Shown: in pieces, positions 1 through 64,000 of the stretch
Layout of the letters: the number at the start of each line of letters is the position of its first letter
How positions within the stretch are numbered: the stretch's first letter is position 1
NCBI GenBank assembly: GCA_016219005.1
Contig: JACRCN010000001.1
Span: 1-64,000, forward strand
Direction: 5' to 3'
Source: Deltaproteobacteria bacterium
Lineage (GTDB): Bacteria; Desulfobacterota; Desulfobacteria; Desulfobacterales; SpSt-501
Length of the DNA: 64,000 nucleotides
Notes under the pieces: generated by a model
The model's input: the letters and a program-made list of their open reading frames with translations, nothing else
Told to the model about the DNA's origin: nothing
Databases searched by the model: none
Position numbers and translations under genes: made by a program

Positions 1-376
1 ATTTGTTCCCCTCGCACGCGAGAACGACTCGTAAAAGAAGTCCGTCTTCAGCCCCCTTTTCATTGAGGTGTCGTCGCACCGAGTCTGCTTTCGTGAATGA
101 AAGATCTGAACGGAACGATCTACGGAACGGTCAACGGGTGCACCCGGGCGGAAATAACCCCCTCACCGTTGCCTGACGGATGGCCTGGAGGTGAGCGGCG
201 ACGGATGCCCGGCTTAAAAGCGAAATTGATTTCCTTTATCGGGCGCCGCGGCCTTTGTCAAGAGAGGACATGCGCGAAACGAAAATTACTTTAATACCCT
301 ACCGAAAAGCTTCAAATAAAGCCCCCAGTCGGTCGGTCCGTGTCGCCGACAAACCGATTGACGGGGCGAGCTGTTG
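1..376. other. left-edge stretch without a recognised gene
   Basis: No convincing gene is seen; the short ORFs here have no recognisable protein character. On the minus strand a TTGACA hexamer lies near 254-259 with a TAAAGG-like hexamer 17 bases on. This could be a weak sigma-70 promoter reading leftwards out of the window. No riboswitch or structured RNA was recognised. Low confidence in any function. Confidence 0.3.
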
Positions 377-2323
377 TTATTTAAAAGGTTTTCGAGCCTC
401 CAACCGCGCCTTCAATCGGGGGAACTGGTTCAGGTCGGTGTGGGGCAGAAACAGGGCGGCGATGTAATTGTCCATAAAGGAAGCGGTGTCGGACAGTTCG
501 AAGTTGGTCATCTTGCGGATCACATCCGCCACATCGCGACGGATGCGGTTGGTAAGTGAGCTCATCCGGGCCCCGAGCAGCGAGCCGTTGCCGAGGTAGA
601 CGACCTTGTCCGCGTCCATCTCGGGCAGCAGGCCGATGGTCATGGCCTTGTCCAGGTCCACGAAGCTTCCGAAGCCGCCGGCCAGGACGATGCGCTCGAT
701 GTCCTGGATGCCCATGCCGACCTCGGTCAGAAGCGTCATGCAGCCGCTGTAGATGGCCCCCTTGGCGCGGATGAGATTCTCGATGTCGATTTCGGACAGG
801 GTGATGTCGCGGTCGATCTGGGTCTCCTCCTTCCAGGCAAGCACGAACTCGTTGACACCGCCGCTCTGGCGCAAGCGCGGGGTCTTCAGCCCCGGGTCGA
901 ACTTGCCCGAGCTGTCGATGAGCCCCACCTCGAACATGACGGCCACCATGTTGATCAGCCCGGAGCCGCAGATGCCCTTGGGCCGCACCCGGCCGATGGT
1001 GGCAATCATGGGCTCGAGGGTCTTCGGGTTCAGCGAAAAATCCTCTATCGCCCCCCGGGCGGCGCGCATGCCGAACTGCAGCCCCCCGCCCTCGAAGGCC
1101 GGGCCGGCCGAGCAGGCCGCACAGGCCAGCCAGTCCTTGTTGCCGATGACGATTTCGGCGTTGGTGCCGACGTCCATGAACAGGGTGAGTTCCTCGGAGC
1201 GGTAGATCCCGGAACCCATCACCCCGGCCACGATGTCGCCGCCGACGTAGCTTGACACCACCGGGTAGACCAGGGCCGTGACGTGGTCATCGAGCTTCAT
1301 TCCCAGGTCCCGCGCCTTGAGCGGCGGGTACAGCGAGGAGGCCGGCACATAGGGAGCGCGCCGGATATGACGCGGATTGATCTTGAGCAGGAGCTGCGTC
1401 ATGGTGGTGTTGCCGGCCAGGGTGATCGTGGAGATGTCCTGTGGGTCCACCCCCGCGCGTTGGATGATCTTGCCCAGGATCTTGTTGATGGTCGCGACCC
1501 CCGCCTCCTGGATGCGGTCCAGCCCGCCCGGCTTTTCCGCGTAGACGATCCGCGTGATCACGTCCTCGCCGTAGCTGATCTGCCCGTTGAATTCCGCATG
1601 CTCGGCCAGCACCGCACCGGTGATGAGGTCGATCACCTGGCCGTAGATCGTGGTGGTGCCGATGTCCATGGCGATGGCACAGCTGCGGCCGGAGGTGTCG
1701 CCGGCCTGGACGTTGATGATGCGGGTCTGGCCCACTTCCCTCACCGGCCGCACCAGTGTCGCGGTCACTTTAAAGTCGGCCGCCCGCATCACCTCCGGGA
1801 TCTTGCGGATGACGGACAAATCCGCCTCCAGCCGGTGCTCGTCGTGCTGGAGCCTGAGTTGGCCGATCAGCCGGCTCACGTCCGGCAGGTTGTCCTGGGG
1901 TGACGGCGGCGGCAGTTGCAGGCATTTTTTCTCGACCGGCGCCAGGAAGAGTCCCTCATCTTTAAGCTCCTCGAAGTCGAACTCCCGGATGCGGGCGGTG
2001 CGGCGCGGGGAGGCCGGCAGATTCAGCACGCCGGCGTCGATGGCCGACTCCACCGGGATGCGCACCTCCAGGTCGCCCGTGGCCATGGCCTGGCAGGCCA
2101 GCCGATAGCCCTTGCGGACATCCTCCGCGCTCAGCTTTTCCGTGACACCGCCGTCGACCGCGCCCGCTTCGATCCGCACGCGGCATTTGCCGCAAACCCC
2201 TTCGCCCCCGCAGGAGGCATTGATATGCACGCCGGCGTCGAGGGCCGCCTGGATGATAGTGCTGCCATCTGCGACTTCGATGGACGTGCCATGGGGCAGG
2301 AATGTGATTTTGCTTTTGGACAT
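377..2323 (-). CDS. 2Fe-2S ferredoxin/ASKHA activator (RamA-like, DUF4445)
   Basis: A 648-residue soluble protein. The N-terminal ~90 residues are a plant-type 2Fe-2S ferredoxin with cysteines at 38, 44, 47 and 77. The rest is an ASKHA ATPase-like domain with a phosphate-binding motif AMDIGTTTIYG (about residue 220), a second motif FMDVGTNAEIVIG and a glycine-rich C-terminal motif VLAGGFGSFVD. Characterised relatives reductively reactivate the cobalt of corrinoid methyltransferase proteins with ATP (RamA-type activators), so a redox-activator role is likely. No corrinoid protein or methyltransferase is visible in the window, so the partner is unknown; it may lie to the left. An AAGGA ribosome site precedes the ATG. 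It lies downstream of the CoA-hydrolase gene on the same strand, separated by repeat element C1. Family assignment is firm, substrate partner is inference. Confidence 0.85.
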   Translation of the reverse strand: MSKSKITFLPHGTSIEVADGSTIIQAALDAGVHINASCGGEGVCGKCRVRIEAGAVDGGVTEKLSAEDVRKGYRLACQAMATGDLEVRIPVESAIDAGVLNLPASPRRTARIREFDFEELKDEGLFLAPVEKKCLQLPPPSPQDNLPDVSRLIGQLRLQHDEHRLEADLSVIRKIPEVMRAADFKVTATLVRPVREVGQTRIINVQAGDTSGRSCAIAMDIGTTTIYGQVIDLITGAVLAEHAEFNGQISYGEDVITRIVYAEKPGGLDRIQEAGVATINKILGKIIQRAGVDPQDISTITLAGNTTMTQLLLKINPRHIRRAPYVPASSLYPPLKARDLGMKLDDHVTALVYPVVSSYVGGDIVAGVMGSGIYRSEELTLFMDVGTNAEIVIGNKDWLACAACSAGPAFEGGGLQFGMRAARGAIEDFSLNPKTLEPMIATIGRVRPKGICGSGLINMVAVMFEVGLIDSSGKFDPGLKTPRLRQSGGVNEFVLAWKEETQIDRDITLSEIDIENLIRAKGAIYSGCMTLLTEVGMGIQDIERIVLAGGFGSFVDLDKAMTIGLLPEMDADKVVYLGNGSLLGARMSSLTNRIRRDVADVIRKMTNFELSDTASFMDNYIAALFLPHTDLNQFPRLKARLEARKPFK

Positions 2324-2356
2324 CGGTTCCTTTCTCCGCCGTTACCGGGGGTCTAT

Positions 2357-2503
2357 CAGGGTGTTAAAAGTCCGCGCCTGAGCCCGGGAACCGGCGTTGG
2401 GCGTTGGGCGGCTTCTGCAAATGCTCACATCCCGCTGAATGGGCTGCGCCTTCCAAAACGCCGCGCGCCTCGACTGACGCCCGGATGCTTTTTTTAGGCC
2501 CTG
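2357..2503 (-). repeat. TIR element family C, copy 1
   Basis: A 147-bp non-coding element with imperfect terminal inverted repeats: CAGGGTGTTAAAAG at the low-coordinate end, and CAGGGCCTAAAAAAAG on the minus strand at the other. Its minus-strand sequence matches 54856-54997 over its whole length, including the interior strings AAGGCGCGCGGCG, GGAA.GCGCAGCC and GTGAGCATTTGCA. The high-coordinate end touches the stop codon of the CoA-hydrolase/GNAT gene (2504). No ORF inside; MITE-like. Confidence 0.8.
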
Positions 2504-4384
2504 TTAGGTCAGAGGCTCGCTGAAATTGCACCTGAGCGTCACCATGTCTCCGTCGAATTGCGTCGTGAGCCTGCCGGGCAGGCTGCCGAACAGCCGGATC
2601 ATGCCCTGATTCTGGGCCGCGGTGTAGGCGAAAAAGCCTGAAATGCCGTGCTCCCGGGCGGCCGCGGCGAGTTTCCGCAGCAAAATCTTGCCGAGCCCCT
2701 TCTTCTGGTAGGACGTGCTGACCGAAAAGGCGATCTCGGCCTGATGCGTAGCGGTGTCGACCAGGTACTCGCCGACCCCCACCACCCGGCCGAACCCGAA
2801 CTCCCCGACGACGGCCACCATGGTAAGGTCGTTCACGTAGTCGATCTGGGAGACCCCTTCCGCTTCCTCCAGGGTGAAGCGGCTCTTCTCCTTGAAGAAA
2901 CGGGCGACGATGTCGTTCTTGTCCAGACTGTAGAAATGCTCCTGAATGCGGCGCTCGTCCACCGGCTTGGCCGGCCGCACCGTGACCGGCTCGTCGTCGA
3001 TCCGGATCACCTCCTCCAGATGAATCGGGTAGACCCCGTGGATGGATTCGTGCAGGGTACGCTCGGCGCCCAGCAGGCCCATTTTCTTGGCCTGAAAGAA
3101 GAGCTCATCCCGGAATTTCGGGTGCGCGATGCTGATGAGGCCCATGGCCCGTTCCTGCAAGCTTTTGCCGAACAGGTTGACCGCGCCGAACTCCGTGACG
3201 ATGTGCTGGACATCGCTGCGGGGCACCACCACGGCCGTGTCGCCGAGCAGCGGCACGATGCGGCTCTTTTTGCCCTGCACGGCGGTGGAGGGCAGCATCA
3301 GGATGGACTTGCCGCCCGGGGCCATGGTGGCGCCGCGGATGAAATCGAGCATCCCGGTGCCTCCCGAAAAATGGTTGTGCGGCAGGGCATCGGCCGCCAC
3401 CTGTCCGGTCAGATCAATGCTCATGCCCACATTCATCGCCACCATGCGGTGGTGCCGGCCGATGATGGCGGGGTCGTTCACGTAGTCGGAGGGGTGAAAC
3501 TCGATGGCCGGGTTGTCGTTCAGAAACTCGTAGAAATCTTCGCTGCCGATGGCGCTGGAAGCTACCATCTTGCCGTCGTTGAAGCCCTTCTTGCGGTTGG
3601 TGATGACTCCCCGGGAGAACAGGTGCATGATGTCGCTGGTGAGATACTGGGTGTGAACCCCCAGGTCGTTTTTGTCGGAAAGCGCCAGGAGAACCGCCTC
3701 GGAGGTGGCTCCCAGACCGACGGCGATGGTGGAGCCGTCCTCGACCAGCCGCGAGGCAATCAACCGCGCAATCCCTTTGGCGGCCTCGAGTTCCGGGGGT
3801 GCTCCGATGGAGATCAGCGGTTCGTCGTACTCGACGATGACGTGCACGTCGTTCACGTGGATGAAGCTCCGCCCCAGGACCCGCGGCATGCGGGGATTGA
3901 CCTGGGCGATCACGAGGTCCGCGGACTCGGCCGCGGCCAGCGTGATGTCCACCGAGACACCCAGGCTCATCCAGCCGAAATCATCCGGCGGAGAAACCTG
4001 GATCAGGGCCACGTGGACCGGCAGCAGGCGGCTCTTGAAGAGCCGCGGCACCACCGACAGGTTGACGGGGGTGAGGAAGCGCTGGTTGCGGGCGATGGCA
4101 TGGGACTTGGCGGAGCCGGCGTAGAACGAGCGGATGTTGAGCGCGTGGTCCGGACTCTTGTTGGCGATCAGGGTGAACGGGGTGGTTTCCAAATTGAAGA
4201 GCCGGATGATCTCGATATCCTTCAGCGTGTCGAAGGCATTCGAAAGCTCCCGCACCAGATGCTGGGGCTCTCCGCATGAGGAGCCGATGAAGACCCGCTG
4301 ACCCGGCTTGATCCGCTGGATGGCCTCGGAACCGCGGCGCCGGTTTTCAATGTATTTGTCAGCCCAATACATGGGAGTGGCCAT
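2504..4384 (-). CDS. acetyl-CoA hydrolase/transferase fused to GNAT acetyltransferase
   Basis: A 626-residue two-domain protein. Residues ~1-430 are a class I CoA-transferase/acetyl-CoA hydrolase-type fold, beginning MATPMYWADKYIENRRR and including GGTGMLDFIRGATMAPGG in the C-terminal half. Residues ~470-626 are a GNAT domain with the acetyl-CoA pyrophosphate loop QKKGLGKILL. The start was set at 4384 because GGGAGG lies six to seven bases upstream; an in-frame extension to 4522 has no ribosome site and no family character. The first domain would exchange or hydrolyse CoA thioesters, and the GNAT domain would acylate an amine or lysine using acyl-CoA. It lies just downstream of the liv operon on the same strand and may be co-transcribed. 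Such fusions are known from anaerobic proteobacteria; the physiological substrate is not visible. Confidence 0.88.
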   Translation of the reverse strand: MATPMYWADKYIENRRRGSEAIQRIKPGQRVFIGSSCGEPQHLVRELSNAFDTLKDIEIIRLFNLETTPFTLIANKSPDHALNIRSFYAGSAKSHAIARNQRFLTPVNLSVVPRLFKSRLLPVHVALIQVSPPDDFGWMSLGVSVDITLAAAESADLVIAQVNPRMPRVLGRSFIHVNDVHVIVEYDEPLISIGAPPELEAAKGIARLIASRLVEDGSTIAVGLGATSEAVLLALSDKNDLGVHTQYLTSDIMHLFSRGVITNRKKGFNDGKMVASSAIGSEDFYEFLNDNPAIEFHPSDYVNDPAIIGRHHRMVAMNVGMSIDLTGQVAADALPHNHFSGGTGMLDFIRGATMAPGGKSILMLPSTAVQGKKSRIVPLLGDTAVVVPRSDVQHIVTEFGAVNLFGKSLQERAMGLISIAHPKFRDELFFQAKKMGLLGAERTLHESIHGVYPIHLEEVIRIDDEPVTVRPAKPVDERRIQEHFYSLDKNDIVARFFKEKSRFTLEEAEGVSQIDYVNDLTMVAVVGEFGFGRVVGVGEYLVDTATHQAEIAFSVSTSYQKKGLGKILLRKLAAAAREHGISGFFAYTAAQNQGMIRLFGSLPGRLTTQFDGDMVTLRCNFSEPLT

Positions 4385-4542
4385 GAGTGCCTCCCGATTC
4401 GTCGAGACCCTGCCTGAGTCCATCATCGGCGACAGCCGAGGGCATCGGAAAACCCGCTGCCTTTCCAATATAGCGGGGAGCAGACGGCGGATCAAGATGA
4501 AGGGGTCGAAAACGCGCAGCAATGGTTCGCGGGCGAACCGGT

Positions 4543-5262
4543 TCAGGTTGGGCTGGAAATGGCTTGGCCGAGGTAGGAGCTGATCACGGCCGGGTCGGAC
4601 GTCAGGCTTTCGGCCGGGCCTTCGAGCACGACTTTGCCGTTTTCCATGACATACGCGTGGGATGAGACGGCCAGCGCCTGGCGCGCGTTTTGTTCGACGA
4701 GCAGGATGGTTTGTCCGCCCGCCTGCAGTTCGCGGATGATCTCGAAAATCAAACGCACGATCAGGGGGGCCAGACCGAGGGACGGCTCATCCAACAGCAA
4801 CAGCCTGGGTTTGGCCATGAGACCGCGGGCGATGGCGAGCATTTGCTGCTCGCCGCCCGAAAGCGTCCCGGCCAGGGCGCCGCTGCGCTCGCGCAGGATC
4901 GGAAAACGGGCTTCCATCCGATCGATGCTGGCGGCGATTTCCGGCCGCGGCCGTCGGTACGCGCCCATTTCCAGGTTCTCCCGCACCGTCATGCCGGCGA
5001 GCACCAGGCGGCCCTCCGGGATCTGGACGATCCCCTCGGAAACCCGCTGGTGGGGGCTCATGCGCGTGATGTCACGGCCCTCAAACAGGATGCGGCCGCG
5101 CCGGGCGGGAATCACGCCGCTCACGGCGTTCAGCGCCGTGGTCTTGCCCGCCCCGTTGGGCCCCACCAGAGAAACGACCGCGCCGGCCTCCACCCGGAAG
5201 GAGACCTCGCGCACCGCCTCGATGGGCCCATAGGAGACTGTCAGGTCATGGACTTCAAGCAT
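4543..5262 (-). CDS. livF: branched-chain amino acid-type ABC transporter ATPase LivF
   Basis: A 239-residue ABC ATPase of the LivF class. Walker A is GPNGAGKTT (about residue 34), the signature is LSGGEQQ, and Walker B is LLLLDEPSLGLAP; the ending VISSYLG is also typical of LivF. It pairs with LivG to energise uptake through LivHM. The gene overlaps livG by 8 bases, so translation is probably coupled. It is the last gene of livKHMGF. The substrate may be a branched-chain amino acid, but this family also carries amides, urea, aromatic acids and other small carboxylates. Confidence 0.93.
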   Translation of the reverse strand: MLEVHDLTVSYGPIEAVREVSFRVEAGAVVSLVGPNGAGKTTALNAVSGVIPARRGRILFEGRDITRMSPHQRVSEGIVQIPEGRLVLAGMTVRENLEMGAYRRPRPEIAASIDRMEARFPILRERSGALAGTLSGGEQQMLAIARGLMAKPRLLLLDEPSLGLAPLIVRLIFEIIRELQAGGQTILLVEQNARQALAVSSHAYVMENGKVVLEGPAESLTSDPAVISSYLGQAISSPT

Positions 5263-6022
5263 CGCCCCTCTCGGATCCCAGATAGGCCTCTATGACGTCG
5301 CGATGGCGGCGTACCGCATCGGGGCTGCCGGTGGTGATCACACGCCCAAAATTGAGCACGGTGATACAAGAACAAATCTCCATGACAAACGCCATGTTGT
5401 GTTCGATGAGCAAGATCGTCATGCCGCCCTGAACCAGGGAGCGGATGAGGTCGGCGACTTCCGCGGCCTCGCCCCGGCGCATGCCGGCCACCGGTTCGTC
5501 CAGCAGGAGCAGGCTGGGGTTGAGCGCCAAGGCGCGCGCGATCTCCAACCGGCGCCGCTCGCCGTAGGACAGGCTCCGGGCCGGATGGGAGGCCCTGTCC
5601 CCCAGCCCCACCCGGACGAGGTTGTCCCGCGCCCGCTCCTCGAGTTCCCGGTCTTCGCGGCCGGCCGACGGCAGGCGCAGGAGCCGGGGCATGAGCGGAC
5701 GTTCCGCCGTGAGATGCTGGCCGGCCTGCACGTTTTCCAGGCAGGTCATGGTCGGGAACAACCGGATGTTCTGAAAGGTCCGGGCGACCCCCAGGGCCGC
5801 CACCTGGTGAGCGGGCAGATGGTGCAGGGATAGACCCTGGTAGAGCACCTGGCCATGAGTGGGCGGCAGCACGCCGCTCAGGATGTTGATGAGCGTGGTC
5901 TTGCCGGCGCCGTTCGGGCCGATCAGGCCGTGGATGGTCCCCAGTTCGACCTCAAAACTGACGTCCATCAGGGCCTGAACCCCGCCGAAGCTGCGCGAGA
6001 TGTTGTCCACGCTCAAATTCAT
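5255..6022 (-). CDS. livG: branched-chain amino acid-type ABC transporter ATPase LivG
   Basis: A 255-residue ATPase of the LivG class, with Walker A GPNGAGKTT (about residue 34), signature LSYGERRRLEIARAL and Walker B LLLLDEPVAGM. The 'GVARTFQNIRLFP' segment typical of LivG is present. It overlaps livM by four bases (ATGA) and livF by eight. It is the second cytoplasmic ATPase of the livKHMGF system. Confidence 0.93.
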   Translation of the reverse strand: MNLSVDNISRSFGGVQALMDVSFEVELGTIHGLIGPNGAGKTTLINILSGVLPPTHGQVLYQGLSLHHLPAHQVAALGVARTFQNIRLFPTMTCLENVQAGQHLTAERPLMPRLLRLPSAGREDRELEERARDNLVRVGLGDRASHPARSLSYGERRRLEIARALALNPSLLLLDEPVAGMRRGEAAEVADLIRSLVQGGMTILLIEHNMAFVMEICSCITVLNFGRVITTGSPDAVRRHRDVIEAYLGSERGDA

Positions 6023-6900
6023 GTGCGCTCCGCCCTGCCCGTCTTGACCGCGACAGGACGCAAGCGGGTGAACAGGGAGGCCAGCCCGTTCGGCAGAAAC
6101 AGAATCACCAGCAGCAGGATCACGCCGTTGACGGCCAGGCGGACGGGGCCGGCGGCGACACCGACGCCCCTCAGGATTTCCGGCAAAGCGGTCAGCAGCG
6201 CCGCGCCCAGGATCGGCCCGTACCAGATCCGCGTGCCGCCCACGATGTTGTAAACCAGCAGGTCCACGGCGATGAAAAAACCGAAATCGCGCGGGGTGAT
6301 CAGGTAGTTCAGATGGGCATACATGGCGCCGGCAAAACCGGCCACCATCGCGCCGATCGTGAAGGCCACGACCTTGTAATAGGTAATGTCGACACCCAGG
6401 CAGGCGGCCGCGGTCTCATCCTCCCGGATGCTGATCAGACCCCAGCCGATCCGCGAGCGCCGCAGGGTGGCCATGAAGTAGGCCGCCAGTGCCAGCGCCA
6501 GGAAAATCATCCATGTCCGGGTGATGTTGGGTATACCGGTCAAGCCCTCGGCCCCGCCGGTGATGTCGAGGTTGACCGCGGCGATGCGCACCACCTCGCC
6601 GAACGCCAGGGTGGCCATGGCGAGAAAGACCCCCTTCAATCGCAGCACGGGCATTCCCAGGAGCAGCCCCACCACCCCGGCCATGAGGGAGCCACCGCAC
6701 AACGATACAATAAGGGGGGCCTTGAGGTGAACGGTCAGGATCCCGGCCGTATACCCGCCGATGCCGGCAAAGGCCGCGTTGCCCAGGGACAACATCCCGG
6801 CGGCCAGGGTGAAGTTCAGGCTCAGTGCCAGCAGGGCGTTGATGCCGATGAAATTGATGACGCTGCCGTAAACGGCATAGAATTGGGCCAACTGCTCCAT
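6019..6900 (-). CDS. livM: branched-chain amino acid-type ABC transporter permease LivM
   Basis: A 293-residue inner-membrane permease rich in hydrophobic segments. It carries the LivM hallmarks SLNFTLAAGMLSLGNAAFAGIGGYTAG near residue 30 (quoted in part: LGNAAFAGIGGYTAG) and LISIREDETAAACLGVD, the cytoplasmic EAA-like loop that contacts the ATPases. It starts 6 bases after livH and overlaps livG by 4, so it lies within one transcription unit. Confidence 0.92.
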   Translation of the reverse strand: MEQLAQFYAVYGSVINFIGINALLALSLNFTLAAGMLSLGNAAFAGIGGYTAGILTVHLKAPLIVSLCGGSLMAGVVGLLLGMPVLRLKGVFLAMATLAFGEVVRIAAVNLDITGGAEGLTGIPNITRTWMIFLALALAAYFMATLRRSRIGWGLISIREDETAAACLGVDITYYKVVAFTIGAMVAGFAGAMYAHLNYLITPRDFGFFIAVDLLVYNIVGGTRIWYGPILGAALLTALPEILRGVGVAAGPVRLAVNGVILLLVILFLPNGLASLFTRLRPVAVKTGRAERT

Positions 6901-6906
6901 CGTGCG

Positions 6907-7797
6907 TCAGGCCTCCCGCAGCTTGCCCCGGCCGAGCAGGCCGGAGGGTCTGAGCAACAGGATGGCGAAGAGCACCGTGAACGCCACGGCGTCCCGCAGG
7001 TTCGAGGTGCCGCTCACGGCCACGGTCAGCACCTCGCTCAGCCCGAACGCCAAGCCGCCCAGGATGGCCCCGGGGATGCTGCCCATACCGCCCAGGATGA
7101 TGACGGCCAGCCCCTTGAGTTCGATGGCACGCCCCATGTCCGGGGCCAGGGAGTCGAAATAGAGGCCATAGAGGACGCCCGCCGCGCCTCCCAGGGCCGA
7201 GGAAATGAAAAAGGTGAAGGCAATGATGCCGCTCACGTTGACGCCCAGCAGCATGGCCGCCCGTTCGTTTTCAGCCACGGTGCGGATGGCCTTGCCTGTC
7301 CGGCTGCGCTGGAGGAAGAGGGTCAGGATCAGCATGAGCAGGGTGGCGACGAGAACGATCCCGACCTGCAGGGAGGTAATGGTCACCCCGGCAATCTGCC
7401 AGACGTGCACTTTGACCGTGCCGGGCGGAAAGCGCACCGAGCGCGCCCCGAACAGGCCGAGGGCCGCGGCGTCGAAAATGATCGCCATCGCGATGCTGGA
7501 GATCAGCCCGGAGAATTGGCTGTCGGCCCGCCGGCGCAAGGGTGCGAAGGCCGCCGCATTGATCAGAAGGCCGAGCCCCCCGGCCAGCAGGGTGGCCAGT
7601 GGAAAGGCCAGCCAGATGGACATCCCGGCGGCCTGAACCAGCCACACGGCGCTCAGGCCGCCGAGCGTAAAGACTGCGGCGTGGGCCAGGTTCAGGATGT
7701 CCAGAACCCCGAATACCAGGGTGTAGCCCACGGCAAACAGCCCGTAGACGCTGCCGATGAACAACCCATTGACCAACTGTTGCGCGAGCAGGTTCAC
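6907..7797 (-). CDS. livH: branched-chain amino acid-type ABC transporter permease LivH
   Basis: A 296-residue inner-membrane permease, LivH class, opening with LVNGLFIGSVYGLFAVGYTL and containing the EAA-like loop AVAENERAAMLLGVN in slightly altered form (TVAENERAAMLLGVN). The start is GTG with an AGGAG site upstream. It is separated from livK by about 106 bases that contain a large hairpin (7821-7895), which may set the higher level usual for the binding protein relative to the membrane components. Confidence 0.92.
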   Translation of the reverse strand: MNLLAQQLVNGLFIGSVYGLFAVGYTLVFGVLDILNLAHAAVFTLGGLSAVWLVQAAGMSIWLAFPLATLLAGGLGLLINAAAFAPLRRRADSQFSGLISSIAMAIIFDAAALGLFGARSVRFPPGTVKVHVWQIAGVTITSLQVGIVLVATLLMLILTLFLQRSRTGKAIRTVAENERAAMLLGVNVSGIIAFTFFISSALGGAAGVLYGLYFDSLAPDMGRAIELKGLAVIILGGMGSIPGAILGGLAFGLSEVLTVAVSGTSNLRDAVAFTVLFAILLLRPSGLLGRGKLREA

Positions 7798-7820
7798 CCT
7801 GATGCTCCTGTGAAATGCTG

Positions 7821-7895
7821 AAAGCTCGAAGCGGGAAGCTTAAAGGTGAGACGAAAACGCCTCTTTCTTCCTCCGAGCTTCGGGCGTCGAGCTTT
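7821..7895 (-). repeat. livK-livH intergenic hairpin built of degenerate 8-bp units
   Basis: AAAGCTCGA at 7821-7829 is perfectly complementary to TCGAGCTTT at 7887-7895. After a symmetric 5-base internal loop, GAAGCT at 7835-7840 pairs with AGCTTC at 7876-7881. The left arm is a degenerate 8-bp tandem (aaagctcg/aagcggga/agcttaaa). No U-run follows, so it is more likely an mRNA processing or stabilising hairpin downstream of livK than a terminator. Confidence 0.6.
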
Positions 7896-7903
7896 GAGCC
7901 ATC

Positions 7904-9040
7904 TTACTTGACGAACACGCTGAATTTTCCGTTCTTGACTTCCTGTACCACCGGTGAGTGGTCTGCATCCCGTCCCTCGGTGAAGGAAAACTTGCCCAGG
8001 AGCGTATCGATGCCCTTGATCTTGAGCATGGCATCCCGAATGGCCTTGCGGTTGTCCGCGGTCCCGGCCGACTTGGCCGCCTGATAGACGATAAAGACGC
8101 CGGCGAAGGCCTGAGCGGCAAACTGATCCGGGGGGTGGTTGTATTTCTTGGTGTAGTCGTCCACGAATTTGACGTTCAGAGGGTTCGTCGAGGAGAAGTT
8201 CCAGGCCGCCCCCACGATGACCCCTTCGGCTGCCTCGCCGGCGTTTTTGATCAGGGCCGGGGAGTTGAAGCCGTTGCCGCCGACGATGCGCACGTTCTTG
8301 GCAATACCCAGCTGACGCGCCTGGCTGACGATGCCGGAGGCCTCTTCCACCAGGGCCGAGCAAATGATGGCGTCCGGGCTCTGGGACTTGATCTGGGTCA
8401 ACTGCGGCGAGAAGTCCCGGTCGCCCTTGGCGAAGGTCTGCTCGCCCAGAATCTGGATCCCTTCCGCCTGAAGCACTTTGCGGAACACGTCCGCGCCGCT
8501 CTTGGTGAAGGCGTCGTCGTTGCCATAGAACAGAACCACCTTCTTGAGCCCCAGCTTCTCCTTGGCGACCCGGATGGTGTTGGGGATGACTACGGCCTCG
8601 GTCAGGGAGTTCCGAAAAATGTAATCGCCGATCTCGGTGATCCCCCCGGCCGTGTTGCTGACGCCCAGCACCGTAACACCGATCTGCTGGGCGATGGGGT
8701 TGGTGATCTTGGCGGTGTTGCTCAGCGTGGGGCCGATGACGACGGCGACCTTGTCGCCGTTGATGAGCTTGTTGTACACGTTGGTGCCCTGCTGGGGCAC
8801 GCTGGCGTCGTCCTCAAAAATCGGCGTCACCTGCATCCCGCTGCCTGCCGCGGCGTTGATCTGGTCCACCGCCAGTTGCGCGCCTTCCTTCTGGCTGACG
8901 CCGTAAGAGGCCGCTCCGCCCGTCATGCTGAAGACAAAGCCCATTTTGATCTTGTCGGCGGAAATCGCCGGGCTGACCGCAACCGCCACAAAGATCGCAC
9001 AACCAGTTGCCCACAGCAGGAATCGGCTGAATCGTTTCAT
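7904..9040 (-). CDS. livK: ABC transporter substrate-binding protein (LivK-like)
   Basis: A 378-residue periplasmic binding protein of the Leu/Ile/Val-binding type (peripla_BP_6 fold). The first ~27 residues form a Sec signal peptide (KRF..., a hydrophobic core, then SPAISA before DKIKMG). The mature part shows GFVFSMTGGAASYGVSQKEG and AVIGPTLSNTAKITNPIAQQ, with Ser/Thr residues in the places that usually hold the ligand carboxylate. AAGGAGG precedes the ATG. It is the first gene of the liv operon. Ligand identity cannot be read from sequence. Confidence 0.92.
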   Translation of the reverse strand: MKRFSRFLLWATGCAIFVAVAVSPAISADKIKMGFVFSMTGGAASYGVSQKEGAQLAVDQINAAAGSGMQVTPIFEDDASVPQQGTNVYNKLINGDKVAVVIGPTLSNTAKITNPIAQQIGVTVLGVSNTAGGITEIGDYIFRNSLTEAVVIPNTIRVAKEKLGLKKVVLFYGNDDAFTKSGADVFRKVLQAEGIQILGEQTFAKGDRDFSPQLTQIKSQSPDAIICSALVEEASGIVSQARQLGIAKNVRIVGGNGFNSPALIKNAGEAAEGVIVGAAWNFSSTNPLNVKFVDDYTKKYNHPPDQFAAQAFAGVFIVYQAAKSAGTADNRKAIRDAMLKIKGIDTLLGKFSFTEGRDADHSPVVQEVKNGKFSVFVK

Positions 9041-9145
9041 GATGACCTCCTTGGTTTAGGAAATTAAACGCTCTAAACATCCACGGCCTTGGATACCGGA
9101 TACTCGGTGAGAGGCTATCTCGCGGGATGACGCTAAATTTTATAG

Positions 9146-9173
9146 AAAATACTCCGCGGCGCGCAGATGTCAA
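9146..9173 (-). promoter_or_regulatory. sigma-70-like promoter of the liv operon
   Basis: On the minus strand TTGACA (9173-9168) is followed after 16 bases by TATTTT (9151-9146), about 105 bases before the livK ATG. The hexamer scores are good for such a GC-rich sequence and the position is sensible. Confidence 0.5.
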
Positions 9174-9240
9174 GCTAAAAAACCAGACGGATTGCCACTT
9201 TTTGAGTGAGTGGGCGCGCGCGCGATCTTCGCGGACCGCA

Positions 9241-10590
9241 TCAGCCGGTATTGCTTTCATCCAGCCCCACGGCAAGCGGTTTGTCGGGCGCTGCCTCCTC
9301 CACCCGCCGCAGGCTGCGTTCGATGGCCCGCGTGCGCACTTCCGCCTGGTCGATCGTGTGGGTCGCCTCCTCAAGCTTTTTCTTGGTCCGGGCCAGGGTG
9401 TCGCCGAACTTGCCGAACTCCGTCTTCACGCTCCCCAGAAGTGCCCACACGGCGTTTGAGCGCTTGCCGATCGCCAACGTCCGGAAGCCCATTTGCAGGC
9501 TGTTCAGCAGCGCCGCCAGAGTGGTAGGGCCGGTGACCACGATGCGATGCTCGCGCTGCAGGATGTCACACAACCCGGGGATCCTCAGCACCTCGGCATA
9601 CAGGCCTTCCACCGGCACGAACAGGATGCCGAAATCCGTGGTGTGGGGCGGGTCGATGTATTTATCGCGGATCGATCTGGCCTCGAGCTTCACGCGCTGC
9701 TCCAGACTTTTCAAGGCCCGATCGGCGGCCTCCTTGTCGGCCGCCGCCTGGGCGTCGAGCAGCCGCTGGTAGTCCTCCTGAGGGAACTTGGCGTCGATCG
9801 GCAGCCATACGACCCCCTCCGCGGCATCATCCTGCCCCGGCAGCCGGATAGCGAATTCCACGCGCTCGGTTCCGCCGCGCCGTGTGACGACGTTGACCGC
9901 GTATTGCTCGGGGGTCAAAATCTGTTCGAGGATATGGCTCAGCCGGATTTCGCCCCAGGTCCCGCGCGTCTTGACGTTGGTCAGGACCTTCTTGAGATCG
10001 CCCACGCCGGCGGCCAGGGAACGCATTTCGCCCAGACCGGTGTAGACCTGCTCGAGGCGTTCGCTCACCTGCCTGAAGGACTCGCCCAGGCGTTTTTCCA
10101 GGGTGGACTGGAGTTTTTCATCGACGACGTTGCGCATCTGGTCGAGCTTTTCGGTGTTGCTCTCTTGCATGGAGTGCAGCCGGTTCTCAATCGTCAGACG
10201 CAGGGCTTCGAGCTTGCCCTCGTTCAGCCGTGTCAGGTCTGCCAGCTGCCTGGAGAAACTGTCCAGCTGATCTTTCTGCAACCGCGCAATCTGCGCCATG
10301 CGATTTAAAATGGAGTCCGTCAGGTGCCCGAGGGTGGCCCGCATTTCCTCGCGTGCCTGCCGGTCGCCGAAGGCGAACTCCTGGCGGCTGCGGCCGAACT
10401 CCTCCCGCAGCACCCGTTCGGATTCATCCAGGCGCCGGTCGATGGCGAAGAAGGACGCCTTGAGTTCGGCCTGCAGCACCAGCGGGTTGCGCCGGGTCAG
10501 GACGATCAGCAGCACAAACGCTGCGACCGACAGGGCCAGCAGCGCCATGGGCAGGTAAACGGAAAACCCTTCCAGAATGATATCCACCAT
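9241..10590 (-). CDS. rmuC: DNA recombination protein RmuC
   Basis: A 449-residue protein with one N-terminal membrane segment (about residues 13-32), a long coiled-coil region (~40-170) and the conserved RmuC nuclease-like domain. The latter is seen in GVGDLKKVLTNVKTRGTWGE, LPIDAKFPQEDYQRLL, FVPVEGLYAEVLR and VVTGPTTLAALLNSLQMGF. RmuC limits inversions and duplications and acts in DNA damage processing. It is transcribed alone; its leader carries repeat D1 about 60 bases before the ATG. Confidence 0.93.
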   Translation of the reverse strand: MVDIILEGFSVYLPMALLALSVAAFVLLIVLTRRNPLVLQAELKASFFAIDRRLDESERVLREEFGRSRQEFAFGDRQAREEMRATLGHLTDSILNRMAQIARLQKDQLDSFSRQLADLTRLNEGKLEALRLTIENRLHSMQESNTEKLDQMRNVVDEKLQSTLEKRLGESFRQVSERLEQVYTGLGEMRSLAAGVGDLKKVLTNVKTRGTWGEIRLSHILEQILTPEQYAVNVVTRRGGTERVEFAIRLPGQDDAAEGVVWLPIDAKFPQEDYQRLLDAQAAADKEAADRALKSLEQRVKLEARSIRDKYIDPPHTTDFGILFVPVEGLYAEVLRIPGLCDILQREHRIVVTGPTTLAALLNSLQMGFRTLAIGKRSNAVWALLGSVKTEFGKFGDTLARTKKKLEEATHTIDQAEVRTRAIERSLRRVEEAAPDKPLAVGLDESNTG

Positions 10591-10650
10591 CGGATTTACC
10601 CTTGTTTTCTTGTAGCTGAACAGGTGCTTAGACTGAAGCCGACTTAAGGG

Positions 10651-10704
10651 CCCGAAGCTTTGTGTGATCGCGCATGGTTTGTCCCTAAAAGCCTTCAGTC
10701 TATC
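10651..10704 (-). repeat. repeat family D, copy 1 (hairpin in the rmuC leader)
   Basis: A 54-bp core that matches 20987-21040 on the opposite strand at about 85% identity, sharing CTTTTAGGGACAAAC and TCACACAAA. Here the flanks also form a perfect 10-bp inverted repeat TAGACTGAAG/CTTCAGTCTA spanning 10629-10702. Read on the minus strand it lies upstream of rmuC. It could be a small mobile hairpin or a structured leader. Confidence 0.6.
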
Positions 10705-10720
10705 TACCGACGCAGTTGCG

Positions 10721-11797
10721 CTATTTTAAAGTGCCGGCAGGCAGACTTCCGCCCCCGCCGTCAAACGCAATACCGGACTTTCGGCATCTGCGGTAAAGCC
10801 CTCTGAACTGGTCGTAGGTCAGCCCGAGGATCGAAGCGGCTTTGCGCTGGTTGTACCTGGCGCTCCTCAGGGCCTCTTCGATCATCCGGATTTTGAGGCT
10901 CCAGACAGCCTCTTGCATGGCCCGCCCCGCCGGCCCGTCCCGAACACGTGGCGTGGCAGCGCCGGCCGGCGCTTCGCGCGGTCCGGCCGCCGTGGGTGCA
11001 ACGTAAGGGGACTGGAAGGGGTCGAACTCAATCTCGGAGATGACGGCCGCCTCCGACCGGTACACGGCACGCTCCACGACATTTTTCAGCTCGCGCACGT
11101 TGCCCGGCCAGGTGTGGCGTTCCATGGCTTCGGCCGCTGCGTCGCTGATTACGGGGGGGTCGGCACGGCCCAGTTCCCGGGCCATGCGGGCGACAAAGTG
11201 CCGCGCCAGAAGAAGTACATCCCCCCGGCGCACGCGCAGCGGCGGGACGACCAGCACCTCGAAGGACAGCCGGTCCAACAGGTCCGCCTTGAACTGTTCG
11301 CGCCGGACGAGCTCCCGCAAATCGGCGTTGGTGGCGGCCACGATGCGCACGTCGACATCGACGCGCTCCGCGCTGCCCACCCGCTCGAAGGTGTTGTACT
11401 CCACCACCCGCAATATTTTCCCCTGCACCTCCAGGGGCACGTTGCCGATTTCGTCCAGAAACAGGGTCCCACCCTCGGCGGACTCGAAGCGGCCGGCCCG
11501 CCGCTGAAGGGCGCCCGTGAACGCCCCGCGCTCGTAGCCGAAAAGCTCCGACTCGATCAGCGTGGATGCCAGGGAGGCGCAATTGAGGGTGACCAAGGGA
11601 CGTTCCCATCGGCCGGAGAGATAGTGCAGACGGGCGGCGGCCAACTCCTTGCCGGTGCCGCGCTCGCCGATCAGCAGCCCCGGCCGGTTGATGGGCGCCA
11701 CCCGGGAAAGCCGCTCCTGGAACTCGAGAAAGGCCTCCGACTGCCCAAGCGCTTCTGCAGAAGCGCTTATGTTTGATTGTTTAAAAGTCCGTCGCAT
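10721..11797 (-). CDS. pspF: sigma-54-dependent activator, PspF type
   Basis: A 358-residue enhancer-binding protein without a receiver domain. The AAA+ domain carries GERGTGKE (Walker A), the sigma-54 contact motif GAFTGA and GTLFLDEIGN (Walker B). The C-terminal Fis-type helix-turn-helix contains NQRKAASILGLTYDQFRGL. Its arrangement matches E. coli PspF: receiver-less and divergent from pspA. ATG at 11797 is preferred; a TTG at 11815 would add six residues, and neither has a clear ribosome site. It is predicted to drive the pspABC promoter at 11922-11937, with its binding sites probably in the AT-rich stretch 11810-11915. Confidence 0.9.
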   Translation of the reverse strand: MRRTFKQSNISASAEALGQSEAFLEFQERLSRVAPINRPGLLIGERGTGKELAAARLHYLSGRWERPLVTLNCASLASTLIESELFGYERGAFTGALQRRAGRFESAEGGTLFLDEIGNVPLEVQGKILRVVEYNTFERVGSAERVDVDVRIVAATNADLRELVRREQFKADLLDRLSFEVLVVPPLRVRRGDVLLLARHFVARMARELGRADPPVISDAAAEAMERHTWPGNVRELKNVVERAVYRSEAAVISEIEFDPFQSPYVAPTAAGPREAPAGAATPRVRDGPAGRAMQEAVWSLKIRMIEEALRSARYNQRKAASILGLTYDQFRGLYRRCRKSGIAFDGGGGSLPAGTLK

Positions 11798-11809
11798 TAT
11801 GGTTTTTTT

Positions 11810-11921
11810 GACCAACTATTGGATAATCAATGATTATTTTGGTTTATTATACCATGTTATTATTCGCCGTCAATATAATTTCATCGATCAAATACGTAGT
11901 GTTATGTACATTTCCGGCGCA
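11810..11921. promoter_or_regulatory. AT-rich upstream region between pspF and pspA
   Basis: About 110 bases of markedly AT-rich sequence in a GC-rich neighbourhood, immediately upstream of the -24/-12 promoter. This is where the enhancer sites of the PspF-like activator and an IHF bend would be expected. Exact sites cannot be assigned by eye. Confidence 0.4.
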
Positions 11922-11937
11922 TGGCACAATCTGTGCT
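11922..11937 (+). promoter_or_regulatory. sigma-54 (-24/-12) promoter of pspABC
   Basis: TGGCACAATCTGTGCT matches the RpoN consensus, with GG (11923-11924) and GC (11935-11936) exactly ten bases apart. It lies about 80 bases before the pspA ATG and downstream of a divergent PspF-type activator gene, exactly the expected context. Confidence 0.85.
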
Positions 11938-12014
11938 CATAAAAAAATCATGGCTCCCAAGCCGATGCGACTGCGGATCGCTTGGCGACCAGCAACAACC
12001 AGCAGGAGGACTTC

Positions 12015-12689
12015 ATGGGCATCTTCACTCGTTTTCGGGACATCGTCAGCTCCAACATCAATGCCATGCTCGATCGGGCCGAGGAACCGGAAAAGCTCAT
12101 CCGCCTGATGATCCGGGAAATGGAGGACACCCTGGTGGAGCTCAAAGCGGCGTGCGCAGGGGTCATGGCCGAAACCAAAAAAATTAAGCGCCAGCACGAC
12201 GAGGCGGACGACCGGGCCCGGTTCTGGGCCGACAAAGCCCAGCTTGCCGCCGCCAAGGGCCGGGACGACCTCGCCCGGGAAGCTCTGGTCGAAAAGCGCC
12301 GTTACCGGCAGCGGGCCGACTCTCTGGAGCAGGAGTTGAGCGACCACCAGGGGCTCGTCGAGCAATACCAGAACGACATCCGCCAATTGGAGGACAAACT
12401 GAAGACCGCCCGCGACAAACAGCGCGTGCTCGTGCAACGCCACATCCACGCCGAACGCAAGCGACGCGCCCAGGAGGACATCCGCCGCATCGACGGCGCC
12501 GAGGCCGTATTCAGGTTCGACGAGCTCGAAAGCCGGATCGAGCGCATGGAGGCCGAAGCCGACCTGGTGAACTTCGGTCGCAAAGGGTCTCTGGAAGAGG
12601 AGCTGGACACGCTCACGGTGGATGAGGACATCGAGCGCGAGCTGCAGGCGCTGAAAGAGCCGCATTCCAGTGATAGGAAAAACGCCTGA
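12015..12689 (+). CDS. pspA: phage shock protein A (PspA/IM30 family)
   Basis: A 224-residue, almost entirely helical coiled-coil protein beginning MGIFTRFRDIVSSNINAML, the amphipathic N-terminal helix of PspA, with EEPEKLIRLMIREMEDTLVE. PspA binds stressed inner membrane and inhibits PspF when free. The start was set at 12015 because AGGAGG lies at 12004-12009; an in-frame ATG at 11982 would add 11 non-family residues. It is the first gene of the sigma-54 psp operon. Confidence 0.95.
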   Translation: MGIFTRFRDIVSSNINAMLDRAEEPEKLIRLMIREMEDTLVELKAACAGVMAETKKIKRQHDEADDRARFWADKAQLAAAKGRDDLAREALVEKRRYRQRADSLEQELSDHQGLVEQYQNDIRQLEDKLKTARDKQRVLVQRHIHAERKRRAQEDIRRIDGAEAVFRFDELESRIERMEAEADLVNFGRKGSLEEELDTLTVDEDIERELQALKEPHSSDRKNA

Positions 12690-12878
12690 GGGCGGTGCCG
12701 CCGCCGGTTCTGTTTTCTGTTGCTGGCCGGTGGCCGCTGACGTATAGTGAGGACCGTATCGGCCCGCCGTCCGGTCGGCCGGAAAACAAAACGCCCGCAA
12801 CGCAGCGGTTCGGGGCGGGCCGCGGTTCAAGGCCGGCGCGGCCCCGGCATGGCATCCACGGGCAAGGAGTAAAACAAG

Positions 12879-13106
12879 GTGCACATCGTTGTGGAAGGTG
12901 CCCTGGTGATTGTGCTCGCCGGTGTCGCGGCGATCATCATCGCCCTGTCCATCAGGGCCTTCAGGGGGGCGGGCAACCGGAACCAGGACGCGCAGGATTC
13001 GCGCTTGATCCAGGAAACCTACCAGGGCCTTTCGCGGTTAGAAGAGAGAATCGAAGCGCTTGAAACCATATTGCACGATCGGAAACGTGAGGACCACGGA
13101 AAATGA
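12879..13106 (+). CDS. pspB: phage shock protein B
   Basis: A 75-residue protein with one N-terminal membrane helix (VEGALVIVLAGVAAIIIALS) and a charged C-terminal helix (RLEERIEALETILHDRKRE), the PspB plan. The start is GTG with AAGGAG twelve bases upstream. It overlaps pspC by four bases (ATGA). With PspC it senses membrane stress and draws PspA away from PspF. Confidence 0.85.
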   Translation: MHIVVEGALVIVLAGVAAIIIALSIRAFRGAGNRNQDAQDSRLIQETYQGLSRLEERIEALETILHDRKREDHGK

Positions 13107-13477
13107 GAGACTACTCGCGCAGGGGAATCTACCGCTCCCGCCACGGGGCCATTTTCGGAGTCTGCCGCGGTGTTGCGGAGCATTTCGACTTTTCGGTGTT
13201 CTGGGTGCGCACGATCGCGGTGATCCTGCTCATTTTTTCAGGCATTTTGCCGGCCCTCATCGTCTACCTTCTGGCGGCGCTCATCATGAAGCCGGCGCCG
13301 GCCATCCCGCTTGCCTCGGCCGCCGAACAGGAATTCTATGACCGCTACACCTCCTCCCGGCACGAGGCGGCCCAGCGGCTGAAGCGCCGCTATGAGAACC
13401 TGGAACAGCGCATCCGCCGGATGGAAGACGTCGTCACCACGCGGGAGTACGACTGGGAGAGCCGGTTGAGCCGCTAA
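13103..13477 (+). CDS. pspC: phage shock protein C
   Basis: A 124-residue protein with the PspC domain: RGIYRSRHGAIFGVCRGVAE, then FWVRTIAVILLIFSGILPAL and a second hydrophobic stretch. A charged, coiled-coil C-terminal tail follows (RLKRRYENLEQRIRRME). Translationally coupled to pspB. Confidence 0.92.
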   Translation: MRDYSRRGIYRSRHGAIFGVCRGVAEHFDFSVFWVRTIAVILLIFSGILPALIVYLLAALIMKPAPAIPLASAAEQEFYDRYTSSRHEAAQRLKRRYENLEQRIRRMEDVVTTREYDWESRLSR

Positions 13478-13480
13478 CCT

Positions 13481-14197
13481 ATGCGACTTCATTACCTCCA
13501 ACACGTCCCGTTCGAAGGGCTTGGGCATATCAGGACCTGGGCCGCATCCAAGGGCCACCGTGTGACGTGCACCCGCTTGCATGCGAACGACCCCCTGCCG
13601 CCGCTCATGGAAGTGGACTTGCTCGTGATCATGGGCGGGCCGATGAATGTGTACGAGGATCTGAAATACCCCTGGCTCGCGGCAGAGAAGCGCTTCATCG
13701 CCGAAGCCATTTCTCTTGGCAGGCCCATCCTGGGGGTCTGTTTGGGCGCACAGCTTCTGGCCACCGTGATGGGGGCCCGCGTGTACCCGAATGTTGACCG
13801 CGAGATCGGCTGGTTCGATATCTACCGGACGGAGGCGGCGGACAGGTCCGGGCTGGCTGGTTTTCTACCGGAGAAGGCGGAAGTGTTTCACTGGCATGGG
13901 GATACGTTCGACATACCGGCCGGCGCCGTGCATCTTGCGCGCAGCACCGGCTGCGAGCATCAAGGGTTTGTGGCGCAAACCCGGATCGTGGGACTGCAGT
14001 TTCACCTGGAAGTAACCGCGCACGGTGCCGGCAGGTTGGTGCAGAACTGCCGGCAGGACCTGGAAACACCCGGAAGATTTGTCCAGGACCCGGCCGCAAT
14101 CCTGTCGAATGAGCGCCGCTTCGGGCAGGCCCATGCCCTGCTGGTTGTCCTGCTCGATCGCCTCAGCGATTCAGCGCCGGGGGCCCTTCACCGCTGA
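13481..14197 (+). CDS. class I glutamine amidotransferase
   Basis: A 238-residue stand-alone GATase-1 protein. The nucleophile elbow is GVCLGAQLLA (Cys about residue 87) and the partner His/Glu lie in LQFHLEV. The family (GMP-synthase glutamine amidotransferase-like) hydrolyses glutamine or gamma-glutamyl compounds; no synthetase partner is encoded next to it. It begins 3 bases after pspC and is therefore probably read from the psp promoter. Confidence 0.85.
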   Translation: MRLHYLQHVPFEGLGHIRTWAASKGHRVTCTRLHANDPLPPLMEVDLLVIMGGPMNVYEDLKYPWLAAEKRFIAEAISLGRPILGVCLGAQLLATVMGARVYPNVDREIGWFDIYRTEAADRSGLAGFLPEKAEVFHWHGDTFDIPAGAVHLARSTGCEHQGFVAQTRIVGLQFHLEVTAHGAGRLVQNCRQDLETPGRFVQDPAAILSNERRFGQAHALLVVLLDRLSDSAPGALHR

Positions 14198-14216
14198 GCA
14201 GAGACACACCCGCCGT

Positions 14217-14444
14217 TCACACCCGTTCCAGCATGTCAACGGGCATGTAATAGGATTCTGCGGCAGAAAAATTGTTGACGCTCGAAAGGCTGTCGGACAG
14301 GGCGTTCTGAACCCGATCCAGCACCGTGCAGCGGTCCATGCAGTCCGGGAACGTCGCATAGGTGCTGCAGTTTCTGCAAGGACTTTGCACCAGATACCCG
14401 ATTTCATAATCGAACTTCTGATTCAATGCTCTGCTGTGTTTCAT
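14217..14444 (-). CDS. small four-cysteine protein, unknown function
   Basis: A 75-residue protein not recognised as a named family. Four cysteines at 23, 26, 35 and 39 (CxxC...CxxxC) suggest a zinc or iron-sulfur site. GAGGTGAG lies just upstream of the ATG. It converges on the amidotransferase gene with a 19-base gap. The upstream stretch is AT-rich and may hold its promoter. Confidence 0.55.
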   Translation of the reverse strand: MKHSRALNQKFDYEIGYLVQSPCRNCSTYATFPDCMDRCTVLDRVQNALSDSLSSVNNFSAAESYYMPVDMLERV

Positions 14445-14770
14445 GGTCTCACCTCGTCGTGTTGCATGCGCGTCAGTTGGCCTCTATGGCTCTGATCTGA
14501 ATGGAATATCGCCCTCCGAGCACCTCAACTTTAGCCGTTGGTTTCCTACAGAACTATACAACTATCATGCCAGTTTCGCTAAAAATAATATAAACTAATT
14601 AATTTCAATTGGTTATTAGAAATCGGGAAAGGTGCCCGGATCGGGGTAGTAACAACTATGTACTCGCAATGTCAAAAAAATGTCAGGGCGAACTCTGGAT
14701 TTGGCAACTGTGCGGGGCGGTCCGGGGCGCCGGGGGATGGACGGTCATGGCGTCACGCCGGTCAGGCGGC
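14445..14770. other. intergenic stretch, AT-rich centre
   Basis: No gene recognised. The segment about 14540-14620 is distinctly AT-rich (for example AAAAATAATATAAACTAATT) and probably includes promoter sequence for the small cysteine protein on the minus strand. No clear terminator or repeat copy is seen. Confidence 0.35.
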
Positions 14771-14980
14771 CTAGGCTCGGGATGCGGCAGACGAGGTCTT
14801 GCCGGCAGGGGCTTTTGCCGCCGCGCCGGTGCGGCTCTTCTGATCGCGCCGGATCATGCACATGCCCGTCGCGATCATTATCAGGTGCGTGGCAAAAAAA
14901 TAAAAAAGGGTGCCTTCGGCCGAATATGCCCCGATCACGGCCAGGAGTACGGCCGACCAGAACAACAGTTTCAGTTTCAT
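14771..14980 (-). CDS. small membrane protein
   Basis: A 69-residue protein with two hydrophobic segments (LLFWSAVLLAVIGAYS and LFYFFATHLIMIATGMCMI) and a basic, Ala/Lys-rich tail. The ATG at 14980 was chosen for the GGGGAGGG site immediately upstream. The longer in-frame reading up to 15349 runs antisense through the start of the next gene and is unlikely. Not assigned to a family. Confidence 0.55.
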   Translation of the reverse strand: MKLKLLFWSAVLLAVIGAYSAEGTLFYFFATHLIMIATGMCMIRRDQKSRTGAAAKAPAGKTSSAASRA

Positions 14981-15140
14981 GCCCTCCCCGCTCCTTTCAT
15001 AAGAAGCCTGTTGGGAGGGATATCGGCCTGTCGGCAGAAAATCTTGAGCACCGGGCGCGCGGCCATAAAGGTTTTCGAACAGGCGGCCGATATAGCTATG
15101 GGAACCGCTATTTTGATCCAGCGGCCGCACGGAGGAAATG

Positions 15141-16253
15141 ATGAAAAAGCCTTTGGTTTCATTCGTCAAGGAATTACGAACGAGCAAAAAAATCTTCACG
15201 TTTGACGAGGCGTCCATCAAACAGGCGGTGGTCCTGAGACTGCTGTCCCTTCTGGAATGGGACATTTTCAACGTCGAGGAGATATGCCCGGATTTTTCAT
15301 CCGAGGCTTCCACGGTGTCGTATGCCCTGCGCATCGACCACACCAGCAAGGTGATCCTGGACGTGAAGCGGGATCACGTGGACATGGACGGCTTGCACCA
15401 GCGGCTCGTCGACCTGGCCGCCCGGGAGGCGTTCGATCTCTGCGTGCACACGGACGGCCAGCGATGGTGGTTCTACCTGCCATCGGCCAAGGGGGGGCTG
15501 AGCCAGAAACGCTGCCATGTCATCGACCTCATCGAACAGAAACCGGAGGATGCTGCCGCCGACCTGATGGCATTCCTGAGCCGGGAAAAGGTGGCCGGGG
15601 GTGGTCATCTCGAAGCGGCCATGGCCGCGCATCAGAGCCAGAAACTGAAAATGGCGGCCGAGTTCCTGCCCAAGGCCTGGAACAAGGTGATGGCGGGGCC
15701 GAACAAAATCCTCGTGGAGATCCTGAGCGACGCCACGGAAAAACTCTGCGGCTGCAAGGCCGATCCGGGCGTGGTCGAGGGGTTTATCCGCCAGCATGTT
15801 GCGCAGTGGCTTCTGAGCGACACCACAGGCGACCGGCAGCCGCCCCGGCGCCGGGAGGACGCCATCCCACCCGCGGGCCCGCCGGCGCACCCGGACAAGA
15901 GCTCCGACATCAATGGCAAGAAGCCGGAATTCTTCGCGGACAAATCCATCCACTCCTTCACCTTCCAGGGCAACACCTTCCCGGTCAAGTCCTGGGAGCA
16001 GATGCTGACGACCCTGTGCAACCACTTCGCCGCGACCCACTCCCAACAGTTCGAGAAGGTCCTGTGGATGTACGACGATCACCAACCTTGCTTTTCGCGT
16101 TACTCCGACCAGTTGCGGATCCCGGAGAAAGTCCGCAAGACGAACATCTACGTGGAAACCAAGCTGGCGCCCGAGGAGATCGTCAAGACCGTGGGCGACC
16201 TGCTGACGGAGTTCGGGCACGAACATGAGGAGTTGGTGATTACCACGCAATAA
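15141..16253 (+). CDS. orphan HsdR N-terminal-like (PD-D/ExK) protein
   Basis: A 370-residue soluble protein. Residues ~20-160 resemble the N-terminal nuclease-like domain of type I restriction HsdR subunits: EASIKQAVVLRLLSLLEWD, then SYALRID, VILDVKRD (the D/E-x-K core) and HTDGQRWWFYLP. No helicase motor follows. Instead there is a linker (~240-265) and a conserved-looking C-terminal module (FTFQGNTFPVKSWEQML ... NIYVETKLAPEEIVKTVGDLL). No hsdM/hsdS is nearby. It may bind or cleave nucleic acid; function unproven. ATG at 15141 has GGAGG five bases upstream; ATG at 15138 is too close to that site. Confidence 0.7.
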   Translation: MKKPLVSFVKELRTSKKIFTFDEASIKQAVVLRLLSLLEWDIFNVEEICPDFSSEASTVSYALRIDHTSKVILDVKRDHVDMDGLHQRLVDLAAREAFDLCVHTDGQRWWFYLPSAKGGLSQKRCHVIDLIEQKPEDAAADLMAFLSREKVAGGGHLEAAMAAHQSQKLKMAAEFLPKAWNKVMAGPNKILVEILSDATEKLCGCKADPGVVEGFIRQHVAQWLLSDTTGDRQPPRRREDAIPPAGPPAHPDKSSDINGKKPEFFADKSIHSFTFQGNTFPVKSWEQMLTTLCNHFAATHSQQFEKVLWMYDDHQPCFSRYSDQLRIPEKVRKTNIYVETKLAPEEIVKTVGDLLTEFGHEHEELVITTQ

Positions 16254-16262
16254 AGGCGGCCA

Positions 16263-16394
16263 GGGGTCAAGGGTCCAAGGGTTCCAGGCTGGGCTCCTCA
16301 CATGGACTCGTTTTGAACCTCCTTCCCGTCAACCCTTTGGCCGAATCCTGCTTTTTTATATTTGAACCCTCGACCCCAGGACCCCTGGAACCCT
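16263..16394. repeat. inverted pair of degenerate 8-bp tandem arrays
   Basis: 16263-16288 is three units of the type GGGGTCAA/GGGTCCAA/GGGTTCCA. 16362-16394 is the reverse complement type (TTGAACCC/TCGACCCC/AGGACCCC/TGGAACCC), with weaker units from about 16312. The two arms could pair in a long imperfect hairpin between the HsdR-N-like gene and sbcB. Confidence 0.65.
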
Positions 16395-16440
16395 ATTTTC
16401 TGCTTGACAAAAGGCGGCCGAGCGTCGCAAACACACGCTC

Positions 16441-17886
16441 ATGGCCGAGACCTACCTGTTTTACGACATCGAGACCACGGGCCTGAACAGGGCGTTCGAC
16501 CAGGTCCTGGAATTCGCAGCCATCCGCACCGATTGCGACCTCCACGAACTCGACCGATTCACGGCGACGATCCGCCTGCGTCCGGACGTGATCCCGTCGC
16601 CATCGGCCATCCTCGTCAACCGCCTCCGGCCGGAGATCGACCGGGGCCGCTGCGAGGTTGAGTCCGTACGGGAGATCCACGCTCAGATGAACCGGCCGGA
16701 GACGACCAGCATCGGCTACAACTCCATCGGGTTCGACGACGAGTTCCTGCGCTTCTCGTTCCACCGCAACCTGCTGCCGCCCTACACCCACCAGTTTGCC
16801 AACGGCTGCCGCCGGATGGACCTGCTGCCCGTCACCATCATGTATTGGCTCTACCGGCGCGGGCCGCTGCAGTGGCCGGAGTTAAAAGGCAAGGCCTCCC
16901 TGAAGCTCGAGGACATCGGGGCCGCCAACGGCCTTTTCACCGGCCAGTCCCATGATGCGCTGTCGGACGTGGAAGCGTCGCTGAGGCTGGCCCGTCTGCT
17001 TTCCCGGGAAACGGACATGTGGCGCCGCCTCGACGAGGGCTTCCGCAAGGACATCGACGCCCAGCGGTCGGAGGAGTTGCCCGTGGCGTTCAAAACCGCC
17101 GCCGGCGACCACAAATGGGGCGTGCTGGTGAGCGGCGAGTTCGGAACGCGGCAGCGCTTCCAGGCTCCGGTGATCGCCATCGGCTATTCGGTCCCCTTCC
17201 CCAAGCAGTCCCTGTGGCTGCGCCTCGATCTGCCCCACCTGAGGCTCGCGACGGAGGCGACCGTCGCCGAGACCACCTGGGTAATACGCAAGCGTTACGG
17301 CGAACCAGGGTTCCTGCTGCCGCCCACGGACCGCACCCTCGAGCCGATCAACCGCGAACGCCGGCAGCACATGCAGGAAAACCTGCGCTGGCTCGAGTCT
17401 CACGAGGGGGAGTTCCAGCAGATCAGCGCCTATCACCGCAACTTCCGCTACGCGTTCATCCCCGGCCTGGATGCCGACGCGAGCCTCTACCAAACGGGCT
17501 TCCTGCCCCGCGCCGACGAGGCCCTGTGCCGCGCCTTCCACGCCGCGGCGTTTGACAGAAAAGTGGAAATTGCGACCCGGTTTTCCAGCCCCGAGGCCCG
17601 CATCCTGGCGGAGCGCATCCTGTTCCGCAACTATGATGACCCGCTCCCGCCGCATCTGAGACGGGCGCGTGATGCCTTCCAACGGCGCATCTGCCGGAAG
17701 GAGGCGCTTACGGACCATGCCGGCAACCGCCGCACCACCCCCCAGAGCGCCCTGGCGGAAATCCGCGAGCTCCGGCGGTCCGCGGGCCTGAACGACGGTG
17801 AGCGCCGCCTGCTCGACGATCTGCAGGACCACATCCTCCGGCGCTTCCCTTGCGGCGCACCGGCGCAGCAGCTATCGCTTCTATGA
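16441..17886 (+). CDS. sbcB: exodeoxyribonuclease I
   Basis: A 481-residue homologue of E. coli exonuclease I (about 475 residues). The DnaQ-type exonuclease domain shows FYDIETTGLNRAFDQVLEFA (catalytic Asp and Glu), GYNSIGFDDEFLRF and the final SHDALSDVEAS (His and Asp). The C-terminal region carries the SH3-like and helical parts, including FRYAFIPGLDADASLYQ. It degrades single-stranded DNA 3'-5' in recombination and mismatch repair. Start ATG at 16441. Confidence 0.93.
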   Translation: MAETYLFYDIETTGLNRAFDQVLEFAAIRTDCDLHELDRFTATIRLRPDVIPSPSAILVNRLRPEIDRGRCEVESVREIHAQMNRPETTSIGYNSIGFDDEFLRFSFHRNLLPPYTHQFANGCRRMDLLPVTIMYWLYRRGPLQWPELKGKASLKLEDIGAANGLFTGQSHDALSDVEASLRLARLLSRETDMWRRLDEGFRKDIDAQRSEELPVAFKTAAGDHKWGVLVSGEFGTRQRFQAPVIAIGYSVPFPKQSLWLRLDLPHLRLATEATVAETTWVIRKRYGEPGFLLPPTDRTLEPINRERRQHMQENLRWLESHEGEFQQISAYHRNFRYAFIPGLDADASLYQTGFLPRADEALCRAFHAAAFDRKVEIATRFSSPEARILAERILFRNYDDPLPPHLRRARDAFQRRICRKEALTDHAGNRRTTPQSALAEIRELRRSAGLNDGERRLLDDLQDHILRRFPCGAPAQQLSLL

Positions 17887-17962
17887 GCGATACCACCCAT
17901 CGGGACCAGCGCTCGACGCAGCCTTCGCGGCGCCGCTCCGGAACGATTCCCGAGGACCGCCC

Positions 17963-19153
17963 ATGCGAAGTTCAGGCGCCCCACTGACCGCCCGGCAGCA
18001 GCTCCGCCGCCAGTGGCGCCTGGTCGGGGCCTGCGGTGTGCCGTTCATCGGCGCCGGGTTCTGGCTGCTGCTCGAACAGGGGGGGCTTTCCGCCGCGCTG
18101 CAGGGGAGTTTGCAAACCGCCGCCGTCATGGTGTATGGATGGACTTGCTGGGGCCGGGCGCTCGAGTTGAACCATTCCCTGCAGGAGCCGCGGCTGCGGC
18201 CGTCGCTTGGAGCCGCCAACTGGCTGACCCTGCTGCGGGGCGGCCTGATCGCCGTTCTGGCCGGGTTTCTCTTCCAGCCGCCGCTCGCCGGAGGAAGCCT
18301 CGCGGGCTTGGCCGCCTGGACGCCGGCGGCACTATATATCGCGGCCGCCGCCCTCGATGGCGCGGATGGATTTCTCGCGCGGGTGACCGGCAGTGAAACG
18401 CGCCTGGGCGAGCACCTCGACACCGCAGTCGACGCGCTCGGCCTCTTGATCGCCGCATCCCTGATCGTTTGGATCGGTAAGGCGCCGGCCGCCTATCTTT
18501 GCGTCGGCCTGGGGTATTATGCGCTGAAGGCTGCGGTGGAAGCCCGGCGGAAAGCCGGCCGGCCCATCGCCCCGGTGCAACCCCGGCCCGAAGCCCGCCT
18601 GGTGGCCGGCTGCCAAATGGGTTTCGCAGGGGCTGCGATGCTGCCGCTTTTCGAGCCGGCGGCCACACGACCGGCGGCGCTCATCCTGACCGCGGCCCTG
18701 CTGGCCGGGTTCGCCCGGGATTGGCTGGTCGTCTGCGGCCATGCGGCGCCCGATGGCAGGCCCCTGATCCGAGGGGTGGAGCGCGTCGACCGCGCGATAG
18801 CCCGATTCCTGCCCCTTGTTCTGAGGGCGGCGGCCGTCGCCGGCGTGGTCGTGCTTTTGGGCCGCTTTCTGGCCGGCGAGGGCTTGACACCCCTTTCCAC
18901 TGCCGGATGCGCACTGCTTGGGACGTGCGCGGCCCTGCTCGCTTTCGGTGTCATGACACGGATGGCGGGCCTGGCCGCCAGTGTAACGGTGGCCCGCGCG
19001 ATGGCCGGCCAAACCGCCGGCATCGAGTGGGGCGTCGTGTTGGGATGCAGCGTGGCCCTCATCATGACCGGTGCCGGCGATCTGAAGCTCTGGCAGCCGG
19101 AGGACCGTTTCTTCATGAAGCGGCTCGGGGGTGACGCGCCGCCCGGGCCTTGA
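17963..19153 (+). CDS. CDP-alcohol phosphatidyltransferase family membrane protein
   Basis: A 396-residue multi-spanning protein. It contains a perfect CDP-alcohol phosphotransferase motif, DG-x2-AR-x8-G-x3-D-x3-D, read as DGFLARVTGSETRLGEHLD followed by TAVD. These enzymes transfer a phospho-alcohol from a CDP-linked donor at the membrane. It is about twice the usual ~200-residue length, with an extra hydrophobic C-terminal half. Start 17963 is preferred over 17798, which would overlap sbcB by 89 bases. It heads the candidate pterin-like cluster. Confidence 0.85.
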   Translation: MRSSGAPLTARQQLRRQWRLVGACGVPFIGAGFWLLLEQGGLSAALQGSLQTAAVMVYGWTCWGRALELNHSLQEPRLRPSLGAANWLTLLRGGLIAVLAGFLFQPPLAGGSLAGLAAWTPAALYIAAAALDGADGFLARVTGSETRLGEHLDTAVDALGLLIAASLIVWIGKAPAAYLCVGLGYYALKAAVEARRKAGRPIAPVQPRPEARLVAGCQMGFAGAAMLPLFEPAATRPAALILTAALLAGFARDWLVVCGHAAPDGRPLIRGVERVDRAIARFLPLVLRAAAVAGVVVLLGRFLAGEGLTPLSTAGCALLGTCAALLAFGVMTRMAGLAASVTVARAMAGQTAGIEWGVVLGCSVALIMTGAGDLKLWQPEDRFFMKRLGGDAPPGP

Positions 19154-19177
19154 TCCTTCATCCCCATCAGCAGCGAC

Positions 19178-19939
19178 ATGACCGAAGAGCCTCACACCAC
19201 CATCGGCCGTCAGGACCCCATCCGCTCGCTGGAGGACCTCGGCGCCGGCCGGGCCGACGCGGCGCGCTTCCGGGCAAAGCATGGGCGGCCGTTCGTGGTG
19301 TTAAGCTATGCCCAGAGCGTCGACGGCAGCATCGCCGGCCGCAACCGGGAGCGGATCCGGCTGAGCAGCCCCGAGTCCATGGCGCTCACCCATGGGATCC
19401 GCGCGCTCTGCGATGGCATCCTGATCGGCATCGGCACCCTGCTCTCCGACGATCCCCGTCTCACCGTCACGCATGCCTGCGGCCCGCACCCGCAGCCTGT
19501 CGTCCTGGACACGCATCTGCGAACCCCTCCGGCCGCACGCCTGGTGCAGCGCCCGGACGCCCGGCCGTGGATCATCCACAAGCCCGGCCTGCCGGAGTCG
19601 CGGGCGCAGTCTTTGCGGGCGGCCGGAGCGGATCCGATGCCCTGCGGCGCCGGAACCGACGGATGGATCGATCTGCCGTCGGCCCTGGCATTGCTCGCGG
19701 ACCGGCAGGTCAACCGCCTCATGGTGGAAGGCGGAGCACGCGTGATCACGAGCTTCGTGCGGCAGCAGGTCGCCGACCTCTTCATCATCACCATCAGCCC
19801 CCAGTTCGTTGGAGGCCTGCCCGTTCTCGATGCCGGTGCAGCCAGGGGCGCTGTTCATCTGCAACTCGAAGAGGCGTTCTATCAGCCCATGGGGCGGGAC
19901 CTCATCCTGTGGGCGCGCCCAGGGTGGGCCCCGGCATGA
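19178..19939 (+). CDS. RibD C-terminal-like (dihydrofolate reductase-fold) reductase
   Basis: A 253-residue protein with the RibD_C/DHFR-like reductase fold: RPFVVLSYAQSVDGSIAGRNRER, then CDGILIGIGTLLSDDPRLTV, the NADPH-site NRLMVEGGARVITSF and a terminal FYQPMGRDLILWARP. Family members reduce the ribose of a pyrimidine (or pterin-like) ribosyl-amine. The deaminase half of RibD is missing, and no riboflavin genes (ribA/B/E/H) are near, so a role outside riboflavin synthesis is likely. It ends in an ATGA overlap with the next gene. Confidence 0.85.
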   Translation: MTEEPHTTIGRQDPIRSLEDLGAGRADAARFRAKHGRPFVVLSYAQSVDGSIAGRNRERIRLSSPESMALTHGIRALCDGILIGIGTLLSDDPRLTVTHACGPHPQPVVLDTHLRTPPAARLVQRPDARPWIIHKPGLPESRAQSLRAAGADPMPCGAGTDGWIDLPSALALLADRQVNRLMVEGGARVITSFVRQQVADLFIITISPQFVGGLPVLDAGAARGAVHLQLEEAFYQPMGRDLILWARPGWAPA

Positions 19940-20958
19940 AGCGCCACAGCGTCGTCTTCCAATCTCCGTTTCACGTCGATGTTGCGGCCGATGAGATTCC
20001 GGAGCCGGCACCGGCGGAGGTTCTCGTCCAAGTCGGCCTTTCGGCGGTCAGTGCCGGCACCGAGCTTCTGGTCTACCGTGGGCAGGTGCCCGCGGACATG
20101 CCCCTGGATGCGAACTTGCCGGCACTCACCGGAGTGCTCCGATTCCCGCTGCGCTATGGGTATGCCGCGGCCGGCCGGGTGACGGTCGTGGGACGGCAGG
20201 TGGATCCGGCCTGGCGCGGCCGCCGCGTTTTCTGTTTTCACCCGCATGCCAGCCACCTCGTGGCCTCCCCCGCCGAGCTCATCCCGATTCCGGACGACGT
20301 GGAGACACGCGACGCCGTGTTCCTCGCCACCATGGAAACCGCCGTGACCTTGATGATGGACGGACACCCGGCCATCGGCGAGCGCGTCGTGGTATTCGGC
20401 CAGGGTGTCGTGGGCCTGCTCGCCACCGCGCTGCTGTCACGGCACCCGCTGAAAAGCCTCTTCGGCGTCGACCCGTTTCCGCACCGCCGCGACGCGGCGC
20501 GGATGGCAGGCGCCGACGCGATCTTCGACACGGCCGACCCGGGAGCCTTGAACCACCGGCTGGAGGAGGATTCCGGCGGGGCCATGGCCGACCTCGTGTT
20601 CGAACTTTCGGGCAACCCGCAGACGCTGGATGCGGCCATCGCAAGTGCCGGGTTTGCGTCGCGCATCATCATCGGTTCCTGGTATGGCACGAAACCGGCC
20701 ACCGTGAACCTGGGCGGGAAATTCCACCGCAGCCGCATCCGCATGATCAGCAGCCAGGTAAGCAGCCTGCCCCACGAGTTCCTCGCGCGCTGGACAACGG
20801 CCCGGCGGCTGGCGACGGCATGGGACATGATCCGCTGCGTGAAACCGTCCCGCTTCATCACCCACGAGTTTCCCGTCGAAAAAGCCGCCGAGGCCTACGC
20901 TCTTCTCGACCAAAGGCCTTCGGAGACCAGCCAGGTGGTATTGACCTACACCGGGTGA
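19936..20958 (+). CDS. zinc-independent MDR (alcohol dehydrogenase-like) oxidoreductase
   Basis: A 340-residue medium-chain dehydrogenase/reductase. The GroES-like N-terminal domain contains VGLSAVSAGTELLVYRG, where the catalytic zinc Cys of true alcohol dehydrogenases is replaced by Ser. The Rossmann motif is VVVFGQGVVGLLATALL. The structural-zinc cysteine cluster is also absent. The start at 19936 overlaps the stop of the RibD-like gene, so the two are translationally coupled, suggesting consecutive steps. Substrate unknown. Confidence 0.85.
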   Translation: MKRHSVVFQSPFHVDVAADEIPEPAPAEVLVQVGLSAVSAGTELLVYRGQVPADMPLDANLPALTGVLRFPLRYGYAAAGRVTVVGRQVDPAWRGRRVFCFHPHASHLVASPAELIPIPDDVETRDAVFLATMETAVTLMMDGHPAIGERVVVFGQGVVGLLATALLSRHPLKSLFGVDPFPHRRDAARMAGADAIFDTADPGALNHRLEEDSGGAMADLVFELSGNPQTLDAAIASAGFASRIIIGSWYGTKPATVNLGGKFHRSRIRMISSQVSSLPHEFLARWTTARRLATAWDMIRCVKPSRFITHEFPVEKAAEAYALLDQRPSETSQVVLTYTG

Positions 20959-20986
20959 CGCCTGAGCGTTTGCAACTACTCAGGTC

Positions 20987-21040
20987 GATAGACGAAAGCC
21001 TTTTAGGGACAAACGATGCGTGCTCACACAAACTTTCGGG
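20987..21040 (+). repeat. repeat family D, copy 2
   Basis: A 54-bp core matching 10651-10704 in reverse complement. CGAAAG/CTTTCG pair across the core, and the outer GCAACTAC (from 20972) pairs with GTAGTTG (21041-21047). The stem base pairs differ between the two copies in a partly compensatory way. It lies about 210 bases upstream of the QueD-like gene. Confidence 0.6.
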
Positions 21041-21251
21041 TAGTTGAGCAGATGGATGAAGCAGCCATGCTGGTTCATGAGAATTCAACTCTGATTGGAC
21101 CAGGGGTCGTAGAAACCGGGAGGGTCTTGAATCGCTTGGGGTATTATTCCCCGCCGCTTGCAACGGAGCAGTTGATTCGTGCGTTGCGATATTTTTTATG
21201 GACTTCAGCCTTCCGTCTAAACACTTGAGTCGTTATGCGGAGATGACCACC
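21041..21251. other. leader stretch before the QueD-like gene
   Basis: No gene recognised. GGGG-TATTATT-CCCC at about 21138-21152 forms a small hairpin. No clear sigma-70 or sigma-54 promoter could be fixed. The tail of repeat D2 lies at its left edge. Confidence 0.3.
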
Positions 21252-21638
21252 ATGTACACCGTAGCCGTGCAGCGCGAGCTCATCGCCCAGCATTTCCTCA
21301 TTGGCGGCGATTTCGGACCGGAGAACCAGCCGCACTCCCACCACTACCGGGTGGAGGTCCGCCTGGCCGGCCGCAGCCTGGATTCCCATGGATTCCTCGT
21401 GGATATCGACGAAGTTGCCGCTCTCCTCGCCGAATTGCTCGAGATCTACCGGGACAAGACTCTGAATCACCTGCCCGAGTTCCAGGGCCTCAACCCGAGC
21501 ATCGAGCACCTGTGCCGTCTCCTGTGCCGCCGCCTGGCCGGGAGGCTTAACCGCCGCAACCTTGCCACCGTCACCGTGGTGATCCGGGAAAGCGACGTGG
21601 CCTGGGCCGCCTGTACCGAAGACATGACATGCCCATAG
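21252..21638 (+). CDS. 6-pyruvoyl-tetrahydropterin synthase/QueD-family protein
   Basis: A 128-residue member of the PTPS/QueD (T-fold) family. The zinc histidines are read in AQHFL and PHSHHYRVEV; LNHLPEFQGLNPSIEHL and VIRESDVAWA are family-typical. The Cys that normally precedes the HxH motif and acts in catalysis is absent; a Glu (in GPENQPH) sits in that loop. The chemistry may therefore differ from QueD. No queC, queE or queF is nearby. The ATG at 21252 has GGAG nine bases upstream. Its stop overlaps the glycosyltransferase start. Confidence 0.85.
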   Translation: MYTVAVQRELIAQHFLIGGDFGPENQPHSHHYRVEVRLAGRSLDSHGFLVDIDEVAALLAELLEIYRDKTLNHLPEFQGLNPSIEHLCRLLCRRLAGRLNRRNLATVTVVIRESDVAWAACTEDMTCP

Positions 21639-22711
21639 CGCTGGTCCTATACGGCCGCCTGCACACCCTGACCGGCGGGTTCCTGTACGACCGTTACCTG
21701 GTCGAAGCCCTGCAGCGCCGGGGGCACCGGGTCGAGGTGATCGGCCTGCCATGGAGGCGCTATGGGGTCTGCCTCCTCGACAATTTCTCGCGCGGGCTGT
21801 GCGACCGGCTGTGCCGCGGCCCCTGGGACCTCATCCTGCAGGACGAACTCGTGCATCCGTCCCTCTTCCGGCTCAACCGCCGAATCCGGCGCCGGAGCAG
21901 TACTCCCATCGTTAGCATCGTCCACCAGGTTCTCTGCCGCCAGCCGCGCCGCCCCTGGTTCAATCTCGCTTACCGGCAGATAGAGAGCGGTTATCTTCAA
22001 ACGGTGGATGCGTTCATTTTCAACAGCGCCGCCACCCGCGACCAGGTCCGGCACCTGGTCGGGAAAACCCGGCCTCATTGTCTATCCCGCCCGGCCGGAA
22101 GCCGCCTCGGGGCTTTATCCTCCCAGGGCCTCATCGCCGAAAGAAGCCGCCAAAGCGGCCCACTCGAGCTGCTGTTCGTCGGCCACCTGTCGCCCGTCAA
22201 GGGCCTGGAGGCGCTGCTCTCCGATCTGGCGCGCGTCCCGCGGGACATGTGGCGGCTCACGCTCGTGGGCGACATGACCGCAGATCGCCGCTGCGCGCGC
22301 CGGGCACGCGCGATCATCGCCCGCCATGGTTTGGAAAAACTGGTGGATTTCCGGGGGCGCCTGGACGGCAACGACCTGAAAGCGGTATACTCCCGCAGCC
22401 ACGTGTTCGCCATGCCCTTTGCCCACGAGGGCTTCGGCATCGCGGCCCTCGAAGCCATGGGCTTCGGCCTGCCGGTCATCGGGTCCAGCGCGGGCGGGGT
22501 CCGGGAGTTCGTGCGCCACGGCGAAAACGGATTCCTGGTCGCACCCGGGGATCACGAATCGGTGCGAAGGCACATCGAAGCCATGCACCACGACCGGGGC
22601 CGGCTGATCGCAATGGGGACGGCCGCCTTCAACACCGGCAGCGGCTGGCCCTCCTGGCGGCAGACCCTGGAGCCGGCCTGCGTGTTTCTTGAAAAGCGGA
22701 TGGCTTCGTAA
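21629..22711 (+). CDS. glycosyltransferase family 4 (GT-B fold)
   Basis: A 360-residue cytoplasmic glycosyltransferase. The C-terminal donor-binding half shows LLFVGHLSPVKGLEALL, the E-x7-E-type segment FAHEGFGIAALEAMGFGLPVIG and GENGFLVAPGD. The N-terminal acceptor half begins MPIALVLYGRLHTLTGGFLY. It overlaps the QueD-like gene by ten bases. The final codons (Met-Ala-Ser-stop) lie inside TIR element A1, so the C-terminus has been rewritten by the element. Residues about 144-170 look unlike the family and another frame reads better there (see findings). Confidence 0.85.
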   Translation: MPIALVLYGRLHTLTGGFLYDRYLVEALQRRGHRVEVIGLPWRRYGVCLLDNFSRGLCDRLCRGPWDLILQDELVHPSLFRLNRRIRRRSSTPIVSIVHQVLCRQPRRPWFNLAYRQIESGYLQTVDAFIFNSAATRDQVRHLVGKTRPHCLSRPAGSRLGALSSQGLIAERSRQSGPLELLFVGHLSPVKGLEALLSDLARVPRDMWRLTLVGDMTADRRCARRARAIIARHGLEKLVDFRGRLDGNDLKAVYSRSHVFAMPFAHEGFGIAALEAMGFGLPVIGSSAGGVREFVRHGENGFLVAPGDHESVRRHIEAMHHDRGRLIAMGTAAFNTGSGWPSWRQTLEPACVFLEKRMAS

Positions 22712-22823
22712 ATAGTCCGATTTCGGCATTGCGCCCCATCGCATTGTTGCTGCGGCGTAGTTGAAGTACGCCTCGCTCCACGCGATTCGCGCGCCTTGAA
22801 CTTGGCCTCTTTACAAAGCCATC
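22699..22823 (+). repeat. TIR element family A, copy 1
   Basis: A 125-bp element with near-perfect 14-bp terminal inverted repeats: GATGGCTTCGTAAA at 22699-22712 and the complement of GATGGCTTTGTAAA at 22810-22823 (13 of 14 identical). It matches 62022-62143 in reverse complement over its whole length. It carries the stop codon of the glycosyltransferase gene. No internal ORF; MITE-like. Confidence 0.85.
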
Positions 22824-22830
22824 GATCCGG

Positions 22831-24567
22831 ATGATTCTCCGCAAGTTCATCAAAGCTGAAGAGCACGCAGTCACCCCAATGGACTCAACAGACTCAATGG
22901 GCTCAACGTACTCCAACGACCGCGTCCGAAACCCTCTCAGCCAGCTGCTCAAGGCTCTGGCCGCCTTGGCTTTTCTGAACGCTGTCCTGAACATGGACGC
23001 GGCGATCCCGGGACGGCCCTGGGAGGCTTTTCTGCATCTTTCACCGGAGCTGCTGGTGCTGCTCATCGGGATGAGCGTGCGGGCGCGTCGGGCCACGCGT
23101 TTCCGGCCGGCATTCTATGCTTCCATCGCGACGGCCGTGATCTTTCTCGGGCTCTTCCGCCTGGCGGACAACCTGGTCCCGATGGTCTTCAACCGGCCGT
23201 TCAACCTCTACCTGGACACCCGGCGTTTGCCGGACCTGGTGTTCCTCGGCTGGATGCTGCTTTCCCCTGGTCTTTTTGCCATGGCCCTGGCGGGGCTTGC
23301 CCTGGCCCTGCCGGGCATGGCCTGGGGTGTGGTCCGCTGCCTGAAAATCCTGCACGGCGGTTTAGCCGCAACCGGCCGAAAGCCATTGCTGTCGTGCCTG
23401 GCGGCGGGGGTGATCGCAGCCGGTGCCTGGTCGGGCCTCCGCCCTCACGACACACCGGTCTGGATGGGGTCGGCCGTCCTGCCCCGGCTGGCCGAGGAGG
23501 TGCGGGCGATCATGGATCTCGAAGGCATCCGCCGACGGGACCGGGACGCCATCGAAGCGGCCATCGAACGGTCCCGGGGCACCCCCACGAACCTGAACGC
23601 CCTGAACCGCACCCCGGTGTTCCTCTTCGTGGTCGAATCCTACGGGCAGACCGTGTTCTCCGAGCCGCATCACGCCGCGCGGGTGGCGCCCGTGGTGAAA
23701 GCCGCCGAAGCCGACCTGCGGGCCGCCGGGTTCGGGATGTGCTCGGCCTACCTGGCCTCCCCGACCTTCGGCGGCAGCTCCTGGCTCGCTCACGGCACCC
23801 TGGCGAGCGGGGTTCGCCTGAACAGCCAAACCCGGCACGACCTGCTGCTCGAATCGGAACTTACGCCGCTGGCCGAGTATTTCAACCGGGCCGGTTACCG
23901 CACCGTTTGCGCCATGCCCGGGACCCTCTGGCCGTGGCCGGCCGGTGAATTTTTCCGATTCCAGCGGACGTACGCCGCCGGGGATTTCGCCTACAAGGGG
24001 CCCGACTTCGCCTGGGCACCCATGCCCGACCAGTACGTCCTCAGCTGGATCTACCGGCAGGAGGTTCGGGACGCCTCCGACCCGCTGTTGGTCGAGTTCA
24101 TCCTGGTCAGCAGCCACGCCGCCTTCGACGTGCATGCCCCTTACGTCGAGGACTGGCAGACCCTTGGCGACGGCTCCCTTTTCCACTCACTCAAGGCGCT
24201 GATATTTCCGGGCGCCTGGACCGACCCGCCCAAGCTCGCCGCGGCCTATAGCGCAGCCATTGTTTACGAGTTCACGGTGTTAAGCGGGTTCATCCGGCGC
24301 TTCCTGGCCGGCGACGAACTCGTTATCATCATGGGCGACCATCAGCCCTGCGCCCCAGTGGCGGGAACGGGCGCTTCCTGGTCCGTCCCGGTGCACGTGA
24401 TCAGCCGGAACCCGGATGCGATCAGAAGGTTCGTGCAGCGAGGCTACACGGAAGGTTTGATCCCCGGCCAGGCGCCGCCGCACCCTGGCATGGAAAGCTT
24501 TTTCTGGAACTTCCTGGAGGATTTCAGCGAGTCGGACCCCGGCGCAGCGCTCGCAACTCGGAACTGA
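22831..24567 (+). CDS. membrane-anchored sulfatase/alkaline-phosphatase-fold protein
   Basis: A 578-residue protein. About four N-terminal membrane helices (within residues ~35-205) are followed by a periplasmic sulfatase-like domain. Motifs are FLFVVESYGQTVF (metal-binding Glu), SPTFGGSSWLAHGTLASG with a Ser/Thr in the place of the nucleophile, LVSSHAAFDVH and IIMGDHQP (metal-binding Asp/His). The plan resembles LtaS/EptA enzymes, which move phospho-alcohols between lipids and surface glycans. The start is uncertain: the first ~30 codons include a 9-bp tandem array (22879-22914), and Met1, Met17 or Met23 are all possible. As last gene of the cluster it may transfer a head group outside the membrane. 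Confidence 0.75.
   Translation: MILRKFIKAEEHAVTPMDSTDSMGSTYSNDRVRNPLSQLLKALAALAFLNAVLNMDAAIPGRPWEAFLHLSPELLVLLIGMSVRARRATRFRPAFYASIATAVIFLGLFRLADNLVPMVFNRPFNLYLDTRRLPDLVFLGWMLLSPGLFAMALAGLALALPGMAWGVVRCLKILHGGLAATGRKPLLSCLAAGVIAAGAWSGLRPHDTPVWMGSAVLPRLAEEVRAIMDLEGIRRRDRDAIEAAIERSRGTPTNLNALNRTPVFLFVVESYGQTVFSEPHHAARVAPVVKAAEADLRAAGFGMCSAYLASPTFGGSSWLAHGTLASGVRLNSQTRHDLLLESELTPLAEYFNRAGYRTVCAMPGTLWPWPAGEFFRFQRTYAAGDFAYKGPDFAWAPMPDQYVLSWIYRQEVRDASDPLLVEFILVSSHAAFDVHAPYVEDWQTLGDGSLFHSLKALIFPGAWTDPPKLAAAYSAAIVYEFTVLSGFIRRFLAGDELVIIMGDHQPCAPVAGTGASWSVPVHVISRNPDAIRRFVQRGYTEGLIPGQAPPHPGMESFFWNFLEDFSESDPGAALATRN
22879..22914 (+). repeat. 9-bp tandem array inside the sulfatase-like N-terminus
   Basis: Four units, ATGGACTCA ACAGACTCA ATGGGCTCA ACGTACTCC in order, coding MDS-TDS-MGS-TYS. 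The unit is a multiple of three, so it keeps frame. It offers two in-frame ATG codons and obscures the true start. Confidence 0.75.
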
Positions 24568-24629
24568 AAGGCAGCGCTGCCGAACCGGGATGCAGATGAG
24601 CGCCCAGGCCGAAGTTCACCCGCAGAAGG

Positions 24630-27600
24630 TTATCTCAATTCGATTTCCCGGAACGGTATCCCAAGCGCCTGGGCCGTGGCTTTGAGGTCTTCCTCCAGGC
24701 TGCGCGTGGTCCCGTCCGGCTTCCTGACCGTTATCGTCTTGTCGGCCACCACGTGAATCTGGATTTCACGAGGATCGAGCAGCTGCCGGGCGAGCCCCTT
24801 CAACTCCTCCCCCGTGGCGGCAAAATAGCTGTCCTGGATTCTCCCCAGCGTATCGAGCGGCTCCTGGCGCATGGCGTAGCGGCTGTAGGCCTGGACCAGC
24901 TCCGCTTTGGTGTCCACGTTGAACACGAAGCTGTTCAAGGTGTCCAGGCGTTTGAGTTCCAGCTCGCGGCTGGGGATACCCTGGTGCAGGGATTTCATGA
25001 TGTTGACGGTCTCAAGGATGGCTTCTCCGGCCTTGTCCCCCTTGCAGCCGACAATCCCGACGAGAAGGCCCGCCTGCCATTTGGCCGTTTGATAAAACCC
25101 CGCGGAGTAAACATAGCCGAGGTCGTCCCGCAGCCGGGTGTACATGAGGGAATCGCTGCCGCCGAAGACACTCATCAGCAAATTCGTTTTCCAGTACCGC
25201 GGGTCCACCCGTGTAATGCCGGGCAACATGGCAACGACATTGGATTGCGCCTGCCCGGGTTTGTGAATCAGGGTCAGGACCGCCGGGGTGGGCGACGGTT
25301 GAGCAAGGTCCCGCTGGGGTGTTGCCGCCGCGGGCAGACCGCTGATGAAACGGCCCAGGCTCTCCCGGACCTGACCGGGTTGAATATCCCCTGAAACCGC
25401 CAACACCATGTCGGCGGGAACAAAACGGGTGGAGAGGAAACGCCGCAGGTCATCCCGGGTGATGGTCGGAATGACCCGGATCGCCGCCAGTGGGTCCCTG
25501 CCGTAGGGGTGGCCTTTGAAATGCCAGATCATGCCTTCCCGAATGGCCACGGCCTGGGCGTCTTCACCCTGCCGGCCTAGATTGGCCATCTCCTGCTCCT
25601 TGGCCACCTCGAGCACCTTGGCGTCGAAGCGCGGCCGCGCAAGCACCTCCTGCAGGATCCCGAGCCCTCTTTCCCAGTCGGAAGACATTACGGAAAGATG
25701 GATGGCGGTTTCTTCCAACCCGATGTCGACACCCATTTTGATGGCGTTGTCATCCAGGAGCACGGCCAACTCGACCGGCGAGCGACTCTCGGTCCCGCCC
25801 CGGATGAGTGTCCCGTCTAGAAGGTCCGTCAGGCCCGCCTCGGAATCCTTCAAATCGACGGCCCCGGCTTTGACGTAAATCGTCATGTCGATGAGCGGCA
25901 ACTCGTGATCCGGCAGGAAAAACACCTTGGCCCCTCCGATCGCCATCTGAACGGCTGAGGGGTAATCGACACGGCGCGGGTGGCGGGCAAAGGAGAGGGG
26001 ATGCTTCCACCCGGCCGGGGTCGCATAAATCGAGTGATTCTGAAGCGAGCCTTTGTAAAGCTCGCGCCCCGCAGCGGCGCTGCCGCTGATCGAGCGAACC
26101 TCCGCGTAGGCTTCGGGCGGGCGGCTCGCCGCTCCGCCCGGGATCACGAAGCTCGTGGTTTTGTTCTCGGGCAGGCCATACTGCCGGGCAACCCGGCGGA
26201 TGTCTTCAGGGGTGACGGCGTCCATGTTGCGCAGATAGTCGTTGAGATAACGCCATCCGGCCTGCACCTCGAGAGTCGCCAGGGTCCCGGCAACGCTTTC
26301 GTTGCTGCGCAGCCGATCGATGAATTCGCGCCGGTTGAGCTTCTTCAGACGCTCGAGTTCCTGCGGGGCGACCGACTCGGTCTTGAGTTTTTCCAACTCG
26401 GAGAGCAGAACCCCCTCCAGGGACTCGCACGCCGCAAGATAGGCGGCCCGCTTTTCGTCTTCGGCGCCCCCCGGCCGTTTCAAGGAATCGGGCTCGTTGG
26501 GAGAGCCGCCCAAAACGAGCATGCCACCGTAGCGGTTATCGGGGTTCCCCGCCCAGGCTTCGACTGCCAACCCCTGCTCGACGATGTTCTGAGTCATCCG
26601 GGCGCTGCGCCCCTGGCTCAGGACCATGGTGAGCGCATCCAGGGCAAAAAAATCGGGGGTGTTGATGCGCGCTCCGTGGAAACCGATGCGCACAACGGGT
26701 GTACGCGCGCCTTCGAGGAAACGCACGCTCTTGCGCGGCCCCTGCTGGGGCGGCTCCGCCGTGACCGTCTCGGGGGCCCGCTGCCCGGCCGGATAGCGCT
26801 CGAAGTACATTTCAGCCAGCCGTCTGGCTTCGGCCAGCGTGACATCTCCTGCCAGAACGCAGACGGCATTGGCGGGGTTGTAGTATTTCGAGTGGTACTC
26901 CATCGCATCCCGAGTGCTGTAACGCTCCATGTCGGACTTCCAGCCGATGACGGGATTGCGGTAGGGATGTGCGGTGTAGGCCGTTGCATTCAGGTCGAGC
27001 CAGGCTGCGCCTTCCGGGTTGTTCACGTAGCGGTAAGCCCATTCGCGCTGCACGACCTCCTTTTCGACATAAAATTCGCGCCAGGACGGCTCAAAAAGCT
27101 GTTCGCTGATGATCGCGAACCACTGTTCGATCATGTCGGATGGCACGGAAGCGACGTACTGGGTCTGATCCTGGCTGGTGAAGGCGTTGACGCCAACCGC
27201 GCCGTTTTTGCCGAGCTGGGAAGAGAAGACCTGGGGGATGTAGAGTTTCTGTGCTTCCAGCCGCAACTGCTCCATCTCCGCGAGCTTTTCCTGAATCAGC
27301 CTCGGGTCGGGGCTGCGTTTGGCTTGCTCGGCTTTGACCCCATCGTAGGCCGCATCGATGCGGGCCTGAAGCTTTGCATCCTTCTGGTAGTCGGTCGATC
27401 CGAAGTTCTGGGTGCCCTTGAACATCATGTGCTCGAGCATGTGGGCAATCCCGGTCTTGCCGCGTTCCTCGAGGGCGGACCCGGCTCGGATCGCCAGGCG
27501 GACCGCCACCTGGGGGGTGGCCGGCCGCTCCACGACCAGGAACAACATCCCGTTTTTCAGCGTGAACTCCTTGACGTCCAGCTGGAGTTTGGCGCTGGAT

Positions 27601-27674
27601 TCAGACGCATTTGACGTCCCGGCGCCGATAAATGCCGCAACCAGAAGAACCATGCCGAATTTTATGAACCGCAT
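24630..27674 (-). CDS. tandem M16 family metallopeptidase (pitrilysin/insulinase type)
   Basis: A 1014-residue secreted or envelope protease. Residues 1-23 are a signal peptide (KFGMVLLVAAFIGAGTSNAS). The N-terminal M16 half has the inverted zinc motif HMLEH (in GIAHMLEHMMFKG) and a downstream Glu region (EKEVVQREWAYR). The C-terminal half (~570-1014) is a second M16 repeat without the HxxEH motif, as usual for the structural half. It is transcribed convergently with the sulfatase-like gene and divergently from the GntR regulator. The role is probably periplasmic peptide or protein turnover. Confidence 0.92.
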   Translation of the reverse strand: MRFIKFGMVLLVAAFIGAGTSNASESSAKLQLDVKEFTLKNGMLFLVVERPATPQVAVRLAIRAGSALEERGKTGIAHMLEHMMFKGTQNFGSTDYQKDAKLQARIDAAYDGVKAEQAKRSPDPRLIQEKLAEMEQLRLEAQKLYIPQVFSSQLGKNGAVGVNAFTSQDQTQYVASVPSDMIEQWFAIISEQLFEPSWREFYVEKEVVQREWAYRYVNNPEGAAWLDLNATAYTAHPYRNPVIGWKSDMERYSTRDAMEYHSKYYNPANAVCVLAGDVTLAEARRLAEMYFERYPAGQRAPETVTAEPPQQGPRKSVRFLEGARTPVVRIGFHGARINTPDFFALDALTMVLSQGRSARMTQNIVEQGLAVEAWAGNPDNRYGGMLVLGGSPNEPDSLKRPGGAEDEKRAAYLAACESLEGVLLSELEKLKTESVAPQELERLKKLNRREFIDRLRSNESVAGTLATLEVQAGWRYLNDYLRNMDAVTPEDIRRVARQYGLPENKTTSFVIPGGAASRPPEAYAEVRSISGSAAAGRELYKGSLQNHSIYATPAGWKHPLSFARHPRRVDYPSAVQMAIGGAKVFFLPDHELPLIDMTIYVKAGAVDLKDSEAGLTDLLDGTLIRGGTESRSPVELAVLLDDNAIKMGVDIGLEETAIHLSVMSSDWERGLGILQEVLARPRFDAKVLEVAKEQEMANLGRQGEDAQAVAIREGMIWHFKGHPYGRDPLAAIRVIPTITRDDLRRFLSTRFVPADMVLAVSGDIQPGQVRESLGRFISGLPAAATPQRDLAQPSPTPAVLTLIHKPGQAQSNVVAMLPGITRVDPRYWKTNLLMSVFGGSDSLMYTRLRDDLGYVYSAGFYQTAKWQAGLLVGIVGCKGDKAGEAILETVNIMKSLHQGIPSRELELKRLDTLNSFVFNVDTKAELVQAYSRYAMRQEPLDTLGRIQDSYFAATGEELKGLARQLLDPREIQIHVVADKTITVRKPDGTTRSLEEDLKATAQALGIPFREIELR

Positions 27675-27807
27675 CGATGATGTTCCTCCATGAGCAAAAT
27701 GAAACCGAAATGCTTTTGGTTGTGGAGAACCTATGGCCGTTGTGGTTGCTTTTCAAGTCCCTTTGGTTGCCCTGCCGGCGGCGGGCCACCATTCGAATAT
27801 TTTCAAC

Positions 27808-27837
27808 TTGACATCTGCGGGCGCGATAAAATATGGT
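27808..27837 (+). promoter_or_regulatory. sigma-70-like promoter of the GntR/catabolic operon
   Basis: TTGACA at 27808-27813 and TATGGT at 27832-27837, 18 bases apart, about 41 bases before the regulator ATG. The -35 context CTTGACATCTGCG is the same as that of the liv promoter at 9168. Confidence 0.45.
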
Positions 27838-27863
27838 TAGTATAAAGACATAATAACATACTA
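27838..27863. promoter_or_regulatory. candidate operator palindrome upstream of the GntR regulator
   Basis: TAGTAT at 27838-27843 and ATACTA at 27858-27863 form a perfect inverted repeat with a 14-base spacer. It directly abuts the -10 hexamer and so covers the expected transcription start. It is a natural site for autoregulation by the adjacent GntR/UTRA protein. Confidence 0.5.
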
Positions 27864-27878
27864 GGTTTAGGCAACGCG

Positions 27879-28700
27879 ATGCATCAACGCGGCGTTCCAA
27901 TGTATCTCAAGGTGGCGGCGACCATCAAGAGCCGGATCCACAGCTACGCCTATCAACCGGGCGACTGGATCCCCGCGACCAAGGACCTGGCGCAGGAATT
28001 CGGTGTCAGCACCATCACCATTCGCAAAGCGGTGGAGCGGCTGATTCAGGAAGGATATCTCGCTGCCCGCCAGGGCGCCGGCACGATGGCGACCCTCCCG
28101 AAACTAAAAAAGGTGGAGATCCAGATCAGCGGAAATTTCCGCAGATGGCTCGATTCGGCCTCGGGGCGGAGTCCCCGGCTCGAAATCGAAATAGTGGACA
28201 TCGTCCCGTTCCAGGCGCCCCAGAGCATCCGCACTCTCCTGGGCGCCGGTCGGGATGAACCGGTGGGCCGGCTCAGACGACTCCGCCGGTACCAAGGGCA
28301 GATCGTTTCCTATTTTATCAATTATTTCCGTGCGGAACATATCAGGCGACTGCCGCGGGCGAAGCTGACCAAACGGTCCTTCATCGAAATCTTTCAGGAA
28401 TCCACCCGCATCCGCTTAAAAAAATTGGAGCAGCGGGTCGAATCCGTCATCGCGGAGATGGACCTGGCCAAAGTGCTCGGCACCGACTACGGCTCCCCGC
28501 TTTTTTTTATTGAAAACATCTACTACTCGAATCACGATAAACCGGTGGTGGTGACTCACATGTACTATCGGGGAGATTGTTATATGTATAGGGCCGCTAT
28601 CCCCTTAGATGGAATCCCTCTGCCCCCGCAACGCTCCTTCGCTGACCTGAAGGCAACCGCCACGGACCCGGAGATCTGTTATGCCGATGACCATGAGTGA
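27879..28700 (+). CDS. GntR-family regulator with UTRA ligand domain (HutC type)
   Basis: A 273-residue regulator. The N-terminal winged helix-turn-helix reads VSTITIRKAVERLIQEGYLAARQGAGT (quoted in part: IRKAVERLIQEGYL). Residues ~95-255 are a UTRA effector domain (RLRRLRRYQGQIVSYFINYF, FIENIYYSNHDKPVVVTHMY). The effector is probably a substrate or intermediate of the downstream pathway. Its last 20 bases overlap the start of the dehydratase large subunit, tying regulator and enzymes into one unit. Confidence 0.9.
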   Translation: MHQRGVPMYLKVAATIKSRIHSYAYQPGDWIPATKDLAQEFGVSTITIRKAVERLIQEGYLAARQGAGTMATLPKLKKVEIQISGNFRRWLDSASGRSPRLEIEIVDIVPFQAPQSIRTLLGAGRDEPVGRLRRLRRYQGQIVSYFINYFRAEHIRRLPRAKLTKRSFIEIFQESTRIRLKKLEQRVESVIAEMDLAKVLGTDYGSPLFFIENIYYSNHDKPVVVTHMYYRGDCYMYRAAIPLDGIPLPPQRSFADLKATATDPEICYADDHE

Positions 28701-29949
28701 AAAGATTCTGGCCGCCCATTGCGACCGATCGCACGTAAAGCCCGGGGACCTCATCGAAGCGCGCCTGGACTTTGTTTTCGCCAACGATATTACGGCACCC
28801 ATGTCGATCCGGGTTTTTAAGGACGCCGGCGGCGAGCGTGTCTTCGACCCGCAGCGCGTGGCCATGATCCCCGACCATTTTGTTCCCAACAAGGATATCC
28901 CATCCGCCATGCAGGCCAAGGAGCTGCGGGATTTTGCCTTGGCTCAAAAGCTGCCCCACTATTTCGAAGTGGGCCGCATGGGCATCGAGCACGTTCTGCT
29001 CCCGGAGCAGGGCCTGGTTTTACCGGGAGACGTCATCATCGGCGCGGACAGTCACACCTGTACCTATGGGGCGCTCGGTGCCTTCGCCACTGGGGTGGGA
29101 TCAACGGACCTGGGCGCGGCCCTGGTCACGGGCAAGACCTGGTTCCGGGTCCCGGAATCCATGCGCTTCGTCTACCGCGGGAAACGGGGGGCATGGATCG
29201 GCGGCAAGGATTTGATTCTGTACACCATCGGTCGGATCGGCGTGGACGGGGCGCGCTACAAGGCCATGGAATTCACCGGACCGGTCATCGACCGTCTGCC
29301 CATGAGCGACCGGTTCACCATGTCCAACATGGCCATCGAAGCCGGGGCCAAGGTGGGCCTCATCGCTCCGGATGCCATCACCGAAGCCTACGTCAAGAGC
29401 CGGGCCAAACGCCTTTACACGTTTTACCGGCCGGACCCGGACGCGGCGTACGAGGCAGTGCATGAGTGGGACATCTCCGGGCTGGAGCCGCAAGTGGCCT
29501 GCCCGCACCTGCCGGAAAACGTGCGCGGGGTCAGCGAACTGCGGGACATCCGAATCGACCAGACCGTTATCGGCTCCTGCACCAACGGCCGTATCGAAGA
29601 CCTGCGCATAGCGGCGAGCCTTCTCAAGGGCCGCAAGGTCGCGCCCCATGTCCGCTGCATCGTCATCCCCGGCACCCCGGACGTCTGCCGCCAGGCACTG
29701 GCCGAGGGATTGTATCAGACATTCATGGATGCGGAAGCGGTCATCTCCACCCCCTCCTGCGGACCCTGCCTGGGCGGGTACATGGGCATCCTGGCGGCAG
29801 GTGAAAGGGCGGTGTCCACCACCAATAGGAATTTCGTCGGCCGGATGGGGCATGTACAGAGTGAAGTTTACCTGGCCTCCCCGGCGGTTGCCGCTGCCAG
29901 CGCCGTGGCGGGCCGCATCGCGCACCCCGACGATGTTTCTTCCATATGA
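28681..29949 (+). CDS. aconitase-family hydro-lyase, large subunit (LeuC/DmdA-like)
   Basis: A 422-residue 4Fe-4S dehydratase large subunit of the short (LeuC2/homoaconitase-like) type. Cluster ligands are read in GADSHTCTYG, IGSCTNGRIED and STPSCGPCLGG. It dehydrates or isomerises a 2- or 3-hydroxy di- or tricarboxylate. Because no leuA or leuB is nearby and the neighbours are CoA-transferase and lyases, leucine synthesis is unlikely. Candidate substrates are citramalate/citraconate or 2,3-dimethylmalate/dimethylmaleate. ATG codons at 28681, 28687 and 28693 are all possible; GGAG precedes the first. Confidence 0.88.
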   Translation: MPMTMSEKILAAHCDRSHVKPGDLIEARLDFVFANDITAPMSIRVFKDAGGERVFDPQRVAMIPDHFVPNKDIPSAMQAKELRDFALAQKLPHYFEVGRMGIEHVLLPEQGLVLPGDVIIGADSHTCTYGALGAFATGVGSTDLGAALVTGKTWFRVPESMRFVYRGKRGAWIGGKDLILYTIGRIGVDGARYKAMEFTGPVIDRLPMSDRFTMSNMAIEAGAKVGLIAPDAITEAYVKSRAKRLYTFYRPDPDAAYEAVHEWDISGLEPQVACPHLPENVRGVSELRDIRIDQTVIGSCTNGRIEDLRIAASLLKGRKVAPHVRCIVIPGTPDVCRQALAEGLYQTFMDAEAVISTPSCGPCLGGYMGILAAGERAVSTTNRNFVGRMGHVQSEVYLASPAVAAASAVAGRIAHPDDVSSI

Positions 29950-29957
29950 GGTCAACC

Positions 29958-30464
29958 ATGTCGATTCGAGGAAAAATCTGGAAGTTTGGCAATGACGTCG
30001 ACACCGACGTCATCATTCCGGCACGGTACCTGAATACGTCGGACCCGAAAGAGCTGGCCCACCACTGCATGGAGGACGCTGATCCCGATTTTACCCGTAA
30101 AATAAGACCGGGCGATGTCATTTTAGCGGGCAAGAACTTCGGCTGCGGCTCCTCGCGTGAGCATGCTCCCATCGCCATCAAGGGGGCCCGAGTCGCTTTG
30201 GTGATCGCCGAATCGTTTGCCCGGATTTTTTACCGCAACGCGTTCAACATCGGCTTGCCCATCCTGGAATCCGCGCAGGCCGCGGCGGAAATCCGGGAAG
30301 GGGACGATGTGGAAGTCGATATCGAAACCGGTGTGATCGTCGATCACACTACCCAAAAACGATACCAGGCCAAGCCGATACCGCCGTTCATGCGGGAACT
30401 TCTGACGGCCGGCGGCCTGGTCCCCTATGTCCGCCGCCAACGCCAGCGGGCAGGCGGGCGCTGA
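29958..30464 (+). CDS. aconitase-family hydro-lyase, small subunit (LeuD/DmdB-like)
   Basis: A 168-residue swivelling-domain subunit with the conserved GRIWKFGNDVDTDVI-type opening (here GKIWKFGNDVDTDVIIPARY) and AGKNFGCGSSREHAP, which holds the substrate-binding Ser/Arg. It partners with the preceding large subunit. The start was set at 29958 because GAGGT lies upstream; ATG at 29946 overlaps the preceding stop. Confidence 0.9.
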   Translation: MSIRGKIWKFGNDVDTDVIIPARYLNTSDPKELAHHCMEDADPDFTRKIRPGDVILAGKNFGCGSSREHAPIAIKGARVALVIAESFARIFYRNAFNIGLPILESAQAAAEIREGDDVEVDIETGVIVDHTTQKRYQAKPIPPFMRELLTAGGLVPYVRRQRQRAGGR

Positions 30465-30494
30465 ATTTCGCCCTGCAAAAAGGAGGCTCAAGTG

Positions 30495-31427
30495 ATGACG
30501 GCCGCGCGAAAAATTAGGATTCGGGAAGTGGGGCCGCGGGACGGGTTTCAGTCCTGGCCGGAATTCGTCCCCACTGAGCGAAAACTGGAAGTGATCCGGC
30601 TGCTGGTCGAAGCAGGGGTTCAAGAGATGGAAACCACCTCCTTTGTCAGCCCGAAGGCCATACCCCAGATGAGGGATGCGGCCGAGGTCCTGGCCGGAGT
30701 GCCGCGCACCGGCTGCATCCATAGCCCGCTGGTGCCAAATCTGAAAGGGGCCACGCTCGCCCTGGACAGCGGCGCGGACAAACTGGTGGTGGTAATTTCC
30801 GCCAGTGACGCGCACAACGTGGCCAACGTGCGGCGGACCATCAACGAGTCGCTGTCCGATTTGCGGGCGATCTTCGAGCTGGCCCGCCAGCGGGGCAAGC
30901 CCGTGGTGGGCGCCATGGCCGTGGCGTTCGGATGCCCCTATCAGGGCGACGTGCCGGAGGACGATGTGTACCGGCTGGCGGACGCCTACATTTCAGGCGG
31001 CGCTGCGTCGGTCGTTCTGGCGGACACCACCGGCATGGCGACACCGCCCCGGGTGATTCGGTTGGTGAATGGATTCGCCCGGCGGTTCCCCGCCACCCCC
31101 TATGCATTGCATTTTCACAACAACCGCGGCACGGCCATGGCCAATCTTTATGCCGCCCTGGAGGCCGGCGCCGACACGTTCGATGCGGCCCTGGGCGGCA
31201 TCGGCGGCTGTCCGAACGTACCTCAAGCCGCGGGGAACCTGGCCACCGAGGATGTGGTTTACATGTTGGAAGACATGGGCTGGGATACCGGTATCGATTT
31301 GATGAAGCTGATCACGGCCGCCCTGCGCCTGGAAGCCATTCTCGGACAGACACTGTTCGGGCAGGTTATGAAAAGCGGCCCCCGGGACCCGAAACTGGCC
31401 GCGGCGGTTTGCCGAACCTGCCACTGA
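30495..31427 (+). CDS. HMG-CoA lyase-family enzyme
   Basis: A 310-residue TIM-barrel lyase of the HMGL family. Metal and catalytic motifs are REVGPRDGFQSWP (Arg-Asp), ALHFHNNRGTAMANLYAALE (His-x-His) and GGIGGCPNVPQAAGN with the catalytic-loop Cys. The reaction is retro-Claisen or retro-aldol cleavage of a 3-hydroxyacyl-CoA. Next to a class III CoA-transferase, the closest known pairing is the (R)-citramalyl-CoA lyase of Chloroflexus, giving acetyl-CoA plus pyruvate, but HMG-CoA cleavage cannot be excluded. GTG at 30492 and ATG at 30495 are both served by AGGAGG. Confidence 0.88.
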   Translation: MTAARKIRIREVGPRDGFQSWPEFVPTERKLEVIRLLVEAGVQEMETTSFVSPKAIPQMRDAAEVLAGVPRTGCIHSPLVPNLKGATLALDSGADKLVVVISASDAHNVANVRRTINESLSDLRAIFELARQRGKPVVGAMAVAFGCPYQGDVPEDDVYRLADAYISGGAASVVLADTTGMATPPRVIRLVNGFARRFPATPYALHFHNNRGTAMANLYAALEAGADTFDAALGGIGGCPNVPQAAGNLATEDVVYMLEDMGWDTGIDLMKLITAALRLEAILGQTLFGQVMKSGPRDPKLAAAVCRTCH

Positions 31428-31467
31428 GCCGCGACGTATCAGTAGTGGACCGACAGGAGAGACCATC

Positions 31468-32667
31468 ATGCCACTAACCGGATTGAAAGTGCTGGACCTG
31501 ACCCGAGTGGTTTCCGGTCCTTTTTGCACCATGCTTCTGGCGGATTTCGGCGCAACCGTCATCAAGGTCGAAGCGCCCGACGGGGATCCGTCCCGGGTGA
31601 CCGGGATCGTGGGGACGGGAGAGAACCCCTATTTCGTCAACCTTAACCGCAATAAGCGAACCATCACCATCGACATGAAGCAGGAGCGCGGCAAGGAGAT
31701 CGTGCGCCGTATGGCCAAGGCTTCCGATGTGCTGGTGGAGAATTTTCGCCCCGGCGTCATGGATCGCTTGGGGTTGGGATACCCAGCGCTCAGTGCCCTG
31801 AATCCAGCCCTGATTTATGCCGCCATCACCGGATTCGGGAAAACCGGACCCTACAAGGACCGGCCTGCCTTTGACTTCATCGCTCAGGCGATGTCAGGCT
31901 TCATGAGCTTGAACGGCGACCGGACCATGCCCTATTTGAGGGTCGGAATCCCCATCAGCGACACCATCGCCGGGCTTTACGCGGCATTCGGAATCTTGGC
32001 CGCCCTGCGGGAACGGGAACGGACGGGCCGGGGACAGGAAATCCAGACCGCTATGGTCGACGGGTTGATCAGCATGTTCACGTTTGCCGCCGCGGCCTAT
32101 TTCAGCACGGGGAAACTGCCTCCGCGCAACGGCAATGACCACATGGTGGTCGCGCCCTACGGCTTGTTCAACGCCAGCGACGGCCCCATCGCCATCGCCC
32201 CCAGCACCGAAAGGAATTGGCAGCAGCTTTGCACCGCACTCGGGTTGGAAGAGCTGATGTCCGATCCGCGCTTCGATAGCGCCGAAAATCGCCGTGAACA
32301 CCGCGGGGACATCAATGCGATCGTGGGGTCGGTCATCGGAGGACGCACCCGGCAAGATTGGATCACCCTGCTGAACCAGGCCGGCGTCCCCTGCGGGCCG
32401 GTGAATAATCTCGCACAGGCTTTTTCGGATCCGCAGGTACTCCATCAGGAGATGGTCATCGCATCCGAGCAACCGAGCGGGCCGATCAAAATGCCCGGCT
32501 TCCCCGTCAAGTTGTCGAACTCGCCGGCCCGGCTGCGCAAACCATCGCCTCAGGTCGGCGAACACACCGTTGAGGTGCTGCAGGAACTCGGCTATCGGGA
32601 AGAGGAAATCGAGAAATTGTTCAAAACGAGCGCCGTCTCCATTGCTCCTCTCCCCGTTGAAGCCTGA
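31468..32667 (+). CDS. class III CoA-transferase (CaiB/BaiF family)
   Basis: A 399-residue family III CoA-transferase beginning MPLTGLKVLDLTRVVSGPF, with VIKVEAPDGDPSR, LVENFRPGVMDRLGLGYPAL (catalytic Asp region follows in the family) and RPAFDFIAQAMSGFM. It would load CoA from a donor such as succinyl-CoA or acetyl-CoA onto a carboxylic acid. Between an HMGL-type and an isocitrate-lyase-type enzyme it most likely activates the dehydratase product (for example citramalate) for cleavage. It starts 40 bases after the lyase. Confidence 0.9.
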   Translation: MPLTGLKVLDLTRVVSGPFCTMLLADFGATVIKVEAPDGDPSRVTGIVGTGENPYFVNLNRNKRTITIDMKQERGKEIVRRMAKASDVLVENFRPGVMDRLGLGYPALSALNPALIYAAITGFGKTGPYKDRPAFDFIAQAMSGFMSLNGDRTMPYLRVGIPISDTIAGLYAAFGILAALRERERTGRGQEIQTAMVDGLISMFTFAAAAYFSTGKLPPRNGNDHMVVAPYGLFNASDGPIAIAPSTERNWQQLCTALGLEELMSDPRFDSAENRREHRGDINAIVGSVIGGRTRQDWITLLNQAGVPCGPVNNLAQAFSDPQVLHQEMVIASEQPSGPIKMPGFPVKLSNSPARLRKPSPQVGEHTVEVLQELGYREEEIEKLFKTSAVSIAPLPVEA

Positions 32668-32724
32668 CATTCATAACAGAATTTTCACACACATGGATTT
32701 TCAACGAATGGGAAGCGTTGCAGA

Positions 32725-33582
32725 GTGAAGGCAAAACGATTGCGGGATCTTCTGAAGAAGCCAGGTCTCGTTCGCGCTCCTGGCGCCTTCGATGCCTGGT
32801 CTGCCCGCCTGGTGGAAATGGCGGGCTTTCCGGCCGCCTATATGACCGGCTATGGTGCCTCCGCCAGCGTTATCGGCCGGCCCGATATCGGTTTGATGAC
32901 CATGTCGGAAGCGGTGACGCAAGCGAGAAACATGTCTTCCGCTGTCGATATACCGCTGATTGCCGACGGGGATACAGGCTACGGAGGGATTCTTAACGTC
33001 ATAAGAACCGTGCAGGAATTCGAGACGGCAGGAGTCGCCGGCCTTCAGTTGGAGGATCAGGTTTTTCCAAAGCGCTGCGGGCACATGGAGGGAAAGCAGC
33101 TGATACCCAAAGTCGAAATGGCTGCAAAGATAAAGGCTGCTGCCGATGCCAGGCGATCTGAGGATTTTGTGATCGTCGCCAGAACCGATGCGCGGGCGGT
33201 GACAGGGTTGCAGGACGCCATCGCGAGAGCGATAGCCTATGCCGACGCCGGCGCGGATGTCCTATTTGTCGAAGCGCCGCAGACGGTCCAGGAAATGGAG
33301 GAAATCGCCGGCTCGCTGAAACTCCCACTGATCGCCAACATGGTAGAGAAAGGCCGGACCCCTTTTCTGACAGCCTATGAGTTGGAAAGGATCGGGTACA
33401 AGATCGCCATTTATCCTGTTTCAATGTTATATGCAGCGACCAGGGCGATGATAAATGTATTGAAACGTTTGAAGGAAGAAGGCTCCACTGCGAATTGTCT
33501 CGATGATCTTGTTGGTTTTGAAGAGTTCAATGAACTTATTGGTGTTGAAAAGATGCGCGCTTTGGAAAAAAAATTCTCATGA
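32725..33582 (+). CDS. isocitrate lyase/PEP mutase-family C-C lyase
   Basis: A 285-residue member of the ICL/PEPM superfamily. It has ADGDTGYGG (metal-binding Asp residues), the flexible active-site loop KRCGH (in VFPKRCGHMEGK) with the catalytic Cys of true lyases, and VARTDARAV. Related enzymes are methylisocitrate lyase and 2,3-dimethylmalate lyase, each releasing pyruvate or another 2-oxo acid. With an aconitase-family hydratase upstream, the pair resembles dimethylmaleate hydratase plus dimethylmalate lyase of nicotinate degraders. The start is GTG. Its GC content is somewhat lower than that of its neighbours. Confidence 0.87.
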   Translation: MKAKRLRDLLKKPGLVRAPGAFDAWSARLVEMAGFPAAYMTGYGASASVIGRPDIGLMTMSEAVTQARNMSSAVDIPLIADGDTGYGGILNVIRTVQEFETAGVAGLQLEDQVFPKRCGHMEGKQLIPKVEMAAKIKAAADARRSEDFVIVARTDARAVTGLQDAIARAIAYADAGADVLFVEAPQTVQEMEEIAGSLKLPLIANMVEKGRTPFLTAYELERIGYKIAIYPVSMLYAATRAMINVLKRLKEEGSTANCLDDLVGFEEFNELIGVEKMRALEKKFS

Positions 33583-33689
33583 CCGCGAGTGCCCGGAGGT
33601 AGTATTTAATCGCCTGACAAATTCATTGAGCAACCTACCATCAACCTGGGCAGCGCCATGATTTTTTATCTCATCTATGAGGGGATTCT

Positions 33690-34985
33690 ATGATAACGTT
33701 GCTGGTGGTTCTGCTGCTGTTGGTCCTGATCGCCCTGGGTGTGGATATTTTCATATCCTTGGGCGTGGCGGGCGTCCTGGGAATTCTGCTTTTCCGCGGA
33801 CCTGATGCGCTGACCCTGGCAGCGACTGCCTTTTTCGGTCAGGAAACGACCTTCGAACTGCTGGCGCTTCCCCTGTTCGTCCTGATGGGTCATATCCTGG
33901 CCAAAAGCCCAATCGGCGGCGATCTTTACAGCATGGCGACGCGATGGCTCTCCTGGCTGCCCGGCGGCCTGGCCATCGCCTCGATCGGCGCCTGCACCGT
34001 CTTCGGCGCGGTCAGCGGCGTGAGCGTCGCCGGTGTCGCGGCGATCGGCTCCATGGCGGTGCCGGAGATGCTCAAGCGCGGTTATTCTTACAAGATCGCC
34101 GCCGGCTCCGTCGTTACGGCGGGCGCCCTCGCGATGCTGATCCCCCCGAGCGTTCCCTTCATCATATACAGCGCAATTACGGGAGAGTCGATCGCCAAGC
34201 TCTTCATCGGCGGCATCGTTCCCGGATTGGTTCTGTCCTTCATGCTCAGCCTCTATGTCCTCATTCGGACCATCCTATCCCCGGAACTGGCTCCCCGGGG
34301 CGCCGACACCGGCTTCACCTGGAAGGAGCGCTGGGCCAGTCTCGCCAAAGTCTGGCACACGGGCATCCTTATCCTCCTGGTACTGGGTTCGATCTACGCA
34401 GGCATCGCCACGCCGACGGAGGCGTCGGCCATCGGTACCGTGGGCGCGTTCGTTATCGCCGGCGTCGCCTACCGCAACATAAATCTGCGCCGGACCCTCC
34501 AGATCCTGAAAGAAAGCATGCGCATCAGCGTCGCCATCATGGTCATCATCGGCTGCGCCATGATCTTCGGCTCCTATCTCAACATGGTCCGCGTGCCGGA
34601 GATGCTGAGCAATTTCCTCATTGACCTCCATTTGCACCGGATGGTTCTGGTTTTGGCCATCCAGGCGCTCCTGATCGTCGGCGGCATGTTCGTGGACGCT
34701 GCCTCGCTCATCGTGATCACGACCCCGATCCTGTTGCCCCTGATCAAGGCCTTGGGCTTCGATCCGCTCTGGTACGGAATCGTCCTGGTCATCAATCTCG
34801 AGCTGGCCGTCGTAACGCCTCCCGTGGGCCTCAATCTCTACACGTTGAAAAGCTGCGTCCCATCGCTGTCGCTGGAGGAAATCATCGAGAGCAGCATGCC
34901 CTTCCTGATGGTCGAGCTGCTCTGCCTTCTTATATTCACTTTATACCCGTCTTTGAGCCTTTGGTTGCCAAACTTGGTCCAATAG
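33690..34985 (+). CDS. dctM: TRAP transporter large permease DctM
   Basis: A 431-residue protein of about 12 membrane segments with the DctM signature stretches SIGACTVFGAVSGVSVAGVA, LIPPSVPFIIYSAITGESI and TPPVGLNLYTLKS. It imports a carboxylate using an ion gradient, together with the small permease (36074) and binding protein (35024). The order M-P-Q is uncommon but all three parts are present. Confidence 0.92.
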   Translation: MITLLVVLLLLVLIALGVDIFISLGVAGVLGILLFRGPDALTLAATAFFGQETTFELLALPLFVLMGHILAKSPIGGDLYSMATRWLSWLPGGLAIASIGACTVFGAVSGVSVAGVAAIGSMAVPEMLKRGYSYKIAAGSVVTAGALAMLIPPSVPFIIYSAITGESIAKLFIGGIVPGLVLSFMLSLYVLIRTILSPELAPRGADTGFTWKERWASLAKVWHTGILILLVLGSIYAGIATPTEASAIGTVGAFVIAGVAYRNINLRRTLQILKESMRISVAIMVIIGCAMIFGSYLNMVRVPEMLSNFLIDLHLHRMVLVLAIQALLIVGGMFVDAASLIVITTPILLPLIKALGFDPLWYGIVLVINLELAVVTPPVGLNLYTLKSCVPSLSLEEIIESSMPFLMVELLCLLIFTLYPSLSLWLPNLVQ

Positions 34986-35023
34986 TTTTTTTTAACAGAG
35001 ACTGTTCCCCTAAGGAGGAAGCC

Positions 35024-36067
35024 ATGGAAAATCTTACGCGAAGAAATTTCTTACGAGCAGCAGGGGCGGGAGCGGGCATCATGATGTTCGGCCTGTCCGA
35101 TCGATGGATCACCGAAGCTCTTGCCAGCGTGCCTACGTATACCGGGGTCACCTATCTGACGCCTGCGTACAAGGACCTCTTCCCGCCGATCAGTGCTTTC
35201 GTTGACCGCTTGAAAAAGCACCCCGACCTCATGAAGGTCGACTTTTTTGATTCCGGAACGCTCGTCAAGACCGACGAGCAGGTGTCGGCGTTGCGGGCAG
35301 GAACGATCCAGTTCATGTTCCATACGACGTCGTACATCACGCGCAATTACCCCATTTTGGGGCTGTTGGGATTGCCCAGCCTCTGTGAAAATCTGTACGA
35401 ACACGGCGAAAGACTTGCCATGGAAAGTCCCCTGTGGAAGTTGATCAACGACGTCCTCGCCCAGAGCAACACCTTCATGCTGACCGCCGGCGGCGGCATC
35501 CTCGAGCCGGAGTATATCTGGAGCGGAAACAACAAGATCGCCAGCCTCGCGGATCTGAAAGGCAAGCGTGTCCGTACCGTCAGCTTCGAAGCGGAGGAAG
35601 TGTTGAAGCCTTACGGTGTCGGCGGCGCGCGCATCCCCTCCTCGGAGCTGTACCTGGCCGTTCAGCGGGGAACGGTGGACGCGACCTTGGCGAACATCAG
35701 CACGATCATGGGACGGAAAATCTACGAACAGGTCAAATACTGCTACAAACTGCCCATGACCGCGTTTTCCATCGCCATTTTCTTTTTGAAAGACAAATGG
35801 GACCAGATGCCCGACAAGGTAAAAGCCGCATTCTGGGACGCAGGCAAAGAGTTCGACCGGACCTACGCAGCAAGTATCAACAAGGTATTCTATCCGGAGC
35901 AGTTCTGGCCGCAGATCGAAAAGGCGGGCATCAAGATCTTCAAACCCACGGCCGAGGAACTGAAGGATTTTGAAGAGAAGAGCCAGCCCGTGTGGGCCTG
36001 GTGGAAGAAGCAGATCGGCGAGGAAGTAGGTCAGAAGGCCATCAACCTATCGTTGGCTAAAGGATGA
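35024..36067 (+). CDS. dctP: TRAP transporter substrate-binding protein DctP
   Basis: A 347-residue binding protein with a twin-arginine signal (TRRNFLRAAGAGAGIMMFG), so it is probably exported folded by Tat. The DctP fold is supported by VSALRAGTIQFMF, LKGKRVRTVSFEAEEVLKP (quoted in part) and VQRGTVDATLANI, where an Arg usually clamps the substrate carboxylate. The start at 35024 follows AAGGAGG; upstream in-frame codons are not needed. Confidence 0.9.
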   Translation: MENLTRRNFLRAAGAGAGIMMFGLSDRWITEALASVPTYTGVTYLTPAYKDLFPPISAFVDRLKKHPDLMKVDFFDSGTLVKTDEQVSALRAGTIQFMFHTTSYITRNYPILGLLGLPSLCENLYEHGERLAMESPLWKLINDVLAQSNTFMLTAGGGILEPEYIWSGNNKIASLADLKGKRVRTVSFEAEEVLKPYGVGGARIPSSELYLAVQRGTVDATLANISTIMGRKIYEQVKYCYKLPMTAFSIAIFFLKDKWDQMPDKVKAAFWDAGKEFDRTYAASINKVFYPEQFWPQIEKAGIKIFKPTAEELKDFEEKSQPVWAWWKKQIGEEVGQKAINLSLAKG

Positions 36068-36073
36068 AAAGGC

Positions 36074-36586
36074 ATGAATACCTCGGCGGGATTTATTCCA
36101 CGGCTTTCTCGGACGGTGGGTATCCTGGGCATTGCGGCGATGGCCTTCATGGTCGTAAGCCTCTTTTACGACGTGATGATGCGCTACCTTTTCGCCGCCC
36201 CGACGCATTGGGCATTGGAGGTCAATACCTTCCTCCTCTTGTTTCTCTGCACCGTTCCGACGGCGGACGTCCTGAGTTCCGACGTCCACATCCGCGTCAC
36301 CTTCCTGACCGAGCGGATGCCGCCGCGTATCGTTGAGCGGCTGCCGATCCTGCGGGCGGTGGCGGGAATCCTCTTCTGTGCCGCCATGGCCTGGAAGGGT
36401 TCCATCATGAGTTGGCAGGCCTGGCAGCACAACGACCGCATGTCCACATCGTTGGGTACGCCCATGTTCATCCCCTATCTTTTGCTTCCGCTCGGTTTTA
36501 TTCTGCTGGGTCTTCAGTACGCAATTCTACTCAGGTCGGGATTGACCCCGCAACCGAAGGAGGCCCAGCCGGGACAGCAGATCTGA
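36074..36586 (+). CDS. dctQ: TRAP transporter small permease DctQ
   Basis: A 170-residue membrane protein of four predicted helices in the DctQ pattern (VVSLFYDVMMRYLF, then WALEVNTFLLLFLC and a C-terminal LLLPLGFILLGLQYAILL). It starts 6 bases after the binding-protein gene. Confidence 0.87.
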   Translation: MNTSAGFIPRLSRTVGILGIAAMAFMVVSLFYDVMMRYLFAAPTHWALEVNTFLLLFLCTVPTADVLSSDVHIRVTFLTERMPPRIVERLPILRAVAGILFCAAMAWKGSIMSWQAWQHNDRMSTSLGTPMFIPYLLLPLGFILLGLQYAILLRSGLTPQPKEAQPGQQI

Positions 36587-36726
36587 ACCCAGGCAACCGA
36601 AACTGGACAAGGTGGAAAGACCACATCATCCGCATTTTTGCAGGGAGTGACTGGGGGTGCTGTAATTCCGACCCTTATGCCGCTCCAAAGGGGAACATTA
36701 CAATTATCGGAAAGGAGGTAGTCGCG

Positions 36727-37716
36727 ATGAGATTGTTCGGACGTTTTCTTTTGGCGGGGTTGGTTCTGGTGGGAGGGGGGTTGCTGTTCAACGATGCATC
36801 GCAGGCCGGATACCCGGACAAGCCGGTGGAGTTCATTGCACCGGCCAACCCGGGTGGTGGGTGGGATCTCACCTGCCGCATGTCGGCCCAAGTGCTCAAA
36901 GAGGCCGGTCTGGTCACGCAGCCAATTGTGGTCGTCAACAAGCCTGGCGGGTTCGGGGTGGTGGCCATGACCGACATAACCAGAAACCGGGCCAAAGACC
37001 AGAATGTGCTGGTTGCCTTCTCGGCCGTGCTCACCACCCAGATGGCCATCAAGAAGAACCCTTTTACCTACAAGGATGTTACACCCGTAGCAGCCCTCTT
37101 CGTGGACTACGGCGCCATCGCCGTCCGGAAAGACTCCAAGTACGCCTCCTTCAAGGACCTGGTAGAGGATTGGAAAAAGCAGCCGGGAGGAATCAGCTTT
37201 GCGGGCAGTTCTCCTCCGGGGGGACTGGACCACATAAGGATCGCCATGATGGCCAAGGCGCTGGGGCTGCCTTTGAAAGACCTGCGCTACGTGGCGTTTC
37301 AGGGCGGCGCGGATGCATTGGCCGCGCTTTTGGGCGGTCACGTGACGGCCTTTGTGGGTGAGGCCGGGGAAATTGCGGGACACGCCGAGTCGGGCACCAT
37401 ACGGCCCCTGGCCATCCTATCGGACCGCAAGCTGACGGGTATCTTTGAGAAGGTCCCCATGGCCAAGGAGTTTGGAGTGAACGTCTCCTCCGCCAACTGG
37501 CGGGGCTTTTACGCCGCTCCCGAGATAAAGAAGGAAAACCTCAAGTTCTGGGAGGAAACCTTCGGCAAGATGGTGAAGACCAAGCAGTGGGCCGATGTCC
37601 TCGAAAAGCAGGCCTGGGTCGACCTCTTCCTCACGGGAGACAAGCTCCAGAAATTCCTCGATGACGAATTGGCCATGTACCAGAACCTGGCCAAGGAATT
37701 GGGACTCGTGCAATGA
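36727..37716 (+). CDS. tctC: tripartite tricarboxylate transporter binding protein TctC
   Basis: A 329-residue periplasmic binding protein of the TctC/Bug family. It has a Sec signal peptide (FLLAGLVLVGGGLLF ... SQAG) and then YPDKPVEFIAPANPGGGWDL, the hallmark Bug-family start. The start at 36727 has AAGGAGG upstream; the longer frame from 36412 overlaps dctQ. It is coupled to tctB by an ATGA overlap. Confidence 0.93.
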   Translation: MRLFGRFLLAGLVLVGGGLLFNDASQAGYPDKPVEFIAPANPGGGWDLTCRMSAQVLKEAGLVTQPIVVVNKPGGFGVVAMTDITRNRAKDQNVLVAFSAVLTTQMAIKKNPFTYKDVTPVAALFVDYGAIAVRKDSKYASFKDLVEDWKKQPGGISFAGSSPPGGLDHIRIAMMAKALGLPLKDLRYVAFQGGADALAALLGGHVTAFVGEAGEIAGHAESGTIRPLAILSDRKLTGIFEKVPMAKEFGVNVSSANWRGFYAAPEIKKENLKFWEETFGKMVKTKQWADVLEKQAWVDLFLTGDKLQKFLDDELAMYQNLAKELGLVQ

Positions 37717-38165
37717 TTCGAGCCGAGCGAATCGGGGCCACCGTCGTCCTGCTCCTGGGGGCCGGGTACCTGTGGGAGGCCATCTTCATGGAGGAGGTCA
37801 CCATCGGAGACCCGCTCGGTCCAAAGGTCTTTCCCATAATCCTAGGCGCGTTGATGGTGGCCATCGGTTTTTCCTTGCTGATCCGGCCGGCGGGCGTTTC
37901 GCAGTCCCAACCCTTCACTAAAACGGCAGCAAGCGCGCTCGTTCTGGCGGTGCTGTTGTGCGCCTACGGCTTCGGCATCGAGTGGATCGGCTACCCGGTT
38001 GCGACCTTTCTGTTCCTTCTCGCCGCCTCCCGGCTTCTGGGAGAGAAATCGTGGGTTGCGGGCCTTGTGATTCCGCTGGCTGTCAGCATTGGAGTCTTCG
38101 TACTTTTCACCCGCGCCTTGGACATCCCATTACCGCTGGGGTTCATCGAGAAGCTGATGGAGTAA
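37713..38165 (+). CDS. tctB: tripartite tricarboxylate transporter small permease TctB
   Basis: A 150-residue membrane protein with four hydrophobic segments. GDPLGPKVFPIILGALMVAI is the typical TctB motif after the first helix. It overlaps tctC by four bases and is followed 11 bases later by tctA. Confidence 0.88.
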   Translation: MIRAERIGATVVLLLGAGYLWEAIFMEEVTIGDPLGPKVFPIILGALMVAIGFSLLIRPAGVSQSQPFTKTAASALVLAVLLCAYGFGIEWIGYPVATFLFLLAASRLLGEKSWVAGLVIPLAVSIGVFVLFTRALDIPLPLGFIEKLME

Positions 38166-38176
38166 GCAAATACACT

Positions 38177-39676
38177 ATGATCGAAATCATGAATCATCTG
38201 GGATACGGCCTCCAGATCGCCCTGGCCCCCATCAACCTCCTCTATGCTTTCATCGGGTGTTTGGTGGGAACTCTCATCGGCGTATTGCCGGGCATCGGGC
38301 CCGCGGGCGGCATGGCGCTTCTCATCCCCCTGACTTACGGAAAAGAGCCCGCCAGCGCGATCATCCTGCTGGCGGGCATTTACTACGGCGCCATGTACGG
38401 GGGGTCCACGACATCCATCTTGCTGAACGTACCCGGGGAGGCGGCCTCCGTGGTCACCACCCTGGACGGCTACCAAATGGCGAGAAAGGGGCGTGCCGGT
38501 CCGGCGCTTTCAATTGCAGCCATCGGGTCTTTCATCGCCGGTACGATCGGGGTGGCGCTGCTCATGATGCTCGGGCCTCCGATGGCCAAGGTGGCGCTGC
38601 AGTTCGGACCTGCGGAGACCTTCGCCCTGATGGTCTTCGGGCTTTCAACCGTAACCAGCCTGGCGGGTAAATCCGTACGCAAGGGATTGGTCGCGAGCAC
38701 CTTCGGGCTGATGCTGGCCACGGTGGGAAGCGATCTGCCCACGGGCATCCTCCGGTTTACCTTTGATATCCCCAAGCTGATGGAAGGTGTCGACATTATC
38801 GTGGTGGCCATCGGTTTGTTTGCGGTCTCCGAGATCCTCAGCAGTGCTGAGGAAATGAGGGCCGGCGAATTCGTGGTGGAAAAGGTCGATCGGATTTGGC
38901 TGTCGCTGCAGGATTTTCGCCGAAGCGTGGGGGCAATTCTGAGGGGTTCGTTTTTGGGATTCCTAATCGGGGTTCTGCCAGGGGCTGCCCACGTGACGGC
39001 GTCCTTCCTTTCGTACACGCTGGAAAAGCGATTGTCCAAGGAGCCCGAGCGCTTCGGCCAGGGTGAGATTCGGGGGGTTGCAGCGCCCGAGTCCGCCAAC
39101 AACTCTGCGGCATGCGGAGCCCTGATCCCGCTTCTCACCATGGGGCTTCCGGCATCCGCGGTGACGGCTGTCCTCTACGGTGCACTGCTCATGACCGGGG
39201 TCCGCCCCAGCCCGTTTCTTTTCCAGAAACACCCGGACGTGGCCTGGGGGCTGATCGGCAGCATGTACATCGGCAATGCGATGCTCCTGATTCTAAACCT
39301 TCCCCTGGTCGCCGTGTGGGTCAAGATCCTGAAGACCCCGCCACGGTGGCTTTTTCCCATCGTGCTGGCCATCTCTTTCGTGGGCGTATACAGCGTGAAT
39401 CGTTCCGCGCTGGATCTTCTTCTGGCCACTATCCTGGGGGTTCTGGGCTACTGCATGCGGCGGCTGGACTATCCGTTGGCCCCGGTCATTCTGGGTCTCG
39501 TGCTCGGGGATCTCCTGGAGCAGGCGCTTCGACAAACCCTGATGATCTCCGGGGGCAGTCTGGAGATCTTCTGGCGAAGCCCTATTGCCATGACGCTCTT
39601 CGTGCTGGCCGCGGCCGTCGTGGCGCTGCCCCAGGTGCTGTATCGCGGCAAGGTGAAACCTGCGGTGGAGTCGTGA
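38177..39676 (+). CDS. tctA: tripartite tricarboxylate transporter large permease TctA
   Basis: A 499-residue permease of about 12 helices. It carries the TctA signatures GTLIGVLPGIGPAGGMALL, YYGAMYGGSTTSILLNVPGE and IPLLTMGLPASAVTAVL. The start was set at 38177; the longer frame from 37958 runs through tctB. With tctBC it makes a second, unrelated carboxylate transporter in the same locus. Confidence 0.93.
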   Translation: MIEIMNHLGYGLQIALAPINLLYAFIGCLVGTLIGVLPGIGPAGGMALLIPLTYGKEPASAIILLAGIYYGAMYGGSTTSILLNVPGEAASVVTTLDGYQMARKGRAGPALSIAAIGSFIAGTIGVALLMMLGPPMAKVALQFGPAETFALMVFGLSTVTSLAGKSVRKGLVASTFGLMLATVGSDLPTGILRFTFDIPKLMEGVDIIVVAIGLFAVSEILSSAEEMRAGEFVVEKVDRIWLSLQDFRRSVGAILRGSFLGFLIGVLPGAAHVTASFLSYTLEKRLSKEPERFGQGEIRGVAAPESANNSAACGALIPLLTMGLPASAVTAVLYGALLMTGVRPSPFLFQKHPDVAWGLIGSMYIGNAMLLILNLPLVAVWVKILKTPPRWLFPIVLAISFVGVYSVNRSALDLLLATILGVLGYCMRRLDYPLAPVILGLVLGDLLEQALRQTLMISGGSLEIFWRSPIAMTLFVLAAAVVALPQVLYRGKVKPAVES

Positions 39677-39982
39677 CCATGGCGCGCTCTATGATCGCTG
39701 CCGCACGGTGTTCCGGTTTATCGTTGCCCATCCCCGGCCAACCCGCCGGAATTTGACAGCTTTGTAAACGTCGCCTGCGGATCGACTTCCCATGAAGTTG
39801 AACCTTTTTACTATGGGAGGGGCATGTAGAATAAGGCAGACTGATGCCGCCGGTCGCTGTGCTGCTGCAAATTCCCAAGATACTTGGAATAGATTCTCGT
39901 TCCTGAAAATGACACGATTCTGCCCGCTTTCATGGCAGACGAAAAGGGGCGGCTTCGCAATAACCCGAGGCGAAGTTTTTCA
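39677..39982. other. convergent intergenic stretch after tctA
   Basis: About 300 bases with no recognised gene between convergent tctA and the XRE-cupin gene. A candidate terminator lies at its right end (39953-39980). TTCCGG/CCGGAA near 39713-39752 can pair across a 29-base loop. No copy of repeat families A-D is seen. Confidence 0.4.
39953..39980 (+). terminator. candidate rho-independent terminator after the tct operon
   Basis: CTTCGC (39953-39958) and GCGAAG (39970-39975) form a six-base-pair stem followed by TTTTT (39976-39980). The stem is short and the position is 280 bases after tctA. It also lies 3 bases beyond the stop of the convergent regulator. Confidence 0.4.
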
Positions 39983-40618
39983 TCACCCTTGGTAGATGAC
40001 GGCCAGGATCGTCGCCTTGTCTTTGTTGGCCGAAATGATATGCGGGGTGGTGGCCAAATAATAGGCGCTGTCGCCGGGCTCGAGCTCGAAGCGCTCTCCG
40101 CCGATTTCAAGAAGCACTGTTCCGTCCAGGACAAAAACGAACTCCTCGCCGTCGTGCAGGGACACGTCCTTCTCCGTGGCGGTGAGCAGCTGGACTACGA
40201 ACGCCTCCATATGGCGTCCCTTCACGCCTGGGGCGAGACTTTTGTAGCTGTACAGGTGTTTCTTGCCGGTCTTTGTGGTGGACAGAGCTGCGGCGCGGCG
40301 CTCCCGCTTGCGGGTGATGGAATACGATTTTTCACCCGTGCCGGAGACCAGCCGGCCGAAGGCGCTGTCCAGGGCCTTGGAGAGCTTGATCATGGCCCCG
40401 AGCTGAGGCTGGACATCGCCTTCCTCGATCCCGGCAAGGAAGGCTACCTCAAAGCCGGTAAACTTGGACAGGTCATCCAGAGAAACGCCTTTTTCCTCGC
40501 GAAGGGCGCGGATGCGGACGCCGATCGCCTCGACTTCACGGGTCGCGGGCGCGCTCAGCTCGCCGGTCAAATTTTCAAAAAAGTCATCGAACACGGATTT
40601 TCGGCCTTTGGATTTCAT
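39983..40618 (-). CDS. XRE-family regulator with C-terminal cupin
   Basis: A 211-residue regulator. A helix-turn-helix at about residues 32-90 (IGVRIRALREEKGVSLDDLS ... GDVQPQLGAMIKLSKAL) is followed by a cupin-2 domain (SLHDGEEFVFVLDGTVLLEI and GDSAYYLATTPHIISA). This architecture senses small molecules, often in amino acid or CoA-ester metabolism. It stands alone, between the tct operon and the acyl-CoA dehydrogenase; either could be its target. Confidence 0.9.
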   Translation of the reverse strand: MKSKGRKSVFDDFFENLTGELSAPATREVEAIGVRIRALREEKGVSLDDLSKFTGFEVAFLAGIEEGDVQPQLGAMIKLSKALDSAFGRLVSGTGEKSYSITRKRERRAAALSTTKTGKKHLYSYKSLAPGVKGRHMEAFVVQLLTATEKDVSLHDGEEFVFVLDGTVLLEIGGERFELEPGDSAYYLATTPHIISANKDKATILAVIYQG

Positions 40619-40640
40619 GGGCGCTCCTTAGAATCAAATA

Positions 40641-40748
40641 GGGTTCCAGGCTCCGAGGGTTCAGGATTTCAGGGGCACCGGTCCCGGGTGTCCAAGAGAT
40701 CGATGCTGCGATTTTTCACTTGGCCCTTTGAATCCTTGAACCCTTTCA
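40641..40748. repeat. inverted pair of degenerate 8-bp tandem arrays
   Basis: 40641-40675 reads GGGTTCCA/GGCTCCGA/GGGTTCAG/GATTTCAG. 40721-40748 carries the complementary type (TTGAATCC/TTGAACCC). As at 16263-16394, the two arms face each other across about 45-70 bases. The pair sits between the acyl-CoA dehydrogenase stop and the XRE-cupin start. Confidence 0.65.
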
Positions 40749-40752
40749 TTTC

Positions 40753-41910
40753 CTACAGACACTTCGCCCCGATGTGCCGGGCAATGACGATGCGCTGCAC
40801 TTCGGAGGTGCCTTCGCCGATCTCCAAAAGTTTCTGGTCCCGGTAGAAGCGCTCCACGTCGTACTCCTTCATCAGGCCGTAGCCGCCATGAAGCTGCACG
40901 GCGTGGTTGGCGCAGCGGTACATGACCTCGGAGCAGTAGAGCTTGGCCATGGCGGCCTCCTTGGAAAACGGCAGCTCGTTGTCGCGCAGCCAGCAAGCCT
41001 TGTAAAGAAGCAGGCGGGCGCACTCGATCTCCATGGCCATGTCCGCCAGCTTGAAAGCGTTGGCCTGGAAAGTGGCGATGGGCCGGCCGAACTGTTCGCG
41101 CTCGTTGGCGTACCGCACGGCCCGGTCGAAACAGCCCTGGGCGCCGCCCAGGCCCATGGCGGCGATGGACAGACGCCCACCGTCCAACGTCTGCATCATC
41201 TGGTGGAAGCCGCTGCCTCTCGGCCCCAGCAGGTTGTCCTTGGGGACGCGGCAGTCTTCGAAGTAAAGCTCGGCGGTGTTGGAGGCGCGCCACATCATCT
41301 TGCCGTGCATCGGTTTGGCGGTGAAGCCCCGGGTGCCGGCCTCCACCACGATGCAGGACAGCTCGGCTTTCCCGTCGTTGCGCACGCCGGTGCGGGCCAG
41401 CACCGTGACCCCGCTGGTGATGCGCGTGGCGGCATTGGTGATGAAAATTTTGCTGCCGTTGATCACCCACTCGTTGCCGTCGAGGACGGCGTTGGTCTTG
41501 GAGTTGGAGGCGTCCGATCCGGCGTTCGGCTCGGTGAGCCCGAAGCCCCACAGCGCTTCGCCCTTGCACAGCTTTGGCAGATATTTCTTCTTCTGCTCCT
41601 CGTTGCCGAAATAATACAAAGGGCCGATGCCCAGGGAGTTTTCGGCCGCCACGGTGGCGGCATGCGACCCATCTGCCCGCGCGATCTCCTCCACGGCGAT
41701 GATGTAGGAGAGATAGTCCATGGCCTGGCCTCCGTATTTGTCGGAGACGAAGACCCCGAACAGCCCCAGCTCGGCCATTTTCTGCATCGTTTCGTAGGAG
41801 AACTCCTCCTTCTCATCGAGTTCCCGGGCAACGGGCTGGATCTCGTTTTCAGAAAAGCTGCGAACCGACTCCCTGAGGATCTCGTGCTCGGACGATAGGC
41901 TGAAGTCCAT
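40753..41910 (-). CDS. acyl-CoA dehydrogenase
   Basis: A 385-residue FAD enzyme of the acyl-CoA dehydrogenase family beginning MDFSLSSEHEILRESVRSF. Signature motifs are GFGLTEPNAGSDAS and LHGGYGLMKEYDVERFYRD, where the catalytic-base Glu (within MKEYDVER) and the flavin-contact region lie, and LEIGEGTSEVQRIVIARHI. It oxidises an acyl-CoA at the alpha-beta bond and passes electrons to ETF. The start at 41910 has AAGGAG upstream; the 59-codon in-frame extension is unsupported. Substrate class is not certain; short or branched acyl-CoA is likely from size. Confidence 0.92.
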   Translation of the reverse strand: MDFSLSSEHEILRESVRSFSENEIQPVARELDEKEEFSYETMQKMAELGLFGVFVSDKYGGQAMDYLSYIIAVEEIARADGSHAATVAAENSLGIGPLYYFGNEEQKKKYLPKLCKGEALWGFGLTEPNAGSDASNSKTNAVLDGNEWVINGSKIFITNAATRITSGVTVLARTGVRNDGKAELSCIVVEAGTRGFTAKPMHGKMMWRASNTAELYFEDCRVPKDNLLGPRGSGFHQMMQTLDGGRLSIAAMGLGGAQGCFDRAVRYANEREQFGRPIATFQANAFKLADMAMEIECARLLLYKACWLRDNELPFSKEAAMAKLYCSEVMYRCANHAVQLHGGYGLMKEYDVERFYRDQKLLEIGEGTSEVQRIVIARHIGAKCL

Positions 41911-42052
41911 AGGCGCTCCTTGTGTTGGGCGGGTTCCTGCGAACAAATGTTGATGACTTGGCACCCAGCGGCTTATCTGATAAGAGAAGGGCGCATGAAA
42001 GGCACATTCGCGCCGGGCCGTTTGCCGCCTGCAATTGCTTGAATGGAAGATC

Positions 42053-42081
42053 GTTATAAGCGGAAGGTAAAGCCTTGTCAA
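42053..42081 (-). promoter_or_regulatory. sigma-70 promoter for the acyl-CoA dehydrogenase gene
   Basis: On the minus strand TTGACA (42081-42076) and TATAAC (42058-42053) are 17 bases apart, a near-consensus promoter about 140 bases before the ATG at 41910. Confidence 0.65.
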
Positions 42082-42128
42082 TAACATAAACAGCGTTCAG
42101 AAAATAAGATTGGACCTTGTTTTGCCTT

Positions 42129-42998
42129 ATGCCCGAACTGCCCGAAGTTGAAACAATCGCAAGGGATTTGAATGCGGCCGGTGTCGCCGGAAAGACTCTC
42201 ACGGGTGCCCGGGTCTACTGGGATCGCACGATCGCCGAGCCCTCCGTGACGGAATTCTGCCGCCTCATCAAAAAAAAGAAAATCGCCGCCGTCGGCCGGC
42301 GCGGAAAATTCCTGGTGATCGATTTTACCGGTGGCGGGCACATGCTCATGCATCTGCGCATGTCGGGCCGGCTCCACCTGGTCTCCTCCGGCGCGGAGCG
42401 GCTCCCGCACGAGCATGTGGTGTTTGCCTTTGAAGACGGCAGCGAGCTCAGGTTTCACGACACCCGCAAGTTCGGGCGGGTCTATCTCATGGCCGATGTC
42501 GAGCGCGTCCTCGGGCGGCTCGGGCCGGAACCGCTCGACCCGATGTTCACCCCCCGGGTTCTCTTCGAAGGGATGCGCAAGCGCAGCCGGCTGGTGAAGC
42601 CCCTGCTGCTGGACCAGGGTTTTGTGGCCGGCCTGGGGAACATTTACACCGACGAAGCCCTGTGGGAGGCGCGGATCCACCCCCGCCGGCTCTCGGACTC
42701 GCTCTCGCAAAAGGAAGCCGAGGCCCTTCACGCCGCGATCCGAAAGGTGCTTCGGCGCGGGATGAAAAACCTCGGTACCTCGCTGGGGACCGGCAAGGCC
42801 AATTTCTACTCTGTCGGCCGCCGTCGCGGCCGCAACCGGGACGCGCTCAAGGTGTTCCGCCGCACGGGGGAGCCCTGCGCGCGCTGTGCGGCGCCGGTCC
42901 AACGCATCATCGTCGGGCAGCGCAGCACGCACATATGTCCGAAGTGCCAAACGCTGAAAGGGTTCAAGGGGTCCAGGGATCGAGGTTCCGAGGGATGA
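42129..42998 (+). CDS. mutM: formamidopyrimidine-DNA glycosylase
   Basis: A 289-residue Fpg/MutM protein that excises 8-oxoguanine and FaPy lesions and nicks the abasic site. The catalytic N-terminal Pro-Glu is read in MPELPEVETIARDL, so the start must be 42129 and not the earlier in-frame codon at 42117. LDQGFVAGLGNIYTDEALW is the helix-two-turn-helix, and the zinc finger is CARC ... CPKCQ. After the zinc finger there is a 15-residue tail (TLKGFKGSRDRGSEG) coded by an 8-bp tandem array. The stop overlaps the next start (ATGA). Confidence 0.95.
   Translation: MPELPEVETIARDLNAAGVAGKTLTGARVYWDRTIAEPSVTEFCRLIKKKKIAAVGRRGKFLVIDFTGGGHMLMHLRMSGRLHLVSSGAERLPHEHVVFAFEDGSELRFHDTRKFGRVYLMADVERVLGRLGPEPLDPMFTPRVLFEGMRKRSRLVKPLLLDQGFVAGLGNIYTDEALWEARIHPRRLSDSLSQKEAEALHAAIRKVLRRGMKNLGTSLGTGKANFYSVGRRRGRNRDALKVFRRTGEPCARCAAPVQRIIVGQRSTHICPKCQTLKGFKGSRDRGSEG
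42960..42994 (+). repeat. 8-bp tandem array forming the end of mutM
   Basis: Four units, GGGTTCAA GGGGTCCA GGGATCGA GGTTCCGA, plus GGG. The 8-bp period shifts the reading frame each unit, so the encoded tail is not itself repetitive. It is the same unit type as the arrays at 16263 and 40641, but without an inverted partner nearby. Confidence 0.75.
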
Positions 42999-43663
42999 AA
43001 CCGCCCATGCAGGAACGGCGCAGAAAAGAAGCCCCGGCGGCATATGCACCGGACGGGTCCCATCTCAAGGTTGCCGCGGAATACTGGGAGTGCCTATCGG
43101 CCAGGGACCCGTTGCAGCTGGTCGCCATCACCCAGTTCCAGCTGACACCCGAAAACGGCCTGGTGTTCCGTTTCCTGAATCGAGATGTCCTCGTGGACCC
43201 GAAGGCTCGCTGCCTCCGGCTTTGGTGCGGCACGGGTTGGGAAAAAGTCGACGACCCCCTCCTTGAGCTGGCCACGGTGCTCTACCTCATCAACGTGAAG
43301 GATGTGTACCCGCTGGGCCGAGACATTGTCGGCCCGCGGGATCTGAAGGAGGGGCATTTCTTCCAGGGGCCCCACGAACTCAGGACCGCCCCGCTCGTCG
43401 AAAGGTTCGGCAGCGACGTGCAGGGATTACGCCAGGCGGCCGAGGCTCTCTGCGGCGAACCGGTCGACATGGCCGACGCCGCCTACCGGCTTAAACCGTT
43501 CCCGCGGGTTCATCTCTACTATCTGTTCTGGGCGGGAGATGAGGAGTTCCCGCCGCGCATGTCTGTCCTTTTCGAGCGCTCAATCGAAGAAACGCTTGCG
43601 GCGGACGCCATCTGGGGCCTGGTCAATCGGGTGTCGACGGCGCTGTTGACGAGCCGGGTATAA
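42995..43663 (+). CDS. DUF3786 domain protein
   Basis: A 222-residue soluble protein of the DUF3786 family, found mainly in anaerobic bacteria. Recognisable parts are LLELATVLYLINVKDVYPLG, LVERFGSDVQGLRQAAEAL and YLFWAGDEEFPPRMSVLFERS. Function unknown. It starts in an ATGA overlap with mutM; an ATG at 43007 would be an alternative. Co-translation with mutM may be coincidental. Confidence 0.75.
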   Translation: MKPPMQERRRKEAPAAYAPDGSHLKVAAEYWECLSARDPLQLVAITQFQLTPENGLVFRFLNRDVLVDPKARCLRLWCGTGWEKVDDPLLELATVLYLINVKDVYPLGRDIVGPRDLKEGHFFQGPHELRTAPLVERFGSDVQGLRQAAEALCGEPVDMADAAYRLKPFPRVHLYYLFWAGDEEFPPRMSVLFERSIEETLAADAIWGLVNRVSTALLTSRV

Positions 43664-43731
43664 TTACTCGGCTGTTTAGGCTGCGGACAGGCTTATTTTA
43701 TAGAGGCTCCAGTGGGTGTCGTTTTTCTCTT

Positions 43732-45096
43732 TTAACTGAAATTGATGATCCCCGTGTAAGTCCTGGGAGTAATCCTCAGCAATTCGTCTTTCACCGACCG
43801 CGAGACATCCAGAGACTCGATGAAAGCCCCAATGGTTTCGCGGGTCATTTTGGCGTGAGTGCGGGTGAGGCCCAGCAGCGCCTCGTAGGGCTTCGGGAAA
43901 CCTTCACGCCGCAGGATGGTCTGAATGCCCTCGGCCACCACGGCCCAGTTGTCTTCGAGGTCCGCCCGGATCGCCTGCTCGTTCAGAATCAGCTTGGCAA
44001 GCCCTTTCAGAAGGGACTTCAGGGCAATCAGAGTGTGCGCCAGCGGCACGCCGATGTTGCGGATGACCGTGGAGTCGGTCAGGTCCCGCTGCAGCCGCGA
44101 AATCGGGAGCTTGGCCGCGAGGTGCTCCAGCAGGGCGTTGGCGACTCCGAGGTTTCCCTCCGAGTTCTCGAAATCGATGGGATTGACCTTGTGGGGCATG
44201 GCGGATGAGCCCACCTCTCCGGATTTGATCTTCTGCTTGAAGTAGTCCATGGAGATGTAAGCCCAGATGTCCCGGTCGAGGTCGATCAGGATCGTGTTGA
44301 TCCGCCGCAGGTTGTCGCAGAAGGCCGCCAGGTTGTCGTAGTGCTCGATCTGGGTGGTCGTCCGTGAACGCGAAAGCCCCAGCACCCGGTTGACCAGATC
44401 GTCGGCGAACGCATTCCAGTCGATGTCCGGGTAGGACACGTGGTGGGCGTTGAGATTGCCGGTGGCGCCGCCGAACTTTGCCGAGAAAGGGATCCGCTTG
44501 AGTTGTTCCATCTGAACGTTTAGCCGTTCGACGAAAACGTGGATCTCTTTTCCCAGGCTGGTGGGGGATGCCGGCTGGCCGTGGGTCCGGGCGAGCATAA
44601 CGACCGGTTTCCACTCCCGGGCCTTGGCGCCCAGCAGGGCGACCGCCTCATCGAGCGCCGGCTGCATGACATCACGCCAGGCCTCCTTGAGCGACAGCGG
44701 CACCGCCGTGTTATTGATGTCCTGGGAGGTGAGCCCGAAGTGGATGAACTCCTTGAACGCCTGCAGCCCGAGTTCATCGAACCTTTCCTTCAGCCGGTAT
44801 TCCACCGCCTTGACGTCATGGTTGGTGATCTTTTCGATGTCCTTGATCCGTCGGGCATCCTCCGTCGTAAAATTCCGGTACAGGTCCCGCAGCGTCTCGA
44901 CCTTTCCTGGGTCGAAGCGCTTGAGTGGCGGCAGCGGCAGCCGGCAGAGCGCAATGAAATATTCCACCTCCACCCGCATCCGGTATTGGTGGAGCGCGCC
45001 TTCTGAAAAATAACCGCCCAGCGGTGCGGTGATCCGGCGGTAGCGGCCGTCCACCGGGGAAATGGCCTCAAGCGCTGTCATGGGCATGGGTCTCAT
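43732..45096 (-). CDS. purB: adenylosuccinate lyase
   Basis: A 454-residue enzyme of the E. coli-type PurB group (456 residues). It has the fumarase/aspartase-superfamily signature GSSAMPHKVNPIDFENSEGN, the catalytic His region ARTHGQPASPT and TSQDINNTAVP. It acts twice in purine synthesis, releasing fumarate from SAICAR and from adenylosuccinate. Two other late purine genes lie about 9 kb away at 53.5-55.7 kb. The ATG at 45096 is used; further in-frame ATG codons at 45087 and 45081 are possible. Confidence 0.95.
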   Translation of the reverse strand: MRPMPMTALEAISPVDGRYRRITAPLGGYFSEGALHQYRMRVEVEYFIALCRLPLPPLKRFDPGKVETLRDLYRNFTTEDARRIKDIEKITNHDVKAVEYRLKERFDELGLQAFKEFIHFGLTSQDINNTAVPLSLKEAWRDVMQPALDEAVALLGAKAREWKPVVMLARTHGQPASPTSLGKEIHVFVERLNVQMEQLKRIPFSAKFGGATGNLNAHHVSYPDIDWNAFADDLVNRVLGLSRSRTTTQIEHYDNLAAFCDNLRRINTILIDLDRDIWAYISMDYFKQKIKSGEVGSSAMPHKVNPIDFENSEGNLGVANALLEHLAAKLPISRLQRDLTDSTVIRNIGVPLAHTLIALKSLLKGLAKLILNEQAIRADLEDNWAVVAEGIQTILRREGFPKPYEALLGLTRTHAKMTRETIGAFIESLDVSRSVKDELLRITPRTYTGIINFS

Positions 45097-45139
45097 CCAG
45101 TCCGATGAAGGTTTGCAATATAGGCATCAAACGTTTCGG

Positions 45140-45168
45140 AGTATAAAGAAGGGTTGCAGCAGAGTCAA
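45140..45168 (-). promoter_or_regulatory. sigma-70 promoter for purB
   Basis: On the minus strand TTGACT (45168-45163) and TATACT (45145-45140) are 17 bases apart, about 44 bases before the purB ATG. This is one of the strongest promoter matches in the window. Confidence 0.7.
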
Positions 45169-45250
45169 GAAACCAGGGAGTGAAAGCAAGGAAAGGCGAG
45201 GATTTTCCCCCCAATCCCCGCGTGAGGCACCCAACCCACACAACAGACTC

Positions 45251-45394
45251 GAAGCCATCTCAAAAATAGCGGGCCACAGGCGAGGGCAAGGCGCAGGCCG
45301 ATGAAAAAGTGCCTCAACCGCGCCAGGTGGTGAGCATTTTTCAGAGGAGGGCCACGCCGCCATCGACTGTCAGCTGCATTTTTTAGACAGCTTC
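45251..45394 (+). repeat. TIR element family B, copy 1
   Basis: A 144-bp element ending in imperfect inverted repeats: GAAGCCATCTCAAAAATAGC on the left and, on the minus strand at the right, GAAGCTGTCTAAAAAATGC. It matches 53380-53523 over its whole length in the same orientation, with GAGGGCAAGGCGCA.GCCGA and GTGAGCATTTTTCAGAGG in common. It lies between the purB promoter and the 3' end of the sigma-54 regulator. Non-coding, MITE-like. Confidence 0.85.
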
Positions 45395-45407
45395 CCGGTC
45401 GGTTCCT

Positions 45408-46469
45408 TCAGGCCAGCTCCGGCGGGGGCACGATCGCAAGCTCCTCGATCTTCTGCAGCAGGGTCTTGTAGCTCACATTCAGGATGCGGGATGCCTTGCT
45501 GCGGTTCCAGCCCGTCTTGATGAGAACGAAGCTGATCAGCTCCCGCTCGACTTGGTTCGTGGCCTTTTTGCGGATCTTTTTCAGGGCGAGATCAGAAAGA
45601 TCGACGGCACCGCCGTCCGCCGCCAGCATTCTCATCAGGCTTGACGATCCGCCGCCGCGAGCGGGGCCGTGGGCAGCGGCAGGGCTGATGGCCGCGGCCA
45701 TCAGCATTCCGTCGAGGGTCTCCTCGCCCTCGCCGAGCACGATGATCCGCTGCAGGACATTCTGAAGCTCACGCACGTTTCCGGGCCAGGGATAGGCCAC
45801 CATCTTGGCGAGGGCCTCCGGGCTCAGCACCGACGCGTGGGTCTCGTTGAATTGCTGAGCGTATTTCTTTATGTAGTAGTCGATGAGAAGCGGAACGTCT
45901 TCCGGCCGGGTGCGGAGCGGCGCGACGGAGATCCGGATGGTGCTCAGCCGATAATAGAGATCGTTCCTGAAACGGCCTCGTTCAACATCCTGCTCCAGGT
46001 CGCGATTGGTGGCGGTGATGACCCAGACGTCCGTCTGGATCGGTTTTTCCGACCCCAGGGGCGTAAAATCCCCACCCTGGAGCACATGCAGCAGCTTGGA
46101 CTGGAGCGGCAGCGACATGTCCCCGATCTCGTCGAGGAACAGCACGCCGCCGTTGGCCTGCTCGAACTTGCCCCGCCGCGTGCGGATGGCGCCGGTGAAG
46201 GCGCCCCGCTCGTAGCCGAACATTTCGCTCTCGAGCAGGGCATCGGGCAGGGCGGCACAATTCACCTTGATGAAGGGTTGCCCCAACCGGTTCGAGCGCT
46301 GGTAGAGATTCGAAACTACCAGCTCTTTACCCACGCCGGTTTCTCCGCAGACAATCACGTTGAAGCCGGTCTCGGCAACCCGCCCGATGAGTTCCCGTAT
46401 TCTTCGAATGTTCTGGCTGACGCCGACAAGTTCGTAATTTGCATTGCGAGAGTCCATACACTGCCCCAT
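45408..46469 (-). CDS. sigma-54-dependent activator without receiver domain
   Basis: A 353-residue enhancer-binding protein. The AAA+ domain has CGETGVGKELV (Walker A), GAFTGA and GVLFLDEIGDM (Walker B), and the C-terminal Fis-type helix-turn-helix ends WNRSKASRILNVSYKTLLQKI. There is no N-terminal sensory domain (only ~12 residues precede the AAA+ core), so its control must come from another protein or from its own expression. Its neighbours do not reveal a target. Met5 (46457) is an alternative start. Confidence 0.88.
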   Translation of the reverse strand: MGQCMDSRNANYELVGVSQNIRRIRELIGRVAETGFNVIVCGETGVGKELVVSNLYQRSNRLGQPFIKVNCAALPDALLESEMFGYERGAFTGAIRTRRGKFEQANGGVLFLDEIGDMSLPLQSKLLHVLQGGDFTPLGSEKPIQTDVWVITATNRDLEQDVERGRFRNDLYYRLSTIRISVAPLRTRPEDVPLLIDYYIKKYAQQFNETHASVLSPEALAKMVAYPWPGNVRELQNVLQRIIVLGEGEETLDGMLMAAAISPAAAHGPARGGGSSSLMRMLAADGGAVDLSDLALKKIRKKATNQVERELISFVLIKTGWNRSKASRILNVSYKTLLQKIEELAIVPPPELA

Positions 46470-46686
46470 AGCAAAATTCGTGCAAATGGAAGCAGTTTTA
46501 CATTGATTGTTAAATCTCGTTCAAATTCATGCAGTTAAGTTAATCATGCCGCAGCTCAACGGGATTGGCGGTAGCTACTGTGAATTCTTATGCCCTGGGT
46601 TGGAGAAATTAGTTCACAACGCAATCGCAAGGGAGTCGGGTGGTGCAGGCAGGCGTGATGGATGGGACGGGTTTGTCACTTTCATT

Positions 46687-48879
46687 TCAGGAGGTAAGCT
46701 GACGCAACCGCTCACACAGCCGCGTGAATCGCCGCTCCGTGCGGGCGCTCTTGACACCCATGGCCAGCGCGCGCCGGGTGCCGACCAGGACGGCCAGGCG
46801 CCGCGCGCGCGTGACCGCCGTGTAGATGAGGTTGCGCTGCAGCAAAATGTAATGCTGGGTGAGAACGGGGAAGATCACGGCCGGATACTCCGAGCCCTGG
46901 GCCTTGTGCACGGAGACCGCGTAGGCGTGCACGATCTCGTCCAGGTCGGAGAAATCGTACGCCACCGCGCGGCCGTCGAATACGACGGTGAACTCCCTGG
47001 CCTCGGCGGACAGAGCGGTGATCCGGCCGATGTCTCCGTTGAAGACTTCCTTGTCGTAATTGTTGCGGGTCTGCATGACCTTGTCGCCGACCCGGTAGAA
47101 CAGCTCGCCCCTGGCGACACCGCCCTCGCCGGGGTTCAAGGCTTCCTGCAGCTTCCGGTTGAGGTGGGTGGTGCCGACAACCCCCTTATGCATGGGGGTC
47201 AGGACCTGGATTTCGTTCAGCGGGTCCAGGCCGAATCCTTTCGGGATACGCTTCAAAACGAGCGCGATGATGGTGTCGAGGACATGCTCCGGGTCCTCCC
47301 GCTCGATGAAAAAGAAATCCTGGCCGGGTTCATCGGCTCCGGCCGCGTCCGTGAGGGGGACGATTCCCTCATTGATCTTGTGGGCGTTGACGATGATCTG
47401 GCTCCGGCTGGCCTGGCGGAAGATCTGGGTCAGACGCACCACCGGCACCGCTCCGGACTCGATGACGTCTCCCAGGACATTGCCCGCACCGACAGAGGGC
47501 AGCTGGTTCACGTCGCCGACCAGGATGAAGGCGGTCGTGAGCGGCACCGCCTTGAGCAGGTGGTGCATGAGCACGGTGTCGATCATCGAAGCCTCGTCCA
47601 CGATGAGCGCATCGCAGTCCAGCGGGTTTTCTTCGTTCCGCTGGAACCCGCCCTTCTGGAAATTGTATTCGAGCATGCGGTGAATGGTTTTGGCCTCGCG
47701 GCCGGTGGCCTCGCTCATGCGCTTGGCGGCTCGGCCGGTGGGTGCGGCCAGCAGTACCCGCGCTGCGGCCCGACCAAGAATTCTAAGGATGGAATTGACG
47801 GTGGTGGTCTTGCCGGTGCCAGGCCCGCCGGTGATGACCATGACCTTGCGGGTGATGGCGGCCCGCACGGCCTCCACCTGGTTTTCGGAGAGCGTGATGG
47901 CAAGCCCCTGCTGGACCCAGGCCAGCGCCGGGTCGGCCTCCACGACCGGCTGCGCCCGCGGCACCTCGAGCAGCGCCTTCAACTTGCGCGCGATGGCGGT
48001 CTCGCAGCGGTGAAAGGTTGTCAGATACACCGGTCGGGAGACGTCCTCGGCTCCCGCGGCTCCCGGCGGAAGGCCCTCGATGATGATGAGCTGTTCGGCG
48101 GCCAGCGTTTTCAGCGATTGGACGATCAGCGCCTGTTCCACCGCCAGTGCCTCCCGGGCCCGGTCGATCAGGGCCGCTTCCGGGAAATACACGTGGCCGG
48201 CGTCGGCCAGCCGGTTCAGGACATACAGAACCCCGGCCGCCACCCGCATCGGGGCATCCCGGGGGATGCCGATCTTTTCGGCGATGCGGTCCGCCGTGAT
48301 GAACCCGATCCCGGCAATGTCCGTGGCGAGGCGATAGGGGTTTTCCCGCACCACGGCTACAGCGCGGTTGCCGTAGTGTCTGAATATCTTGACGGCATAG
48401 CCCGTGCCGACTCCGTGGCTTTGCAGAAACAGCATGACATCCCGGATCTCGCGCTGAGCCCTCCAGGCGTCGGCGACCATCGCGATGCGCTTTTCGCCGA
48501 TGCCCGGCACCTCGGCCAGGCGATCCCTATGGTGCTCGATGACCTCCAGGGTGTCCTGGCCGAAGCGGTCCACGATGCGGCCGGCCATCACCGGCCCCAG
48601 CCCCTTGATGAGACCCGAGCCCAGGTATTTGCGGATCCCGTGTACCGTGGCCGGGACCTTCGTGGTGAACCGGTCGACCTTGAACTGCTCCCCAAACCGC
48701 GGATGCTGGGTCCACTCGCCGTCCATGTCCAGAAGCTCGCCGGGGACGGGTGCCAGAAGGTTGCCGACCACAGTCACCAGGTCGCCCCGGCCGGCCACCC
48801 GCACCTTGGCAATGGTGAACCCGGTTTCCTCATTGGTGAATGTAACGTTCTCGATCTGCCCGGAGATGCGAGTCGGCAT
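46687..48879 (-). CDS. recD2: ATP-dependent DNA helicase RecD2
   Basis: A 730-residue superfamily 1B 5'-3' helicase of the RecD2 type (RecD-like with a long N-terminal region). It opens RISGQIENVTFTNEETGFTI, has helix-hairpin-helix segments (LIKGLGPVMAGRIVDRFG), Walker A ITGGPGTGKTTTV, Walker B LIVDEASMID, the motif VGDVNQLPSVGAGNVL and a C-terminal YAVSVHKAQGSEYPAVI. The start was set at 48879, where the family sequence begins. It acts in DNA repair without RecBC. Confidence 0.94.
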   Translation of the reverse strand: MPTRISGQIENVTFTNEETGFTIAKVRVAGRGDLVTVVGNLLAPVPGELLDMDGEWTQHPRFGEQFKVDRFTTKVPATVHGIRKYLGSGLIKGLGPVMAGRIVDRFGQDTLEVIEHHRDRLAEVPGIGEKRIAMVADAWRAQREIRDVMLFLQSHGVGTGYAVKIFRHYGNRAVAVVRENPYRLATDIAGIGFITADRIAEKIGIPRDAPMRVAAGVLYVLNRLADAGHVYFPEAALIDRAREALAVEQALIVQSLKTLAAEQLIIIEGLPPGAAGAEDVSRPVYLTTFHRCETAIARKLKALLEVPRAQPVVEADPALAWVQQGLAITLSENQVEAVRAAITRKVMVITGGPGTGKTTTVNSILRILGRAAARVLLAAPTGRAAKRMSEATGREAKTIHRMLEYNFQKGGFQRNEENPLDCDALIVDEASMIDTVLMHHLLKAVPLTTAFILVGDVNQLPSVGAGNVLGDVIESGAVPVVRLTQIFRQASRSQIIVNAHKINEGIVPLTDAAGADEPGQDFFFIEREDPEHVLDTIIALVLKRIPKGFGLDPLNEIQVLTPMHKGVVGTTHLNRKLQEALNPGEGGVARGELFYRVGDKVMQTRNNYDKEVFNGDIGRITALSAEAREFTVVFDGRAVAYDFSDLDEIVHAYAVSVHKAQGSEYPAVIFPVLTQHYILLQRNLIYTAVTRARRLAVLVGTRRALAMGVKSARTERRFTRLCERLRQLTS

Positions 48880-48881
48880 GC

Positions 48882-49292
48882 TTACACCCAGTCCGGCAGA
48901 CGAACGTCTGCCAGGGGCTGCGCATCCGGGATGAAACACTTGATGTCGATCACCGGAGAGCCGTCCCGCGCGTCGATGGCATCGACCGCTATGCGGTTGC
49001 CCTCGATCCCGAGGATGCGGCAGCGCGTGAGCCCGATGAGATTGGGCCGCATCGGTGAGTGCGTCGCAAAAACACCTGTCAACGGGTTGGACGGGTCGTG
49101 GCGGGGGTGCACCTGCCGGGTACGGCGATGCTCGGCCCTGTCGTTTTCGTGAAACCAGAAAAGCACGTGGATGTGGGAAAACCCCTCGAGCCCGAGCATG
49201 GCCTCAAGGTACTCTGCGAAGATCTCGATGCACACCGCTTCGTCTTTTTTTCGAATCAGCCCCACCGGGTAAATCGTGTACTTGTCAGCCAT
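48882..49292 (-). CDS. TrmO/TsaA-type tRNA methyltransferase
   Basis: A 136-residue single-domain protein of the TsaA/TrmO (beta-barrel SAM-binding) family. It begins with YTIYPVGLIRKKDEAVCIEI; GLEGFSHIHVLFWFHEND and GVFATHSPMRPNLIGLT are the family signatures. TrmO methylates t6A37 in tRNA-Thr with SAM. This protein has only the N-terminal barrel, shorter than E. coli TrmO (~235 residues), as in many anaerobes. It ends 2 bases before recD2 and is probably co-transcribed. Confidence 0.85.
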   Translation of the reverse strand: MADKYTIYPVGLIRKKDEAVCIEIFAEYLEAMLGLEGFSHIHVLFWFHENDRAEHRRTRQVHPRHDPSNPLTGVFATHSPMRPNLIGLTRCRILGIEGNRIAVDAIDARDGSPVIDIKCFIPDAQPLADVRLPDWV

Positions 49293-49343
49293 CGTTCCTA
49301 AGACGCCATTTTGAGGTTTGGAAGAAACGAATCGGGCTCTGCG

Positions 49344-51299
49344 CTAATCCTCCTGAAGTTCCTTGATGTTCGCGTAGAAGTCAAGCACTTCCGGGTTCCC
49401 CAGGGCGTCCTTGTTCACCACGGGCTCACCGTCGATGACCTTCTTGACGGCCATCTCCACCTTTTTCATGTTGAGCGTGTAAGGGATGCCGGGCACGGCA
49501 ATGATCTTGGCCGGCACGTGCCGCGGGGAGGCCAGGTTGCGGATGGTGTCGCGGATCTTTCGCCGGAGGGCTTCCGTCAGCTGCTCGCCCTCGGGCAGCT
49601 TGACGAACAGGATAACCCGCACGTCGTTTTTCCAGCTCTGTCCGATGACCAGGCTGTCGGCGATCTCCGGCATCAGAGCCAGGATGCTGTAGATCTCGGC
49701 CGTGCCGATGCGCACGCCTCCCGGGTTGAGCGTCGCGTCGGAGCGCCCGTAGATCACAACACCTCCACGCTCATTAATGGTGATGAAATCGCCATGCCGC
49801 CAGACATTGGGGTACACGTAAAAATACGCGCCGCGATACTTTTTCCCTTCGGGGTCATCCCAGAAGTAGATGGGCATGGAGGGGAAGGGTTTGCAGCACA
49901 CCAGTTCGCCATGCTGGTTGATCACCGATCGACCCTCGGCATCGAAGGCGTGCACATCCATGGCCAGGCCGCGGCACTGGAGCTCCCCGGCATACACGGG
50001 GCCCATGGGGTTGCCGAGGGCGAAGCAGCCGTTGAGATCGGTCCCGCCGGAGATCGAGGCCAGCTGAAGATCCGATTTGACTTCACGGTAGATGAACTCG
50101 AACCCCTCGACCGAGAGCGGGGAGCCGGTGGAGAGCACGGCTCGCAGCGGTTTCAAATCATACTGCCGGCCGGGCTTGACCCCGGAGTTCATGAGGGCCG
50201 TGATGTAGCCCGCGCTGGTGCCGAAAACCGTGATCTTTTCATCCTGGGCCATTTCCCACAGCGCGCCGGCGTGGGGATGGAAGGGGTTGCCGTCAAAGAG
50301 CACCAGGGTTGCACCCACCGCCAGCGAACTCGTCAACCAGTTCCACATCATCCAACCGCAGGTGGTGAAATAAAAAAGGGTGTCGGCGCGGGTGAGGTTG
50401 GTGTGAAGCATCAACTCCTTCAGGTGGTGGACAAGGATGCCGCCCGCGCTCTGCACCATGCACTTCGGCAGACCCGTGGTGCCGGAGGAGTACATGATGT
50501 AGAGCGGATGCTCGAAGGGGAGTTGCTCGAACCGGATCTGGAGCCCGGCTTCCTTGGCCCGAAAATCCTCCCAGTGCACGGCGTTCGGAAGTCCCCGGAT
50601 GTCGGGCGCCGGTTCGGTGTAGGGCACCACCACCACCCGTTCGATCGAACGCAGTTCCTTGAGGATGCTCGCCATGCGCTCGAGCGAGTCGATCTTCTTG
50701 CCCTTGAAAAAATAACCGTCGGCGGTGAAGATCACCCGCGGCTGGATCTGGCCGAACCGGTCGAGCACCCCCTTGATGCCGAAGTCCGGCGAGCAGGAAG
50801 ACCAAATGGCGCCGATGCTCGCGGCGGCCAGCATGGCGATAATCGCTTGGGGCATGTTGGGAATAAACCCCACCACGCGATCCCCGGGCTTGATTCCCAG
50901 GGCGCGCAGGGATTTGGCGACACGTGCCACCTCGTCGTAAAGATGGGCGTAGGTGATCCTCACCGAAGACTGCCCTTCCCCCTTGAAGATGAGAGCCGTC
51001 TGGCCGTCCCGGTGGCGCAGGAGGTTTTCGGCGAAATTCAGATGCGCTCCTGAAAACCAGCGGGCCCCGGGCATCTTGCCGATGTCGTCCACAACCTGGT
51101 CATAGGGTTTGGAATGGATGATGTCCGCGAATTCCCACAGGGATGCCCAGAAGTCGGGGATGTTCCGCACGGACCACGCATAAAGAGGCGCGTACTGGGT
51201 GAATTTCTGGTTGTACTTCGCGTTGATGAGCTGCATGAAACGGTGCATGTTGGACTGCCTGATGCTCTCATCGGAAGGTTTCCACAACATCTCGGCCAT
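49344..51299 (-). CDS. acetoacetyl-CoA synthetase
   Basis: A 651-residue acyl-adenylate-forming enzyme. The AMP-binding P-loop is MYSSGTTGLPK, with SISGGTDLNGCF, YGRSDATLNPGGVRIG and the catalytic Lys near the C-terminus in YTLNMKKVEMAVKKVIDG. Length and N-terminus (FMQLINAKYNQKFTQYAPLY) match the acetoacetyl-CoA synthetase subfamily. It converts acetoacetate, ATP and CoA into acetoacetyl-CoA. The start at 51299 has GGGAGGA eight bases upstream; the 7-codon extension is unnecessary. Confidence 0.9.
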   Translation of the reverse strand: MAEMLWKPSDESIRQSNMHRFMQLINAKYNQKFTQYAPLYAWSVRNIPDFWASLWEFADIIHSKPYDQVVDDIGKMPGARWFSGAHLNFAENLLRHRDGQTALIFKGEGQSSVRITYAHLYDEVARVAKSLRALGIKPGDRVVGFIPNMPQAIIAMLAAASIGAIWSSCSPDFGIKGVLDRFGQIQPRVIFTADGYFFKGKKIDSLERMASILKELRSIERVVVVPYTEPAPDIRGLPNAVHWEDFRAKEAGLQIRFEQLPFEHPLYIMYSSGTTGLPKCMVQSAGGILVHHLKELMLHTNLTRADTLFYFTTCGWMMWNWLTSSLAVGATLVLFDGNPFHPHAGALWEMAQDEKITVFGTSAGYITALMNSGVKPGRQYDLKPLRAVLSTGSPLSVEGFEFIYREVKSDLQLASISGGTDLNGCFALGNPMGPVYAGELQCRGLAMDVHAFDAEGRSVINQHGELVCCKPFPSMPIYFWDDPEGKKYRGAYFYVYPNVWRHGDFITINERGGVVIYGRSDATLNPGGVRIGTAEIYSILALMPEIADSLVIGQSWKNDVRVILFVKLPEGEQLTEALRRKIRDTIRNLASPRHVPAKIIAVPGIPYTLNMKKVEMAVKKVIDGEPVVNKDALGNPEVLDFYANIKELQED

Positions 51300-51639
51300 G
51301 ATCGATTCCTCCCTTCTCATGTTGTTTTCGACGACCGGATTGCAGGTTGTTTGCAGGCCGGCCTTTCGTTGTCAGCCGGTTATGGAGCGATGCGCCATCC
51401 TATGTGGAATGAAGTCCTCCTTCGTCCCATTCAGCAAAGGGGGTTGGAGGGATTTTGAAAACGATTTGGTTGGAAGCCCTTTTGGTTTCGTGATTGAATC
51501 GATGAAAGCCGTTCAATAATTGTTTCTACAGTTAAATTGCTTGAACAGTCAAGATTGCTCACATGCCGCCTTGCAGGCCGCCGATGGATATGCGATACAA
51601 ACGCAGTTGAATATGGACCATTTGCCAAAGGAGAATACC
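51300..51639. other. divergent promoter region between the acetoacetyl-CoA synthetase and threonine aldolase genes
   Basis: About 340 bases with no recognised gene. On the minus strand a TTGACT hexamer (near 51552) with a TGTAGA-like -10 after 16 bases is a weak promoter candidate for the synthetase. No repeat copy or palindromic operator stands out. Confidence 0.35.
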
Positions 51640-52674
51640 ATGCTGCATGTTGAACTGAGATCCGACACCATGACCCGCCCCACACCCGCCATGCGCAAAG
51701 CGATGGCCGCGGCCGAGGTCGGGGACGACGTTTTCGGCGAGGACCCGACGGTCAACCGTCTCGAGTCGATGGCGGCGGAGGTCCTGGGCAAGCAGGCGGC
51801 TCTCTTTGTCCCCAGCGGGACGATGGCGAACCTCATAAGCCAGATGGCCCACTGCGGCCGGGGCGACGAAATGATCCTGGGCAACCTCGCCCACAGCTTC
51901 TACTACGAGCAGGGAGGGTCCGCAGCCGTCGCCGCTATTCACCCGCGCACGGTGCCGAACCAGTCGGACGGCAAAATCCCCCTGGGCGAGATGGAAGCGG
52001 CCATCCGCGGCGACAATATCCATTTCCCGCGCACGCGGCTTATTGCGCTTGAAAACACCCACAACCTCTGCGGCGGGGCACCTCTCGAACCGGCTTATCT
52101 AAAGTCCGTGGGCGACATCGTCCGGCGTCACGGGATCAAGCTGCACATTGACGGGGCGCGCATGTTCAACGCCGCCGTGGCGCTCGGGGTTCCGGCGCGG
52201 CAGCTCGCGGTTGAAGCGGATTCAATCTCGTTCTGCCTGAGCAAGGGGCTGGCGGCTCCGGTGGGGTCCGTCGTGAGCGGCGGCAAGGAGTTCATCCAGG
52301 CGGCCCGCCGCGCCCGCAAAATTCTGGGTGGCGGGATGCGCCAGGCCGGCGTGCTGGCGGCGGCCGGCATCGTGGCTCTCACCGAAATGGTGGACCGGCT
52401 GGCCGAAGATCACGCCAATGCGCACCGGCTCGCCACGGGCCTGGCCGGCGTGTCCGGCCTCGAGTTGGACCCCGGGCGCTATAAAACCAACATCGTCTAC
52501 TTCGATGTGATCAAGCCGGGCCTGAACGCGGCGGAACTGGTCGCCGCCCTTCAGAAGGAAGGCGTACGCATGCTTGCCGCCGGCCCCCGCACGATTCGCG
52601 CCGTCACCCACTATGAAGTGACCGCCAGGGACATCGACCATGCCTTGGCAGCGATGGCGCGGCTGATGAAGTGA
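51640..52674 (+). CDS. threonine aldolase (low specificity, PLP)
   Basis: A 344-residue PLP enzyme of the beta-eliminating lyase/threonine aldolase family. ELRSDTMTRPTPAMRKAM and EVGDDVFGEDPTV open the protein; the PLP Lys is in FCLSKGLAAPVGSV, and KLHIDGARMFNAAVALGV carries the cofactor-binding Asp. It cleaves L-threonine or allo-threonine to glycine and acetaldehyde. The start was set at 51640 after AAAGGAG; the upstream 40 codons are not family-like. Confidence 0.92.
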   Translation: MLHVELRSDTMTRPTPAMRKAMAAAEVGDDVFGEDPTVNRLESMAAEVLGKQAALFVPSGTMANLISQMAHCGRGDEMILGNLAHSFYYEQGGSAAVAAIHPRTVPNQSDGKIPLGEMEAAIRGDNIHFPRTRLIALENTHNLCGGAPLEPAYLKSVGDIVRRHGIKLHIDGARMFNAAVALGVPARQLAVEADSISFCLSKGLAAPVGSVVSGGKEFIQAARRARKILGGGMRQAGVLAAAGIVALTEMVDRLAEDHANAHRLATGLAGVSGLELDPGRYKTNIVYFDVIKPGLNAAELVAALQKEGVRMLAAGPRTIRAVTHYEVTARDIDHALAAMARLMK

Positions 52675-52721
52675 AGGCGGTGCGCATTTGGGTATTGACT
52701 GTTTTGGAGTCGGGCGCTTTG

Positions 52722-52817
52722 ATGAAACGCCTCAGCATCGTCGTGCTGCTTGCGCTCGCCGCCTGGCAAGGCTGCGGCCGGTACCAATCACGCCGCGCGG
52801 GGAAAGAACTCGGATAG
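52722..52817 (+). CDS. possible tiny lipoprotein-like peptide
   Basis: A 31-residue reading frame, MKRLSIVVLLALAAWQGCGR at its start, that looks like a lipoprotein signal with Cys18, although the residues before the Cys (WQG) are a poor lipobox. No good ribosome site. It may be a real small entericidin-like peptide or the surviving start of a lost gene between the threonine aldolase and mgsA. Confidence 0.25.
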   Translation: MKRLSIVVLLALAAWQGCGRYQSRRAGKELG

Positions 52818-52905
52818 AACAAAACCTGCGAGGGTGACTGCAAGGGCCAAGGATTGCAGTATCCAAATTCTCGGAATTTCAAACAACCTGATAAGGAGCT
52901 TAATG

Positions 52906-53376
52906 ATGGAGGCCATCAAGAATATTGCCCTCGTTGCCCACGATAATAGAAAAAAGGACCTGATTGAATGGGTAGAATGGAACTATAGGTCACTTATAAA
53001 TCATAAGCTTATTTGTACAGGCACTACCGGAAAAATGGTTGAAGCTGCGCTTTTAAAGAAGCTGGGAGATGAAAACTTGCGCCACGCCGTTGCCAAATTG
53101 AAGTCTGGCCCGCTGGGAGGCGACCAGCAATTGGGAGCAATGATAACCGACGGGCAAGTGGATTTGATCATTTTCCTTTGGGACCCGATGACCCCCCACC
53201 CTCATGATGTCGATGTCAAAGCTCTTTTACGTGTAGCCGTTTTATATAACATTCCTATCGCATGCAACCGGTCAACAGCAGATTTTTTGATTTCTTCACC
53301 GATTATGGATCAAGAGTATTCACCCGTGGTAACCGATTATGAGTCTTATATCGGAAGAAAAATTGACGGCTTCTGA
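52906..53376 (+). CDS. mgsA: methylglyoxal synthase
   Basis: A 156-residue enzyme turning dihydroxyacetone phosphate into methylglyoxal and phosphate. Motifs are ALVAHDNRKKDLIEW, CTGTTGKMV (phosphate site), SGPLGGDQQLGAMI, FLWDPMTPHPHDVDVKALL (catalytic Asp/His) and PIACNRSTADFLI. AAGGAG precedes the ATG pair at 52903/52906. The gene is clearly AT-richer than its neighbours (for example around 52915-53040), suggesting recent acquisition. It converges on the AICAR formyltransferase gene with element B2 exactly between them. Confidence 0.93.
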   Translation: MEAIKNIALVAHDNRKKDLIEWVEWNYRSLINHKLICTGTTGKMVEAALLKKLGDENLRHAVAKLKSGPLGGDQQLGAMITDGQVDLIIFLWDPMTPHPHDVDVKALLRVAVLYNIPIACNRSTADFLISSPIMDQEYSPVVTDYESYIGRKIDGF

Positions 53377-53379
53377 ATA

Positions 53380-53523
53380 GAAGTCATCGCAAAAATAGCA
53401 GATCACAGCCGAGGGCAAGGCGCACGCCGAGGAAAAACCCAGCATCCGCGTCAGGTTGTGAGCATTTTTCAGAGGCGGTAAACGCCGCCAGCGCGCAGTC
53501 AGATGCATTCTTGAGATAGCGTC
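53380..53523 (+). repeat. TIR element family B, copy 2
   Basis: A 144-bp element, the same length as copy 1 (45251-45394) and matching it end to end. Its ends are GAAGTCATCGCAAAAATAGC and, in complement, GACGCTATCTCAAGAATGC. It fills the whole gap between mgsA (stop 53376) and the AICAR formyltransferase stop codon, whose last base it includes. Confidence 0.85.
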
Positions 53524-54779
53524 TAATGCTTGAAGGACCGCTGTCCCGTGAACACCATGGCGACATCGGCCTCATTGCACGCCTCGATGACCTGGTAGTC
53601 GTTCTCGGATCCCCCGGGCTGAATCACCGCGCGGACCCCCTCGCGGATGCCCACCTCCACGCCGTCGCGGAACGGAAAGAAGGCGTCACTCACCATGGCC
53701 GCGCCGATCAGCCCGCCCTTCTCCTTGGCCACCCGGGCGTCGAGCTCGGCCTTCTTGTCGGCGTCCTTCATGTCGTTGTACGCAATCCCGTGGGCCTCGA
53801 AACAGTAGCGGTCGGCCAGCTTGCGATAGGCTTTGTCCCGGGCGATTTCGGCCACCCCCACGCGGTCCTGCTCGCCGGTGCCGATACCGACCGTCACCTG
53901 GTCCTTCACATAGATGACGGAGTTGGACGTCACCCCGGCTTCCACGAACCAGCCGAAGAGCAGGTCATCGACCTCCTGGACCGTCGGCGCGCGGCTGACC
54001 CGATAGCGCTTGCCCTTGTAGTCGCACTCGGCAAGCACCAGGTCCGACTTGCCGCGCGTGACCGGCACGAACGACCACTGGGCGATGATTCCGCCGTCGA
54101 CCAGGCTCTTCAGGTCCACGAAGGTCTTGCCGACGAATCCCTGCAGCCGTTCGATGTTCCCGATGCGCATGACCCGCAGGTTCTTCTTGCGGCCGAAGAG
54201 GTCCAGCACGCCCTCCTCGAACTCGGGCGCCACGATTACCTCCGCATACTGCCGGCAGATGGCTTCGGCCGTGGCCATGTCCACCGGCCGGTTGCAGGCG
54301 ATGCATCCGCCGAAGGCGGCGACCCGGTCGGCCAGGTTGGCCTTGTGGTATGCGTCCGCCAGGCTGTCGGCCCGCGCCACCCCGCAAGGGTTGTTGTGCT
54401 TGACGATCACGACGGTCGGCCGGTCGGTGAAGTAGCGCAGGATGTTGAGGGAGTTGTCCGCGTCGGTGATGTTGGTCTTGCCCGGGTGTTTGCCGGACTG
54501 CAGCAACTCCACGTCCGAGGCGAGGTAATTGCCGGGCTGGATGTTCGCCACCTGCCCCAGCACCAGGTTGCCGTTGACGAGCCGGTACAGGGCCGCCTCC
54601 TGGCCCGGGTTCTCCCCGTAACGCAGCCCCTTCTCGACGCCCTCGATCACCCAGGTGACTTTGTCGTACACGAGGGTCTGACGGTTTTTCCCGTCCACGA
54701 AGCTGATTTCCATCCGCGGTGGAAAATGATCGTCCATGATGGTGCGGTACATTTTTTTGAGGTCGGTGGGCATGGCCAT
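53523..54779 (-). CDS. stand-alone AICAR formyltransferase (PurH C-terminal half)
   Basis: A 418-residue AICAR transformylase that adds the formyl group from 10-formyl-THF to AICAR. It holds only the formyltransferase part of PurH: RYGENPGQEAALYR, the catalytic VIVKHNNPCGVARADSLADA with the Lys-His pair, FGGCIACNRPVDMATAEAI and AFFPFRDGVEVG. The IMP cyclohydrolase half is a separate gene at 55039. Between the two lie a family A fragment and element C2. Confidence 0.93.
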   Translation of the reverse strand: MAMPTDLKKMYRTIMDDHFPPRMEISFVDGKNRQTLVYDKVTWVIEGVEKGLRYGENPGQEAALYRLVNGNLVLGQVANIQPGNYLASDVELLQSGKHPGKTNITDADNSLNILRYFTDRPTVVIVKHNNPCGVARADSLADAYHKANLADRVAAFGGCIACNRPVDMATAEAICRQYAEVIVAPEFEEGVLDLFGRKKNLRVMRIGNIERLQGFVGKTFVDLKSLVDGGIIAQWSFVPVTRGKSDLVLAECDYKGKRYRVSRAPTVQEVDDLLFGWFVEAGVTSNSVIYVKDQVTVGIGTGEQDRVGVAEIARDKAYRKLADRYCFEAHGIAYNDMKDADKKAELDARVAKEKGGLIGAAMVSDAFFPFRDGVEVGIREGVRAVIQPGGSENDYQVIEACNEADVAMVFTGQRSFKH

Positions 54780-54788
54780 CCCCTTTCA

Positions 54789-54817
54789 CGCAACGCCGAA
54801 ATCGAGCTTTCAAATGA
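54789..54817 (+). repeat. fragment of TIR element family A
   Basis: CGCAACGCCGAAATCGAGC followed by TTTCAAATGAAG matches the right end of copy 2 (62111-62139) and nothing further left. It appears to be a decayed end of a family A element beside element C2. Confidence 0.45.
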
Positions 54818-54855
54818 AGCCGGTCTCCGCTGCCGCTATCTTTTTTGATTTTAAA

Positions 54856-54997
54856 CAGAGTGTTGAAAAATAAGCATCAGGCCATCCGCCAAGGCGCGCG
54901 GCGATTTGGAAAGCGCAGCCTATTCATAATAGGTGAGCATTTGCAAAAGCCGCACAACTCCGGCTCACGGCCCTAAGCGCGGTTCTTCAAAACCCTG
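54856..54997 (+). repeat. TIR element family C, copy 2
   Basis: A 142-bp element with inverted ends CAGAGTGTTGAAAAA (left) and CAGGGTTTTGAAGAA (right, minus strand). It matches C1 (2357-2503) end to end in the opposite orientation. It lies between the two stand-alone purH-half genes. No internal ORF. Confidence 0.85.
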
Positions 54998-55038
54998 ATA
55001 AGAAGTTGGGCAAGGCGCAACGCGCCATATCCTGCTTC

Positions 55039-55725
55039 TTAGGAAGTCATCATTTTGTAGCATTTCCCGACCTCGGCGGCGGCAACGCCGCCGAGGAAGT
55101 CGGCGATGGCGCGGTCGTAGGCGGCAGTGTGCTCGAAGGCCTTGCCGGCCAGGCGGAAGCGCAGGGCGAGTGTAGTGGATCCTGCGTGCGCCTTGAGCTC
55201 GGATACGATCGCAGCGTAGTCCGCCGGGTCGACCACCGGCGCCACCCGGATGAAGTTCTTGGCGGCGGCCCGGATCATGCAAGGCCCGCCGATGTCGATG
55301 TTGCCCCGGGCCTGCTCGAGGCTGACCCCGGCCTTGGCGATCGTCTCCCGGAACGGGTACAGGTTGACCACCACCAGGTCGATGGCGACTCCGCCGGTCC
55401 GCTGGAGATCGGACTGGTGGGCGGCGTTGTAAGTCTCCGTCAGAAGCCCCAGGTAGATTTTGAAATCCAGGGTCTTGACGAGCCCGCCCTGGGTCTCGGG
55501 CTGGCCGGTGTAATCCGAAACCTGGGTCAGGTGCCGACCGGCGGATGTCCCCAGCATTTTGGCGATGAGCGCAAAGGTCCCGCCGGTGGAAAAAATGCGC
55601 AGCTCCGGGTTGAGCTGTACGAGCGGGGGAATGAACTCGTCCAAGCCCCGCTTGTCCGAGACACTCACCAGGATGTGACGGACCTTCACCCGATTGTCAA
55701 TCCGTTCGACGACGTTGATCGACAT
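55039..55725 (-). CDS. stand-alone IMP cyclohydrolase (PurH N-terminal half)
   Basis: A 228-residue protein equal to the MGS-like IMP cyclohydrolase part of PurH: ILVSVSDKRGLDEF, LRIFSTGGTFALIAKML, ETQGGLVKTLDFKIYLGLL and DLVVVNLYPFRETIAKAG, then the IDIGGPCMIRAAAKNF motif. It closes the ring of FAICAR to give IMP. The start was set at 55725 (MSINVVERI) after AAGGAG; an upstream ATG at 55779 lacks family sequence. It is followed by the separate formyltransferase gene on the same strand. Confidence 0.92.
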   Translation of the reverse strand: MSINVVERIDNRVKVRHILVSVSDKRGLDEFIPPLVQLNPELRIFSTGGTFALIAKMLGTSAGRHLTQVSDYTGQPETQGGLVKTLDFKIYLGLLTETYNAAHQSDLQRTGGVAIDLVVVNLYPFRETIAKAGVSLEQARGNIDIGGPCMIRAAAKNFIRVAPVVDPADYAAIVSELKAHAGSTTLALRFRLAGKAFEHTAAYDRAIADFLGGVAAAEVGKCYKMMTS

Positions 55726-55798
55726 GACATTCACTCCTTCCCGATTTCGGCGGAAACGTCTTTCACCTCTTGCCATCAACGCCCATCTTCCAAGGAAG

Positions 55799-56500
55799 CT
55801 ACTTCAGGCCGTCATATTCCTCCAGGAACCGGCTGAAAAAGGCTTCCATGAAGTTGTGACGCTCGGCTGCTATCCTTCGGCCCTCGGGGGTCAGGATGCG
55901 ATCCTTGACCTTGGAGAGCTTGACGCAGAACTCTCGGTAGCCGGTGTCGTCCGCGGTGTAGGCCCGGGTGTGCTCGGGCCGTGTCTCCGGGCTGTGCAGT
56001 CGGGCGCCGACCTCGCCGGCAAATAAAAACGCCCGCGCCACGCCCACCGCCCCGATCCCGTCCAGTTTGTCTGCATCGAAAAGGACCCGGGCCTCCGATG
56101 TCGCCGGCGCCTGCCCGCCGCGGAACCGATGAGACCGGATGCAGTGCAGGACATTGTCCCTCTGGGCGCGGGTCAGGCCGAGCCCGGCCACGACCGGCCG
56201 GGCCATCTCGGCGCCCTTTTCGGCATGGCAGATGGCGCCGCCCGAGGCGTCCTGCTCCAAACGACCGATGTCGTGGAGGAGGGCAGCGATTCGCAGCACT
56301 TCCATATCGGCCCCTTCGGCATGCCCGATGTGTTCGCAGAGGCGATAGACCCGCAGGGTGTGGTCCCAGGCGTGGCTCCCCCGGGAACCGGCAAAGTGCG
56401 CCGCGGCGAAGTGCCACACGGACGCCTTGGCTTCCGGCGGCCGGCGACCTCCCTCGGAGGGCAACGCGTTGGGGCTCGCAGCGTCCATGCTCTCGCTCAT
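55799..56500 (-). CDS. HD-domain phosphohydrolase (YedJ-like)
   Basis: A 233-residue HD-superfamily protein. Metal ligands are read in GSHAWDHTLRVYRLCEHIG, IAALLHDIGRLEQ and, downstream, VLFDADKLDGIGAVGVARAF, the arrangement of the YedJ group. It probably hydrolyses a nucleotide or phosphoester; substrate unknown. It is upstream of the purH-half genes on the same strand and could share a transcript. Confidence 0.85.
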   Translation of the reverse strand: MSESMDAASPNALPSEGGRRPPEAKASVWHFAAAHFAGSRGSHAWDHTLRVYRLCEHIGHAEGADMEVLRIAALLHDIGRLEQDASGGAICHAEKGAEMARPVVAGLGLTRAQRDNVLHCIRSHRFRGGQAPATSEARVLFDADKLDGIGAVGVARAFLFAGEVGARLHSPETRPEHTRAYTADDTGYREFCVKLSKVKDRILTPEGRRIAAERHNFMEAFFSRFLEEYDGLK

Positions 56501-56769
56501 CGGTTTTCGTGAAAGCCGCCTGCCATCCCACGAAGCGGGGTGGCTTTGGTATCCTAAGGGTTCGAAGGATCCATTGGAATACCCACCCCCCGTGGCATTG
56601 AACCAGGGCCGATAGAAATACGGGGAAAACTTACATCACTTCCAGCACTGGTTTCAATAGACAATTTGAGGCTTGGAAATCCCTCAACTTTTCATGGGAT
56701 TATGCCGATGAAGGCATCAGCGGCAAAAGCCCCCGCAAGGGCCAGGCCCGGCCGCGGTGAATACGATCC
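56501..56769. other. divergent region between the HD and HD-GYP genes
   Basis: About 270 bases with no gene recognised. TTGAGG/CCTCAA near 56665-56686 form a small hairpin with a run of T following the second arm, possibly a weak terminator or an operator. No repeat copy found. Confidence 0.3.
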
Positions 56770-57687
56770 GTGAGCAGCCGATCCTACATACCCGTCCGAA
56801 GCTCGCAGCTTCGCTATTACATCCGGGTGCCCCTCTATCACGAGCCGGCGCCGGATATCTTCCAGCTCTACAAGCCGGCCGGGCTGGAAATCTCCGAGCT
56901 CCGGATCAGCGAAGGCATGCATCCGCGCCTGCACATCCAGCAAAGGGACCGGGTAACCGCCGCCACGGAAGTGCACAAGGGCTTCAACGTCGAGATCGCC
57001 CGCAGCATCGACACCGGCGACGTTTCGGCGGTCAAATCGGTGTTGTGCGATCTGGTGTCGGAAACGCTGGCGGAGCCGAGGGCCGGCATGCTGCAGGCCC
57101 TGCCGGGGACCATGGACATCCTGGTGACCGGCTACTCCAAACAGCCGGGCATCCTGCGAACCTTTGCCACCATCGCCAACAAGGACTACACGACCGTCAT
57201 TCACTCGATCAATGTCATGGCCCTGACCCTGAGTTTTTGTTTTTACTCCGGCCTCGCGCTGCGGGAAACCAAGCGCCTCGGCCTGGCGGCGTTGTTGCAC
57301 GACGTGGGCAAATCCAAAATACCCACCGATATCCTACAGGCCCCGCGCAAGCTCTCCACCGAGGAGTTCGAGGTCATGAAATCGCACCCGGCGATCGGGG
57401 AGCGGCTCATCCGAGATATCAACCGGCTCGGGGACGACGTGGCGCAAGGAGCCCGCGAACACCACGAAAAACTCGACGGCAGCGGCTACCCCAGAGGCCT
57501 GCGGAAAATTTCGTTCAACGGCCGGCTGATCGGCATCGTCGACTGCTACGAAGCCTTGACCAACGAGGACCGACCCTACCGCCGCGCCATGGACCCCTTG
57601 GAGACGTTGAAGCTTCTCAAGCGCGACGTCGAAGCCGGCAAGTTCGACCGGAGCCTGTTTGAAAAATTCTGTTACAGCCTGATCTGA
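56770..57687 (+). CDS. HD-GYP-type phosphodiesterase
   Basis: A 305-residue protein. The first ~140 residues are an unrecognised N-terminal region (beginning SSRSYIPVRSSQLRYYIRVP); the rest is an HD-GYP domain with LAALLHDVGKSKIPTDIL (HD), REHHEKLDGSGYPRGL (the extended GYP motif HEKLDGSGYP) and GIVDCYEALTNEDRPYR. Such domains degrade cyclic di-GMP. The start is GTG. No receiver domain is present. It lies upstream of the gspAB-like pair but has its own region. Confidence 0.88.
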   Translation: MSSRSYIPVRSSQLRYYIRVPLYHEPAPDIFQLYKPAGLEISELRISEGMHPRLHIQQRDRVTAATEVHKGFNVEIARSIDTGDVSAVKSVLCDLVSETLAEPRAGMLQALPGTMDILVTGYSKQPGILRTFATIANKDYTTVIHSINVMALTLSFCFYSGLALRETKRLGLAALLHDVGKSKIPTDILQAPRKLSTEEFEVMKSHPAIGERLIRDINRLGDDVAQGAREHHEKLDGSGYPRGLRKISFNGRLIGIVDCYEALTNEDRPYRRAMDPLETLKLLKRDVEAGKFDRSLFEKFCYSLI

Positions 57688-57727
57688 TCCAATCCGAGGC
57701 AGCAGCGCCTGTGTAACCCGGACCGTA

Positions 57728-57756
57728 TTGACAGGTGCACCCCGATTTTCTATACT
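57728..57756 (+). promoter_or_regulatory. sigma-70 promoter for the gspA-gspB-purine salvage genes
   Basis: TTGACA (57728-57733) and TATACT (57751-57756) are 17 bases apart: consensus -35, one mismatch in the -10. It lies about 140 bases before the gspA-like ATG and may drive the run through 61960. Confidence 0.7.
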
Positions 57757-57894
57757 ACCTCATAACCAATAGAAATTTTTTGGGAATCGCCGCCCCAGAC
57801 GGCCGCTTCGTCCACCCTTCCCGGAAAGACGCCGGCCCGTCAGGAGCAAGCGGGTCGCGTGGGCAGAACCGCCCGCTTCAAGGAACACGTAACC

Positions 57895-58971
57895 ATGTAC
57901 AACGCCTACTTCGGATTCAAAGAAAAGCCCTTCAAGCTCGTGCCGAATCCGGAATACCTGTTCCTGAGTCGAAGCCATGAGGAGGCGCTGGCGCACCTGA
58001 ACTATGCCATTTCGCAGGGAGACGGGTTCGTCGAAATCACGGGAGAGGTGGGAACGGGCAAGACCACGCTCTGCCGTGCCTTCCTAGAAAACCTCGACAA
58101 AAATACGGTCGCGGCCTACATCTTCAACCCCAAGCTGGGCCCGAAGCAGCTGATCAAGACCATCAACGACGAATTCGGGATCCACTACGACGCCGACAAC
58201 ACCAAGGACCTGATCGACAAACTCAATGCCTTCCTCATCCAGAAAAAGGGGGAGCGCAAACGGGTCATCGTCCTGATCGACGAGGCCCAGAACCTCAGCA
58301 AGATCGTGCTGGAACAGCTGCGCCTGCTGTCGAATCTCGAGACGAGCCGGGAAAAACTGCTGCAGATCATCCTGGTCGGCCAGCCCGAACTGGCGGAGAT
58401 GCTCGACTCCCACGACCTGCGCCAAATCGGGCAGCGCATCTCGCTACGCTACCAGATCACGCCCCTGAACTTCAAGGACACCCGCGATTACATCCAGTAC
58501 CGGCTGAACATCGCCTCCCACAAGAGCACCCCGATCTTTGAAAAAGGCGCCTACCGCCACATTTACAATTATTCCCGCGGGGTCCCCCGTCTGATCAACA
58601 TTGCCTGCAACCGTGCCCTGCTCACCGCCTTCAGCCTCAACCGGCCCACGGTTACGGGGCAACTCGCCAGGCATGCCGTCAAGGAGATGACCGGCAGGGG
58701 CCGGCCGAGCAGCATCTACCTCATGGACGGCAGGAAAGCTTTAGGGGTTTTTCTTATCCTCTGCACCCTGACATTCGGATTGCTCTACCACAAGGAGCTG
58801 AGCGAGAAGGTGGCGACCTTTTTCCGGAAGCCCGCCACCGAGACGAGCGCTTCCGCCCCGGCGGGCGCCGCTTCCCCGCCGGCGCCATCGTCCCCGGCGC
58901 CTGCGCCTGCGGCACCACCGCTCAAGCCCGCCGTCGACACGAAAGCGGCCGACCCTTCAAAAAGCCGTTGA
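57895..58971 (+). CDS. ExeA/GspA-type AAA ATPase with membrane segment
   Basis: A 358-residue protein starting MYNAYFGFKEKPFKLVPNPE, the typical GspA/ExeA opening. Walker A is GEVGTGKTTLC, Walker B VIVLIDEAQNLS, and sensor-like residues lie in LVGQPELAEML. One membrane helix (ALGVFLILCTLTFGLLY, about residue 285) leads into a Pro/Ala-rich tail. GspA and GspB together help place the type II secretin through peptidoglycan; here the rest of a type II system is not in the window. AAGGA precedes the ATG at 57895. Confidence 0.9.
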   Translation: MYNAYFGFKEKPFKLVPNPEYLFLSRSHEEALAHLNYAISQGDGFVEITGEVGTGKTTLCRAFLENLDKNTVAAYIFNPKLGPKQLIKTINDEFGIHYDADNTKDLIDKLNAFLIQKKGERKRVIVLIDEAQNLSKIVLEQLRLLSNLETSREKLLQIILVGQPELAEMLDSHDLRQIGQRISLRYQITPLNFKDTRDYIQYRLNIASHKSTPIFEKGAYRHIYNYSRGVPRLINIACNRALLTAFSLNRPTVTGQLARHAVKEMTGRGRPSSIYLMDGRKALGVFLILCTLTFGLLYHKELSEKVATFFRKPATETSASAPAGAASPPAPSSPAPAPAAPPLKPAVDTKAADPSKSR

Positions 58972-58983
58972 GGATAGCTACCG

Positions 58984-59781
58984 TTGAGCTCGATACTAAA
59001 TGCCCTGAAGAAGATCGAGGAATCCGCTCCGCCGGAGGAGTCCCTGAACCCCGCGAAGGTCTCTAACCCGCGTACGGTCTTCGGGCAACGGCACAGCGGG
59101 CGCCGGCTTACTTCAAAAATTATTTACATGGGGTTGGCGGCAGTGGTCGTCCTGGCCGCCGGGATCCTGATCAAGGGCTGGATGTCTGGGGTGGCGGACC
59201 CACGCAGCGGCAAGCCCGTGACCGCGGCGGCTGACAGCGCGCCGGTCGGCGCAGACGCCTTTCGTGCCAAACTGCCCGCTGGCAAGACGGCCGCCCCATC
59301 GCCCCCCGTTGCGGCACCGCCCCCCTCCGGCCAGGCCGAGTCCGCTGCGGCGCCCGCCCCGATCCCGAGGGCGGCGCCCGAGGCGAGCGCAGCCCAAAGG
59401 CCGGCGCCCCCGGCCCAGGCCGCCAGGCCCGCCGCCCGCGCCCTGCCGAAAGAAACGCCTCGCGCCCCTTCGGCCGAGCGCCCGTCGGCCTTGGCCGAGA
59501 GATCTGCACCCGCCCGGGAAACCACTGCCCCCAACCGACCACCGGCCGCCCGGACTCCGGAGGACAACCTCAGCCGCCTGGATGACGCCAAGTTGAAGGT
59601 GATGGCCATTGCCTGGCATGGCCAGGCCACGCGACGCCTCGCGGTCATCAACGGGCACATCGTCAAGGAGGGCGAGGCGGTTGACGGATACACCGTCACC
59701 CAAATCCGCAAGGACGACGTGATCGTAAACGACGGTTCCCGGTCATGGCGGGTCGAGTTCGCTCTCAAGGTGCAGCCCTGA
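58984..59781 (+). CDS. GspB-like periplasmic protein
   Basis: A 265-residue protein read from TTG at 58984, beginning MSSILNALKKIEESAPPEES, the common start of GspB-like proteins. One membrane helix (MGLAAVVVLAAGILIKGW, about residue 44) is followed by a ~120-residue Pro/Ala-rich linker and a C-terminal GspB domain (LKVMAIAWHGQATRRLAVIN, then VDGYTVTQIRKDDVIV). It starts 12 bases after gspA and ends 3 bases before the phosphorylase gene. Confidence 0.87.
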   Translation: MSSILNALKKIEESAPPEESLNPAKVSNPRTVFGQRHSGRRLTSKIIYMGLAAVVVLAAGILIKGWMSGVADPRSGKPVTAAADSAPVGADAFRAKLPAGKTAAPSPPVAAPPPSGQAESAAAPAPIPRAAPEASAAQRPAPPAQAARPAARALPKETPRAPSAERPSALAERSAPARETTAPNRPPAARTPEDNLSRLDDAKLKVMAIAWHGQATRRLAVINGHIVKEGEAVDGYTVTQIRKDDVIVNDGSRSWRVEFALKVQP

Positions 59782-59784
59782 GCC

Positions 59785-60636
59785 ATGATGGATCCCGGCC
59801 CCATATGGAAACGCAAGGCCTCTGAAACCGCCGCCTTCCTGCGCGCGCGCATCGGCGCACCGCCGGATACCGGCCTTCTCACGGGCACGGGGCTGGGCGA
59901 GGCCGCGGCGGCACTGCAGGTGTCCGCCGCCTTTGACTACAAGGACATCCCCCACTTTCCAATCGCCACCGTGCCGAGCCACGCCGGTCGGCTTGTTTTC
60001 GGAACGATGCACGGCCGCCCGGTCATGGTCATGCAGGGCCGCTTCCATCTCTACGAAGGCTATACGCCGGCGGAAGTCACCTTCCCCATCCGGGTGATGC
60101 AGGAGATCGGAGTGCGGCGGCTCGTGGCGACCAATGCGGCCGGCGGCCTCAATCCGGCCTTCCGGCCGGGCGACATCATGCTGATTCGCGACCACATCAA
60201 CCTGACCGGCGCAAACCCCCTGGTCGGCCCCAACGCGGACGGCTGGGGGGTGCGGTTTCCGGACATGACCCGGGCCTACGACCGCGACCTGATCGCCCGC
60301 GCCGCGCAGGCCGCCGTTCAGGCCGGCATCACGGTCCGCCAAGGGATATATGTCGGGCTCAAGGGACCTTGCCTCGAGACCCCGGCCGAAACCCGGTTCC
60401 TTAAATCCATCGGCGCCGAGGCCGTCGGATTTTCCACCGTTCAGGAAGTGATCGCCGCCGTCCATGCAGGGATGAAGGTCCTCGGCATCTCCATCATCAC
60501 CAACATCAACGACCCCGACCACCCGGTTCCGGCGACGCTGGAGGAAATCATCGCCGTGGCGCGCCGCGCGGCCCCGGACCTCGAACGGCTCCTGAGTGGC
60601 GTCCTGGAGCATCTGTCGCATGACGACCTCGGCTGA
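59785..60636 (+). CDS. purine nucleoside phosphorylase family (PNP or MTI phosphorylase)
   Basis: A 283-residue trimeric-type (class I) phosphorylase. Motifs are VMQGRFHLYEGYTPAEVTFP (the HxYEG element), VATNAAGGLNPAFRPGDIM, GPCLETPAETRFLKSIGAEA and the base-specificity region ISIITNINDPDHP, where an Asn contacts the purine. It splits purine (deoxy)ribonucleosides with phosphate. Next to MtaD-type deaminases it could instead act on 5'-methylthioinosine, as known for the PNP-like protein of Pseudomonas aeruginosa. Three bases separate it from gspB, and its last 17 bases overlap the next gene. Confidence 0.9.
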   Translation: MMDPGPIWKRKASETAAFLRARIGAPPDTGLLTGTGLGEAAAALQVSAAFDYKDIPHFPIATVPSHAGRLVFGTMHGRPVMVMQGRFHLYEGYTPAEVTFPIRVMQEIGVRRLVATNAAGGLNPAFRPGDIMLIRDHINLTGANPLVGPNADGWGVRFPDMTRAYDRDLIARAAQAAVQAGITVRQGIYVGLKGPCLETPAETRFLKSIGAEAVGFSTVQEVIAAVHAGMKVLGISIITNINDPDHPVPATLEEIIAVARRAAPDLERLLSGVLEHLSHDDLG

Positions 60637-61960
60637 CATTCTCGTCGAAAACGGCCGGGTTCTGACCATGGACGCCCGGTCGCGCACGATCCCCCGAGGT
60701 GCGGTGGCGATCCGGGGGGATTGCATCGCCGGCGTCGGCCGGGCGGAGGAATTTGTCGCCTGGAAGGCCGCCAAGCGCATCGATGCCCGCGGCGGGATCA
60801 TCATGCCGGGCCTTGTCAACACCCACACCCACGCCGCCATGACCTGCTTCCGGGGGCTCGCCGACGACCTGCCCCTCATGACCTGGCTGAACGAGCACAT
60901 CTTCCCGGCCGAGGCCATGCTGGACGAGCGCAAGGTTTACTGCGGCGCGCTGCTCGCCTGCGCTGAAATGATCATGTCCGGCACCACGACCTTCTGTGAC
61001 ATGTACCTGTTCGAAGAGGCAGTCGCCCGCGCCGCCCGGCGCGCCGGAATGCGGGCCGTGGTCGGAGAAGTGCTCTTCGACTTCCCTTCCCCCAGTTACG
61101 GCCTCCTCGAACAAGGGTTCGCCGCCACCGAGACGCTCATCCGCACCTTCCGCGACGACCCCCGGATCACGATCGCCGTGGAGCCGCATTCCCCTTATCT
61201 GTGCGCTCCGGGACTTCTCACCCGCGCGTTCGAACTGGCCGGCCGCCACGGCATCCCCATGGTGATCCATCTTTCGGAGACGGCAAGCGAGGTCACGACC
61301 ATCCGCAGCCGGTACGGCCGGACCCCGGTGGCGCACCTCGCAGCGCTCGGTGCACTCGCGCCCAACGTGCTGGCCTGCCATGGCGTCGCGCTGACCGACG
61401 ATGACATCGGCCTGTTGAAGCGGCACGACGTCAAGGTTTCGCACAACCCCGAAAGCAATATGAAGCTGGCCTCCGGGATTGCGCCGGTGCCGCAGCTGCT
61501 CGCGGCCGGCGTCTGCGTCGGGCTGGGGACGGATGGGGCCGCCAGCAACAACAACCTCGACCTCTTCCTCGAAATGGACATGGCCGCCAAGCTCCACAAA
61601 GTGGCAACCCTCGACCCCACGGTGCTCGATGCCGAAACGGTGCTGCGCATGGCGACCATCGAGGGCGCGCGGGCCCTGGGACTCGCCGCGCGGGTCGGCT
61701 CCATCGAACCGGGCAAGAAGGCCGACCTCATCCTCATCGACACCCGCAAGCCGCACCTCACCCCAATGTACAACGCCGCCTCGCAACTGGTGTACGCCGC
61801 CCGGGGCAGCGACGTCGCTACCGTCATCGTCGACGGCCGGGTCCTCATGGAGGATCGACGCTTGCTGACGTTCGATGTCGAGCAGGCCATGGATGAGGTG
61901 GTCGGGATTGGCGCGGAAATGCACGCACGGCTCACCGCTCGCAGCTCAAAGGGCCAATGA
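60620..61960 (+). CDS. mtaD: 5'-methylthioadenosine/S-adenosylhomocysteine deaminase, paralogue 1
   Basis: A 446-residue amidohydrolase of the MtaD/TrzA group. Metal ligands are in PGLVNTHTHAAMTCF (HxH), VIHLSETASEV (His plus catalytic Glu), LACHGVAL (His) and GLGTDGAASNNNLDLF (Asp). It deaminates MTA or SAH to the inosine form, which the preceding phosphorylase could then cleave. The start at 60620 overlaps the phosphorylase gene by 17 bases. Confidence 0.9.
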   Translation: MTTSADILVENGRVLTMDARSRTIPRGAVAIRGDCIAGVGRAEEFVAWKAAKRIDARGGIIMPGLVNTHTHAAMTCFRGLADDLPLMTWLNEHIFPAEAMLDERKVYCGALLACAEMIMSGTTTFCDMYLFEEAVARAARRAGMRAVVGEVLFDFPSPSYGLLEQGFAATETLIRTFRDDPRITIAVEPHSPYLCAPGLLTRAFELAGRHGIPMVIHLSETASEVTTIRSRYGRTPVAHLAALGALAPNVLACHGVALTDDDIGLLKRHDVKVSHNPESNMKLASGIAPVPQLLAAGVCVGLGTDGAASNNNLDLFLEMDMAAKLHKVATLDPTVLDAETVLRMATIEGARALGLAARVGSIEPGKKADLILIDTRKPHLTPMYNAASQLVYAARGSDVATVIVDGRVLMEDRRLLTFDVEQAMDEVVGIGAEMHARLTARSSKGQ

Positions 61961-62021
61961 AAAGGATTCCCATGACGTTCGGCTTTCAGATTTAATGATC
62001 TCGTGTAATGTTATGCGAGGC

Positions 62022-62143
62022 GATGGCTTTGTTGAAAGCCCAAGTTCAAGGCGCGCGAATCTCGTGGAGTGAGGCGAACATATGGTACGCCGCAACGACA
62101 GCGCGATGAAGCGCAACGCCGAAATCGGGCTTTTTCGAAGTCA
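62022..62143 (+). repeat. TIR element family A, copy 2
   Basis: A 122-bp element between the two deaminase genes, matching 22699-22823 in reverse complement. Ends are GATGGCTTTGTTGAA (left) and, in complement, GATGACTTCGAAAAA (right). Shared interior includes CAAGTTCAAGGCGCGCGAAT. Non-coding. Confidence 0.85.
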
Positions 62144-62172
62144 TCAGATTTGAGCTTTCAGCGGCACAACCG

Positions 62173-63525
62173 ATGGCCTTCGACACCCTCATCCACAACG
62201 CTACGATTCTCACCTGCAGCCCGACCTTTGACATCATTCCCGGCGGCTGGATCGGTATCGCGGGCGATAGAATCCTGGCCCTCGGCCCGGGGCCCGGCCA
62301 GGCGGGGCGGCCCGCGGCCCGCCTGGTGATCGATGCCCGCGGCGGTATCGTCATGCCGGGGCTCGTCAACACCCACACCCATCTGCCGATGACGCTCTTG
62401 CGCGGGCTGGCCGACGATCTGCCTCTCGGGGTCTGGCTGAACGAGTACATCTTTCCGGCCGAACGCACCGTCATCACCCCGGAATCCGTGCGCTGGGGCA
62501 CTCTGCTTGCCTGCGCCGAGATGGCCCTCGCGGGCACCACCACCTGCGGCGACGGCTACTTCTACGAGGATGCGGCCGCCGAGGCCGCAAACGATTTCGG
62601 CCTGCGGGCGGTGCTGGGCCAGGGCGTCATCGATTTCCCGGCCCCCGGGGTTTCAGGCGCCGAGCAGTCCCTGACGGCCGCCGGCGAATTTGCCCGGCGC
62701 TGGCTGCACCGGACGAATACCATCGTCCCATCGGTTTTCTGCCATTCGCCCTACACCTGCTCTGCGGATACGCTCTGCCGCGCCAAGCGGCTCTGCGACG
62801 ACTTGGGTCTTCTGTTCCAGATCCACGTTGCGGAAACGCAGGGGGAGTTCGACCACACCCGATCGATCCACGGCGTTTCACCGATCGCCTACCTCGAGCG
62901 CCTGGGACTGCTCGACGAGCGCACCCTTCTGGTGCATTGCGTGCGGGTCGACGACGAGGACATCGCCCTCATCGCCCGACGCAACGCCAAGGTCTCGCAC
63001 AATCCCGAGAGCAACATGAAGCTGGCCGCGGGGGTGGCTCCGGTGCCGCAGATGCTCGCCGCCGGGATCACGGTCGGGCTGGGGACCGACGGCTGCGCCA
63101 GCAACAACGACCTCGACCTGTTCCAGACCATGGACCTCACGGCCAAGCTGCACAAACTCGTTCGCCGGGACCCGACCGTATTGCCGGCGGAGGCCGTGAT
63201 CCGCATGGCGACCATCGACGGGGCCCGCGCCCTGGGGCTGGAACGCGAGATCGGCTCCCTTGCGCCCGGCAAGCAGGCCGACCTTATCCTCATCGACACC
63301 CGCAAGCCGCATCTGACGCCGATCTACCACCCGGCGTCTGCCGTCGTTTACGCCGCCACCGGCGCGGATGTGGACACCCTCATGGTGGCGGGCAGGCTCC
63401 TGGTGCAGAACCGGCGGCTTCTGACCGTGGATCTGAACCAGATACTGTCGCACGCCGAAGCGATCGCCAGCCCCGGGACGGAGCCCATGCGGCGGAAACG
63501 AGTGAATCCCCATGCAACCCGATGA
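62173..63525 (+). CDS. MtaD/TrzA-type amidohydrolase, paralogue 2
   Basis: A 450-residue amidohydrolase clearly homologous to the preceding gene along its whole length. The same metal motifs appear: PGLVNTHTHLPMTLL, QIHVAETQGEF, LLVHCVRVDDED and GLGTDGCASNNDLDLF. Differences in the substrate loops (for example FCHSPYTCSADTLC in place of VEPHSPYLCAPGLL) suggest a different nucleoside or base as substrate. The two paralogues are separated by element A2. It overlaps the adenine deaminase start by 14 bases. Confidence 0.88.
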   Translation: MAFDTLIHNATILTCSPTFDIIPGGWIGIAGDRILALGPGPGQAGRPAARLVIDARGGIVMPGLVNTHTHLPMTLLRGLADDLPLGVWLNEYIFPAERTVITPESVRWGTLLACAEMALAGTTTCGDGYFYEDAAAEAANDFGLRAVLGQGVIDFPAPGVSGAEQSLTAAGEFARRWLHRTNTIVPSVFCHSPYTCSADTLCRAKRLCDDLGLLFQIHVAETQGEFDHTRSIHGVSPIAYLERLGLLDERTLLVHCVRVDDEDIALIARRNAKVSHNPESNMKLAAGVAPVPQMLAAGITVGLGTDGCASNNDLDLFQTMDLTAKLHKLVRRDPTVLPAEAVIRMATIDGARALGLEREIGSLAPGKQADLILIDTRKPHLTPIYHPASAVVYAATGADVDTLMVAGRLLVQNRRLLTVDLNQILSHAEAIASPGTEPMRRKRVNPHATR

Positions 63526-64000
63526 GCTGATCCAGGCGGCGCGGGGCCTGCGGCCCTGCGACCTGCTACTGGCCAACGGCCGGATCGTCAACGTGTTTTC
63601 GGGCGAAGTCCACCCCGGCGGGGTGGCCGTGGCCGGCGGCCGAATCGCGGGCCTCGGCGATTACCCTGCGCGCCGGGTGGTCGACCTGGACGGACGCTTC
63701 GTTGCCCCGGGCTTCATCGACTCCCATGTCCACATCGAAAGTTCCATGGCCGGCGTGACCGAGTTTGCGCGCGCCGTCGTGGTCCACGGCACCACCGCCG
63801 TGGTGGCCGACCCGCACGAGATCGCCAACGTGCTCGGCAAGGCGGGGATCCGCTACATGCTGGAATCGGCCCAGGGCCAACCCATCAACGTCTTTTACAC
63901 CCTGCCCGCCTGCGTCCCGGCCACCGCCATGGAAACCGCGGGCGCCCGCCTGGATGCATCCGACCTGGAGGAGTTTTTCGACGATCCCCGGGTGGTCGGC
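63512..64000 (+). CDS. ade: adenine deaminase (5' part, cut by the window end)
   Basis: 163 codons of a longer gene. The protein starts MQPDELIQAARGLRPCDLLL, continues GFIDSHVHIESSMAGVTEFA with the HxH metal motif and HGTTAVVADPHEIANVLGKA, all characteristic of prokaryotic Ade (usually about 550-600 residues). It converts adenine to hypoxanthine and ammonia, completing a salvage route with the phosphorylase and MtaD-type enzymes upstream. Confidence 0.92.
   Translation, partial: MQPDELIQAARGLRPCDLLLANGRIVNVFSGEVHPGGVAVAGGRIAGLGDYPARRVVDLDGRFVAPGFIDSHVHIESSMAGVTEFARAVVVHGTTAVVADPHEIANVLGKAGIRYMLESAQGQPINVFYTLPACVPATAMETAGARLDASDLEEFFDDPRVVG

Follow-up and report, generated by a model that had tools for sequence, protein, structure and literature searches.

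SCO6650, a Streptomyces PTPS-IV whose structure was solved before the present work (PDB 3d7j), is the best match in both sequence and fold to the PTPS homologue encoded in the window, the whole stretch of 64,000 nucleotides that was analysed. Proteins of the SCO6650 type carry an FGPAQ motif, and in them Ala takes the place of both the third zinc His and the Cys. The genes of SCO6650 homologues adjoin those of an MDR, a GT4, a methyltransferase, a CDP-alcohol transferase, a RibD-family protein and a GCH II, and the neighbourhood with GCH II and RibD_C was already remarked in 2017. PTPS genes of this type were also seen on two Streptomyces plasmids without partner genes. In Haloferax, the arfA locus (HVO_1284) consists of a GCH III directly upstream of an MDR, a PTPS and a GT4, with no RibD_C in the cluster. 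The deletion of arfA results in riboflavin auxotrophy (PMC8305020); a role for the genes downstream of arfA was not found in this review, and a literature search on HVO_1281-1283 found no paper. Three further systems share observed or predicted features with the window proteins. QueD, the PTPS-I of queuosine synthesis, has the T-fold, the zinc His residues and the Glu anchor in common with the window PTPS, RibD and archaeal ArfC of riboflavin synthesis share the RibD_C domain and the DDP and EGG motifs with the window reductase, and the phospho-alcohol transferases LtaS, EptA and OpgB combine a membrane part with a sulfatase-type domain.

Gene layout and residues of the six predicted proteins

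The six genes named in the preliminary description were recovered as intact open frames on one strand, and Pfam matches agreed with the families given there, the Sulfatase match being below cut-off (Table 1). The ATGA overlap between the reductase and MDR genes (19936-19939) and the 10-base overlap between the PTPS and GT4 genes (21629-21638) were likewise read in the sequence. Only the start of the PTPS gene was shifted: its open frame covers 21198-21638, and the start is most likely ATG 21252, because the family begins with MYxV and the preceding stretch is repeat-derived. The spacer between the MDR and PTPS genes is far shorter in most relatives than in the window, and the GT4 stop codon is provided by the inverted-repeat element. 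A reading of the cluster as a defence system was rejected, since none of the six proteins (0/6) was matched in PADLOC.

Table 1. Positions of the cluster features in the window
Feature	Position	Strand	Description
CDP-alcohol phosphatidyltransferase	17963..19153	+	396 aa, multi-pass membrane, PF01066 CDP-OH_P_transf 2.9e-13
RibD_C-type reductase without deaminase domain	19178..19939	+	253 aa, PF01872 RibD_C 9.7e-38
MDR-superfamily dehydrogenase, zinc-ligand motif absent	19936..20958	+	340 aa, PF00107 ADH_zinc_N 1.3e-11
Repeat-derived spacer, MDR to PTPS	20959..21251	no strand	pieces 78-83% identical elsewhere in genome
A-type PTPS homologue	21252..21638	+	128 aa, PF01242 PTPS 3.6e-24
GT4 glycosyltransferase	21629..22711	+	360 aa, PF00534 Glycos_transf_1 1.7e-32
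Inverted-repeat element	22700..22822	no strand	123 bp, terminal inverted repeats of 13 bp
Alkaline-phosphatase/sulfatase-superfamily membrane protein	22831..24567	+	578 aa, Pfam Sulfatase 1.6e-4 (below cut-off)

The PTPS homologue retains all three zinc His residues (H14, H28 and H30) and, as had been described, lacks the catalytic Cys, which the alignment showed to be replaced by Glu in 43 of the 44 A-type rows. The Asp-His dyad is replaced by Arg (38/44 rows) and Asp (40/44 rows), whereas Cys and dyad are canonical in 24/24 QueD rows. B-type PTPS has lost the Cys, the dyad and one zinc His in addition; the Glu anchor, retained in 44/44 A-type rows, is invariant in both types. The window protein differs from the SCO6650 type in its three His residues, in the Glu at the Cys position and in a GPEN (FGPEN) motif, FGPAQ being absent. 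The A-type group was separated from QueD in the tree with a support of 99/99 and the SCO6650 type formed a separate group of 13 rows (100/99), the tree being unrooted with three groups, so that no sister pair can be read from it. The AlphaFold model of the window PTPS (pLDDT 95) matched SCO6650 best among PDB structures (Z 18.4), followed by pterin enzymes. Queuosine synthesis was rejected as the role of the cluster: the catalytic residues are lost, no QueC, QueE or QueF gene lies nearby, and the genome has a canonical QueD on contig C97.

The reductase scored 122 bits against TIGR01508 (archaeal-type reductase) and 84 bits against TIGR00326 (bacterial RibD), both below cut-off, and is thus closer by score to the archaeal non-deaminated type. 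Unlike RibD, it consists of the reductase domain only; it also lacks the canonical RibD Lys and has a QSxDG motif. Riboflavin synthesis was rejected on the absence of the deaminase domain and on the presence of a complete riboflavin operon elsewhere in the genome, with the canonical bifunctional RibD and RibBA on contig C74. The MDR was confirmed as zinc-less, the alignment showing no Cys/GHE ligand motif and, in its place, SxGTE and YGYxxxG; the family motifs were conserved over 83 alignment rows. The solved chains nearest to it are polyol or secondary-alcohol dehydrogenases.

The complete motif DGxDGxxAR(x8)GxxxDxxxD, called perfect in the preliminary description, was read in the translation of the CDP-alcohol transferase. 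For the sulfatase-fold protein we infer an LtaS/EptA/OpgB-like architecture from its sequence, in which the VESYG, GDHQ and SSH motifs are conserved; its Pfam match was below cut-off, it had no sequence match in PDB, and its AlphaFold model (pLDDT 50) was too poor for structural comparison.

Recurrence of the gene set in other genomes

Genes for the RibD_C reductase, the MDR, the Cys-less PTPS and GT4 were found together in Desulfobacterota, Chloroflexota, Gammaproteobacteria and haloarchaea, the latter without RibD_C. Actinomycetota and Alpha- and Gammaproteobacteria have a counterpart of the set in which the PTPS is of the SCO6650 type. The set stays together across no fewer than five phyla of bacteria and archaea, and adjacency of the core was seen in 28 MDR loci, which come from three bacterial phyla and haloarchaea. 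The preliminary description had proposed exactly this check, and a chance neighbourhood was rejected on the recurrence in other phyla and on 23 QueD-type loci from relatives, none of which had any of the partner genes within about 1.5 kb. The MDR was present in 14 other sampled Desulfobacterota, and every one of them has an A-type PTPS as well, which is adjacent in nine and lies on another contig, beside GT4 and methyltransferase genes, in five. Gene neighbourhoods show a core of four co-conserved genes, those for the predicted reductase, the MDR, the A-type PTPS and GT4.

The same genes occur in the same order in four Desulfobacterales loci (L033, L034, L043 and L044); row L043 was misframed in alignment A2 and was excluded from it. 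Orthologues of the CDP-alcohol transferase occupy the same place in these loci and in L099 and L100, and homologues of another type lie in haloarchaeal, actinobacterial and proteobacterial clusters. Full-length homologues of the sulfatase-fold protein were found in clusters of Rhizobiaceae (32-33% identity), where the gene adjoins a CDP-alcohol transferase, a flippase-like protein and cytochrome b561, and of Thiodictyon (30%). Related clusters hold, besides these, GT4, methyltransferase and flippase-like membrane protein genes. Neither CDP-alcohol transferase nor sulfatase-fold genes were seen in the clusters of Caldilineaceae and of many haloarchaea, so conjugation may be limited to some of the clusters.

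The statement that no riboflavin partner gene is present holds for the window, whose cluster lacks both a GTP cyclohydrolase and a methyltransferase, but not for homologous clusters: these carry GCH II, which in Caldilineaceae and some Desulfobacterota forms a fusion with the reductase, or GCH III, which adjoins the MDR in haloarchaea. Of the partners noted for PTPS-IV, RibD_C adjoins the PTPS in the window and GCH II is present in relatives only. The novelty claimed for the cluster stood in part. No report of what it makes was found in the literature, but the SCO6650 structure and the PTPS-IV neighbourhood had been noticed earlier.

Candidate pathway and competing readings

We give about an even chance to the reading that the cluster encodes one biosynthetic route from GTP to a pterin-like alcohol that would be glycosylated and phospho-linked to a lipid or the envelope. 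GTP would be opened to 2,5-diamino-6-(5-phosphoribosylamino)pyrimidin-4-one, here presumably by RibBA, and the RibD_C-like enzyme, having no deaminase partner, would convert ribose to ribitol with the 2-amino group retained. The MDR would then oxidise a hydroxyl of the chain. If this occurred at C2', which is a chemical guess, the ketone and the 5-amino group could condense to a 7,8-dihydroneopterin-type ring, and GTP cyclohydrolase I would be by-passed. Many zinc-less MDRs reduce C=C bonds, a point against the proposed oxidation. The PTPS homologue, with zinc, a Glu base and the Glu anchor, might close the ring, or trim or isomerise the side chain, and GT4 would add a sugar. The CDP-alcohol transferase could produce a phospholipid whose headgroup is the product or a related alcohol, and the sulfatase-fold enzyme may transfer or remodel the phospho-group outside the membrane, like LtaS, EptA and OpgB. 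Of the product classes proposed before, the pterin-like one is consistent with the GTP cyclohydrolases of relatives, although the product may be another 2-amino-pyrimidine derivative; a deazapurine is unlikely, given the loss of the catalytic residues of QueD and the presence of a separate canonical QueD.

A more specific version, in which a GCH II product is reduced and re-oxidised to a glycosylated, lipid- or envelope-anchored pterin independently of GTP cyclohydrolase I, in bacteria and haloarchaea alike, possibly as a redox cofactor served by the cytochrome b561 of proteobacterial clusters, is speculative and rather improbable. A role of the cluster in filling a GCH I loss was rejected, FolE2 being present in the genome though FolE is absent. 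A link to the charged pterins of haloarchaea is a possible lead; a search of the halopterin literature found nothing relevant. If real, the pathway would be a widespread metabolism common to bacteria and haloarchaea, on plasmids and chromosomes, with testable enzymes at every step. It could account for membrane pterins or glycoconjugates without assigned genes. Its genes are routinely annotated as 'queuosine' or 'alcohol dehydrogenase', and many QueD annotations would need correcting.

Unlikely, though the strongest competitor, is a product that is a GTP-derived pyrimidine or lumazine-like compound, e.g. a glycosylated ribityl-diaminopyrimidine, with the PTPS as a mere binding or dehydratase scaffold. 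Pyrimidines are the products of GCH II and RibD_C, and the loss of Cys and dyad in A-type PTPS, together with one zinc His in B-type, would fit such a scaffold. However, neither type shows any variation at the pterin-anchoring Glu, the A-type keeps its full zinc site, and the best fold matches are SCO6650 and then pterin enzymes.

It is doubtful that the RibD_C-like protein, whose domain has the DHFR fold, is a DHFR-like pterin reductase acting on pterin made by FolE2 (GTP cyclohydrolase I), the cluster merely decorating a reduced pterin. FolE2 is encoded in the genome, but the partner in relatives is GCH II, not GCH I, in some cases fused to the reductase.

Equally doubtful is a chance association of two independent operons, one of pterin type and one for the envelope (CDP-alcohol transferase and sulfatase-fold protein). 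Rhodobacterales plasmids do hold the membrane half with GT4 and cytochrome b561 and no pterin genes alongside, so this half may use another alcohol. Against this, the two halves are joined, in different gene orders, in Desulfobacterales, Rhizobiaceae and Thiodictyon, and a search of 296 other sampled genomes of the phylum at E 1e-30 gave no homologue of the sulfatase-fold protein. The earlier suggestion of a membrane linkage gained partial support from the recurrence of the CDP-alcohol transferase and the same sulfatase-fold protein in unrelated phyla.

Haloarchaea and Streptomyces make F420, and a 2016 review quotes an unpublished statement that PTPS-IV takes part in F420 synthesis, but a cluster acting as an F420 branch is very improbable and for this lineage already largely refuted: CofH (FO synthase) had no match in the window genome and, in 15 further genomes with the cluster, none above the curated cut-off, no F420 genes were seen in the clusters, and the window PTPS falls outside the PTPS-IV group of the tree.

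In favour of the single-route reading, only one cluster GCH II has Met at the known switch position, where Met gives the formylated product, and it is also the only one beside a creatininase-type amidohydrolase; Tyr stands at this position in the remaining cluster GCH IIs, which occur without the creatininase.

Gene order in the window and in related genomes

The gene set is a real and widespread pathway, apparently unsolved, and the window holds a variant in which the PTPS is zinc-keeping and an envelope module is attached. The six genes of the preliminary description are intact, stand in the order it gave and overlap at both junctions where it had claimed this. Its family calls held for the CDP-alcohol transferase, RibD_C-type reductase, MDR dehydrogenase, PTPS and GT4, all above the Pfam cut-off, while the sulfatase assignment was weak by Pfam. 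The PTPS open frame begins at 21198; judged from sequence, the likely start is 21252, since homologues begin with MYxV and the preceding 293 bases are repeat-derived. The GT4 stop codon is provided by a short element (see table). An exonuclease I-like gene occupies the same place in the Desulfobacterales loci L033, L034, L043, L044 and L100, with no evident link to the pathway.

Local features around the gene set in the window
Feature	Position	Remarks
Exonuclease I-like gene	16441-17886	directly upstream of the cluster
Repeat-piece spacer	20959-21251	partial copies elsewhere in the genome (contigs C3:10651-10719 and C6:20321-20426)
123-bp element, 13-bp terminal inverted repeats ATGGCTTYGTAAA	22700-22822	between GT4 and sulfatase-fold gene

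A neighbourhood check had been proposed earlier, and the genes do stay together elsewhere. The MDR-seeded search gave 28 loci from Desulfobacterales, Caldilineaceae, one gammaproteobacterium and haloarchaea. PTPS adjoined MDR or lay at most about 1.3 kb away in 27 of them, and in the 28th the contig stops just past MDR. The 12 bacterial loci all have RibD_C next to MDR; none of the 16 haloarchaeal loci does. Desulfobacterales relatives, including the window's genus-mates, showed the single order ExoI, CDP-alcohol transferase, RibD_C, MDR, PTPS, GT4 and sulfatase. MDR was found in 15 of 297 sampled phylum genomes, window genome counted; the A-type (Cys-less) PTPS was next to it in nine of the other 14 and on a separate contig, adjoining GT4 and a methyltransferase, in the remaining five. 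The joint retention of MDR and PTPS despite this physical split argues for one pathway. Loci with QueD-type genes in relatives serve as a natural control and showed none of the cluster's partner genes.

Core enzymes and a possible route

The window reductase fell below the cut-offs of both the bacterial RibD model and the archaeal non-deaminated one, with the higher score for the archaeal model; like the other cluster reductases it has QSxDG or a close variant, and the canonical RibD Lys is missing. Alignment of MDR showed the conserved motifs PH, SWYG, FHxxR and SQV but no zinc ligands, and its closest solved relatives oxidize polyols or other secondary alcohols. In the alignment, the A-type PTPS retains the Glu that anchors the pterin and all three zinc His, with Glu in place of the catalytic Cys and Arg-Asp in place of the Asp-His dyad. 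The SCO6650-type (B-type) PTPS carries Ala where the Cys would be, and its third zinc His is missing. In the unrooted PTPS tree the A-type, B-type and QueD sequences separated cleanly into three groups, with no branching order among them. SCO6650 was the best structural match of the AlphaFold model of the window PTPS (pLDDT 95), with Z 18.4, rmsd 2.0 and 125 aligned; the next match had Z 15.9.

GCH II and the reductase are fused in one frame in Caldilineaceae and some Desulfobacterota and are adjacent separate genes in the gammaproteobacterial locus; GCH III lies upstream of MDR in Haloferax, Haloprofundus, Haloarcula pelagica and Natrarchaeobaculum. Cluster GCH II has Tyr at the switch position, the Tyr/Met site that decides formate removal, as reportedly found in Streptomyces by Spoonamore and colleagues. 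The exception, Streptomyces fungicidicus (locus L107, 12479-13135), has Met and is the sole cluster GCH II adjoined by a creatininase-type amidohydrolase. This pairing, seen in one Met case, is coherent because a formylated product would require a deformylase.

Genomics gives only membership and partners, and we infer all reactions of the pathway. GCH II, reductase, MDR and PTPS, acting in that order, could yield a 7,8-dihydroneopterin-type ring: the reductase would convert ribose to ribitol, oxidation at C2' would give a ketone, and this ketone would condense with the 5-amino group to form the ring. Reduction, oxidation and condensation would thus reach the outcome that GTP cyclohydrolase I obtains by Amadori rearrangement. 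A precedent for such chemistry comes from Chlamydia, which reportedly relies on GCH II together with TrpF for the pterins of its folate. GT4 would add a sugar to the product.

Known pathways and earlier work

The cluster is not explained by the riboflavin, queuosine or CofH-dependent pathways. The window genome has FolE2, a complete riboflavin operon (contig C74) and a canonical QueD (contig C97). CofH was absent from it and had no match above cut-off in 15 further cluster-bearing genomes; tandem sub-threshold matches look like MqnC/MqnE of the futalosine pathway. A network study from 2017 described a PTPS-IV (SCO6650-type) cluster of 561 sequences with FGPAQ, beside PF00925 and PF01872 (PMC5445326), and a 2016 review cites an unpublished F420 role for PTPS-IV (PMC5041015). 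No description of the whole gene set or its product was found in the literature searched, most subscription journals lying outside its reach.

The membrane half and related clusters

The window sulfatase is a full-length homologue of the Agrobacterium and Peteryoungia sulfatases (32-33% identity, E 1e-72 and 5e-72), had no match at E 1e-30 among 296 other phylum genomes, and occurs outside the cluster on other plasmids. Rhodobacterales plasmids (L136, L137, L139) carry an operon of cytochrome b561, CDP-alcohol transferase, sulfatase, ABC transporter and a GT4 with 41-48% identity to that of the cluster, with a flippase-like protein in L137 and L139 and no pterin genes beside the operon in these three loci. 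By analogy, the CDP-alcohol transferase, flippase-like protein and sulfatase-fold membrane enzyme may follow a logic like that of LtaS, EptA and OpgB, which move phospholipid headgroups outside the membrane. Periplasmic glucan is a possible acceptor, since mdoH (periplasmic glucan synthesis) is close by in Dinoroseobacter, Methylosinus and Neorhizobium.

A parallel set with SCO6650-type PTPS was found on plasmids of Streptomyces, Microbacterium, Methylosinus, Thiodictyon and Rhizobiaceae, and the sets of Agrobacterium, Peteryoungia and Rhizobium add sulfatase, a flippase-like LPG_synthase_TM protein, CDP-alcohol transferase and cytochrome b561. The mosaic loci L045 and L088 join an A-type core to B-type GT4, methyltransferase or FkbM, which suggests that the A-type and B-type versions yield related products. 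In many of the relatives' clusters the gene after GT4 codes for a SAM methyltransferase. On Haloarcula marismortui pNG700 (L063), where no PTPS gene is listed, the PTPS match is split in two pieces (8937-9295) and a creatininase lies nearby (2148-2906).
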